NCBI GenBank assembly: GCA_022600975.1
Contig: JAHZJJ010000049.1
Location: 1 to 44,599, forward strand
DNA: 44,599 bases
Origin: Gammaproteobacteria bacterium
Lineage (GTDB): Bacteria > Pseudomonadota > Gammaproteobacteria > Pseudomonadales > Cellvibrionaceae
Direction: 5' to 3'
In this document: piece by piece, positions 1 to 44,599 of the stretch
How positions within the stretch are numbered: position 1 is the stretch's first letter
Layout: every line of letters starts with the position of its first letter
Made by a program: the position numbers and the translations under genes
The notes under the pieces: generated by a model
Databases searched by the model: none
The model's input: only the letters and a program-made list of their open reading frames with translations
What the model was told of the DNA's origin: nothing

Positions 1-1
1 T

Positions 2-151
2 TGCTGTATTCTCATTATCCCAGGTCACGGTTTCTTCCTTTTAAGACTGGTTTTGTTTGGCGACAATCAGTCTAACCGTGACCTGCTTCTAAATCATCTA
101 CAGGCGAATGGCGAATTTACAGAAAGGATGATGCACTACCACGTTGAGTGA
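2..151 (+). CDS. possible C-terminal end of an unrecognised gene
   Basis: A reading frame is open from the window edge to a TGA at 149-151. Its last third looks protein-like (RDLLLNHLQANGEFTER) and it ends overlapping the next small ORF, which would fit an operon leading into the methyltransferase. No family is recognised. Fifty open codons can occur by chance, and a strong inverted repeat (21-85) lies inside, so this could also be non-coding. Confidence 0.28.
   Translation, partial: CCILIIPGHGFFLLRLVLFGDNQSNRDLLLNHLQANGEFTERMMHYHVE
21..85. repeat. 12-bp inverted repeat with inner 6-bp extension
   Basis: CAGGTCACGGTT (21-32) is exactly complementary to AACCGTGACCTG (74-85). Inside it AGACTG (44-49) pairs with CAGTCT (68-73), directly next to the right arm, leaving an 11-nt bulge on the left. 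The result is a two-part stem around an 18-nt loop. It may be an RNA structure, an operator or the end of a mobile element; the sequence alone does not decide. Confidence 0.6.
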
Positions 152-293
152 ATGCAAAGCCTGTTTAAATAGCAAGATTGAGCGATCTCTGTTGGAAAGA
201 CGCTTGCAGCAGTTAGATACTGATATTACACAAAAGCAGCAGGCTCGCACACTTTTGGCTGCGTTGCTGGGCGAGGGTTCGCTACGTTCGTGA
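144..293 (+). CDS. possible 49-residue protein upstream of methyltransferase
   Basis: A short ORF with a TTG start at 144 ends at TGA 291-293, six bases before the methyltransferase ATG. The product begins LSECKACLNSKIERSLLERR and is hydrophilic, with a CxxC pair near the N-terminus and a probable helical remainder. The downstream methyltransferase has no visible Shine-Dalgarno sequence, so translational coupling from this ORF would explain its expression. No family is recognised, the start has no strong ribosome site, and it may be spurious. Confidence 0.3.
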   Translation: MSECKACLNSKIERSLLERRLQQLDTDITQKQQARTLLAALLGEGSLRS

Positions 294-299
294 TATCAA

Positions 300-1139
300 A
301 TGACCGATAATCTAGCCCCAGAGGCCCATCTGGATTGGTTGCAGCAGCAAGGTTTCGATGAAAAACAGGCCCCGCACTTAAAATGGTTGTCAAAAGATAT
401 GAATGAACACGATAGCTACATGACCGACTTTATGACGGTTTTTCAAACCCTAGAACGCTGGGGCCCAGGCTCCGATGCGGACTCGCTCAAGGCTTTGTCA
501 TTGTTGCCTATTACGTCAGAAAAAATCATTGATATCGGCTGCGGTAAAGGCTTTTCCACCACCTTGCTGGCGCAGCAGACCAAGGCGCAGATCGTAGCGG
601 TAGACAATGAACAAAGCGCGCTTAATCAGCTTGGCGGGCGGCTCTCTCAGCAGCAACTGGAGCAACGAGTGACACTGACTTGCGCCAGCATGATCGATCT
701 ACCTTTTACATCATCGAGTTTTGATCTTATTTGGTCGGAAGGCTCTGCTTATATCATGGGCGTTGAGCAGGCCCTGAAGCAATGGCAATCATTGCTCAAA
801 TCAGGCGGTTGTTTAGTGATCAGTGATTTAGTTTGGCTGACCGAGACACCAACCCCTGCTGCAAGCGAGTTCTGGCAGCAAGAATACCCTGATATGCAAA
901 ACATCGCCACGCGCTTGGCACAAATGCAAAAAGCGGGCTTTGAGTTGATTGAGCATTATACTCTGAGTGAACAAGCTTGGTTAGCCTATTACCAACCATT
1001 GAAAATACGAATTGCTGAGCTCAAACCTACCATGCCAATTTCAGCAGCGATTGCCGATTTAGAACGAGAAATCGAATTCTATGAACAATACTTTGGTGAG
1101 TTTGGTTGCCAGATGTTTGTATTAAAGAAGGGGCTGTAA
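300..1139 (+). CDS. class I SAM-dependent methyltransferase
   Basis: The 279-residue protein has a Rossmann-type methyltransferase fold. Motif I is DIGCGKG (residues 78-84), the acidic residue after strand 2 is D102 (AVDNE), and the post-motif region DLIWSEGSAY spans residues 142-151, followed by the LLKSGG loop near 165-170. This resembles the UbiE/MenG-like small-molecule methyltransferases, but the substrate cannot be read from sequence. The ATG at 300 has no clear ribosome site and lies 6 bases after a possible small ORF. The gene ends 54 bases before a 20-bp hairpin and converges with the SEC-C gene. Confidence 0.85.
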   Translation: MTDNLAPEAHLDWLQQQGFDEKQAPHLKWLSKDMNEHDSYMTDFMTVFQTLERWGPGSDADSLKALSLLPITSEKIIDIGCGKGFSTTLLAQQTKAQIVAVDNEQSALNQLGGRLSQQQLEQRVTLTCASMIDLPFTSSSFDLIWSEGSAYIMGVEQALKQWQSLLKSGGCLVISDLVWLTETPTPAASEFWQQEYPDMQNIATRLAQMQKAGFELIEHYTLSEQAWLAYYQPLKIRIAELKPTMPISAAIADLEREIEFYEQYFGEFGCQMFVLKKGL

Positions 1140-1192
1140 CGACAGCCAAAGCAAACCATCGCTACTTTGTAGCGCGTAAAAGTTTTATTTTC

Positions 1193-1235
1193 TTAAATGT
1201 AGTAGTTCAGATTACATCTGAACTACTACATTTAA
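1193..1235. repeat. perfect 20-bp hairpin with 3-nt loop between convergent genes
   Basis: The bases 1193-1212 are exactly complementary to 1216-1235, with the loop TAC between. The stem is AT-rich (TTAAATGTAGTAGTTCAGAT). It sits between the convergent methyltransferase (ends 1139) and SEC-C gene (ends 1291), the usual place for a bidirectional terminator. The stem is unusually long and perfect for a terminator, lacks a GC-rich base and has only a short T stretch. Confidence 0.75.
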
Positions 1236-1290
1236 ATATCCATCCAGACGCTCGAATCGATAGTATTGATATTCGCTCACGGTGACCTTT

Positions 1291-2295
1291 TTAGTGCTTA
1301 ACGTTGAATTGGAATGTTTGTATTAACAGAGGCTGTATCTGTACTTTTTGCGGTTTCTGTTCTTTCGCAAAAAACCGTTTAGAATCGAAGGTGATAAACC
1401 CCCAAAACTGTAAAAAGCGTTCAATAAAGCGCGATTCTATCATGATACCAAGAAACTTAATTGGCGTGTAGTAATCGTCTGGCGCGGAATGATGTAATAA
1501 ATCTGGAAATGCAGTGGCCACCTCATCAATTAGCTGATCAACGCTGGCATGGGCTTGCATGCGCCACAGCATAAATAACCAGAAGGTTCTCAGATCAACC
1601 TCATATTCCCAGCTATCTAGGTATCCCCAGTTATACTTTGTTATTGCCGCTTTCAGCATAGGCTTGAAAAAATCCTGAATGCCTTGGTTTAGATACTTTT
1701 TTTGTGCGGCTTTTTCAATATGATAACGACCACTGCGGCGGTAAATAATACCGGCTATTTCTGCCAAGATACGGGTATAGTGTAGGGCATTAAAGTTGCC
1801 CTCATGACTGCCCGAAAATTCACTGATACTGAGATGCCGTTTAAATTGAGACACAGCAAACTTGGGCAATAAATCGCTAGCCTGTTTCACCAATTTTACG
1901 GGTAAGTTTCCTTTACTGGTGGCCTTAAACGAGCCGTTATTTTGCATCCCTTCATCTATGATCAGAGTTAAATAACGCATCACCGGGCTAAAAGACAAAG
2001 GGTCTGGCGTGCGGATGGTTACCCAATCTAATTCATCGAACGGTGCATATAGCCAATTGGCCATTTGAGTCGGTGATAAGCCACAAAAATCAGGGTTAGG
2101 GCGATTGTTTTGCTTATGCATTCTATGCTGCATCACCACATTGAGCTCATCAAGCGTCAAATTGGGATTCATAGCAACCACTTGTTCAACATCATCAAAT
2201 ACTTCAGTATGCAGTTTTGGCCCACTGTTCATACAACAACGTTTGTACTTTTTGCCGCTGCCGCATGGGCAAGGATCGTTTCGGCCTGGTTTCAT
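1291..2295 (-). CDS. SEC-C motif protein of unknown function
   Basis: The 334-residue protein starts with an N-terminal SEC-C zinc motif: C9, C11, C20 and C21 in NDPCPCGSGKKYKRCC. In SecA and YecA-type proteins this motif binds zinc and mediates contacts with SecB or the ribosome. Here it is at the N-terminus, followed by about 300 residues without a domain I recognise, so the function is unknown. The ATG at 2295 places the motif at residue 1. The gene is monocistronic, with a long non-coding stretch upstream. Confidence 0.85.
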   Translation of the reverse strand: MKPGRNDPCPCGSGKKYKRCCMNSGPKLHTEVFDDVEQVVAMNPNLTLDELNVVMQHRMHKQNNRPNPDFCGLSPTQMANWLYAPFDELDWVTIRTPDPLSFSPVMRYLTLIIDEGMQNNGSFKATSKGNLPVKLVKQASDLLPKFAVSQFKRHLSISEFSGSHEGNFNALHYTRILAEIAGIIYRRSGRYHIEKAAQKKYLNQGIQDFFKPMLKAAITKYNWGYLDSWEYEVDLRTFWLFMLWRMQAHASVDQLIDEVATAFPDLLHHSAPDDYYTPIKFLGIMIESRFIERFLQFWGFITFDSKRFFAKEQKPQKVQIQPLLIQTFQFNVKH

Positions 2296-2517
2296 CTTTA
2301 ATTACTCGTTTTCTATTTAGATAACTCAGTGTGATTTCAGAGAAAAAGTGCTGCATTCTCCTGTCGTTATTGGACCAGTATTTTCTCAATCACCGACAAG
2401 TTTGTTTTGCTGGTTTCTTGTTGTTGTGTAAGGTGTACAAACTGGTTGTGCGCTTCAGCAACTTCGTGGATGTACTGTTGTGTATCGATCTAAGTAGCAA
2501 AGCTTACGTTGGCAGCC

Positions 2518-3097
2518 TGAATTATCCCGGGTTTGCCGGAGACAGTTTTATTTGAATCATACCGCTTAGGTAGATTCAGCTGGTTGATAATACAGGTTTT
2601 GGTATTCGGTTGAAGGCATATTGTCAATCGGCTCGAGAATGTGGTGATGGTTAAATTAGGCTACCCAGGTTAAGGTAGTTGACGTTTGACACTGCCCTTT
2701 TCAAGGGCCTATTTTGTGGGTGATCTCCGCTTTGAATAAGTCATTGATGGTTTCTGCCAGCACGATGTCGGCTTGGAGGCTCGTTGACACGTTAAGTGCG
2801 TACATACCGTTGTTCTGGATTGACCTGCAGGTGCCTGCAGCGGCACTACTAAGTAGTCGTGCCTAGCTTAGTGCCGTTAGCGACGTTCAGCTTTATTAGC
2901 CCCAGGATCGTATGGTCACAGGCGTACAGCCGATCTTGGAGGCGATAGGTGAAATCGCTGCCCAGCACGATTTATGTTCGTGCCCGTCGGTTAATACCAT
3001 GAGAACTGCGGGTTTCCGTACTTCGGGAGGGTATCCAGGGCGTTTGTTCATTGGTTGCTTCAAGAAAGTTAGCCTTCGATAAATCCGGAGTGATTTA
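2518..3097 (-). mobile_element. decayed IS3-family insertion sequence
   Basis: A 580-bp remnant read on the minus strand. The left boundary TGAATTATCCCGGGTTTGCC (from 2518) and the complement of 3071-3097 match at 18 of 27 positions, as degraded terminal inverted repeats would. An orfA start (2896-3051) and stop-interrupted orfB tail pieces can be translated: LAETINDLFKAEITHKIGP near 2715-2790, and EPIDNMPSTEYQNLYYQPAE near 2575-2640. Intact IS3 elements are about 1.2-1.5 kb, so over half is deleted. The family call rests on remembered IS3 OrfA/OrfB sequences. Confidence 0.72.
2896..3051 (-). pseudogene. IS3-family orfA N-terminal fragment
   Basis: From an ATG at 3051 the frame encodes 51 residues beginning MNKRPGYPPEVRKPAVLMVL and containing CWAAISPIASKIGCTPVTIR. 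This is the helix-turn-helix N-terminus typical of IS3-family OrfA. Two tandem stop codons end it before the leucine-zipper part. It is a non-functional fragment within the degraded element at 2518-3097. Confidence 0.7.
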
Positions 3098-3129
3098 TAA
3101 ATCTATATAAGCTTCCGAGGCTACCCTAA

Positions 3130-3151
3130 AAACCCTGAATGTATAGGGTTT
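3130..3151 (+). terminator. weak terminator-like hairpin
   Basis: AAACCCT (3130-3136) pairs with AGGGTTT (3145-3151) over an 8-nt loop, followed by CTTTTATTT. It has the shape of an intrinsic terminator, but no gene points into it, so it may be a relic of the surrounding decayed DNA. Confidence 0.3.
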
Positions 3152-3226
3152 CTTTTATTTGTTCAGCCAAGTGGGCAAATCCGTCGGGGTGAAAGAAGCC
3201 TGTACTATCCCGGCTGAGATGGTAAG

Positions 3227-3352
3227 CTTAGAAATGGCAATTGGGCGCGCAAAAGCTGTGTAAGTTATTGGTGTGCATGGCGAGCTTTTTAAAATTTCTC
3301 AAGTAGATCAAGAACCTGTGCAGACTTCAGTGATCCAGTTGCGGTTTCCAGG
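3227..3352 (-). repeat. dispersed repeat, copy A (126 bp, reverse orientation)
   Basis: This is the same length as copy E and matches its reverse complement along the whole length, for example GCGCGCAAAAGCTGTGTAAG here against the complement of CTTACAGAGTTTTTGCGCGC there. Ends are CTTAGAA and TTTCCAGG. The flanking pentamers GTAAG (3222-3226) and GTAAT (3353-3357) agree at 4 of 5 bases, consistent with a worn target duplication. It lies in the gene-poor stretch beside the IS3 remnant. Confidence 0.85.
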
Positions 3353-3538
3353 GTAATAGATCTGCACACTCCAGATAAGGGAGAACCATCTCAACTGGAG
3401 TTTATGGAATGATCACAAGAAAGCAGTATCTTAAAAGCAAGGCTGCAGCTTTGAGAGTCTAGGCTGAGGCTAACGTATAGATTCTTCGAGGAACTTCAGG
3501 AAAGAAGCCATCGCTTAGTAGCGAACTTTAGTTGGAAA

Positions 3539-3626
3539 TGGCGGTGAGGGAGGGATTCGAACCCTCGATACCTTGCGATATACACACTTTCCAGGCGTGC
3601 TCCTTCAGCCACTCGGACACCTCACC
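3539..3626 (-). tRNA. tRNA-Ser (GGA)
   Basis: The reverse complement folds as an 88-nt class II tRNA. The acceptor stem starts GGTGAGG, the anticodon arm is CACGC-CTGGAAA-GTGTG with anticodon GGA, a long variable arm follows, then the T-arm GGTTCGAATCC and an encoded CCA end. It reads UCC and UCU serine codons. The region 3627-3924 downstream of the nitroreductase gene holds no convincing gene. Confidence 0.96.
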
Positions 3627-3924
3627 ATAGCTTTGGTTGATCTTGTTGTGAAAATGCTCATTCACAACGACAGACTAGCCCGCCGATCAACAAGCGCGCA
3701 CTGTACACAAAGAGGGCATTTAGCGCAAGCTTAACTCTGCCCCGGAAAACCTTTGCGCATAAGCCTTCAATGTTCATCACTGGCCGTTGATGACAGCATT
3801 CAGCGTTTTTTAATACAGTTGAAATGCAAGTTAGGGTCGAAGTGAGGATAGCCCTACTGCGTAACATCGCGCAGCTTGGCGCCACACAAAAATTGTGAAG
3901 CGCTCGAAATTTAATTGACAAACC

Positions 3925-4497
3925 TCAACTTGACACTCCACTCCAGGTGGAAAAATAATCTGAGATTACCAATGGTGGTGATTCAGGTGGTAGTTTTTTA
4001 GGTGTGCCCAAATAAATAAAAGCGCTGATCTCTTCGTTCGTGTTTAAACCCAGACCACGGGCCACCTGTCGATCCCGAGCTAGCATTCCAGTGCGCCAGT
4101 AAGCGCCGACACCCTCTGCAAAAGCTGCTGTCAGTAGTGCCTGTACGCCAGCAGCTGTGGACATTCGTTGCTCTTGCAGGGGAATTTTACAAGCCTTATG
4201 TAAACAGGTAATCGCCACCACAATCAATGGTGCGCGCAATGGCATAGCGAGTATCCGCTGTTGTTGAGTCTCGTTGAGTGCTTCGTCAGCTGCAGATTCA
4301 CTGGCATGTAATAAGACCTGAGCAAAGTGCTGACGAGCGCTGCCCTCAATCAAAAGGTATCGCCAAGGTCGCAGCTTGCCATGGTCAGCTGCGCGCAACG
4401 CCGAGCGAAAAATGTTCTCGCGCTGTTGAGCATCGGGAGCCGGCTCCATAAGCGATCCAACAGATATTCGATTGTGAAGTGCAGTCAAAGCATCCAT
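3925..4497 (-). CDS. YdjA-like nitroreductase family protein
   Basis: A flavin (FMN)-dependent nitroreductase-fold protein of 190 residues. It resembles E. coli YdjA throughout: MDALTALHNRISVGSLMEPA at the N-terminus, RAADHGKLRPWRYLLIEG, MPLRAPLIVV, then a GVGAYWRTG segment and the late FIYLGTP motif. The physiological substrate is unknown for this subfamily. An upstream in-frame TTG at 4524 would add nine residues, but the ATG at 4497 reproduces the YdjA start (MDAL) and is preferred. The gene is followed by the tRNA-Ser gene on the same strand. Confidence 0.88.
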   Translation of the reverse strand: MDALTALHNRISVGSLMEPAPDAQQRENIFRSALRAADHGKLRPWRYLLIEGSARQHFAQVLLHASESAADEALNETQQQRILAMPLRAPLIVVAITCLHKACKIPLQEQRMSTAAGVQALLTAAFAEGVGAYWRTGMLARDRQVARGLGLNTNEEISAFIYLGTPKKLPPESPPLVISDYFSTWSGVSS

Positions 4498-4810
4498 AAA
4501 TTTCTCGATTTTAATAACACTCAAAGGCGCATTTTAACTTAACAAAACCCATCTGCGGGTTGCAAACAATTAAGCTTATCATGCTGGGAAAACAATTGAC
4601 CTTGAATCAATTTCCTTAATAGTTAGCAATAATTGGGAAATTCATGCACACTCGCCGGCTTTTAGTCTCGTCTCAACGCTTATCTGACTCGTTGTAGGCT
4701 GAGGAAGCCTATTTTGAGTACGCTTTTTATGCCAGCAATACCTTGATTTTAAGCGACCAGAGTGACAGTGCTGTTTTTTAATATTTGCAATTTAACTTAA
4801 ATTTGTACAT

Positions 4811-6205
4811 ATGCTGGATCCTTTCAAAAAATTTACCAAGCAAGACATAAAAGCACCCAAGGCCCTCCACTTTCGCGGTTTAACCTGTTTCGCTGCGATT
4901 AGTACACTGCTTACCAGTCTTGACTGGTTAACACCGTTGAATGAAAGGGCTTGGTTACAATGCGGTATGGCTCTCTTATTATTGATATATCTCCCCTCGA
5001 CTTATCAGCTGGCACGCCTTCGTGACAATGCAAAGAGAGCGCAAACTGAGCGCGGGCTGCTATTGGGCGATTGCGGGCTAATCGGTATAGCAATAGTACT
5101 CATTGAGTTCGCGTTATTGCCCTCACTATTTTTGGCAATCGCAGTACAAGCCCATAGTTTCGCTCAGGGTGGTAAAAAGCCATGGTTTAGCGCTAACGTT
5201 ACATTACTTGCTGGAATCGCCCTGGGTTGTTTGGTGCATCACCCAATAACTGTCACGCATACCGAATTAACCATCAATGCCGCAAGCCTAATTGCCTTGA
5301 TACTCTACTTTTGCGCTTATGTTTTTTGTATTCGCAAACAATTAACGTACCTACAACTCGAAAACAACAAACTGATTCAGGCGCATCGCGAAACCAGTCT
5401 CGCTAGCTACACCTTGTCTAAATACTTACCCAGGCCGCTCTGGAGCGCGGTTACCAGTGGAAAAGTCAAGGGTGTCGTTACTGAGGGCAAATTGCTCACC
5501 ATTTTTTTCTCCGACATCAAAGATTTCAGTCGCCTTACAGAAGAAATGGAAGCCGAAACTCTAACCCGGTTACTCAACCATTATCTGACTGAGATGTCAC
5601 GCATTGTTGCCAAACATGGGGGTACTATTGATAAATTTATCGGTGACGCGATCATGGTGGTCTTCGGAGACGATCAGAGTAGGGGCCCCAAAGCCGATGC
5701 CTTACGCTGCGTTATTATGGCGTTGGAAATGCGCAAAAGAGTGCAAAAAATGATGTGCGAGTGGTACGATCAGGGGGTCTCCTATCATTTGCAGGTGCGC
5801 ATGGGCATCAATACCGGCCACTGTACTGTCGGTGTATTCGGCACTGCAGATTACCAGACTTACACTGTTATGGGCTCCCACGTCAATTTGGCAGCACGTT
5901 TGGAAAGCGCCGCTGAGCCCGGCGAGATATTGGTCAGCCAATACACATGGGGCATGATTAAGCAAGCGGTGATATGTCGCGACAAAGGTTACATAGAGAT
6001 TAAAGGATTTAGCAAGCCGGTAAATGTGTATCAGGTTGCCGATTTGCGCCGGAATTTGGGCGGCCGACAAACTTATATAGAAGAACACGCCCTCGGCTTT
6101 TCTATGCATCTGGAATTGGACAAAGTCCGCAATTATGACAAGGAAAAATTGTTGCAGTCGCTACAAAAAGCTTCTGAGCAGCTTAAAGATACAGCGATTA
6201 GCTGA
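4811..6205 (+). CDS. membrane-anchored class IIIb adenylate cyclase
   Basis: Makes cyclic AMP from ATP. Residues about 22-175 are hydrophobic, with roughly five or six membrane segments, then a short linker, then a class III cyclase domain (about 225-410). Visible catalytic residues are metal aspartates D235 (FFSDIKDFS) and D279 (KFIGDA), adenine-selecting K275, and N359/R363 (HVNLAARLE). The position that is Asp in mammalian enzymes is T352 (YTVMG), the mark of class IIIb cyclases, many of which respond to bicarbonate. No ribosome site is obvious before the ATG. It converges with queF with no gap. Confidence 0.88.
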   Translation: MLDPFKKFTKQDIKAPKALHFRGLTCFAAISTLLTSLDWLTPLNERAWLQCGMALLLLIYLPSTYQLARLRDNAKRAQTERGLLLGDCGLIGIAIVLIEFALLPSLFLAIAVQAHSFAQGGKKPWFSANVTLLAGIALGCLVHHPITVTHTELTINAASLIALILYFCAYVFCIRKQLTYLQLENNKLIQAHRETSLASYTLSKYLPRPLWSAVTSGKVKGVVTEGKLLTIFFSDIKDFSRLTEEMEAETLTRLLNHYLTEMSRIVAKHGGTIDKFIGDAIMVVFGDDQSRGPKADALRCVIMALEMRKRVQKMMCEWYDQGVSYHLQVRMGINTGHCTVGVFGTADYQTYTVMGSHVNLAARLESAAEPGEILVSQYTWGMIKQAVICRDKGYIEIKGFSKPVNVYQVADLRRNLGGRQTYIEEHALGFSMHLELDKVRNYDKEKLLQSLQKASEQLKDTAIS

Positions 6206-7036
6206 TTATTGCCGGGCAAAACGCCTCGGCAATTGTGCATTTTCCTGTGTGCTGCGCAACGGGTTAATATCCAGGCCTCCGCGGCGGGTATAGCGGGCAC
6301 AAACAGTCAAAGCTTGTGGCATCGCGGCTTGTTGCAGATCACAAAAAATACGCTCGACACAATGTTCGTGGAAGTCCTGGTGTTCACGAAACGAGATGAT
6401 GTAGGCTAACAGTGCGGACCGGTCCAGAGCCAAGCCTCGATACTCAATGCATACTGTAGCCCAATCGGGCTGGCCAGTGACTGGACAATTACTGCGAAGT
6501 AAATGGGAATAGAGGGTTTCTTCCACCTCGACACCCGCTGGGTCGAGTTTTAGCAAGCACGCATCCGGCTGATACTGACGGGCTTCTATAGCTAGTTGAT
6601 CCAGGCAAGTACCCGAGGGCCGACAAACAGCCAATTGGTCACTTTCCACCTCCAGTAGTTGCACCGTTACCGCGCTGCCAGCCACTGCACTCAAGTCTAT
6701 AGTTAAGTGCTGCTGTACCACCTCTGATGAGGGAAATTCTGTCTGATTAAATGAGTTGAGGTACAGCTTAAAAGATTTAGATTCGACCATCGCCGGGCTT
6801 TGAGCCGGGAAGATAAAACGCGCCACTCTTACCTGTGGTACACCGTGAGGATTTAACCACGAAAGCTCAAATCCCCACCATTCGTCACATCCAAAAAACG
6901 GCAGTGTTGTCGAGTTTAGGCCGAGTTGAGCACGGGCTGAGACCCGTGGGATAGGCTGTAGAAGCTGGGGCTTATAGCTGGATTCGTAATGGGCTGGCTG
7001 TCCCAATGGAAGCTTTTGCCAGTCTGTACGGTTCAT
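6206..7036 (-). CDS. queF: NADPH-dependent 7-cyano-7-deazaguanine reductase QueF
   Basis: Reduces preQ0 to preQ1 in the synthesis of the tRNA base queuosine, in the cytoplasm. The 276-residue length fits the long type II QueF (E. coli 282). The family motif ESKSFKLY is at residues 85-92. The covalent catalytic cysteine is C184 in SNCPVTGQPDW, with D191 nearby, and FHEH at 222-225 carries the conserved histidine. It lies downstream of the yadGH-like exporter on the same strand, 25 bases after the permease, so co-transcription is possible. Its stop abuts the stop of the cyclase gene. Confidence 0.95.
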   Translation of the reverse strand: MNRTDWQKLPLGQPAHYESSYKPQLLQPIPRVSARAQLGLNSTTLPFFGCDEWWGFELSWLNPHGVPQVRVARFIFPAQSPAMVESKSFKLYLNSFNQTEFPSSEVVQQHLTIDLSAVAGSAVTVQLLEVESDQLAVCRPSGTCLDQLAIEARQYQPDACLLKLDPAGVEVEETLYSHLLRSNCPVTGQPDWATVCIEYRGLALDRSALLAYIISFREHQDFHEHCVERIFCDLQQAAMPQALTVCARYTRRGGLDINPLRSTQENAQLPRRFARQ

Positions 7037-7061
7037 TTGCAGTTACCTGACTGTCACAATC

Positions 7062-7835
7062 TTACTGTCGCAAGCGCCCACTGTGCACCATTAAACGCAA
7101 GCCCCAGCAACAGAGTGCTGCAATGAACACCGCAATGCCGATAAAAGCCCCGACGAGATTAATATCCGATATGCCCAGCACGCCGTAGCGAAAGGCATTG
7201 ACAATATACAGTATTGGATTCAGATGAGACACGCCTTGCCAAAAGGGAGAAAGCATGTCGATAGAATAAAAGACACCGCCCAGATAGGTTAGTGGGGTTA
7301 GCACAAAGGTGGGCACAATGGAGACAGCATCGAAACTGTTGGCATAAATGGCATTGATAAACCCCGCCACTGCAAACAGTGTTGAAGAGAAAAAAACGAT
7401 CAACATAGTAATGGCGATATGCTGTATCGTCAGTTGCGTAAACATCAGTGCTATCAAACTGACAACTAGGCCGACCAGCAGCCCACGGGTCACGCCACCC
7501 AATACATAGCCAGCCATAATAACCCAGTTAGGTGTGGGTGAAACTAGCAATTCCTCTACATTGCGTTGAAATTTGGCACTGTAAAAAGATGAAACTACAT
7601 TGGCATAGGAGTTGGTGATGACCGACATCATGATCAGACCCGGGGCGACAAACTCCATATAAGAATAACCGCTCATCTCGCCAATGCGGCGGCCTATCAA
7701 GGTGCCGAATATCACAAAATACAACGACATGGTAATCACCGGCGGCAGCAGAGTTTGCGGCCAGATACGTACAAAGCGGCGTATTTCTCGGCGAAAAATT
7801 GTCAGAAACGAAGTCCAAATTACAGCGCACTTCAT
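7062..7835 (-). CDS. ABC-2 type transporter permease, YadH-like
   Basis: A 257-residue inner-membrane permease with about six membrane segments, close in size and pattern to E. coli YadH. Conserved ABC-2 features include EFVAPGLIMMSVITNSYANV and EELLVSPTPNWVIMAGYVLG in the middle, and PLTYLGGVFYSIDMLSPFWQ before the last segments. The start codon overlaps the stop of the ATPase gene (ATGA), so the two are translationally coupled and form one exporter. The substrate is unknown. Confidence 0.92.
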   Translation of the reverse strand: MKCAVIWTSFLTIFRREIRRFVRIWPQTLLPPVITMSLYFVIFGTLIGRRIGEMSGYSYMEFVAPGLIMMSVITNSYANVVSSFYSAKFQRNVEELLVSPTPNWVIMAGYVLGGVTRGLLVGLVVSLIALMFTQLTIQHIAITMLIVFFSSTLFAVAGFINAIYANSFDAVSIVPTFVLTPLTYLGGVFYSIDMLSPFWQGVSHLNPILYIVNAFRYGVLGISDINLVGAFIGIAVFIAALCCWGLRLMVHSGRLRQ

Positions 7836-8797
7836 ACATCCCCCTCCAGTGCATCTGTATCGTTTTCTTGATCTGCAGCCGGCAGCTTATCTTCTAATAG
7901 CGAAACAAATAATTCTTCCAAGCGATTGGAGCGGTTGCGCATGCTGGTTATTGAGATTTTTTGCTCACCTAACAAGGTAAATAGCTTGGTAAGTGACTGC
8001 CCTTTCTCCACCGTTACTTCTAGGCTGTGCTCATCGAGCAATCGGCCACTAAAATCGCCAAAATTTGGTGGCTCTTTTAGGATTTCTTTAAAGTCCAGGA
8101 TAAAAACTTCTTTGCTCAGGGTTTTCAGTAGTGCTTTAATCGAGGTATTCTGGATAATATCGCCGTTATCGATAATGCCGATGTTGCGGCATAGATGCTC
8201 GGCTTCTTCCAGGTAGTGGGTAGTGAGAATAATGGTAGTGCCCTCGGCATTCATTGCTTGCAAGAACTGCCACATGGAACGGCGTAATTCTATATCGACT
8301 CCGGCTGTGGGCTCATCGAGAATCAGCAGCTTAGGTTCATGAATCAGGGCACGGGCAATCATTAAACGCCGCTTCATGCCGCCAGACAACATTCGCGCCA
8401 CAACATCTTTTTTGTCCCACAGGCCCAATTTGCGCAGGTATTTCTCTGTGCGTTTTTCCGCCAGCGCGCGCGGCATACCATAAAAACCACCTTGGGTGGC
8501 GACGATATCGAACACCTTCTCAAACTGGTTGAAATTAAATTCTTGGGGCACTACGCCGATCATCTGTTTAGCCGCAGCAAAATTCTTATCGATATCGATG
8601 CCAAAAATAGCAACTTCGCCGGCAGATTTGCGCACCAGTGAACATATGATGCCAATAGTGGTGGATTTACCCGCACCATTGGGGCCTAGCAACGCAAAGA
8701 AATCTCCTTGTTGCACTTCGAAGCTAATGCCCTTAAGAGCCTGGAAACCATTGCTGTAGCTTTTTTGTAGATTGCGAATAGAAAGTGCGGCGGACAT
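7832..8797 (-). CDS. ABC transporter ATP-binding protein, YadG-like
   Basis: The nucleotide-binding subunit of the exporter completed by the downstream permease. It shows Walker A GPNGAGKST (38-46), signature LSGGM (137-141), Walker B LLILDEP (157-163) and the switch histidine H194 (TTHYLEE). The 321-residue length is slightly over YadG, with an acidic C-terminal tail (DQENDTDALEGDV). It is the first gene of a probable yadG-yadH-queF transcript. The 260 bases upstream separate it from the tRNA cluster and hold no gene. Confidence 0.93.
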   Translation of the reverse strand: MSAALSIRNLQKSYSNGFQALKGISFEVQQGDFFALLGPNGAGKSTTIGIICSLVRKSAGEVAIFGIDIDKNFAAAKQMIGVVPQEFNFNQFEKVFDIVATQGGFYGMPRALAEKRTEKYLRKLGLWDKKDVVARMLSGGMKRRLMIARALIHEPKLLILDEPTAGVDIELRRSMWQFLQAMNAEGTTIILTTHYLEEAEHLCRNIGIIDNGDIIQNTSIKALLKTLSKEVFILDFKEILKEPPNFGDFSGRLLDEHSLEVTVEKGQSLTKLFTLLGEQKISITSMRNRSNRLEELFVSLLEDKLPAADQENDTDALEGDV

Positions 8798-9060
8798 AAT
8801 TCACTCATTTGGCAGCCAAGCGTGGCGTCTATTCAACGCTTTTAACTTTGAAATTTCAAGTGGATATTGCTGCGATAAAGCTGTTTTTAACCACAGTGTG
8901 CGGTACAGTGGAAAAAATTAGATAAAACACCATGCACCAAGAAAAATCAACAAGCTTGGTTTATAAAAGGAAACCTTAGCCTGGTGCGCTTCAATTTACG
9001 TCCCTTTTTGACCGATCGCAGCACAGATGGAACTGTTATCAACAAAGTGAGTGTTTAGAT

Positions 9061-9136
<76 letters not shown>

Positions 9137-9138
9137 AA

Positions 9139-9214
9139 TGGCATCCCCAAGGGGAGTCGAACCCCTGTTACCGCCGTGAAAGGGCGGTGTCCTAGGCCTC
9201 TAGACGATGGGGAC
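9139..9214 (-). tRNA. tRNA-Glu (TTC), copy 1
   Basis: A 76-nt cloverleaf on the minus strand: acceptor stem GTCCCCA, anticodon arm CCGCC-CTTTCAC-GGCGG with anticodon TTC, T-arm GGGGTTCGACTCCCC and encoded CCA. The discriminator base is G, as in E. coli tRNA-Glu. It precedes tRNA-Gly copy 1 by two bases. Confidence 0.97.
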
Positions 9215-9344
9215 TAAAACTTGCTCCGGCTTGCAACCGAATAAGTCTCCAACCAAGAGGCTGAAGGATACTTAACAACGGCACACTATTTTTAATTTTG
9301 GATTGCTACTGCTTTAATTTAGCTATTTTAACAAAAATTAAAAC

Positions 9345-9420
<76 letters not shown>

Positions 9421-9422
9421 AA

Positions 9423-9498
9423 TGGTATCCCCAAGGGGAGTCGAACCCCTGTTACCGCCGTGAAAGGGCGGTGTCCTAGGCCTCTAGACGATGGGGAC
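9423..9498 (-). tRNA. tRNA-Glu (TTC), copy 2, with A at the discriminator
   Basis: The same sequence as the tRNA-Glu at 9139-9214 except for the base before CCA: the plus strand reads TGGT here and TGGC in copy 1, so the discriminator is A instead of G. The anticodon is TTC. It is the first gene of the order Glu-Gly-Glu-Gly on the minus strand. Confidence 0.96.
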
Positions 9499-9660
9499 CC
9501 AGAATTCCTCCTCAGTCAGTTAAAAATCTCAACCATGCGTGAAGAAGTGGGCGCATTCTATGTAGGGTCCAGGAGACTGTCAACACCTGCAGGGCTACTT
9601 TTCCAGTATTTTTTTCCTTTTGCAGACAGGTACTTACCAGAATCTAGTGAGACTTCACTG

Positions 9661-10446
9661 TCAATCGGATGGCATTGATTGCGATGTGTGCTCTCGCTTG
9701 TGCAAGGCCTGCAGGAAGGCGCGAATCCTTCTACCATTGGCGCCTAGGTCGCTCAAGCCAAGTCGCGAAGCCGAACGGATATCCACTTGGGAGCCGCCGT
9801 CACGAGCTCGCACCCGCACCACCACATCATCATGAAACCCCAGTAAAAAAGTACGATCAACCGCCTCTAAGTGACCGAGTTGGGGCTCTTTAGTAACTAC
9901 TTTCCATCCCATATCCGTCGCAGTGGCCGCCGCCAATTCGGTAGCCGCTACTACATTCAGCGGCAGCCACAGCGGTTTAATATCGTTGTAAATGGCTGCC
10001 TGGTGTTGCATTGAAGCCACCGCCTCACCGCCATACGTAGCACTGTTATCGCCAGGTTTTCGCAGCGATTGAACCGCTTCAAACTGCGGTGGGGTATTTG
10101 TGTCGGTGCTGATATCGTGAATTGGCGGTACCGAAAAATTGCTCGCGCCCACGGTCAACATTACTACCACAAGCGGTAACAATCCCAACACCAGCCCCCA
10201 CAGTGCCGGCCAGCGAAGCTGTCGCTCCCGTAACCCCCATATCAATACCAGCAAGCTTAACAGCGCAACCACCAATGCTGCTAGCCCGGCAAAGCGGAAT
10301 ACCTTAAAAATTGAGCTGAAAGGCACTAATTCGAAGCGTAGCGCCACAATAGCTAAGGCGATAGTTGCCAATAGCAGCAATTGAATCAATATTAGCCAAT
10401 AGCTCCAGTGTCTACGCGCACTTACCTCCAGTTTTGGCTTAGTCAC
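9661..10446 (-). CDS. DUF1499 membrane protein
   Basis: About 261 residues. Three hydrophobic segments fill the first 100 residues, then a soluble DUF1499 domain with YNDIKPLWLPL, a WKVVTKEPQLGHLEAVDRT segment, VVVRVRARDGGSQVDIRSAS and the terminal LGANGRRIRAFLQAL. DUF1499 has no established biochemical role. An upstream TTG at 10470 is in frame, but the GTG at 10446 is preferred because AAGAAGGA lies just before it; it then overlaps the end of msrB by 8 bases, suggesting coupled translation. Confidence 0.82.
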   Translation of the reverse strand: MTKPKLEVSARRHWSYWLILIQLLLLATIALAIVALRFELVPFSSIFKVFRFAGLAALVVALLSLLVLIWGLRERQLRWPALWGLVLGLLPLVVVMLTVGASNFSVPPIHDISTDTNTPPQFEAVQSLRKPGDNSATYGGEAVASMQHQAAIYNDIKPLWLPLNVVAATELAAATATDMGWKVVTKEPQLGHLEAVDRTFLLGFHDDVVVRVRARDGGSQVDIRSASRLGLSDLGANGRRIRAFLQALHKREHTSQSMPSD

Positions 10447-10846
10447 TATTCTGTTTTCCTTCTTCGTCAAAATTTACGGACAGAGAATTAACGCAATAGC
10501 GCAACCTTGTTTCCGTGGGACCATCGATAAATACATGGCCGAGATGGCTCTCACAATTGGCGCAGATAATTTCAGTACGCTGCTGGCCACCGCTGTTATC
10601 GGGGCGCTCGGCTACCACACCACTTTCGATTTCGGCATCAAAGCTAGGCCAGCCACAACCGGCGTCAAATTTAGAGTCAGAGTTAAATAACTTTTTTCCA
10701 CAGCAACGACAACGATAAATTCCATCCTCGAACTTATCCCAATATTCACCACTGAATGCAGGCTCAGTCCCCGCCTCACGGCAAACATGAAATTCTTCAT
10801 CACTCAAATGTTCGCGCCAATAAGTATCATCTTTTTCTTTCAACAT
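10439..10846 (-). CDS. msrB: peptide-methionine (R)-S-oxide reductase MsrB
   Basis: Repairs oxidised methionine (R-sulfoxide) in proteins. The 135-residue protein has both zinc CxxC pairs (C46/C49 in YRCRCCG and C95/C98 in CANCESH), the GCGWPSF motif (63-69), and catalytic C118 in RYCVNSLS. There is no signal peptide, so it should act in the cytoplasm. The overlap with the DUF1499 start suggests an msrB-DUF1499 operon. Confidence 0.96.
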   Translation of the reverse strand: MLKEKDDTYWREHLSDEEFHVCREAGTEPAFSGEYWDKFEDGIYRCRCCGKKLFNSDSKFDAGCGWPSFDAEIESGVVAERPDNSGGQQRTEIICANCESHLGHVFIDGPTETRLRYCVNSLSVNFDEEGKQNSD

Positions 10847-11579
10847 ATTTTTCCTCTTTTTTCCCCTTTGCTGTTTAGTGAGCCACTGACCACCCTCCTA
10901 GTCTTCTCAACTCAAAGCCCCCATCCGCTATCCATGCACTGCAGATTCAAGCTGCTGGTGAGCAAGCGCTCTTGGGCGAGGCATTCAGCAAGTGTAAATA
11001 GTCGTACATACCCTGAAATATAGTGCCATGATGCCAGTGACAACTCCGCCAAAGTGCTTTAAGCCCTTTATATTCGTTATTGCTTAAGCTCAATGCATAA
11101 AAAGCCGCAGTATTTTTATACTAAAGAGTACCATCTACTAATCAAGCGGGCCCGCCATTTACGAGCAGAGGGTTATTACATCATAAATTAAACTGCGAAA
11201 TCGGATTTCTACCAGTTTCGAGATGCTGAGTGAACCTTTTGCCATGTTAGCTACAAGCTTCCCCAGACTCAAGTCTACACCCATACTAAAGGGCTATTTG
11301 CGATATCCAAATAGTCGAAAAAGATGGCATTTATTCGAGAGGTAAGGGTTTGGACTTGTTTTCGGGCTTTCTGCACCTGCTTCAACGTTCAATTTTTTTG
11401 GCAGGTGAGTCTGTAAGGCCCTCACCAGAAATGATACAAAAACTAACCTCTGATAGACTAATTGTTTCGTTTGCTACTTTTATCTGCCAGAGTTGCTTCA
11501 GTTTCCTTTGCTTGCGAAGGTGGCATGTTTGAATGAATTCTTACTATTTTTTGTTATTTGTGCGCAAGAGGAGGTTCCT
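10847..11579. other. 733-bp intergenic stretch, no gene seen
   Basis: I see no reading frame with protein-like composition, no tRNA and no copy of the dispersed repeat here. Short frames such as 11350-11532 look random. A msrB promoter presumably lies at the left end. Stops are frequent in all frames, so it may be decayed DNA. Confidence 0.5.
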
Positions 11580-12281
11580 TTATGTCAGTAACATCGAAAA
11601 AATGCGTCCGATCCAGCCTGTCGCCAACATCGCCAAAGCACCCCAAATGGGTACACGTATCGCACCTTTTAACATGGATGCACCACCTAACTTTGCCGCC
11701 ACTGCTCCTAAAACGCTAAGCATGATGACGGTGCACCCAGCTATTATTGGTAACATTTGGCCATTTGCAACAAACCACGCAGTGGCCAGTGGCCAAATAG
11801 CGCCGGTAAAAAACGCAGCAAAAGAGGTTAAGGCTGCTATTACAGGATGTATTTTTTGTTGATTCGTAATACCTAATTCGTCGCGAATATGGGCTTTTAG
11901 AGCATCTTGATCCATTAATTGTTTAGCTACTTTCCGAGCTAAATCAGCATCAAGGCCGCGTTGTTGGTAAATGTCAGAAAGTTCATTCATTTCATACTCA
12001 GGATAGTTTTTTAAGTGCTGGTCCTCTAAGGCAATATCAGCTTGCTCGGCATCTCTTTGTGAACTCACCGAAACATATTCTCCTGCCGCCATGGACATAG
12101 CGCCAGCGATGATCCCGGCAGTCCCAGCTAATAAAACATCACCACCTGCAGCAGCAACGCCAATAACTAAGCTTGCTGTTGATATAAGTCCATCATTAGC
12201 ACCTAGTACAGCGGCCCTCAACCAGGGTGCACGCTGAGATAGATGTATATTCGGGTGTTGGTTATCATCACGGATATGCAT
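11580..12281 (-). CDS. VIT1/CCC1 family membrane transporter
   Basis: A 233-residue membrane protein of the vacuolar iron transporter family, whose eukaryotic members move Fe2+ or Mn2+. Conserved N-terminal segments are LRAAVLGANDGLISTASLVI and AGAMSMAAGEYVSVSSQRDA. An acidic loop follows (AEQADIALEDQ...YEMNELSDIY), then three C-terminal membrane segments. The metal preference here is inferred only. A TTG at 12311 is in frame upstream, but the ATG at 12281 is a better start. It is divergent from the phoD-type gene, with repeat copy B between. Confidence 0.9.
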   Translation of the reverse strand: MHIRDDNQHPNIHLSQRAPWLRAAVLGANDGLISTASLVIGVAAAGGDVLLAGTAGIIAGAMSMAAGEYVSVSSQRDAEQADIALEDQHLKNYPEYEMNELSDIYQQRGLDADLARKVAKQLMDQDALKAHIRDELGITNQQKIHPVIAALTSFAAFFTGAIWPLATAWFVANGQMLPIIAGCTVIMLSVLGAVAAKLGGASMLKGAIRVPIWGALAMLATGWIGRIFSMLLT

Positions 12282-12352
12282 AGCAATCACCAAGAATGGA
12301 ATAGTCGCCAAAGTTTGAGTAGTAATAAAGCTTGGGTCAGATGAATATTAAG

Positions 12353-12517
12353 CCTAAAAATCGCAGTTGAATCATGCAAATATGTACAAGTTTTTGAGGT
12401 GCCTAATAAATTTTAAAAAGCTCTCATCATCATTAATAAGATGTCAAGAATTTTTAAAATTCGCCATATACGCCAATAATTCACACAGTTTTTGCGCGCC
12501 CAACTGTGGTTTCTAGG
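12353..12517 (+). repeat. dispersed repeat, copy B (165 bp, expanded middle)
   Basis: The ends match copy E: CCTAAAAATCGCAGTTGAATC on the left and CGCGCCCAACTGTGGTTTC on the right. The middle is about 39 bp longer and AT-rich. Flanking pentamers are TTAAG (12348-12352) and TTAAC (12518-12522), 4 of 5 alike. It lies in the 452-bp interval between divergent genes, about 70 bp from the VIT start, and could influence either promoter. Confidence 0.82.
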
Positions 12518-12733
12518 TTAACAGTATGTAGCCCCGACTATCTGCGTTCACAATCCGGCTATATTCTCACTCTGATTATCGCAATAAACGAAAGTGATAA
12601 ATTTGCCTCTCTTGATGAAATTACTGACTAAATATCCCCCTAAACTAGCTTGATGGCCAATGGTAACATTGGAGTCATTTTTTAGCGGCAGACTGCAGGC
12701 TCTTTCATAACAAGTTTATAAAAGGAGAGCCCT

Positions 12734-14395
12734 ATGTCTTTATCTAGAAGGCGGTTTTTACATTTTTCCGGCGCTGGCCTTGCTGCTTTGTCGCTATTGA
12801 AAGCCTATGGGTCTGGTCGACAGCCTTTTCAGCATGGCGTAGCCAGCGGCGACCCTTTAACGGATCGTGTGATTCTGTGGACCAGAATTAGTCCATCGGA
12901 TGACCCGTTCTTTCAAGCTATGGTGGCCTTTACTTGGGAAGTCGCCCTGGACCCTGAAATGCGCCTGGTTGTCAATCGCGGAAGTGGTATCACTGGGCCG
13001 GAAGTAGATTACACCATCAAGGTGGATGCCAGCGGTCTGCAACCAGGCACCACCTATTATTATCGGTTTTATTCCAATAATATGGATTCACCAATTGGCC
13101 GCACCCGCACTTTGCCACTTGGCCATGTGGATCGCCTGCGTTTTGCGGTAACCAGTTGTTCCAATTATCCGATGGGTTACTTTAATGTTTATCGGGATAT
13201 TGCCCTACGTCCAGACCTGGATATGGTTTTGCATTTGGGTGATTACATTTACGAATATGGCCCCGGCGGTTTTGGTACCAATCAGGCTCTGGGGCGTGAT
13301 CCGATTCCAGCTAAAGAGATAGTAACCCTCCAAGATTACCGTCAGCGCTACGCGCAGTATCGCTCGGATCCGGATTTGCAGGAAGTGCATCGCCAACATC
13401 CTTTCATCTGTGTGTGGGATGACCACGAGAGCGCCAATAATGCCTGGGCAGGCGGTGCCGAAAACCATAACCCTGAAAAGGGTGAGGGCGACTGGTTTAA
13501 GCGTCGTTCGGAGGCAAACCAAGTGTATTTTGAATGGATGCCTATCCGTGACAATGGTGTTTTTGATCACTTTGGCGACAGAGCTATTTATCGCAGTTTT
13601 CGGTTTGGCAACCTGATGGATCTGATGATGCTTGATACCCGCATTGCCGCACGCAACGAGCAGGCGGGTTTGTTTGATCAGCCTACCGCCGATGATCCGA
13701 AACGCAGTATTCTCGGCCAGCAACAAGAGGAGTGGCTACATCAGAGTTTGACTCAGTCTCAAGCCAACGGTGTGCGCTGGCGAGTGTTGGGGCAGCAGGT
13801 GATGATGGCACAGCTCACCTTGGCTGAGGATTTTTCCATCAATATGGATCAGTGGGATGGTTACACTGCTACGCGTACACGTTTATTCAACCATATTACT
13901 CGTCATCATATTGAAAATTTTGTGGTGCTTACCGGAGATATTCACAGCTCTTGGGCTTGGGATCTTGCCAACAACCCGTTTAGCATTCTGGAGTACGGCC
14001 CCCTGACTGGCCGCGGTGCGCTGGGCGGCGAATTTGTGACGCCTGGGGTAACATCCAGTTTCCTGAATAAATCTCATCTGACCGATATAGCTGCAATGGC
14101 AATGGACGGGTTGATTCCTCACCTGAAGTGGGTAGATATAACTGAACGGGGTTATGTATTGATGGATATTTCCCATTCTCGCGCCAAGGCGCATTGGTAT
14201 CATGTGAATACAGTCAGCAGTAGGGATTACAATAGCAATCTGGCTAGAATTTATAAGCAGAAAGCCGGTTTTAATCATATTCAGCGTGCATGGAGTGAGA
14301 GTACAGGGTCAATCGATGCGCCGGCGCCTGCCCCCGAATATGGAAGCCTGGCTGGTAATGCCATTGCGGCGTTGCGTGCGCGCTATAAAGTTTGA
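12734..14395 (+). CDS. PhoD-like alkaline phosphatase, Tat-exported
   Basis: A secreted phosphatase or phosphodiesterase of the PhoD family, 553 residues. The N-terminus SRRRFLHFSGAGLAALS is a twin-arginine signal. The PhoD N-domain starts HGVASGDPLTDRVILWTR. Metal-site motifs visible in order are HLGDYIYEYG, VWDDHESANNAW and VLTGDIHSSWAW, which bind calcium and iron in characterised members. A strong ribosome site (AAAGGAG) lies before the ATG at 12734. It is monocistronic, ends at a clear hairpin terminator and is probably active on extracytoplasmic phosphodiesters. Confidence 0.92.
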   Translation: MSLSRRRFLHFSGAGLAALSLLKAYGSGRQPFQHGVASGDPLTDRVILWTRISPSDDPFFQAMVAFTWEVALDPEMRLVVNRGSGITGPEVDYTIKVDASGLQPGTTYYYRFYSNNMDSPIGRTRTLPLGHVDRLRFAVTSCSNYPMGYFNVYRDIALRPDLDMVLHLGDYIYEYGPGGFGTNQALGRDPIPAKEIVTLQDYRQRYAQYRSDPDLQEVHRQHPFICVWDDHESANNAWAGGAENHNPEKGEGDWFKRRSEANQVYFEWMPIRDNGVFDHFGDRAIYRSFRFGNLMDLMMLDTRIAARNEQAGLFDQPTADDPKRSILGQQQEEWLHQSLTQSQANGVRWRVLGQQVMMAQLTLAEDFSINMDQWDGYTATRTRLFNHITRHHIENFVVLTGDIHSSWAWDLANNPFSILEYGPLTGRGALGGEFVTPGVTSSFLNKSHLTDIAAMAMDGLIPHLKWVDITERGYVLMDISHSRAKAHWYHVNTVSSRDYNSNLARIYKQKAGFNHIQRAWSESTGSIDAPAPAPEYGSLAGNAIAALRARYKV

Positions 14396-14402
14396 GTGGC
14401 AT

Positions 14403-14440
14403 AAAAAATTGTGCAGCCCAAGTGAGTTGTGCAATTTTTT
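14403..14440 (+). terminator. intrinsic terminator after the phosphatase gene
   Basis: AAAAAATTG (14403-14411) pairs with CAATTTTTT (14432-14440), with extra G-U and C-G pairs inside, followed by another T. It begins eight bases after the phosphatase stop codon. Confidence 0.8.
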
Positions 14441-14577
14441 TATGTTTCGGAATGTGAAGAGCTATTTAGTCTGGATCGAAAGGTTTGAGTATTTTCTCTA
14501 AAAATACTCAGTTTACTCCAAGCTGTATGGCACTTTTGTGATAAATAAATGTTCTTTTTGTTTTTATTAGAAAGAAT

Positions 14578-14613
14578 CGCGCTCTAAAGAATTTAACTAA
14601 TGTTTAGAGCGCG
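14578..14613 (-). terminator. hairpin terminator of the RCC1-like gene
   Basis: CGCGCTCTAAA (14578-14588) is exactly complementary to TTTAGAGCGCG (14603-14613) over a 14-nt loop. On the minus strand it lies just beyond the stop of the repeat lipoprotein gene and is followed by ATTCTTTCT. Confidence 0.75.
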
Positions 14614-14645
14614 GTATTTAATTGTGATTTTGCATCTGTTTTGGG

Positions 14646-15551
14646 CTATTGCAAAAATTGTTTTTTGGTTTTCATTAAAGCGCTGTCTCCCCAGGTAGCA
14701 TTCCCCCAAGTGATGACGCTGCCATCAGACTTTAGGGCTGCAAAAGCACGATTTGTTGAAAAGATGGTGGTCACACCTCCAGCTAGACGATGCGCTACGG
14801 TGCTACTGTTACTGCCAAAATTAGTATCGCCCCAAGTCACCACACTTCCATCAGATTTTAGCGCTGCAAAGGCATCATGTGTTGAAAAAATAAGATCCAC
14901 ATCACTGATTAATTGCTCTTTTACACCATTGCTACCGCCACCTCTGGCTTTATCTCCCCAAGTGACGACACTGCCATCCGTTTTTAGTGCAGCAAAGGCC
15001 CCGGCCGTTGAAAAAATGGCCTCCACGTCGCCAGTTAACTGGTCAGCAACGGCACTGCTATCTCCGCCTGAGAAAGCATGTCCCCAGGTGATGACGCTGC
15101 CATCAGATTTCAATGCCGCAAAGGCAAATTCTGTCGAAAAAATGGTGGTCACGCCGTTGGTCAATCGATCAGCAACGGCACTGCTATCCCCTCCAGCTAT
15201 AATGTGTCCCCAAGTGACGACGCTGCCATCGGTTTTCAAGGCTGCAAAAGCATCTCCAGTTGAAAAGATAGTAGCAACACCATGGGTTAACTGGTCTGTT
15301 ACGGCACTGCTATCACCCCCGGCATCGGCATCGCCCCAGGTCACCACACTGCCATCAGCTTTTAGAGCTGCAAAGGCATCGAGGGTTGAAAAGATTGTTT
15401 TCACTTCACTCAACATGAAATGACCGGGCACGATAGTATGGGTTTTTATACTGTCGCGTTCATTGGTGTTCGAGTCACTAGAGCCGCCACAGGCATATAA
15501 TGTTGAAAGAAAAATAAAAACCAGCCACGTTGAAGTGTTGTATTTAGCCAT
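14646..15551 (-). CDS. lipoprotein with six RCC1-like tandem repeats
   Basis: A 301-residue predicted lipoprotein. The signal TWLVFIFLSTLYAC ends in a lipobox with lipidated C21. Then come six consecutive repeats of about 42 residues, each of the form IFST..AFAALK.DGSVVTWG....GGDSSAVADQL. This resembles RCC1/BNR-type propeller repeats (SDGSVVTWG), which usually form a circular beta-propeller. The function is unknown; surface binding is a guess. The ATG at 15551, after GGGGGCG, is preferred over a TTG at 15569. The sixth repeat is degenerate (GDSALMKTKKQFLQ). Confidence 0.85.
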   Translation of the reverse strand: MAKYNTSTWLVFIFLSTLYACGGSSDSNTNERDSIKTHTIVPGHFMLSEVKTIFSTLDAFAALKADGSVVTWGDADAGGDSSAVTDQLTHGVATIFSTGDAFAALKTDGSVVTWGHIIAGGDSSAVADRLTNGVTTIFSTEFAFAALKSDGSVITWGHAFSGGDSSAVADQLTGDVEAIFSTAGAFAALKTDGSVVTWGDKARGGGSNGVKEQLISDVDLIFSTHDAFAALKSDGSVVTWGDTNFGSNSSTVAHRLAGGVTTIFSTNRAFAALKSDGSVITWGNATWGDSALMKTKKQFLQ

Positions 15552-16124
15552 TGTTTGTTTCGCCCCCAAAGTTAAGAGTGAGAGCAGTCTAGTTTAAATC
15601 GAAAGGCTTTCCAGAGTTTTTATCGTGAAAATTTGATTATTAAATTTTTCGGCACAGAAAATTGTTTGTGTAAAATAATTGCGAAAAAGGGCTGTCAAAA
15701 TTATTGCTCTACAGCTATACCTTCCCCGCTGTGATTGAGTTCTTATGGTTTCAGCTGCCAGTTAGCTTCCATTGTTGTGACTATAAAAATGGAAGCCTTT
15801 ATGGCAGATTCGCAGTTGTTTGTTTAGGCATTTCATGTCAAAGGTCGTCGCGGCAGTAGATGTACTTTGGTTTAGGGTTGCTCAAGGGTGGTATTTTTGT
15901 AGGGTGGATTCCGCTATGCTTTTTTTGATGCCCAGTAAGGTAAAAGAAAAAAGCGTTTGGTAGGGATTTAAGAAAAGGGTTTGGCGTCAAGAGAGTAGAA
16001 CCCGGCCCATTGAAAGGGGCGCACAATATGGTAATCAGAGTATTAAATTTTTGGATGTAAATTATTTTGTTTTTAAAGCATCAAGCAGGCTGTCTTGGAC
16101 GGTCTTTTTACAGATAGAGAATTT
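15552..16124. other. 573-bp intergenic stretch, no gene seen
   Basis: Between the lipoprotein gene start and tRNA-Ala. It is AT-rich near 15600-15700, where the lipoprotein promoter should lie. A 62-codon minus-strand frame at 15838-16026 looks random. No repeats were found. Confidence 0.5.
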
Positions 16125-16200
16125 TGGTGGAGCCTAGCGGGATCGAACCGCTGACCTCAACACTGCCAGTGTTGCGCTCTCCCAGCTGAGCTAAGGCCCC
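16125..16200 (-). tRNA. tRNA-Ala (GGC)
   Basis: A 76-nt cloverleaf on the minus strand: acceptor GGGGCCT with AGGCTCC (one G-U pair), anticodon arm CAACA-CTGGCAG-TGTTG with anticodon GGC, T-arm GCGGTTCGATCCCGC and an encoded ACCA end. The 356 bases from here to parC contain no gene I can support. Confidence 0.97.
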
Positions 16201-16556
16201 AAGTAATCTGCTTTCTGTCAAAGGCGGGCGCATTCTAGCATTGCTTTTGGCGCTGTCAACCAATTTATATACAAAATCCATGAGCCAAAGCTCTAGAATG
16301 GGTGGGAGTTCGTTTGTATGGTGTTTAGAGTAACTGCTGACGGCCACTGAGATTGGGCTTGCTTTTGGTTTCCAGAGTGGCGTTAAAGCGGAAAGTTTAG
16401 CCAGCTATGTGGCCCTTGGTCAGCGCTAGCTGGGAGGTTTTGCCATATTTTTTACCCAATGATTGGCCTGCCCTTTGAACCTAGCGCTGATTGTGGCCAT
16501 AATTTACCCTTTTCATCTTCCTCTTTATCAAGCAGACAATAGCGAGTCTCCGCCGT

Positions 16557-18806
16557 ATGACCGAGCATCAGTTGTTCGATGTTAGCGAACGCCAGCCGTT
16601 GAAGGAATATACAGAAAAAGCGTACTTGGATTACTCCATGTATGTAATTCTTGATCGTGCCCTGCCCAATGTAGGCGACGGTTTAAAGCCGGTACAGCGG
16701 CGGATTGTCTACGCAATGAGCGAGTTAGGGCTTAAAAACAGCGCTAAACACAAGAAATCAGCGCGTACTGTGGGGGATGTAATCGGTAAATATCACCCCC
16801 ATGGCGATAGTGCTGTGTACGAGGCCATGGTGTTGATGGCGCAACCCTTTTCCTATCGCTACCCCCTGGTAGATGGTCAGGGCAACTGGGGATCTGCCGA
16901 TGACCCCAAATCCTTTGCCGCCATGCGCTATACCGAATCGCGCATGGGTAAATATGCCGAAGCGTTACTATCGGAATTGGGCCAGGGCACCGTAGATTGG
17001 CAGGCCAACTTTGATGGCAGCATAGAGGAGCCCAAGGTTCTGCCGGCAAGAGTGCCAAATATATTGCTTAATGGCACCAGTGGTATCGCTGTGGGTATGG
17101 CGACAGATATTCCTGCACACAATCTACGCGAGGTGGCGAATGCCACGGTGGCACTGCTGGATAATCCCAAGCTTACAGTGCGGGAGCTGTGTGCGTATAT
17201 TCAGGGCCCGGATATGCCTACAGAGGCAGAAATTATTACTTCCCGTGAGGAGATTGAAAAAACCTATTCCAGCGGTCGTGGTTCGCTAAAGATGCGCGCT
17301 GTTTGGAATAATGAAGAGGGGGATATTGTTGTGACGGCTCTGCCCCATCAGGTGAGTGGGGCAAAGGTTTTGGAGCAGATAGCGGCTCAGATGCAAGCCA
17401 AAAAACTACCGATGGTTGCGGATTTGCGAGATGAATCAGACCACGAAAACCCTGTACGTTTAGTGGTAGTGCCGCGTTCTAACCGTATTGAGATTGGGTC
17501 GTTGATGAATCATTTGTGTGCTACAACTGATCTTGAGCGCAGTTACCGAATCAACCTGAATATGATCGGTATTGATGGTCGTCCACAGGTTAAACCGCTC
17601 GATAAAATTCTCCATGAATGGATCAGTTTTCGCACTGTCACCACACAAAGGCGGCTGCAATTTCGCTTGGATAAAGTGGAAAAACGTCTGTACCTGCTGA
17701 CTGGGCTTTTGGCTGCGCTGTTAAACATTGAGCAGGTAATTGAGGTTATCCGCACTGAAGATGAGCCCCGACAGGTATTGATGGAAAAGCTTGGGCTTAC
17801 CGAATTGCAGGCGGATTATATTCTCGATACCAAATTGCGTCAGTTGGCACGTTTAGAGGAGGAGAAGATTCGCAGTGAGATGGCTGCGCTGGAAAAAGAG
17901 CGCAAAACCCTCAGTATGAACTTGAACAGCGAGCGCCGCCTCAAAACCTTGATTAAAAAGGAGCTGTTAAGTGCGGCAGAGGAGTTTGGTGATGAGCGTC
18001 GCTCCCCGATTGTTGTGCGCGCTGAATCTAGGGCTTTCAATGAAACTGAACTGCTCGCCAGTGACCCGTTGACGGTGGTGCTGTCCGATAAAGGCTGGAT
18101 TCGCTCAGCTAAGGGGCATGAGATAGATCCCACTGCACTCAGCTATAAAGCGGGTGACAGCTTTAAACTCGCTGCGCGGGGCAAGTCTAATCAGCCGGTT
18201 TTGTTGCTGGACAGCTATGGTCGTAGCTATTCGTTGCCATCTCATACCTTGCCTTCGGCACGGGGTCAGGGGGAGCCCTTGAGCGGACGAATTAATCCAG
18301 CTTCCGGCGCTACTTTTGCAGGGCTGCTGATGGGTGCCGATGACCAGCGTATACTGCTGGCTTCAGACGCTGGTTATGGTTTTGTGACTAAATTGGCTGA
18401 CTTGCAATCACGCAATAAGGCGGGTAAAGCTATGCTCAGTTTGCCGAAAAATGCTCAGGTACTGGCGCCTTGTGAAATTTTTGATCCACATGTCGCGATG
18501 GTGGCCGCAGTTACCAATGAAGGGCGTATGCTCGCTTTTCCGGTAACTGAGCTGCCGGAGTTAACTAAGGGCAAAGGTAATAAGCTCATTAACATTTCTG
18601 CTATGCGAGCAGCCAACCGCGAGGAAATTATGCTCGCTGCAGTAGTGTTGGAGGGCAATGCACAATTGGTCATACACGCTGGCAAGCGCCACGCGAAACT
18701 TAAAATTGCTGAATTGGAGCACTACCGGGGCGAACGCGGGCGTCGAGGTAATAAATTACCTCGGGGTTTCCAAAAAGTGGATCGAATAGAGGTGGTTAAT
18801 AAATAA
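16557..18806 (+). CDS. parC: DNA topoisomerase IV subunit A
   Basis: The breakage-reunion subunit that decatenates daughter chromosomes together with ParE (not in this window). The 749 residues match E. coli ParC in length (752). The catalytic tyrosine is Y125 in [10 protein letters not shown]. The quinolone-determining region reads [13 protein letters not shown], with S85 and E89 (E. coli S80 and E84) unchanged, the usual sensitive state. The C-terminal domain carries degenerate beta-pinwheel repeats such as [19 protein letters not shown]. No strong ribosome site precedes the ATG. It converges with the glycosyltransferase gene 4 bases away. Confidence 0.97.
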
Positions 18807-18810
18807 CTGG

Positions 18811-19596
18811 CTAGTTTCTAAAGTGACTCATGTGCTGACGTTGATATTGTTTTGCGATTTTAAGGTATTTGGATAAGGCGTATCTGTGCGCGTTCATTAC
18901 GCCCCACCAGCCATAGATAAATCCACGTTTAAAAATATAACTTTTCAAAAAGGCTGTAGGGAATTCACTCAACATTCGTGCAGGTGAAACATTATGCCCT
19001 CTCTCAAGCATGTCGTTAGCCTGCATGTCTGAGCAATCATTCATTTGTTCAATTGCAAAATGGAGTTCTTGCTGTGGTCGATGTTCTATTTTTCCTTTTA
19101 ATTTTGCAATGCTTGAGCCATGGCGTGGTGTGACGACATCGTGTAAAAAAGAGGGTGAAAAATTCCCGTAATGTTTGTTATAGAGCCGAAATTGCCAGCA
19201 GCCATAGGCCCATTTGTGGGCGGTTTTCTCATGAGCTAGAAGGTCTATAATATGGATCTTATAAATATTTTTTTCTGGTTCTGAAAAAAATAAAGCTTTG
19301 ATTTCACTGGCGAGCTTAGGTGTGATACTTTCTCCAGGGTTAATGTTAAGCAGCCATCGATTTTGGCATTGGCTCTCCGCAAAGCTTTTGGGGTTGCCAT
19401 ACCCGGTCCATTTGTTAGGTAGAACGTTTGCTCCGGCAGCCTCTGCAATGGTTGTGGTGGCGTCGGTTGAACCGATATCTACAACAATAACCTCGTCAAC
19501 CCATGCAATTACGCTTGCAATTGATTTAAGTATTCGATCTTGTTCATTTTTGGTGATTATAAATGCAGAAATTGGGAGTTTTTTTATTTTGCTCAT
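18811..19596 (-). CDS. family 2 glycosyltransferase, WaaE/KdtX-like, with altered DXD region
   Basis: A GT2-fold protein of 261 residues resembling LPS core glycosyltransferases of the WaaE/KdtX type. The N-terminus ISAFIITKNEQDRILKSIAS and VVDIGSTDATTTIAEAAGA (D40) are the nucleotide-sugar binding half. In relatives the metal motif reads (L/I)DADE; here the matching stretch at 84-89 is NINPGE, so both aspartates are absent. The C-terminal half (PARMLSEFPTAFLKSYIFKR, YGWWGVMNAHRY) is still family-like and the frame is intact. Activity is therefore uncertain: it may be altered or lost. Confidence 0.85.
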   Translation of the reverse strand: MSKIKKLPISAFIITKNEQDRILKSIASVIAWVDEVIVVDIGSTDATTTIAEAAGANVLPNKWTGYGNPKSFAESQCQNRWLLNINPGESITPKLASEIKALFFSEPEKNIYKIHIIDLLAHEKTAHKWAYGCWQFRLYNKHYGNFSPSFLHDVVTPRHGSSIAKLKGKIEHRPQQELHFAIEQMNDCSDMQANDMLERGHNVSPARMLSEFPTAFLKSYIFKRGFIYGWWGVMNAHRYALSKYLKIAKQYQRQHMSHFRN

Positions 19597-20057
19597 GATT
19601 TACCGGAAATAGGTTGGTTTTTCAAAGAGTGTCGTAAGCAAAAAGCTACTATCAGTTTCAGGTTCATTTGGTGCGATAGTTGAGGTGGCGTGAAAGCCTT
19701 CTTGCAAGAGACAGGTTGCTTTTTAATCGAGAACCTCACGCCTTGGCAGTATGGCTCAGTTCAGCCTCGATGTCGCTTTAGCTTTCATGTGAAATAAAAT
19801 GTCTCATAAGCTTGAGACGGTTAACTAGCATTATTCCTCAAACGCTGAAGCTGCCTGTTGGTTTGTGTAACATTTATTGGAGTTGGGGGGGGAAGTTGCT
19901 GGGGCTTTGGTATTGTGCTTGTTAAGGGACGTCGTAATTATTTAGCTTTAAAAAGCTATGGCTTGCTTTTTCTTGTGTGCCGAAACTTGGGCGGTTATGC
20001 TATCTGTGGTTGTATATTACGATGGGTAGTACAACAGAGGTACTTAAGGAAACCTTC
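19597..20057. other. 461-bp intergenic stretch between divergent genes
   Basis: Lies between the starts of the glycosyltransferase (minus) and PEBP gene (plus), so it should hold both promoters. Visible structure is limited to a short palindrome, GTCTCA-TAAGCT-TGAGAC at 19801-19818. No RNA gene or repeat copy is recognised. Confidence 0.45.
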
Positions 20058-20678
20058 ATGATTAAAAGAGAATTATTGCCAAGCATTCAGTTTCCAATCT
20101 CTCGGCCCGAGTTAAAATCGAGTTGGCAGCGAGCTGCTAAACTGGGTGTGATTTTCTTTTTGTTTCTGGGGTTCAGTATGGCTAATGCAGCTGAATTTAC
20201 GTTAACTTCCAGTAACTTTAGCAGTGGCGGGCGAGTGTACGATGCTCAGGTGTTTAATGGGTTTGGCTGTAATGGTAAAAATGTATCGCCAGAATTAAGC
20301 TGGCGAGGCGCACCAAAAGGCACGAAGAGCTTTGCTCTGCTCACGTATGACCCCGATGCGCCGACAGGCAGCGGCTGGTGGCACTGGGTGGTATTTAATA
20401 TTCCAGCTACGGTTTCCAGTTTGCCGGAAGGCGCCGGAGATTTGAAAGCGGGATTGATCCCCGAGGCCACCCAGAGTCGTACGGATTATAACAGCCTCGG
20501 TTATGGTGGGCCCTGTCCGCCAGAAGGGGATGGGGATCATCGGTATCAATTCAAATTGTTTGCACTTAATGTTGAGCAACTGCCTCTGGATGAAAACAGT
20601 CCGGCGGCTATGGTTGGTTTTTATGCCAATGCCCACAAGTTGGCGGAGACAGAGTTGGAAGTGAAATATAGCCGTTGA
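20058..20678 (+). CDS. YbhB/YbcL family (PEBP-like) exported protein
   Basis: A phosphatidylethanolamine-binding-protein-fold member of 206 residues. The hydrophobic stretch LGVIFFLFLGFSMANA predicts a signal peptide with a long N-region, cleaved before AEFTL. Core motifs are SPELSWRGAPKGTKSFALL, DPDAPTGSGWWHWVVFNIP and GYGGPCPPEGDGDHRY, which build the anion-binding pocket. The function of bacterial members is unknown. The ATG at 20058 follows AAGGA at a good distance; a longer frame from 19977 has no support. Confidence 0.9.
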   Translation: MIKRELLPSIQFPISRPELKSSWQRAAKLGVIFFLFLGFSMANAAEFTLTSSNFSSGGRVYDAQVFNGFGCNGKNVSPELSWRGAPKGTKSFALLTYDPDAPTGSGWWHWVVFNIPATVSSLPEGAGDLKAGLIPEATQSRTDYNSLGYGGPCPPEGDGDHRYQFKLFALNVEQLPLDENSPAAMVGFYANAHKLAETELEVKYSR

Positions 20679-20773
20679 TCCATCACTTAAACTATCCATA
20701 AAACTTTTATTAGTGTGTGGTGATTAAGTTTTTCTGTCAATGTTTTGACGCCAATTAAAATTAGAGAGAGCAG

Positions 20774-22126
20774 ATGCAGCAACGGCAGCTCGCCTGGGCT
20801 GAGGCACTCGGAATCTATTTAAAGCCTCGTGTGCTGGTCATGTTTCTGTTTGGCTTTTCTGCCGGGCTTCCTTATTTGTTAGTGTTCAGCACTTTGACCG
20901 CCTGGTTGCGAGATTATGGGGTCAGTCGTACGGCTATTGGTTTTTTTGCCTGGGTAGGTATTACTTATTCCATTAAGGTGTTGTGGGCGCCGGTCATCGA
21001 TACTCTGGGTTTGCCGATGCTTACGCGCTGGCTGGGTAAACGTCGCAGTTGGATGCTGTTGGCCCAGTTGGGTATTGGGCTGGGTTTGTTGGGCTTGGCG
21101 CATACTAATCCTCAGTTGGCCTTGCTCCAGGTGGCATTGTTATCACTCTGGATTGCCTTCTGTTCGGCTACTCAAGATGTAGTGATCGACGCTTATCGCA
21201 TTGAGGCGGTAGTTGCTGAGTATCAGGGTGCTATGGCCGCCAATTATATTGCCGGTTATCGCGTGGCGTTACTGGTTGCCGGTGCCGGTGCACTGTATTT
21301 GGCGGAGTGGGGTGGCTGGTTCGTAGCTTATGGTGTCATGGCCGCATTAATGGTCGTGGGTATAGTTGCCACATTTATTATCGTTGAGCCGAAACATGAC
21401 CAAGCCAAGCGACAAGTAGCAGGCTTTCAGCACCATTGGGTGGATCGTGTGCTGGGCAGCGGTGATCACAGCCGCTTATGGGAGTGGTTTGTACGGGCTG
21501 TCTGCTGTCCATTTTTAGAGTTTTTTCAGCGCAATGGCCGCTTTGGTTTAGTGCTGCTTTTATTTGTGGGGGTGTTTCGCCTGAGCGACATCACCATGGG
21601 CATAATGGCCTATCCATTTTATCTGGATCTCGGGTTCAGCAAAACGGATATTGCTCAGATCAGTAAAATTTATGGGTTTTTCTGTACTGTTGCTGGGGCC
21701 TATTTGGGCGGTTTGATTGTGTTGCGTTACGGTATTTTGCGCCCGCTGATTGTCGGTGCGCTCATGGCGGCAAGCACTAACTTATTGTTTGCGTATCTGG
21801 CGGGCCTGGGGCCCAGTAAGGCTTGGCTGACTGTGACCATCAGTGCAGACAATATCAGTGGTGGCTTTGCCAATGCGATATTTATTGCATACATCTCAAG
21901 TTTGACCAATCAGGCCTACACCGCCACACAATATGCGTTATTCAACTCGCTGATGACTCTGCCAGGTAAATTTATCAGTGGTTTTTCAGGCTTGGTGGTG
22001 GATGCTCAGGGCTATGCGCCCTATTTTGTCTATGTGGCACTATTGGGCATACCGGCGATTCTGCTCGCGGTTTACCTTTGGCGGCGAGATAGTCGTTTGG
22101 CGATTTCGCAACCCAATTCTGCCTAA
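20774..22126 (+). CDS. AmpG-type major facilitator permease
   Basis: An inner-membrane MFS protein of 450 residues with about twelve membrane segments, similar to AmpG, the importer of anhydro-muropeptides in cell wall recycling. Family segments are MFLFGFSAGLPYLLVFSTLT at the N-terminus, WLRDYGVSRTAIGFFAWVG, SIKVLWAPVIDTL, RRSWMLLAQLGIG and ATQDVVIDAYRIEA. It is somewhat shorter than E. coli AmpG (491). The ribosome site AGAGAG precedes the ATG. The DNA after it is filled by two nested repeats. Confidence 0.88.
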   Translation: MQQRQLAWAEALGIYLKPRVLVMFLFGFSAGLPYLLVFSTLTAWLRDYGVSRTAIGFFAWVGITYSIKVLWAPVIDTLGLPMLTRWLGKRRSWMLLAQLGIGLGLLGLAHTNPQLALLQVALLSLWIAFCSATQDVVIDAYRIEAVVAEYQGAMAANYIAGYRVALLVAGAGALYLAEWGGWFVAYGVMAALMVVGIVATFIIVEPKHDQAKRQVAGFQHHWVDRVLGSGDHSRLWEWFVRAVCCPFLEFFQRNGRFGLVLLLFVGVFRLSDITMGIMAYPFYLDLGFSKTDIAQISKIYGFFCTVAGAYLGGLIVLRYGILRPLIVGALMAASTNLLFAYLAGLGPSKAWLTVTISADNISGGFANAIFIAYISSLTNQAYTATQYALFNSLMTLPGKFISGFSGLVVDAQGYAPYFVYVALLGIPAILLAVYLWRRDSRLAISQPNSA

Positions 22127-22168
22127 CCGATTGATGCCTCAATAGTGCGCTATATTGGCTTTGTTCAA

Positions 22169-22400
22169 CCTAGGAGCCTGTCGGGCTTAACACTGGCCTA
22201 CTGCGAAAAAGCCGGATTTGGCCATTTTTTATGCTGATTCTCGTTAAATAGAACCACTATTCGCCTCGGATCATCATAAAAAATGGCTCAAACCGGTCTT
22301 TTTCTCGCTACGATCGGTTGAGTCCGACAGGCTCCTAGAAGCCACAGTTGGGCGTGCAAGAACTTGTGCAGACTTGTGTGATTCAACTGCGGTTTCTAGA
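22169..22400 (-). repeat. dispersed repeat, copy C (67 bp, split by a MITE)
   Basis: Joining 22169-22172 to 22338-22400 gives a 67-bp element beginning CCTAGAAGCCACAGTTGGGC and ending CAACTGCGGTTTCTAGA, the same family as copies A and E with about 59 internal bases missing. It is flanked by a perfect direct repeat TTCAA (22164-22168 and 22401-22405). The right TTCAA contains the stop codon of the alkyltransferase-like gene, so insertion occurred exactly at that gene's end and the duplication preserved its stop. Confidence 0.82.
22173..22335. mobile_element. 163-bp MITE-like palindromic element with TA target duplication
   Basis: The ends GGAGCCTGTCGG (22173 on) and CCGACAGGCTCC (to 22335) are perfect inverted repeats, and a second inner pair, CCATTTTTTATG with CATAAAAAATGG, makes most of the element one imperfect palindrome. 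TA lies on both sides (22171-22172 and 22336-22337), and removing the element with one TA restores the CCTAGAAGCC end of repeat copy C. TA duplication is typical of IS630/Tc1-mariner mobilisation. It carries no coding capacity. Confidence 0.82.
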
Positions 22401-22401
22401 T

Positions 22402-22737
22402 TCAAGGTTGCCAGAGATATTTTTTCAAATCCACCCTGCCGTTTAAGAGTGTAATCCCCTCGCGTTCCAGGCGGGTGATCTGTCGCTGTGCAGCGGGTTG
22501 TGGCAAGGATATGCGGCCCTGGGCATTGATTACGCGGTGCCAGGGTAAGTTGGTGTTTTTTGGCAGCTTGCGCAGCGTTTGCCCCACCAGCCGCGCCGCT
22601 CCAGGTGTTCCGGCGAGAGTAGCTAAACCTCCGTAAGTAACGACATACCCTGAGGGTACCTGTGCCAGTGCCAGCCAGATGCGATTTGTGGCATCATGCT
22701 GTGTCGATTCGGATGATTTGTCTGAATAAGTATCCAA
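22402..22737 (-). CDS. MGMT-family alkyltransferase-like protein
   Basis: A 111-residue homologue of the C-terminal domain of O6-alkylguanine-DNA alkyltransferase. It recognises O6-alkylguanine without repairing it and hands damage to nucleotide excision repair in characterised relatives. The reactive cysteine motif PCHR is PWHRV here (LPWHRVINAQGRI), the hallmark of alkyltransferase-like proteins. The DNA-binding helix YVVTYGGLATLAGTPGAARL is intact. The only upstream start is a TTG at 22737, with GGAG before it. The stop codon lies inside a 5-bp target duplication of the adjoining repeat. Divergent from the DUF481 gene. Confidence 0.9.
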   Translation of the reverse strand: MDTYSDKSSESTQHDATNRIWLALAQVPSGYVVTYGGLATLAGTPGAARLVGQTLRKLPKNTNLPWHRVINAQGRISLPQPAAQRQITRLEREGITLLNGRVDLKKYLWQP

Positions 22738-22773
22738 GGCGTTATAGCTCCACTGTTAGTTTGAGGTTTGTTC

Positions 22774-23814
22774 GTGTTTCAAACTGTGTCACAACTGCTG
22801 CGTATTGTCCCTTTTTGCCTTGCTTATGTTGCAACTGCAAATGCTGGTGTACTGACCTTGATCAATGGTGACCGAGTACATGGTGAGCTGGTTGTGGTGG
22901 AGCGCGAGCGGGTCGTCTGGTTGTCGGAAAATTTTGGCGAAGTTGAGATAGAGAAAGCGAAAATTCTCTCCCTGGATACCGATACCGAGCTGAAGATTGC
23001 CGGGCGGGAGGAGCCTTGTGCGCTAGCGGGGCATCGCCGCCAGCAGTGGGAACTTTATTGCAGCCAAGGCTCCGGTTGGGTGATGGACTTTCCGGCCATT
23101 GAACATGCTGAACCCTACAATAACTTTGTCGCCAACCCCATTGTTTATCATGGTCGTGCTACTGCTGGCGGCGTACTGGAACAGGGCAACCAAGAACGCG
23201 AAGATTGGGATCTGAACGTCAAATTTGACGTGCGCCAGGGAGATTTTCGCCATTTGTTAGATACTCTTTCCCAGAGAAAGACCAGCACTGAGGAGGACAC
23301 GGAAGGTGACTCCCTGGGAAAATATCAATTGAATTATGATTTGCGCTGGGTTTTTGCCGAAAAGTGGTTTGCTGCGGGAAATAGTGGGTTAAAGCGAGAT
23401 GAAGCGCGCAATCTGAGTTTGGGCACGGCATTCGGCCTCGGTCTCGGTTACCTGTTTTACGATACAGATAAGACAGAGTTTTCCCTAGAGGGTGGATTGA
23501 GTCAGGTAAACGATCACTTTATTGATCAAGAAAAGAGCGATGAGCAAGACAAACGCTATACCGCAGGGCGGATAACTGCCGACTACCGTTATAAATTTTC
23601 CCTTGGACCTGAGATTTATTTTAATCCGGAGCTATTGCAGTCTTTAAATAGTGCTGATGACCTTGGGAGTAGTGTCAAGCTTGGTGTGAGTACGCCGTTG
23701 GTAAAGAATATTGTGCTAGATGTAAATTATTTGTGGGAATATGATCGCACACCTTCGTTGGATAGTAAAAAAGAAGATACGAAGTTGACCATTGGCGTCG
23801 GCTATGAATGGTAA
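22774..23814 (+). CDS. DUF481 outer-membrane beta-barrel protein
   Basis: About 346 residues. A signal peptide (MFQTVSQLLRIVPFCLAYVATANA) precedes a small N-terminal segment, GVLTLINGDRVHGELVVVE. A DUF481 barrel follows from about residue 135, with alternating strands such as LNYDLRWVFAEKWFAAGN and a final LTIGVGYEW ending in an aromatic residue. YdiY-type proteins of this family are acid-inducible in E. coli, but their role is unknown. The GTG at 22774 is chosen because GAGG lies 7 bases before it; a TTG at 22768 is also in frame. The SDR gene follows after 26 bases. Confidence 0.88.
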   Translation: MFQTVSQLLRIVPFCLAYVATANAGVLTLINGDRVHGELVVVERERVVWLSENFGEVEIEKAKILSLDTDTELKIAGREEPCALAGHRRQQWELYCSQGSGWVMDFPAIEHAEPYNNFVANPIVYHGRATAGGVLEQGNQEREDWDLNVKFDVRQGDFRHLLDTLSQRKTSTEEDTEGDSLGKYQLNYDLRWVFAEKWFAAGNSGLKRDEARNLSLGTAFGLGLGYLFYDTDKTEFSLEGGLSQVNDHFIDQEKSDEQDKRYTAGRITADYRYKFSLGPEIYFNPELLQSLNSADDLGSSVKLGVSTPLVKNIVLDVNYLWEYDRTPSLDSKKEDTKLTIGVGYEW

Positions 23815-23840
23815 TTAAAGTAAGTTTAAGGGGAGTCAGG

Positions 23841-24599
23841 ATGCAAATAGCCGGCAGCGTAATTGCCATTACCGGTGCGGGGCGGGGACTCGGGCGGGCC
23901 ATGGCTACTGAGCTTGCAAAACGAGGTGCACGCCTTGCATTAATTGATGTTGATCAAGCAATGTTAGAGCAATGTGTGGCGGCTTGTACTGAGATAAGGG
24001 CCGAGGTGCGCAGCTATCTGATGGATGTCACTAATGAAGTGGAGGTAGATGCCACTTTTACCAAGATTGTCAGTGATTTTGGCCAGCTGGACGCGTTGGT
24101 CAATAACGCCGGGATTATGCGCGATGGCATGCTGCTGAAAGTCAAGGAGGGTAAGCTGGTGGAGCGTATGTCACTGGCACAGTGGCAGTCTGTGATTGAG
24201 GTTAATCTCACTGGAGTTTTTCTTTGCACGCGTGCGGCCGCGGCGGCTATGGTTGAAGGTGGTGGAGGGGTGATAATTAATTTATCCAGCCTGTCGCGTG
24301 CGGGCAATATGGGGCAAACCAACTATGCTGCGAGCAAGGCTGGGGTGGCTGCAATGACCGTTACCTGGGCTCGGGAACTGGCACGCTTTGGTGTGCGTGT
24401 TGCTGCTATTGCGCCGGGTTTTATTGCTACCGACATGGTGGCACAGATGCGCCCACAGATACTTGAAGGGCTTCTTAAGCAAGTGCCATTACGCCGTCTC
24501 GGTGATCCCCAGGAAATAGCCAGTACAGTGGCATTTATTCTTGAAAATGATTACCTTAGTGGGCGGGTAATTGAAATTGATGGTGGCGCGCGAATTTAA
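23841..24599 (+). CDS. short-chain dehydrogenase/reductase, FabG-like
   Basis: A classical NAD(P)-dependent SDR of 252 residues. The cofactor loop is TGAGRGLG (11-18), the structural motif is LVNNAGIM, and the catalytic serine and YxxxK lie in LSSLSRAGNMGQTNYAASK. The C-terminal IEIDGGARI closes the fold as in FabG-type 3-oxoacyl reductases. The true substrate cannot be told. The ATG at 23841 has AGGGGAG upstream. It is probably co-transcribed with the DUF481 gene and converges with cfa. Confidence 0.9.
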   Translation: MQIAGSVIAITGAGRGLGRAMATELAKRGARLALIDVDQAMLEQCVAACTEIRAEVRSYLMDVTNEVEVDATFTKIVSDFGQLDALVNNAGIMRDGMLLKVKEGKLVERMSLAQWQSVIEVNLTGVFLCTRAAAAAMVEGGGGVIINLSSLSRAGNMGQTNYAASKAGVAAMTVTWARELARFGVRVAAIAPGFIATDMVAQMRPQILEGLLKQVPLRRLGDPQEIASTVAFILENDYLSGRVIEIDGGARI

Positions 24600-24623
24600 G
24601 TTTAGGCATCGTAAATTAGCGCA

Positions 24624-25766
24624 TTAGTAAATTCTTTGTACCCCGCCGGACAGTCGTTTGGAAAACATCCACTGCCATAATTGGATATTTCGTGCACGAA
24701 AAGCGCCGGCGCAAGACAATAGGTAGTAGCGCCACATGCGGTAAAAATGTTGGCCGTAATGATCTGCAAACTGCGGCCAGTTGTGTTCAAAATTGTTGTG
24801 CCAGCAGAGCAGCGTGCGGTCGTAATCGCAGCCAAAGTTGTGTAAATCCTCGCAGCACAGCAGGTCGTCAGCACTGTCGCCAATCTGCCCGGCCGAAGGT
24901 AATTCTCCGTTGGGGAAGATATATTTCTCGATCCAGGGGTCTGTAGTGGAGTTGCGTAGATTTTTACCTATAGTGTGTAATAGTAGTATTCCCTGTGGTT
25001 CCAGGCATCGGTCTACGATCTCCATGAAAATGCGATGACTTTTGTGCCCCACATGCTCAAACATGCCAACGGAGGCAATACAGTCAAAGCTTTGGTTTAA
25101 GTGGCGATAGTCTTGTAGTCGGACAGTGATCGGCAGGTGTTGGTAGTGTTCGACAATATAGTCGCGCTGCTCTTTGGACACAGTAACGCCAACGGCTTCA
25201 ACGCCGTAGTGCTCGGCGGCATAGCTCATTAGGCTGCCCCAGCCGCAGCCGATATCCAGCAGGCGCATGCCGGGCTGCAATCTCAGTTTGCGGCAGATTA
25301 AGTCGAGTTTTGCGGCCTGAGCCTGATCCAGAGTGGTGGCTTCTTTCCAGTAGCCGCAGCTGTAGGTCAGACGCTTGTCGAGCATTTTTTGATAGAACTC
25401 ATTGCCTAGATCGTAGTGATGTTCGGCAATCCGAAAAGCGCGATGGCGGCTTTGTAAATTGATCAGCTGGCTGCGCAAAAGGCGCCAGATGTCACGCCAA
25501 AGTTTGATGCGTTTAGGTAATTGGGCACGCAGAATGCGATAGAAGAGCTGGTCTAGGGAAGGCGCTTCCCAGTCACCGCGCATATAGCTCTCCCCCAGCC
25601 CCAGGCTGCCACGAGAGAGTATCTCATCTAGAGCTGAGGCGCGGTGCAGTTGTAAATCCCATGGACGATCCCCATTTATTTTGATATCTGCTTCATTTAG
25701 TAGATCATCGAGCAAATGACGGCGTCTGGCTGTCATTTGCGGAGCGATAGCGAGCTTCTTTCCCAT
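24624..25766 (-). CDS. cfa: cyclopropane-fatty-acyl-phospholipid synthase
   Basis: Methylates the double bond of membrane phospholipid acyl chains using SAM, a late growth and acid stress adaptation. The 380 residues match E. coli Cfa (382). The SAM motif LDIGCGWGSLMSYAAEHYG is present, preceded by FYQKMLDKRLTYSCGYWKEA and followed by DCIASVGMFEHVGHK, with the N-terminal lipid-binding part intact (ADIKINGDRPWDLQL). A good ribosome site (AAAGGAG) precedes the ATG at 25766. Confidence 0.95.
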   Translation of the reverse strand: MGKKLAIAPQMTARRRHLLDDLLNEADIKINGDRPWDLQLHRASALDEILSRGSLGLGESYMRGDWEAPSLDQLFYRILRAQLPKRIKLWRDIWRLLRSQLINLQSRHRAFRIAEHHYDLGNEFYQKMLDKRLTYSCGYWKEATTLDQAQAAKLDLICRKLRLQPGMRLLDIGCGWGSLMSYAAEHYGVEAVGVTVSKEQRDYIVEHYQHLPITVRLQDYRHLNQSFDCIASVGMFEHVGHKSHRIFMEIVDRCLEPQGILLLHTIGKNLRNSTTDPWIEKYIFPNGELPSAGQIGDSADDLLCCEDLHNFGCDYDRTLLCWHNNFEHNWPQFADHYGQHFYRMWRYYLLSCAGAFRARNIQLWQWMFSKRLSGGVQRIY

Positions 25767-25934
25767 GTAAGGCTCCTTTGTGGAGTGGCTTTTATGCTGG
25801 CACTTTCCGGGGCGTGATGAGTGACCGGACTTGCTTCCAGAGTCTTTTTACTACAGGGCTTTTCAACTTTCCAGAATATTAGCCTAGTCGCCCCATAGGA
25901 TGTCAACAATGGATGCAAGGAGACAAAGAGCCCA

Positions 25935-26405
25935 ATGAGACCATTTTCATCGTTATTTTTGATCATGCCCCTTCTCGAGCTGTGGGTTTTGATTATTGTT
26001 GGTCAAAAAATAGGCGCCTTATGGACGATTGGCCTGGTATTGTTGACCACGTTTTTGGGTTTGATTTTGCTGCGCTGGCAAGGTATCTCCACGCTGAAGC
26101 GGGCTCAGCAAAAAATGCGCAGCGGCGAGACACCTGCACGGGAAATAGCCGAGGGGATGTTTTTGACGATGGGTGGCACGTTACTAGTGATTCCTGGTTT
26201 TATTACCGACGCCATTGGTTTTGTCTGCTTGATCCCCGGCGTGCGCCGATTGTTGTTTGGTCGCCTATTGCGGGGCTTTGCAACAATGCGCAATTCTAAT
26301 GCAGCTAAAACTGGTGGGGCTGAACGCGATGTGATCGAGGGGGATTTTTCCCGGGAGTCTGATCGAGGCCGCGAGAACAAAAAGAATATTGAACCAGATA
26401 AATAG
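25935..26405 (+). CDS. fxsA: FxsA family membrane protein
   Basis: A small inner-membrane protein of 156 residues with about three to four hydrophobic segments (LFLIMPLLELWVLIIVGQKI; WTIGLVLLTTFLGLILLRWQG; GGTLLVIPGFITDAIGFVCL) and a charged tail. In E. coli, overproduced FxsA (SuzA) relieves F-plasmid exclusion of phage T7 by binding PifA. Its native role is unclear. fxsA directly upstream of groES is a conserved gammaproteobacterial arrangement, which supports the call. Confidence 0.92.
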   Translation: MRPFSSLFLIMPLLELWVLIIVGQKIGALWTIGLVLLTTFLGLILLRWQGISTLKRAQQKMRSGETPAREIAEGMFLTMGGTLLVIPGFITDAIGFVCLIPGVRRLLFGRLLRGFATMRNSNAAKTGGAERDVIEGDFSRESDRGRENKKNIEPDK

Positions 26406-26466
26406 TGAGCAGCTTGCCGTCACTTCGGGTCTCACCGCAAATACTAAAATTTTTTGCAGGTAACTA

Positions 26467-26494
26467 TTGAAATCACTTTTTTTCGCCCTCAGAT
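26467..26494 (+). promoter_or_regulatory. candidate sigma-32 heat-shock promoter of groESL
   Basis: TTGAAA (26467-26472), 13 bases, then CCCTCAGAT (26486-26494). This fits the sigma-32 pattern (CTTGAAA, 13-15 bases, CCCCATNT) with a few mismatches. It lies about 100 bases before the groES start. Assignment is by pattern only. Confidence 0.5.
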
Positions 26495-26596
26495 AGAGAG
26501 CACCCCAAGATTTTGCTCCGCTTTTGATTCTGGGCTGGGGCACAGGCTTAGTGCCTTTATATTTAGAACCTAAATGACCTAATGGAGAAAAAATCC

Positions 26597-26890
26597 ATGA
26601 AAATTCGTCCTTTAAACGACCGTGTGGTAGTTCGCCGGCAGGAAGAAGAATCCAAGACTGCTGGTGGAATTGTGCTGCCAGGTGCAGCCAAGGAAAAGCC
26701 AAACCAGGGTGAAGTACTTGCCATCGGTGCAGGCAAGCAGTTAGACAATGGTGACGTGCGTGCCTTGACTGTAAAAGTGGGAGATACGGTGGTTTTCGGT
26801 CGCTATGCCGATAGCAATACCCTCAAAGTTGATGGCGAAGAGCTGATCATTATGAGCGAAAGCGATATCTACGGCGTGCTGGAAGGCTAA
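26597..26890 (+). CDS. groES: co-chaperonin GroES
   Basis: The 97-residue 10-kDa lid of the GroEL folding cage. It starts [20 protein letters not shown], and the mobile loop [18 protein letters not shown] that binds GroEL is intact. [14 protein letters not shown] and the terminal [11 protein letters not shown] are typical. The ATG at 26597 fits all GroES proteins and has GGAG upstream; a longer frame from 26582 adds five residues and is rejected. groEL follows after 53 bases. Confidence 0.98.
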
Positions 26891-26925
26891 GCCATCACTG
26901 CTAACCCATCTGTCAATAAGATTAG

Positions 26926-28593
<1,668 letters not shown>

Positions 28594-28660
28594 GACGGCT
28601 GCTCCAAGTTGGTATTCGCGCCGTAAACGCTGGATACCGACTGGCTTTATGCTAAATCTG

Positions 28661-28692
28661 ATGCCGGGTTGCAACTGTAACCCGGCATTTTT
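28661..28692 (+). terminator. groESL intrinsic terminator
   Basis: ATGCCGGGTT (28661-28670) is exactly complementary to AACCCGGCAT (28679-28688), with an 8-nt loop and a following T run to 28692. It is 67 bases after the groEL stop. Confidence 0.9.
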
Positions 28693-28714
28693 ATGCCTGC
28701 TAGTATAAGGCGGC

Positions 28715-28787
28715 CACGAATTTTTAAAATTCGCCATGCACACCAATGACTTACACAACTTTTGCGCGCTCAACTGCGGTTTCTAGG
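28715..28787 (+). repeat. dispersed repeat, copy D (right half only)
   Basis: From about 28715 (GAATTTTTAAAATTCGCC) to TTTCTAGG at 28787 it matches the right half of copies B and E. No left end is present. The abrupt start just past the groESL terminator suggests a truncation. Confidence 0.8.
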
Positions 28788-28968
28788 ATGATGGTGAATT
28801 TGGATAAAACCGTGTTTGTTGTCTCAGTCAGCAGGCCTTTAGAGGCCGGTGCAAGTGTATTTATAGTGATAAAGTATGGTGTAGACAGTAGTGGAACTGT
28901 TAGACCGTTATTTTAGAGCCCTCCAAAAGCAGTAGCAATCAACCATGAGAGGTTACTAGCTTAGCTCC

Positions 28969-29287
28969 ATGCACAAAATGCCACTTAAATTCATCCGCAG
29001 TTTTTTTGATCTACTGGCAGGCCTTGCTGTTATTGTGTATTTTTCTTCTCATCCGTGGGTTGGTGCCTGCAGGTTTTATGCCTGCCTAGCCAGTGGCAAG
29101 CTGTATGATTTTTGTCACGTCGATAGTAGCAGTGCTCAGTTACTTGGGTTGTTTAAAAAGAATATTGCCTACGGGCACCACTAGGCATCTTTTCAGATTC
29201 CACATCGACATGATCCTGAGGCTGGTAAGGGTTTTACCGACAATCATTGTATATTTTCTGCTACTGGCTTTACGTTACCACCCATAG
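28969..29287 (+). pseudogene. possible frameshifted remnant of a small membrane protein (DUF2946-like?)
   Basis: Two overlapping short frames cover this stretch: 28969-29184 (71 codons, hydrophobic start SFFDLLAGLAVIVYF) and 29093-29287 (64 codons). A third reading around 29058 gives LVPAGFMPA, a phrase typical of DUF2946 proteins, then a stop. This looks like a disrupted gene of that type, but the evidence is short and could be chance. It stands just upstream of a Met- and His-rich outer-membrane protein. Confidence 0.25.
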
Positions 29288-29516
29288 AAATAACATTGTT
29301 GTTCGCCGTTGATAACATGGCGGGAAAAGTTGGGGTTTTGTTTGCGGCAGGCGTTTTTTGTCGCGCTTATTTTCAGTCTCCCGGTCGCGCACCCCCCTTA
29401 TGTTTCTCGTTAGAGTAAGCTGATGGAGTGACTTCTGCCTGCTGGTGAGAAAGCTGGTGCAGGCATATTGTAACTCGTGAGCCGTTGGGCCGCGGTCTTA
29501 TTTAAGGGGAAAATCA

Positions 29517-30575
29517 ATGGAAATTAATACTACTATAACCAATATAAAACTGAAAAAATATTTAACCGCCGCGGCAGTTGGCTTGTGTACGCAAGGTGCT
29601 TTAGCATACGATAAGTTATTTCAAAATGAATTTACTCCAGGTTATCTGCCGGAAGGACATGCTCCGGCCGGAGTTATGAGTGATCACCTGCATAGGCAGG
29701 GTGAGTGGATGTTGGGATATCGTTTGCAGCGTACGGATTATTCTAGTTTGTATAGAGGCTCAAAAAAAAGTGACGCTATGGCACTGAGCATGGCAGGTTA
29801 TTCGGTGATGCCCAGTAAAATGCGTATGGAAATGCAAATGCTGGATATCATGTATGGGTGGTCAAATAACCTTACACTCATACTCATGCCACAAACTATG
29901 CAAATGGATATGATTATGACAGCAATTGATGGGGGTCATGGAGGTCATGGAGGTCATGAGCATAGTGTATCCGGTGTGGGTGATACAATTTTCGGCGGAT
30001 TAGTACGCCTTGCAGATAACCAGGGCTACCGGCTGCATGCTACTTTGGCTGCCAGTGCACCCACGGGGTCCGTAGCTGAAAAAAATGCCGATGGCAGTTT
30101 TATGCCCTATGGCATGCAGTTGGGAACGGGCACTTGGGATTTGCTGCCTTCGCTGACCTATAGTAGCGCCCGTGAGCAACTTAGTTGGGGGGCACAACTT
30201 TCTGCACGCTTACCACTGGAGGAGAAAAATGAGTCTGGCTATCAAGTCGGAGAAAAATTCTCTGTTACTGCCTGGAGTGCTTATCGAGTGGTGGATTGGG
30301 CCAGTGTTTCCCTGCGCCTCGATTATAGTAAGGAGGGTGATATCAACGGCCATTATAATGGTCCCCATAATCACAGCAGCCCAGCGGAGCTTCAACCTAA
30401 TTATGGCGGAGAGTTAATTAATGCAGCAGTCGGAGCTAATTTTGTGGTCCAGGGGGGGGTATTTGCCGGAGTGCGCTTGGGTGTAGAGTGGGTGAGCAGT
30501 CTATCTGCAGATTACAATGGATTTCAGTTGGCGCAAGATGATGGGCTAAATATGAGTCTGTCTTACTCTTTTTAG
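29517..30575 (+). CDS. Met/His-rich outer-membrane transporter-like protein
   Basis: A 352-residue predicted outer-membrane barrel with a signal peptide ending near GLCTQGALA. The early part is rich in Met (MPSKMRMEMQMLDIMYG; LILMPQTMQMDMIM), followed by a GGHGGHGGHEH loop. Strand-like segments lead to a terminal NMSLSYSF with C-terminal Phe. It resembles proteins annotated only as transporter that often occur near copper-handling genes; the Met and His content would suit metal binding, which is an inference. No copper gene is beside it here. The ATG at 29517 has AAGGGGAAA upstream. Confidence 0.75.
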   Translation: MEINTTITNIKLKKYLTAAAVGLCTQGALAYDKLFQNEFTPGYLPEGHAPAGVMSDHLHRQGEWMLGYRLQRTDYSSLYRGSKKSDAMALSMAGYSVMPSKMRMEMQMLDIMYGWSNNLTLILMPQTMQMDMIMTAIDGGHGGHGGHEHSVSGVGDTIFGGLVRLADNQGYRLHATLAASAPTGSVAEKNADGSFMPYGMQLGTGTWDLLPSLTYSSAREQLSWGAQLSARLPLEEKNESGYQVGEKFSVTAWSAYRVVDWASVSLRLDYSKEGDINGHYNGPHNHSSPAELQPNYGGELINAAVGANFVVQGGVFAGVRLGVEWVSSLSADYNGFQLAQDDGLNMSLSYSF

Positions 30576-30602
30576 TTCCTTACAGGAAAGCGTAACTTTT
30601 TC

Positions 30603-30636
30603 AAAACACGCCAGCCTGTATAGGTTGGCGTGTTTT
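30603..30636. terminator. bidirectional terminator between convergent genes
   Basis: AAAACACGCCAGCC (30603-30616) pairs with GGTTGGCGTGTTTT (30623-30636) with one G-U, 6-nt loop, A run on one side and T run on the other. It serves both the plus-strand barrel gene and the minus-strand gene at 30675-31235. Confidence 0.88.
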
Positions 30637-30674
30637 GCTGTAAGCGCGATAATATATCGAGACTCAGGTAACGA

Positions 30675-31235
30675 TTAAAAGCGGTAGCTGAGATTGAGCG
30701 TCAATGTACGCAGATGGCCGAGGTCAAATTCTGAAACTCGGCCTACATCGTTGTAGTTATACTCAATAGAAGTATCTAAGCTTCGGGTCCATCGAAAGCG
30801 GTAACCGATCCCAGCATTCCAATAATAATCGTGACCATCGCGATTTACTTTTAAGTCGACGCCTCGGCGCCGAACACTATCTACCTTAAAGTCACCATAG
30901 TTCCAACCCAGCATCCAGTACAGGCATTGCACATCACAGTGAAGGGTGAAATCCACCTTAAAGCCAATGCCATATTGATTCACTCTGACACTGCCATCAT
31001 CAAACCGAGTGTAGCGTAAATCCATTCGCCATAATCCCTGGTTGGGCGTAACGCCAATACTGGCATAGGCAGTAAAGTCGATTTCTTTATTAATTTGCAA
31101 CTCACCGGAGCCGACACCTAGGGTGCCGATCAGATGGTAATCACAATTAAGAAAACCCTCAATGGGATTATTCCATTGAGCAACAGAGGTGGTACTATAA
31201 AAAGTTAATATTAGCAAAAAAAACAACTTTTTCAT
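30675..31235 (-). CDS. small secreted or outer-membrane beta-barrel protein
   Basis: About 186 residues. The signal peptide MKKLFFLLILTFYSTTSVAQ is followed by alternating strands (LRYTRFDDGSVRVNQYGIGF; DYYWNAGIGYRFRWTRSLDT; LRTLTLNLSYRF) that end in aromatic Phe, as in small outer-membrane barrels. No specific family is recognised. The ATG at 31235 has an AGGGAG ribosome site; an upstream in-frame start at 31391 would put a second hydrophobic segment before the signal and is less likely. Confidence 0.78.
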   Translation of the reverse strand: MKKLFFLLILTFYSTTSVAQWNNPIEGFLNCDYHLIGTLGVGSGELQINKEIDFTAYASIGVTPNQGLWRMDLRYTRFDDGSVRVNQYGIGFKVDFTLHCDVQCLYWMLGWNYGDFKVDSVRRRGVDLKVNRDGHDYYWNAGIGYRFRWTRSLDTSIEYNYNDVGRVSEFDLGHLRTLTLNLSYRF

Positions 31236-31785
31236 TTTATTCTCCCTCAGTTTATTTGTCTTTTCATAATACAGATAAATTTTCTGGTCGATTAAAAAAA
31301 TGATTAATATAGTTAAATGTGCGCCAATAATTACTTTTAATATCTCGTAACGAGTTTTGTGTTGAAACAAAGTAATATCGGCTTCCACCAATTTTTATGC
31401 ATTGCTGTCAATAAGTTAGAATGCCAATGGTGTCATAAAAAACAGGTTGTTGTATATTTAGCGCTCAAAAACACAATATGTGAGCTATAACAGAGCACAG
31501 CATGGTGATTATCCTTGTTGCATTAATAGTTATCTTTCAAGGGTAGTCGGAATTTTATTGCTCGCCACAAATGACTACAGAAACGTCGATTACTGCACGG
31601 GAGTGAGCTGTAAATTAAATAGAGCTATAGCGCGCTTTAAGCTTTTTTGATCTTACTGGATAGATATGCAAGCCTAGTTAGATTAAAGTTTATGAACTAT
31701 CTTTTATTTCAATTTAATAATTAAAAAAATAGCACCTTGAATAACTGCCTGTACTGAAAGGCACACGCTAACTTTATAGGAAAAC
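31236..31785. other. 550-bp AT-rich intergenic stretch
   Basis: Between two divergent genes. It is strongly AT-rich near both ends, as expected for promoters, but I find no confident sigma or regulator site, no RNA gene and no repeat copy. Confidence 0.5.
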
Positions 31786-33195
31786 TTGACGCTTATGTCT
31801 CTGCATAGCAAAAAAAAATTGTCGCGCTCGGCCAATAGTAATATAAAAGATGTGGATATTTTTGCCTCTGACGCTACAGCTCAAAGCTTGCCCCGCTATA
31901 GCATACCCGCAAGAGGTACCAGGGCAGAGGTAAGCTATCAATTGGTGCGTGATGAGTTATTTATGGATGGAAACTCGCGCCAAAATCTTGCCACTTTTTG
32001 CACCACCTGGGTGGAACCGCAAGTACACCGGCTGATGGAGGATTGTATTGGCAAGAATATGATCGACAAAGATGAATATCCACAGGCTGCGGAAATTGAA
32101 TCCCGTTGTGTGCACATGCTTGGAAATTTGTGGAATTCACCTACAGCGGACAATGCCGTGGGCTGCTCTACCACAGGCTCTTCCGAAGCCGCAATGCTCG
32201 GTGGCTTGGCATTAAAATGGCAATGGCGTAAGCGTTGCCAAACTGCGGGTACAGATACCAGTAGACCTAACTTGATTTGTGGACCGGTGCAGGTGTGCTG
32301 GCACAAGTTTGCTCGTTACTTCGATGTGGAGCTTCGAGAAATACCTCTGGATGATGATGAGGTGTGTCTCAATCCCGATAAAATTGTGCACTATGCCGAT
32401 GAAAATACGATCGGTGTCGTGGCTACGCTCGGGGTAACCTTTACCTGTGTTTACGAACCGGTTGCGGCTATTGCCCAAGCTTTGGATCGATTACAACAGG
32501 AGAAGGCACTCGACATCCCTATCCATGTGGACGCTGCCAGTGGTGGCTTTGTGGCGCCTTTTATTCAGCCAGAGATCATTTGGGATTTTCGTATTGAACG
32601 GGTTAAGTCTATCAATACCTCGGGCCATAAATACGGTCTGGCGCCGCTGGGCGTAGGGTGGGCGATATGGCGCGATGCGCAGGAGTTACCCGAGGAATTG
32701 ATATTTAAAGTGGATTATTTGGGTGGAGAAATGCCCACATTTGCACTTAACTTCAGCCGTCCGGGGGGAGAAATTATTGCGCAATATTACAATTTTATTC
32801 GTCTGGGGTTTGAAGGTTATCGGGCGGTGCAGCAACATTGCGCTGAAAATGCCCAATGGTTGGCTGAGAAAATCAGTGGTCTTGGCCCTTTCGAGGTATT
32901 TTATGACGGCAATGGAGGGCTGCCAGCAATCAGTTATACATTAAAGCCGGGTAATTGGGGCTTTAACCTCTATGACCTTTCAGATCGTGTGCGCATGCGT
33001 GGCTGGCAAATTGCCTCTTATCCACTTCCGAAGCACCGTCATGACTGTGTGATTCAGAGAATAATGGTTCGTCATGGAGTGAGCCGAGATATGCTTGCAC
33101 TATTACTTGAAGATATACAGCGTGCGATAAATTACTTACAACAACATCCCGTGTCTCATTCGGCGAGTCAGCCAAGCTTTAGCCACGCAAGGTAA
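31786..33195 (+). CDS. glutamate decarboxylase, GadA/GadB type
   Basis: A PLP enzyme that converts glutamate to GABA and consumes a proton. The 469 residues parallel E. coli GadB (466): [41 protein letters not shown], then HVDAASGG (D249) and the PLP lysine K282 in NTSGHKYG. The start is a TTG at 31786 (AGGA 5 bases before) or the ATG at 31795 (same site too distant); the protein differs by three residues. No GadC antiporter gene is adjacent, so a role in classical acid resistance is not shown. Confidence 0.93.
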
Positions 33196-33372
33196 CACCG
33201 CGCAACTTCGATAAAATTGCGACTGTGATAAGGCACTTGGCCTATTATATCGGCCGTTGTAATGGCTGTGAAAGAGAGCGAAGCGATGGACAGGAAGATT
33301 ACCGTTAACACATAGGGGTTGGCTGTGGCTTTATAAATTAGATTGAAAAAGGTAATAGCTTGTTTGCATACT

Positions 33373-34062
33373 TTAGGCTCCCATCACGTTGGTGCTGAGA
33401 TGACCTGTTTTAAGGTAGAGAGTCACACCTTTCGCACCAGCAATAAATTCTGGGTATCTGCCCACCGGAAGGCGTATCCAGCTGTCTTGCAAGTAGGATT
33501 GCTTGGCAGTTGTCAGCTCTCCGGCAAGCACAAGCAATTCGGCACCATCCACTGCATCGGCAAACAGCGTTTCTCCTGGCCTCAAACGATGTAAGCTCAC
33601 CTGTTCATCTTCATTCGAGAATAGCAAGCAAACCTCACGATCATTCTGTTGTTGCCAAAGCAATGGATCGTTGGTATTAATGCGAACTTGATGGTTTTCG
33701 CTTTGCTTCATCTGCCAGAGTTTGACAAAGATAATAGCGCCTTTGCTACTAGAAGGCTGATGGCTTGAGCCCGGCGGACTACGCAGGTACCAACCAGCTG
33801 GGTAATGTTGATTTTCTTCAGAGAAAGTACCGGATAACACGAGGATTTCCTCTCCGCCGGGATGATGATGGCGAGGGAAGTAGCAATCAGGCGCGTAGCG
33901 CACGATGCTGGTAGCACGAGCGCTTTCTCCGCCCAGGCGATCCAGCATCACACGTTCGACGCCAATTTGAGGAGAGGGAACCCAACGGAACTGATCGGGG
34001 GTCACGATGGCACAACGTGAAAAATCTGCGTTGATTGTGGTAGTCGCTTTCGTTTTTTGCAA
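33373..34062 (-). CDS. double-cupin protein, ChrR-like
   Basis: About 229 residues with two cupin-like halves. The first carries the metal-type motif YFPRHHHPGGEEILVLSGTF and AGWYLRSPPGSSHQPSSSKG, as in the C-terminal cupin of ChrR anti-sigma factors; the second (LRPGETLFADAVDGAELLVLAGEL) lacks the histidines. ChrR's N-terminal zinc anti-sigma domain and an adjacent sigma factor are absent. The start is taken as TTG 34062 because GAAGGAG (34071-34077) sits 8 bases before it; the longer frame to 34209 begins with un-cupin-like sequence. Confidence 0.78.
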   Translation of the reverse strand: MQKTKATTTINADFSRCAIVTPDQFRWVPSPQIGVERVMLDRLGGESARATSIVRYAPDCYFPRHHHPGGEEILVLSGTFSEENQHYPAGWYLRSPPGSSHQPSSSKGAIIFVKLWQMKQSENHQVRINTNDPLLWQQQNDREVCLLFSNEDEQVSLHRLRPGETLFADAVDGAELLVLAGELTTAKQSYLQDSWIRLPVGRYPEFIAGAKGVTLYLKTGHLSTNVMGA

Positions 34063-34070
34063 TATTCTAG

Positions 34071-34077
34071 CTCCTTC
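34071..34077 (-). promoter_or_regulatory. ribosome binding site deciding the cupin start
   Basis: GAAGGAG on the minus strand, 8 bases before the TTG at 34062. The ATG at 34209 and other upstream candidates lack any such site. Confidence 0.7.
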
Positions 34078-34254
34078 AGTTGAGGTTGAAGGCCTTGATA
34101 CACCTAGCATTAAGTTCAAGGCAGTGACACCGGGTTTGATAAAGAAACCCACTGCTATTTTATTGATCCTAACTTGCAATACTTCAAGGGCACAGACTAT
34201 TTTTAACATTATGAATTGAATCGCGCCGCTGCGGGAGGGGTATTTTTTGTCAAC

Positions 34255-34410
34255 TTAAGTTTTGACGTTCACAGCGTTTGCATCGAGCAGGGCGGGATGG
34301 CCCCTTGTGGGGCACGCATGTGTATGCGTTTCTGTATGCTCTTCACGGTCACCCCAGTCAAAAGAAGTCATCTCCATTCGGCGCCCGACCTGAATTCCAA
34401 AACTTGAGTT
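34255..34410. other. GC-rich intergenic block with recurring-looking sequence
   Basis: This block is clearly richer in GC than its flanks and contains GGCCCCTTGTGGGGC, a small hairpin. Its minus-strand frame reads HTETHTHACPTRGHPALLD, a phrase I recall from many short hypothetical proteins in proteobacterial genomes. It may be a widespread intergenic repeat rather than a gene. That resemblance is from memory and unverified. Confidence 0.3.
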
Positions 34411-34594
34411 GTTCAGGGAGATGGTACATTTTTTGTCAGTGATAATTCTCCTCGGCAAGGGATTTTGCTTTGGTGGCTGATAGGGCCTTAATCTTTGTGG
34501 CGGTTTCAATAATGTTAGAGTATTTCCGCAAAGAGTCTTGGGTTTCACTAAAAGTTCATGTCGAGCGACACGCATCAAGAAAAGTTCCGTCCTG

Positions 34595-34636
34595 TGATCA
34601 ATTAAAATTAAAATAATTTTTAATTTTAATTGATCA
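34595..34636. repeat. perfect 19-bp AT-rich hairpin with 4-nt loop
   Basis: TGATCAATTAAAATTAAAA (34595-34613) and 34618-34636 are exact reverse complements around TAAT. It lies in the interval 34063-34879 between divergent genes, about 245 bases before the GlpQ start. No gene ends here, so it is not an obvious terminator; a cruciform or regulator site is possible. The rest of the interval is very AT-rich, especially 34741-34815. Confidence 0.75.
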
Positions 34637-34879
34637 AATTCGATGAATGATTTATTGAGTTTCACGTACCCACTAAATAGTATTTACAAGGTTATGCTGT
34701 CTTATAAACACGCAAGCGCGCGATCTATAAGGTAACGGTTACAATTTTAAGAAAAAATTATTTCACTTTCTATAAAAATTAAAAAATTTTTTAAAAAAAG
34801 ATAATAATGGTAGATTAATTTTCTGCAGGTCAATATAGTGCATCTAGTATCTATTCAGAGATCAAAAAAGGAGAACAAA

Positions 34880-35869
34880 ATGCTGTACTTTCGCGCTATA
34901 ACATTATCCTTGGGGCTGTTGCTCAGCCAAGTTTTGATGGCACACCCTGACATTATTGCTCACCGGGGTGCTTCTGGCTACCTACCAGAGCACACCTTGG
35001 AGGCTGCGACGTTAGCTTTTGCACAGGGGGCTGATTATATTGAGCAGGATCTGGTATTAAGCCAAGATCTTGTGCCTGTAGTGTTGCATGACATTCACTT
35101 GGATACAGTAACAGACGTTGCTCTGAAGTTCCCTAGTCGTAAACGTGAGGACGGGCGTTTTTATGCGTTTGACTTCACCCTTGCAGAACTGAAAACTCTA
35201 AAAGTACATGAGCGCACTGATCAGAAAGGTTATCCGGTTTTTCCCTATCGCTATCAGGGTAAAGGTGGTTTTACTATAGCCACTTTTGAAGAACAGATAG
35301 AGCTAATTACTCAGCTTAATCGCCAGTTTGGAAAAAGTATTGGCCTGTTTCCAGAAATAAAATCTCCTGCATGGCACAAACAGGAGGGTGCAGATATTAC
35401 CACAATTGTATTCAATCTATTGCGCAAATATCAGCTCGATGATGCCAGCAAAAAAATCTATGTACAATGCTTTGATTTTTCCGAAATCAAACGTATGCGA
35501 AAAAAACTGGGAGCTAAAGTAAAGCTAGTTCAGCTAATTGGTGAGAATAATCCAAATGAGCCAACGGATTATGAATATTTGCAAACGCCTGAGGGGTTGA
35601 AAAAAGTAGCTAAATTTGCTCAGGGTATAGGCCCGGGAATAGGGCAGCTAGTTAACCTTAAAAAAAGGCGAGTCAAAAAGCTTGCAAAAAATGCCAAAGA
35701 GGCCGGTTTGTTGATTTACCCTTATACTTTCCGTCGCGACGCGTTGCCAGCGGGCATCAGTGAAGTTGAGCTATTAGATATATTATTTAAACGGGTAAAG
35801 GTGGGTGGAGTATTCAGTGATTTTCCCGATTCTGTTGTTGAATATTTACAATCTGACACGGTGTACTAA
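34880..35869 (+). CDS. glpQ: periplasmic glycerophosphodiester phosphodiesterase
   Basis: Hydrolyses glycerophosphodiesters to glycerol-3-phosphate and an alcohol, in the periplasm. It begins with a signal peptide MLYFRAITLSLGLLLSQVLMA, then the GDPD motif IIAHRGASGYLPEHTLEA with the catalytic His and HRG, and EQDLVLSQDLVPVVLHDIHL with metal and catalytic acidic residues. The 329 residues and inserted segments match GlpQ rather than cytoplasmic UgpQ. The ATG at 34880 has AAAGGAG upstream; a frame from 34838 is longer without support. Confidence 0.92.
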   Translation: MLYFRAITLSLGLLLSQVLMAHPDIIAHRGASGYLPEHTLEAATLAFAQGADYIEQDLVLSQDLVPVVLHDIHLDTVTDVALKFPSRKREDGRFYAFDFTLAELKTLKVHERTDQKGYPVFPYRYQGKGGFTIATFEEQIELITQLNRQFGKSIGLFPEIKSPAWHKQEGADITTIVFNLLRKYQLDDASKKIYVQCFDFSEIKRMRKKLGAKVKLVQLIGENNPNEPTDYEYLQTPEGLKKVAKFAQGIGPGIGQLVNLKKRRVKKLAKNAKEAGLLIYPYTFRRDALPAGISEVELLDILFKRVKVGGVFSDFPDSVVEYLQSDTVY

Positions 35870-36048
35870 AAATTACAGAGTAATTTTCGATTATATGGCA
35901 AGGAATGTGCCGTTTTACTAAGTTGAAGCGGTATGGTTTGAGCCTGTTTGACGTGCGCTAATGTCATACATAGTTTTAAGTTTTTATTGACAGAGACCAT
36001 TGTTTGGCGGTACTAGTAGTATTTGTAAATGTTTTAGAGGCTTAAGTA

Positions 36049-36558
36049 ATGAGATTGGAAACAGAGCGTCTGGTCATCGAGCATCTGACAACTGCTGATG
36101 CCGAGTTTATCCTGGCGTTGCTAAATGATGAAGCTTTTATAGCGAATATTGGAGATAAGCAGGTGCGCACTAAAGAGCAGGCTATTCAGCATCTTGAAGA
36201 TGTTCCCATCCGTAGTTATAGGCAGCATGGTTTTGGTGCTTATAAGGTGTGTGAGAAATCTACCGAGAAGTTAATTGGTACATGTGGCTTGCTAAAGCGT
36301 GAAAATTTATCGGATGTGGATATCGGCTACGCTTTTCTGCCCGCAGCAAGGGGCAAGGGCTATGGGTTTGAGGCGTCAAAGCGGGTGCTGCAGCACGCGG
36401 TTGAGGATTTTGGGCTGCGGCGAATAGTGGCCTTGATTGCACCACATAATCAGGGCTCCATCAGATTGGTAGAAAAGCTAGGTTTGAGCTATGAGCGATT
36501 GTACCGTATGCCCTCTGAAGAAAAGTCCATTTGCCTTTACGGTGGTTCAATAGCTTAA
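36049..36558 (+). CDS. GNAT-family N-acetyltransferase, RimJ/RimL type
   Basis: A 169-residue acetyltransferase using acetyl-CoA. It starts MRLETERLVIEHLTTADAEF, the typical RimJ/RimL opening. The acetyl-CoA loop is ARGKGYGFEASKRVLQHAVE, followed by RRIVALIAPHNQGSIRLVEKLG. The acceptor (protein N-terminus or small molecule) is unknown. The start follows a modest AGG-containing site. It converges with the hydrolase gene 20 bases away. Confidence 0.88.
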   Translation: MRLETERLVIEHLTTADAEFILALLNDEAFIANIGDKQVRTKEQAIQHLEDVPIRSYRQHGFGAYKVCEKSTEKLIGTCGLLKRENLSDVDIGYAFLPAARGKGYGFEASKRVLQHAVEDFGLRRIVALIAPHNQGSIRLVEKLGLSYERLYRMPSEEKSICLYGGSIA

Positions 36559-36578
36559 GGAGGGCCACAACTTTTCGA

Positions 36579-37223
36579 CTAATTTTCGGTCAGGATAAAT
36601 TTTGCGGCGCCCTCTGTTGCTCCCTGTAGATGCTGTTGCCAATTGAAGCCGCTTTTAAGGCGGGGTTTGAAGTCATGATCGCCATCTTCGAGCCAGTGGC
36701 ATTGAATCGAAGAGGGTAAGTTGTAATCGGCAACTTCTGCAAAGCTACCTAATGGGTCGCGACTGCCTTGAATAATAAGCGTTGGGCAGGTCAGAGTGAG
36801 CAGGTGTTTAATACGCAAGCTAGAGGGTTTGCCGCGCGGATGGAATGGATAACCCAGACATAGGGCGCCGGCAATAGTGCCTTGCTGATAATAATCCTGT
36901 GCCAGCATACTGGCTACACGGCCACCCATAGATTTACCGCCGATATAAAGTCGTTGAGGGTTGAGCGCCTGCTGACAAGCTTCAATGTGCTGTTCAAAAT
37001 CATTCAGTAACACCTCCATTTTATTGGGAGGCCGACGTTTGCCCATTTTGCGTCTTTCAATCATATAGGGAAATTCAAAACGCACTACACCAACCCCCAG
37101 TGCGCACAGTTTTAAACTAATAGCTTGCATAAATGGGCTATCCATTGGCGCACCGGCACCATGGGCAAATAGAAGCCAATGCGCTGTGGCTTTGAAAGGG
37201 TGATTAATCAAGCAGTTTTTCAT
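36579..37223 (-). CDS. alpha/beta hydrolase of the COG3571 type
   Basis: A 214-residue serine hydrolase fold. The oxyanion region is FAHGAGAPMDSPFM, the nucleophile elbow is IGGKSMGGRVASM (GxSxG), and the late acid and histidine lie in IIQGSRDPLGS and LEDGDHDFKPR. The substrate is unknown. Its ATG follows directly on the stop of yheU, so the pair is co-translated. Confidence 0.88.
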   Translation of the reverse strand: MKNCLINHPFKATAHWLLFAHGAGAPMDSPFMQAISLKLCALGVGVVRFEFPYMIERRKMGKRRPPNKMEVLLNDFEQHIEACQQALNPQRLYIGGKSMGGRVASMLAQDYYQQGTIAGALCLGYPFHPRGKPSSLRIKHLLTLTCPTLIIQGSRDPLGSFAEVADYNLPSSIQCHWLEDGDHDFKPRLKSGFNWQQHLQGATEGAAKFILTEN

Positions 37224-37457
37224 TTAAATACTGTCTTGATCAGTGGGTACATCTGTGGCCAAAATCAAATTTATGGAGTGCTCTACTGGCTCAAACCAAA
37301 TTAAAATCTCTTGCTTATGCAGTTGGTTGCGCAGATTGGATACTCGCTCAGGCAAGCTGATTTCCAGCTCGCCGTAGTCGGTGCCATCACGGGTGGCATA
37401 TTCTTCTAAGAGATTCTGCAGGGTTTCGGTATTCAGTTGTTGGTAAGGGATAATCAT
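37224..37457 (-). CDS. UPF0270 family protein YheU
   Basis: A 77-residue protein of the UPF0270 family, with the full pattern MIIPYQQLNTETLQNLLEEY and ATRDGTDYGE. It is close in size to E. coli YheU. The biochemical role is unknown; in E. coli yheU also lies beside a hydrolase gene (yheT), and here the COG3571 hydrolase follows with no gap. Confidence 0.92.
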   Translation of the reverse strand: MIIPYQQLNTETLQNLLEEYATRDGTDYGELEISLPERVSNLRNQLHKQEILIWFEPVEHSINLILATDVPTDQDSI

Positions 37458-37557
37458 AGGCAGAGACTAGGGTTGAATTTGGGTGGGTAAATAAGCGGGT
37501 TTAGTATTCAGTGTTGCCAAAGCGGGCTGTGTCTGTATTGCTAGGATAAAAGTTGAA

Positions 37558-38274
37558 TTAACGCCCCGGAAAAAGCCGCCCCAGCAACGTTGGCAGAGCC
37601 GTCTCCACACGTAAAATACGTGGCCCCAGATGAGTTCCAGCAAAGCCGGCTTGTTGCAGCTTTTCTATCTCATAAGCAATAAAACCGCCCTCCGGCCCCA
37701 CCGCCAAAGTAGTGGGTTGAGTGAGGTCTACTGGGCAGGGCGTACTTGCATAAGGGTGTGCTATTAATTTTAAGGTGTTGCGGCAGGTTTCTGGCAGCTC
37801 ATCTTCAACGAAAGGTTTGAAGCGTTTGTGTAGAGTTATTTCGGGCATCTGAACATCCACTGCCTGTTCCAGCCCCAGCAGACACTGTTCACGCAGTTTA
37901 TTTTCAGCCAGCGAGGGGCTTTGCCAGTAGGATTTCTCCACCCGATAAGTGTGTATTAAATGGAGTTGTTTAACCCCCAAGGCCACAACATGTTGGATTA
38001 CACGCTTGAGTACTTTTGGGCGTGGCAGGGCGAGAATCAGAGTGAGAGGCAGTGGGAGCGGCGACGGTTGAGATAATTTAACCTCCAGCTCCGTAGTAAG
38101 TTTGCTGTGTTTTAGTACCTTTGCAATACCAATCTGCCCATTTAAGACCCCTACCCGAAGGCTATCATTTACTTTAACCTTAAGAATACGGTCGATGTGC
38201 CGATGTCGACGCCCTGACAGAAGCGCGCGCGTCGGTGTAATAAAATCATCGGTTTGTAAAATAATTAGGTTCAA
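37558..38274 (-). CDS. rsmE: 16S rRNA m3U1498 methyltransferase RsmE
   Basis: Methylates N3 of U1498 in 16S rRNA using SAM. A 238-residue SPOUT-class enzyme: an N-terminal PUA-like part (RHRHIDRILKVKVNDSLRVG), then the knotted domain with LALPRPKVLKRVIQHVVALG, AVGPEGGF, and the C-terminal LGPRILRVETALPTLLGRL. The ATG at 38274 gives the standard MNLIIL start. The 100-base gap to yheU leaves room for a separate promoter. Confidence 0.95.
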   Translation of the reverse strand: MNLIILQTDDFITPTRALLSGRRHRHIDRILKVKVNDSLRVGVLNGQIGIAKVLKHSKLTTELEVKLSQPSPLPLPLTLILALPRPKVLKRVIQHVVALGVKQLHLIHTYRVEKSYWQSPSLAENKLREQCLLGLEQAVDVQMPEITLHKRFKPFVEDELPETCRNTLKLIAHPYASTPCPVDLTQPTTLAVGPEGGFIAYEIEKLQQAGFAGTHLGPRILRVETALPTLLGRLFPGR

Positions 38275-38431
38275 AGCTAATACCGGTTAAATAACGGGGG
38301 TTATTATATAGCGATGAATTGCTCTATCGGAGCAATGAAGAAAAAAATTGTATTTGTCGGATTCCAGCGGTTGCTGGCAAGCTTCGGTTTTACCAGGTGA
38401 CGCGGTGAGGAAAATTGCGGACAATAGCGCT

Positions 38432-38671
38432 ATGAAATCACACCACACTCTGGATGCTCGTGGGCTTTTATGCCCAGAGCCTGTTATGTTACTGCACACT
38501 GCAGTACGCAAAATTGCTGCTGATGAAGTGCTGAAACTGTTGGCTACAGATGCTTCGACGCAACGCGATATTCCCAAATTCTGCCAGTTTCTCGGCTATG
38601 AGCTGATCGAGCATCGGCGACATAATGGCGAGCATACTTTTTGGATAAGAAAAACCCTAAGCTCGGACTAA
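38432..38671 (+). CDS. tusA: sulfur carrier protein TusA
   Basis: A 79-residue sulfur relay protein that receives persulfide from IscS for tRNA 2-thiouridine synthesis and other uses. The motif LDARGLLCPEPVM carries the persulfide cysteine C14. The ATG at 38432 reproduces the usual length (81 in E. coli); an upstream frame from 38348 adds 28 unlikely residues. It is divergent from rsmE and converges with the next gene. Confidence 0.93.
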   Translation: MKSHHTLDARGLLCPEPVMLLHTAVRKIAADEVLKLLATDASTQRDIPKFCQFLGYELIEHRRHNGEHTFWIRKTLSSD

Positions 38672-38703
38672 TCGCTTAGTCAACAAGCTCCGCAGCGGAA
38701 GCT

Positions 38704-39390
38704 TCAGGGCGCATTGACCAGAGAGGCGATTGCGGCCAGGGCAGCGGGGTCTTCGGCCTTGATTTTGTTGGCGATATGATGCTGGAAGAAATAGCGAAAG
38801 CCCTCTGCCTGTTGTGCTGCGTAGAGGCATTCATCACCCGGTAGTACGGGGGTGGTTTGTACATTGTCGTGGTCGATCAACATACCCTGAATCTCACCAT
38901 CGGCAAACAGCCGCCAACTGACCACCTCAGAGAGAGTGAGATGTTCCCGGTTCGCGTCCATAAATACTGCATGGGTACCGATAGTGTCGGGAATTTCCTG
39001 TACCACCTCTTTGCCTTTACCACTGTCAAACTCAAAATATTCTGCAGCAGTTTCTAGCTCAACCACTTTATGGATAGGGGCTTCAAAGAAAATTTCCTCA
39101 ATGCCCGGATCATAGTAGCCTTCAAAGCTGCCATCGAGGGGGTCACTGACCTCAAGGCAGGCGACGATGCCATCCAGCCAGGGGACCAGACCGACAATCT
39201 CGCCATTGGCGCGAAGCCCCCAGCAAAGGATTTTTAAACTGTATAGATCGGAACCACTGGAAGTATTGGAGTAGAGCATTTCCAAGCCGTCTAACTCCGG
39301 AGATAGACGTATAAATTGCTTATTGTTTGGCGCTTCAATAGGCTCGCCGGTGAAGAGGTCAACCACGTTGCTGGTATTGTGGTTGGTCAT
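38704..39390 (-). CDS. conserved protein of unknown function, 228 residues
   Basis: I do not recognise a named domain. The protein is acidic and starts NVVDLFTGEPIEAPN. It has two similar halves, each with a tryptophan-containing strand followed by a G-E-I turn (LKILCWGLRANGEIVGLV and VVSWRLFADGEIQGMLID), which suggests an internal duplication. No signal peptide or membrane segment. It has a near-perfect ribosome site (AAGGAGG) before the ATG, so it is probably well translated. Confidence 0.8.
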   Translation of the reverse strand: MTNHNTSNVVDLFTGEPIEAPNNKQFIRLSPELDGLEMLYSNTSSGSDLYSLKILCWGLRANGEIVGLVPWLDGIVACLEVSDPLDGSFEGYYDPGIEEIFFEAPIHKVVELETAAEYFEFDSGKGKEVVQEIPDTIGTHAVFMDANREHLTLSEVVSWRLFADGEIQGMLIDHDNVQTTPVLPGDECLYAAQQAEGFRYFFQHHIANKIKAEDPAALAAIASLVNAP

Positions 39391-39613
39391 AGCACACCTC
39401 CTTGCAAGGCCTTTAGTAGAGCGTAGGCTCGGTGCTTACTTTGCTGGCAGCCTACTTGAATACCGCTGGAACGTATCCTGTGCCGGCTGAGGGAAGTCGC
39501 TTATCACTATCCCTTTGCCTAAAGGTATATTCTAGTTTGCGGAAATACAACCGGGGTTTTAGATCAGTTGATTCTTTTTGGAGTGCCTCAAAGGCGCCCT
39601 GGGCGTTATATTG

Positions 39614-39652
39614 AATCCTTTGCAGGCACTGATATAGTGCCTGCAAAGGATT
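39614..39652. repeat. perfect 17-bp hairpin with 5-nt loop
   Basis: AATCCTTTGCAGGCACT (39614-39630) and AGTGCCTGCAAAGGATT (39636-39652) are exact reverse complements around GATAT. It ends 38 bases before the epmC ATG, in the interval between divergent genes. It could be an operator or leader hairpin for epmC. The 39391-39690 interval contains no supported gene. Confidence 0.78.
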
Positions 39653-39690
39653 GTAGTCGTAAAGTGCTGGGAGTTCTGTTGTCAATTCAA

Positions 39691-40284
39691 ATGTCCACTT
39701 TAGAGCCAAGGGTGATTGCTGTTGAGCAAAACAAGGTGGCAGCCACAGTAGCTGCACGCATTTGTGCAGTGTTTGCCCATTGCTTTGCTGATCCGGAAGG
39801 TTTTAATACCCGCCTGCAGGGAGGGGCGAAGGAGCCTGTCTATTTGCCGGTGGATCGGAGTCACAGTTACCATTTAATTAAATTTACTCGAGATTATCCT
39901 GCCAGTGCATTGCACGAGGCGGCACATTGGTGCCTGGCGGGAGACCGTCGGCGCACACTTGTGGATTACGGTTACTGGTATCTGCCCGATGGTCGCACTG
40001 CGGCGCAGCAGCGGGAGTTTGAGTGCGTAGAGGTGGGGCCCCAGGCGCTGGAGTGGGTTTTCAGTCGCGCCTGTGGGTTGCGTTTTCGGGTTAGTGTAGA
40101 CAACTTGCACAGTTGCCTTGGGCCGAGTATGGCTTTTAAACAAGCGATTTGTGATCGGGCCAGAAGTTATTGCCGCGGAGCTATGAGGCCGAGATCGCTA
40201 CAGTTTGCCAAGGCATTGGCAGTGGAGTTCGGTTCTCGGCAGCTATGGGCGGCTGAGGGATATATTGTGGAGGATTTGGCGTGA
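39691..40284 (+). CDS. epmC: elongation factor P hydroxylase EpmC (YfcM)
   Basis: Hydroxylates the beta-lysylated lysine of elongation factor P in the final step of that modification. The 197 residues fit YfcM: FNTRLQGGAKEPVYLPV, then SALHEAAHWCLAGDRRR with the iron-binding HExxH-like histidines, VDYGYWYLPDGRTAAQQREF, and VGPQALEWVFSRACG. The ATG at 39691 is used; a TTG at 39679, with GGGAG nearer, would add four residues. pdxB follows after 24 bases. epmA, epmB and efp are not in the window. Confidence 0.9.
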   Translation: MSTLEPRVIAVEQNKVAATVAARICAVFAHCFADPEGFNTRLQGGAKEPVYLPVDRSHSYHLIKFTRDYPASALHEAAHWCLAGDRRRTLVDYGYWYLPDGRTAAQQREFECVEVGPQALEWVFSRACGLRFRVSVDNLHSCLGPSMAFKQAICDRARSYCRGAMRPRSLQFAKALAVEFGSRQLWAAEGYIVEDLA

Positions 40285-40308
40285 GTAAGCGATTTGCTAG
40301 GGGCTGCT

Positions 40309-41430
40309 GTGAATAAACTGAACATTGTTGCCGATGAAAATATTCCCGCCTTGGAAGCCTGTTTTGGAGATATCGGTCATATCCAACGTGTGCCAGGGCG
40401 CAGCTTAACATCCGAGCAGTTAGATACCGCGGATATACTGCTGGTACGCTCGGTCACACAAGTAAATGCCCACTTACTAGCTTCGACGCCCATTAAGTTT
40501 GTCGGTAGCTGCACTATTGGTATTGATCATCTCGATACCACCTGGTTGGCGCAGCAAAATATAGGCTGGAGCGCGGCCCCCGGCTGCAATGCGAACTCGG
40601 TGGTAGAGTATGTATTTTGTGCCTTGGCGGCACTGGAAATTGATTGGCGTCGACACAGTTTCGGGATCATCGGTTGCGGCAATGTAGGTGGGCTGTTACA
40701 GCGGCGCTTGCGGCAGTTAGGCATAGCATGTTTAGTCTATGATCCTTGGTTGACAGAGAACCCTGATGCCGCGACGTTGGACGAAGTGCTGCAGCAAGGT
40801 GTCATCTGTTTGCACGCGCCTCTGGTCAGCGGAGGTCGGCACCCGAGCCTGCATTTGCTGGGTGCCGAACAGTTGCAAAAAATTCCCGCCGATGGAATAT
40901 TGATCAGTGCCGGACGTGGCGCTGTAGTGGATAATAGTGCCTTACGGGCTCGCTTGGAACGAGGTAAACCGCTGACGGCGATATTGGATGTGTGGGAAAA
41001 CGAGCCTGCTATCGATCCACAGTTATTGCAAACAGTAGCTTTGGGTACGCCACATATTGCCGGTTATAGCCACGACGGCAAACTTGCGGGAACCCGTATG
41101 ATACGCGCTGCACTCAATCGATTTTTGCAGCTCCCGGTATCCGAGCCTGCCGATCAAACCACTGCTGAGCGACGACAACTGGAAGCCGATAGTGGAAAAG
41201 AAGGTTTTGCCGCGTTACGTTCGCTGCTGTTGCAAATGTACGACCCCCGTGATGATGATCGGCGCCTGCGAGAGGCGGGCAATATTCATCCGTCAATGGC
41301 CCAGGGTTTTGACCGGTTGCGACGTGAATATTCCCAGCGATTGGAATTTTCCCACTATCAATTAGCAGGGGAAAAGCTCGACTCACAACTGCGCAGCCAA
41401 CTGGCAATTTTGGGGTTGCGATGCAGCTGA
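40309..41430 (+). CDS. pdxB: erythronate-4-phosphate dehydrogenase PdxB
   Basis: Oxidises 4-phospho-D-erythronate in the DXP-dependent route to pyridoxal 5'-phosphate. The 373 residues (E. coli 378) carry the N-terminal VADENIPALEACFGDIG, the NAD loop GIIGCGNVGG, catalytic Arg in SAGRGAVVDN, Glu in VWENEPAI and His in TPHIAGYSHDG. The C-terminal PdxB dimerisation domain (about 290-373) is present. The GTG at 40309 with AGGGG 5 bases before is chosen over a TTG at 40294. The end overlaps the next gene by 10 bases. Confidence 0.95.
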   Translation: MNKLNIVADENIPALEACFGDIGHIQRVPGRSLTSEQLDTADILLVRSVTQVNAHLLASTPIKFVGSCTIGIDHLDTTWLAQQNIGWSAAPGCNANSVVEYVFCALAALEIDWRRHSFGIIGCGNVGGLLQRRLRQLGIACLVYDPWLTENPDAATLDEVLQQGVICLHAPLVSGGRHPSLHLLGAEQLQKIPADGILISAGRGAVVDNSALRARLERGKPLTAILDVWENEPAIDPQLLQTVALGTPHIAGYSHDGKLAGTRMIRAALNRFLQLPVSEPADQTTAERRQLEADSGKEGFAALRSLLLQMYDPRDDDRRLREAGNIHPSMAQGFDRLRREYSQRLEFSHYQLAGEKLDSQLRSQLAILGLRCS

Positions 41431-42560
41431 AAAAACTGGGGCTGATAATTAACCCCTGGGCAGGTGTGGGCGGTCCGGCGGGGCTCAAGGGCAGCGATGG
41501 CGCCGATACGCTAGAGTACGCATTGGCTGTCGGGGTGGAGCCGCAGGCGCAAAAGCGCGCGGCGCTGGCACTGAGAGCACTGCAGCCATTTTTCGATCAG
41601 TTTGAAATACTCTGCTTTGCGGCGGATATGGGCCAGACGGTAGCGCAAAAATTGGGGTTTCGGGTTTCTGTTGTAGGCAGTTATGCAGGTGAATATTCTA
41701 CTGCTGAGGATTCCGAGCGCGCGGCTCGGCTGATTCACCGCGCCGGGGCCGATCTGATTATTTTTGTCGGAGGTGACGGCACTGCCCGCAATATGGCCAA
41801 TGCTGTGGGAGAATCGCTACCACTCCTGGGTATTCCCGCTGGGGTCAAAATGCACTCGGCTTGTTTTGCGATCTCTCCTCGCGCTGGCGGTGAAATTTTA
41901 CGCCGACTGATGACCGCTAAACTGGTGCATCTACAGCAGCGGGAAGTGCGCGATATTGATGAGCAAGCGTTTCGCCAAGGGCGGGTCAGCACCCGTTACT
42001 ACGGTGATTTGAAGGTGCCGGAAGAAGGGCATTTTCTGCAGTCGGTTAAAAATGCTGGCCGCGAAGTGGAAGCGTTGGCAGTGGCCGATATTGCCGCAGA
42101 GGTAATTGAAGAACTGGAGCCCGATACACTCTATATCGTTGGCCCGGGCTCCACCACCTTGGCGCTGCTCAGTGAACTGGATTGTGTCGGCACACTGTTA
42201 GGAGTGGATTTATTGTGCAATAACCGGCTGCTAAAGCACGATGTCGATACCCAGCAAATTCGCCAGGCAATGCAGCAACATAGTGGTGCCGTTAAAATAA
42301 TTGTTACTGCCATTGGTGGGCAGGGGCATTTGTTTGGTCGTGGCAACCAACAGCTATCGCCAGATATTTTAACTAAAGTTGGCCGCGATAATCTGCTGGT
42401 GGTGGCGACTAAAACCAAAATAACCGAGCTTGGCGGCAGGCCGCTATTGCTTGATAGCGGTGAACCGCAATTAGACGAAAATTGGAGTGGTTTCATACCG
42501 GTGATTACAGGTTATCGGGATACTATTTTATATCCGCTTTCTAATGGCGATATAAATTGA
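41421..42560 (+). CDS. ATP-NAD/AcoX-kinase-like protein (COG3199)
   Basis: A 379-residue protein with an NAD-kinase/diacylglycerol-kinase-type fold. The N-terminus LGLIINPWAGVGGPAGLKGS and the phosphate motif FVGGDGTARNMAN are diagnostic, followed by LLGIPAGVKMHSACFA and VGPGSTTLALLSEL. Members are annotated ATP-NAD kinase family, but the reaction is not well established. It starts inside pdxB (10-base overlap), so translation is coupled. A role in cofactor metabolism fits but is inference. Confidence 0.9.
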   Translation: MQLKKLGLIINPWAGVGGPAGLKGSDGADTLEYALAVGVEPQAQKRAALALRALQPFFDQFEILCFAADMGQTVAQKLGFRVSVVGSYAGEYSTAEDSERAARLIHRAGADLIIFVGGDGTARNMANAVGESLPLLGIPAGVKMHSACFAISPRAGGEILRRLMTAKLVHLQQREVRDIDEQAFRQGRVSTRYYGDLKVPEEGHFLQSVKNAGREVEALAVADIAAEVIEELEPDTLYIVGPGSTTLALLSELDCVGTLLGVDLLCNNRLLKHDVDTQQIRQAMQQHSGAVKIIVTAIGGQGHLFGRGNQQLSPDILTKVGRDNLLVVATKTKITELGGRPLLLDSGEPQLDENWSGFIPVITGYRDTILYPLSNGDIN

Positions 42561-42633
42561 ATATAGTTGCGAGAGGGGGCCGGGTCGCTACTTCTCTGAT
42601 GTAAATTGTGATGAATATTAGAGCCGCTTTAAA

Positions 42634-42759
42634 CCTAGAAGCCGCAGTTGAATCACGCAAGTCTACACAAGTTCTTGATGTACTTGGCAACTTTTAAAAA
42701 ATTCGCCATGCACACCAATAACTTACAGAGTTTTTGCGCGCCCAACTGTGGCTTCTAGG
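42634..42759 (+). repeat. dispersed repeat, copy E (126 bp, reference copy)
   Basis: Begins CCTAGAAGCCGCAGTTG (42634-42650) and ends CAACTGTGGCTTCTAGG (42743-42759); the ends are inverted repeats matching at 16 of 17 bases. The middle contains CTTTTAAAAAATTCGCCATG and GTTTTTGCGCGCCC. Flanks TTAAA and CTGAA agree only partly, so a target duplication is not clear here. The remaining 42760-43002 is AT-rich with a run of T at 42877 and no gene. Confidence 0.88.
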
Positions 42760-43002
42760 CTGAAATAATAAAGGGTAAGTTTAGCCATACTAAGCGTTAA
42801 GTAGTGCGTTAGCATTAGCTGGCTAAATTTGTTGCATATTTTGCCAACGGTTAACGCTAGCGGAAAAAATATCGTTGTTTTTTTTTTGAGCCTAACTTAT
42901 CGCTGTTAAAGCTATTCTGCGGAAAGCATTGATAGCGGTGTTAAATAGTATGGTTTTCATTTTTCTCGTTCTCAAATTTAGTGTTTTTAAGTCTGGTTTA
43001 TT

Positions 43003-43380
43003 TTAGGCTTTTTTTAGGATTGAGGCTGGGGCCGTTGTGGGTCGGATAGGATTTGCGCGGCTGGCTAATTGGCTGAGCCAAACACTGATAAAAACGATAA
43101 GGATTGCCGCTACTTGTGTGGTGGTGAGGTGTTGATCAAGCAGTAACCATCCCAGTAAGACCGCTGCTATTGGGCTGAGAAAACCGAGCGTTGAAACCAC
43201 AGTCGGTTCAAGGCTAGATAACCCTCTAAACCAGAGTACATAAGTAAATAGCGCACCGATTAAACCAAGATACATTAGGCCTAGTAAGTTAACGGATGTA
43301 AGTGTCGGCAACGCTGGCTCAAGCCACATCGCTGCGGGAAAGAGCAGCAGCCCACCGGCAACTACGAAACGCTGAGGATC
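43003..43380 (-). pseudogene. EamA/DMT transporter, N-terminal half missing
   Basis: The C-terminal EamA repeat of a drug/metabolite transporter is recognisable: VAGGLLLFPAAMW, LGLMYLGLIGALFTYVLWFR, STLGFLSPIAAVLLGWLLLD, and a hydrophobic final segment. Homology runs to the right only as far as about 43368-43380, where the frame enters DNA that on the other strand encodes a MarR C-terminus. The first half, the first EamA domain and the promoter are gone, so no transporter can be made. Confidence 0.75.
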
Positions 43381-43550
43381 GTCGCAGCGTTTCTGTCTCG
43401 CTGACTGAGCAAGGATTTGCTGTGATTGATGCTACGCTGGAAGCCCATGTGGCAACTCAAAAAAGGCTTACATCGGGTTTGTCGGCAGATGAGCATCATA
43501 TGATTAGCGCTTTATTGAGCAAATTTATGCTAAGTCTTGAAGGTGAATAA
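43365..43550 (+). pseudogene. MarR-family regulator, DNA-binding half missing
   Basis: From RNAEDRRSVSVSLTEQG, the wing of the MarR winged helix, to the C-terminal dimerisation helix ending LSKFMLSLEGE. The N-terminal dimerisation helices and the recognition helix are absent, because the frame joins EamA-derived DNA around 43365-43380. It lies head to head with the truncated transporter, as expected if a divergent marR/eamA pair lost its centre. Confidence 0.75.
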
Positions 43551-43739
43551 TGTCAGTATTCAGTTGTAGCTTTTATCTCTGCAAATGGTGCAGTAATCAC
43601 CAATGCCAAATCCAGCGATTCCCGCCAGATACAGATCCCTTACAAACATTAGCCTGTAGAGCAGTATTGAAATTTATGTTCGTAAACTGACTGTCTCTGG
43701 TAACATCAGCTTCTTACAATAGGTAGAGATGTGTAAGTA

Positions 43740-44599
43740 ATGGCTAAAAGCACGAAAAACAAACTATCTGCAGAAAATTTAATCAGATGCATTTACGATG
43801 TTTTCTCCCGTATTACAGATAAAACGACGACTATTAAACCAAAGCTTCCCCTAGTTCATTACCTTATGTCAGGTTTGGCTCTGTTTAAACTAAAATATCC
43901 ATCATTGCTGCAGTTTGATAAACACCGTCTTGACCCTGCACAAAGTCACAATTTAAAAACGCTGTTTCATATCAAGCAAGTGCCTTCTGACACATCGTTA
44001 CGAGAACGTTTAGATCAACTATCCCCAAAAACTTTACGCAAGGCATTTACACGTTTATTTGCTGAGGCTCAACGCCACAAGACTTTGGAATCTTATGCTT
44101 ATCTTAACGGGCGCTACCTTGTCTCCATTGATGGTACCGGTTATTTTTCATCAAAGACGATTAATTGTGATAGCTGTTGTGTTAAAAATCATCGTGATGG
44201 TACACAAACGTATTACCATCAAATGCTGGCAGCAGTTTTAGTTCACCCTGAGAAGTCCCAGGTAATTCCTTTTTGCCCGGAATTTATTCAAAAACAGGAC
44301 GGAGCGAAAAAAAATGACTGTGAGCGTAACGCCTCCAAACGTTTACTTAAGGATTTGAAGCGTGAGCACCCTCACTTGAAGCTGCTGGTCGTGGAAGATG
44401 CACTGGCTTCAAATGCGCCACATATTGAGCTACTACAGCAGCTGGGCTATCAGTTCATTCTTGGTGCGAAACCTGCGGACCATACTTGGTTATTTGATTG
44501 GGTTGAAGCTAGCCAATGCCATTACTATGAGCACAGGGATGAGCAAGGTTGCATTCATCAGTTTAAATACCTTAACAATGCCCCCTTGAATGAATCAAA
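43740..44599 (+). CDS. DDE transposase of an insertion sequence, 3' end outside window
   Basis: An intact frame of 286 codons from the ATG at 43740 runs off the right edge. It looks like a DDE transposase of an IS4-like or unclassified (ISNCY) group: SIDGTGYFSSK with first Asp D131, then a cysteine-containing CDSCC and HRDGTQTYYHQM, KQDGAKKNDCERNASKRLL, and VVEDALAS with second Asp D220. The final Glu should lie beyond the edge. Unlike the IS3 remnant it shows no stops, so it may be active. The left IR is not identified; 43551-43739 is non-coding. Confidence 0.82.
   Translation, partial: MAKSTKNKLSAENLIRCIYDVFSRITDKTTTIKPKLPLVHYLMSGLALFKLKYPSLLQFDKHRLDPAQSHNLKTLFHIKQVPSDTSLRERLDQLSPKTLRKAFTRLFAEAQRHKTLESYAYLNGRYLVSIDGTGYFSSKTINCDSCCVKNHRDGTQTYYHQMLAAVLVHPEKSQVIPFCPEFIQKQDGAKKNDCERNASKRLLKDLKREHPHLKLLVVEDALASNAPHIELLQQLGYQFILGAKPADHTWLFDWVEASQCHYYEHRDEQGCIHQFKYLNNAPLNES

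Follow-up and report, generated by a model that had tools for sequence, protein, structure and literature searches.

A 163-bp MITE, likely moved by IS1380-type transposases, with a predicted RNA hairpin shared across distant bacteria

Five related intergenic repeats with inverted ends lie in the window, by which we mean the whole 44,599-nucleotide stretch of DNA analysed here, and they raise the question of what kind of sequence this is. A preliminary description had offered two alternatives, a non-autonomous transposable element or a conserved core that could fold as RNA, and our results support both together. We think it probable, with considerable room for doubt, that the repeat is a 163-bp MITE likely moved in trans by an IS1380 transposase, one strand of which is predicted to form an RNA hairpin of 71 bp that compensatory changes have preserved in distant bacteria.

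Copies of the element and their target duplications

The host is a Microbulbifer relative: the identity of its topoisomerase IV subunit A to named Microbulbifer proteins is about 78-81%. Its assembly comprises 2.81 Mb in 179 contigs and is 81% complete. When the window sequence was checked, all five copies described earlier, A to E, were found where they had been placed (Table 1), and all lie between the larger ORFs of the window, as the word intergenic had implied. The reported proportions held as well: A and E are equal in length, B is 39 bp longer than E, C is 59 bp shorter than E and split, and D is a half copy. Copy D overlaps an opposite-strand 191-aa ORF (28198-28773) lying for the most part antisense to a gene for a 549-aa chaperonin; we take this ORF to be spurious. 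What did not hold was 126 bp as the length of the unit, since the complete element is 163 bp and the 126-bp version is an internal-deletion form; A and E show 81% complementarity over 135 nt, and both are missing 37 bp from the middle, the apical hairpin included.

Table 1. Copies of the element and associated features (window positions unless a locus is named)
Feature	Position	Strand	Description
Copy A	3227-3352	+ (predicted RNA, better-folding strand)	126-bp internal-deletion form
Copy B	12353-12517	- (predicted RNA strand)	Full-length form, 165 bp; 109.6 bits in covariance-model search
Copy C	22169-22400	+	67-bp short form, interrupted by a nested second element
Copy C flanks	22164-22168; 22401-22405		Exact TTCAA direct repeats
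Nested second element	22174-22334		Unrelated 161-bp inverted-repeat element with ends GAGCCTGTCGG...CCGACAGGCTC
Nested element flanks	22170-22173; 22335-22338		CTAG on each side
Copy D	28715-28787	- (predicted RNA strand by alignment)	Right half only
Copy E	42634-42759	- (predicted RNA strand)	126-bp form without apical hairpin; 104.2 bits on the minus strand
Copy E flanks	42629-42633; 42760-42764		Left TTAAA, right CTGAA; target duplication decayed, 3/5
Single IS1380 of the own genome	L199 1498-2841		447-aa intact-looking transposase ORF; ends CCTGAATCCGTAGC/CCTGAATCCGTAGCTTCAA, unlike the element's

Across the loci examined there were 174 core matches, many of which duplicate one another or are broken by contig ends, and these resolved into 58 distinct elements with both ends located, from the own genome and others. 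The great majority (52) measure 161-166 bp. Three more, of 185-187 bp, contain an additional insert, and shorter derivatives were found at 67-68 bp (copy C, L047, L051, L056) and, once, at 43 bp (L014). The left and right halves are mutual inverted repeats along the whole element, with terminal inverted repeats of the CCTAGAAACCGCAGTTG type on both sides. An insert of 22-28 bp close to CTCGCCTAAGAGCGCCTACTGTTGGTGC occurs within the arms, in either one (L032, L036, L042, L092, L098, L157).

When the own genome was searched with copy E, 60 stretches matched, and copy A was found at 2.1e-30. A covariance-model search of the same genome gave 91 matches, which merge across strands into at least 59 distinct places, a lower bound because 150 of 855 candidates were scored; 33 of these places are 155-166 bp long and 9 are 115-135 bp. 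Copy D is absent from the list of that search. The earlier suggestion that the genome may carry hundreds was thus not borne out by the number of places located in these 2.81 Mb.

Insertion has left a clear trace at the junctions. Of the 58 elements, 39 lie between exact 5-bp direct repeats, as compared with a mean of 4.4 and a maximum of 13 when partners were shuffled in 10,000 trials, and there is no peak besides 5 bp, repeats of 3, 4, 6, 7, 8 and 9 bp being present at 0, 1, 1, 0, 0 and 0 elements. The target site is mostly WTNAW. In the window, the duplications of copies A and B have each decayed to 4/5. Being short, multi-copy and dispersed, with inverted ends and target duplications and no transposase gene, the element is a MITE.

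Three observations concern other repeats. A second nested case, of about 98 bp with GAGCCTGTCGG ends and CTAG on both sides, lies inside a copy in L026 (near 1307-1571). Five tandem copies with 126-bp spacing at window positions 14704-15410 fall inside an ORF and probably encode a 42-residue protein repeat, so that the agreement with the short-form length of the MITE looks like coincidence. At 9054-9511 there is a 174-bp direct duplication, 95% identical, with two tRNA genes per copy.

Distribution and the link to IS1380

To follow the element outside its host we scanned with a 24-base core pattern of 23 fixed bases. The scan returned at least 117 stretches, most of them, among the matches listed, from one Thiotrichales MAG, and the number is not a measure of abundance. 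The labels among these matches, mostly of metagenome bins, include Thiotrichales, Ectothiorhodospiraceae, Aestuariirhabdus, Spongiibacteraceae, Microbulbifer, Paraglaciecola, Ghiorsea (Zetaproteobacteria), Desulfuromonadales, Deltaproteobacteria and others; a Hydrogenedentota match, 24 bases at a contig end, may come from a misbinned contig. Elements of 161-166 bp are likewise present in other Gammaproteobacteria, in Zetaproteobacteria (Ghiorsea) and in MAGs labelled Desulfuromonadales. One of the carriers, Microbulbifer rhizosphaerae CECT 8799 (L166), is in culture. In a survey of the class, 7 of 369 gammaproteobacterial genomes matched with at most one mismatch, and in a survey of the order 9 of 390 genomes matched, the own genome included in each, and reversed-pattern controls listed 0 in both. 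One class-survey genome, the Thiotrichales MAG judging by its contigs, accounts for 142 core-pattern matches. A search of relatives with copy E found the element in 6 of 96, and plasmid and phage collections and viral contigs gave no match. In Thiotrichales bin10046 (loci within L078-L193) many contigs begin or end at or near the hairpin centre, and the repeat therefore probably breaks the assembly.

The preliminary description had suggested looking for an autonomous IS with the same ends. One exists in Ghiorsea, where we found 17 flank-distinct ISs of 1669-1672 bp, 8 of them with exact 5-bp repeats, whose transposase belongs to IS1380 by NCBIfam NF033539 (1.5e-93). The right end of this IS, CCTAAATCCTGCAAGTG, matches the CCTAGATCCTGCAAGTG of the element at 16 of 17 positions, and the left end is alike over 14; the ends of Ghiorsea elements are CCTAGATCCTGCAAGTG and, in some, CCTAGACCC. 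The non-autonomous transposable element proposed earlier is therefore supported by its inverted ends, 5-bp target duplications and lack of a transposase gene, and by a same-ended IS1380-family IS in one carrier. PMC12116815 gives the left repeat of ISEc9/ISEcp1 as ACGTAGAATCTAGG (reverse complement CCTAGATTCTACGT) and states that the IS1380 family generates 4-5 bp repeats, and 5-bp duplications for ISEcp1/ISEc9 also appear in PMC2887853. Common to these ISs and the element are ends starting CCTA(G/A)A and the 5-bp duplication; the element differs in that it has no transposase gene and is near-palindromic over its whole length.

No autonomous IS with gamma-type ends was recognised among solo ends in the gammaproteobacterial carriers. 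A search of 19 carrier genomes at E 1e-6 found no IS1380 transposase in 14, among them the Thiotrichales MAG richest in copies, and in the four non-Ghiorsea carriers with an IS1380 match a motif scan detected no ends of the element's kind around it. Solo end matches without the core (L294, L296, L298, L301, L302, L321) adjoin ORFs and were considered as an autonomous partner, a candidacy we rejected when Pfam identified 7 of 8 neighbouring ORFs as ordinary genes; the eighth (L301) has only weak helix-turn-helix matches, below the Pfam cut-off. Multi-copy ISs may be missing from incomplete bins. We infer that IS1380-type transposases would move the element in these carriers too, likely acting in trans on a body that encodes no transposase.

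Another MITE body with the same ends, about 235 bp long and with an apical TCACC-N5-GGTGA hairpin, occurs in UBA3067 (L309 1284-1518), and similar starts were seen in L313, L317 and L032.

The predicted hairpin and its strand asymmetry

For the fold we aligned 34 elements, in both orientations, which were hand-picked for diversity from 56, L036 and L116 having been left out of the 58 as mis-bounded. Since 21 of the 34 came from loci retrieved by the exact core pattern, conservation of the core is inflated in this alignment. The common predicted structure is a single 71-bp hairpin with the loop UUAUU on the reverse-complement strand, and 91.9% of its 2411 cells are paired. Double (compensatory) changes were found at 41 of the 71 pairs, in 235 cells, and none of 500 shuffles reached any of five measures. 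Pairing fell to 37-48% when the partner was slid by 1-3 columns, a comparison in which the structure is favoured, as it was derived from the same 34 sequences. When the set was reduced to one sequence per lineage (12) and the 18-bp ends were excluded, 24 of 53 pairs still show a double change, as opposed to 0 of 1000 shuffles. The conserved core had been said to be capable of folding, and here core and arms covary together as a hairpin. An element from Paraglaciecola that is 62% identical to the own element also folds over its length, with a z of -5.8 on the weaker strand.

No Rfam family reached its gathering score, and the window gives only six tRNAs. The hits of copy E in a relaxed scan, none of which reached gathering score, were mainly to models of eukaryotic microRNA precursors, and we put them down to generic hairpin similarity. 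A coding role, suggested by an open frame seen by eye in one consensus, was dropped because the own and Ghiorsea copies carry early stops.

The opposite strand, given its own 64-pair structure, also beats the controls (85.6% paired, 37 pairs with a double change). The reverse-complement strand folds better in all 34 elements, with a mean of -84.4 vs -56.8 kcal/mol; in the window the same comparison gives -40.0 on the plus strand vs -20.6 on the other for copy A, -44.6 vs -41.5 kcal/mol for copy B and -64.3 vs -50.0 for copy E. Where the arms differ inside the ends, the mismatch reads as G.U 306 times vs A.C 26 times on one strand, and an energy-free self-alignment gave 327 vs 72, with G.U in excess in every one of the 34. 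In each lineage 6-15 G.U pairs persist vs 0-3 A.C. Changes between 14 lineage consensuses gave G.U 28 vs A.C 7, or 2.5e-4 one-sided against 1:1 if changes are independent, a value that is optimistic because the 14 lineages include close kin. The unpaired columns of the predicted RNA strand are also G+T rich (0.57 vs 0.58), and G-rich as well, so a composition bias of the strand may contribute.

As a control, in six ERIC copies of the 25 listed, one strand folds better by 11-17 kcal/mol, with 16 G.U vs 8 A.C. The nested second element gave G.U vs A.C counts of 2 vs 7 in copy C and 4 vs 0 in L026, and three other bodies with the same ends gave 10 vs 5, 12 vs 5 (in a body with roughly set bounds) and 4 vs 6.

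Where selection acts and what the fold may do

Among 31 copies in the own genome, per-site divergence from the consensus is about 10%, and paired and unpaired sites are equal. Private changes in these copies comprise 15 G.U, 15 A.C and 43 transversions that break pairing, while shared changes are G.U 107 vs A.C 72. In other carriers, private changes were G.U 11 to A.C 9 in Thiotrichales (18 copies), 9 to 2 in UBA3067 (7) and 1 to 3 in Ghiorsea (7); the centre is less variable than the rest in all three, partly as a selection effect of the core pattern. Gene context, for which the counts are rough as ORF calls were length-based, places 80 of 98 full elements outside called ORFs and 18 overlapping one. 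There is no preferred direction relative to flanking genes (17 same, 14 opposite) among the 61 elements classed by them; 19 have no gene in reach on one side. With no gene-direction bias, and with single-copy mutations in the own genome ignoring pairing (15 to 15), the target of selection seems to be the lineage that spreads and not the copies once inserted. Copies inserted in the own genome seem to decay freely while source lineages keep the fold, which likely serves the element's own spread.

The core also appears on different IS1380-like ends, judging from identities between single elements. Core identity exceeds end identity between own and Ghiorsea elements (0.77 vs 0.52) and between Ghiorsea and Paraglaciecola (63% vs 37%), a comparison somewhat inflated at the centre; for the own and a Deltaproteobacteria-labelled element the values are 84% for the core and 87% for the ends.

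The best reading of these results is a putative RNA role in the element's propagation. One strand would fold as RNA (we infer RNA rather than single-stranded DNA) into the 71-bp hairpin, and spread may depend on the fold, which might for instance protect, regulate or recruit the transposition machinery, given that own-genome copies decay regardless of pairing and spreading lineages retain it. A stronger version, which we put forward only tentatively, is that this is an IS1380-type MITE unable to spread without its own folded RNA, the hairpin acting in transposition or its control, and that the module passes on different IS1380 ends between classes and phyla.

We consider it rather unlikely that this is an ordinary MITE whose palindrome is a DNA feature only, with symmetric end recognition and arm-to-arm correction keeping the arms alike and with the G.U excess due to a strand composition bias inherited from one ancestor. 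A transposase does require matching ends, the predicted RNA strand is keto-rich in its unpaired columns too, and many G.U pairs are common to several lineages. Yet with one sequence per lineage covariation persists at pairs interior to the 18-bp ends, arm-to-arm correction would remove the G.U pairs that persist in each lineage, and changes between lineages favour G.U over A.C even if some of those lineages are close kin.

It is improbable that the copies are kept by the host as mRNA elements, like ERIC or Correia/NEMIS, with the hairpin setting mRNA processing or stability. Other bacterial MITEs form stable stem-loops in transcripts and either undergo cleavage by RNase III or change RNase E sites, according to PMC2229807 and PMC10969869, and the location mostly outside ORFs would suit such a role, as would the position of classed copies in the own genome, 10 between convergent genes vs 3 between divergent ones. 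Against it stand the lack of a preferred direction and the free loss of pairing in own-genome copies.

We give a similarly low probability to selection for a single-stranded DNA hairpin, formed as the element transposes or is replicated, as in IS200/IS605, REP and integron attC systems. Those systems are strand-specific, as the signal here is, and G.T pairs are tolerated better than A.C in DNA hairpins also. The clean 5-bp target duplications and IS1380-like ends instead point to double-strand cut-and-paste, and we know of no such duplications in the single-strand systems. Finally, chance matches or a local repeat without wider significance, for which nothing speaks besides the short length, are refuted by at least 59 places in the genome, zero controls among 369 and 390 genomes, and the target duplications.

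Among known repeats, REP/REPIN with RAYT are strand-specific folded repeats with a helper enzyme; the element is much longer and has 5-bp target duplications, which to our knowledge REP/REPIN and integron attC lack. Tn3 makes 5-bp target duplications as well, and the Tn3-derived TIMEs are likewise non-autonomous; the element's transposase link is to IS1380, and its ends are presumably not Tn3-like. ERIC (127 bp, enterobacteria) is also a short intergenic palindromic mobile repeat, close in size to the element, with tens to hundreds of copies and a long RNA stem. The element differs from it in its 5-bp duplication, IS1380-like ends, range beyond Gammaproteobacteria and abundance of G.U, which is sparse in the six ERIC copies. 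Copy E had no match when the plasmid collection was searched by distant blastn, while 268 records there match an ERIC query. Correia/NEMIS of Neisseria is a MITE with transcript stem-loops (PMC2229807), and for our element the fold is predicted; we set the two apart by host and by the element's lack of an Rfam match.

Five pieces of the element's sequence (14-16 bases) had no occurrence in the literature searched, and the element is not described in the titles and opening abstract lines of work on IS1380 and MITEs, MITE covariation, or Microbulbifer MITEs and intergenic repeats. Within the scope of these searches the family is new, as are its spread and its strand-specific covariation. The kind is already known, since two reviews describe stable stem-loops in transcripts of bacterial MITEs (PMC2229807) and, for Correia and ERIC, RNase effects (PMC10969869).

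A frequent view of bacterial MITEs is that they are passive remnants of ISs. Here the same 163-bp body occurs from Gammaproteobacteria to Zetaproteobacteria and MAGs labelled Desulfuromonadales, its ends varying and its fold staying constant, and it provides a search model (163 positions, 71 pairs) for a repeat outside every Rfam family. Should spread require the fold, an RNA would be a partner in DNA transposition carried out by a DDE transposase.
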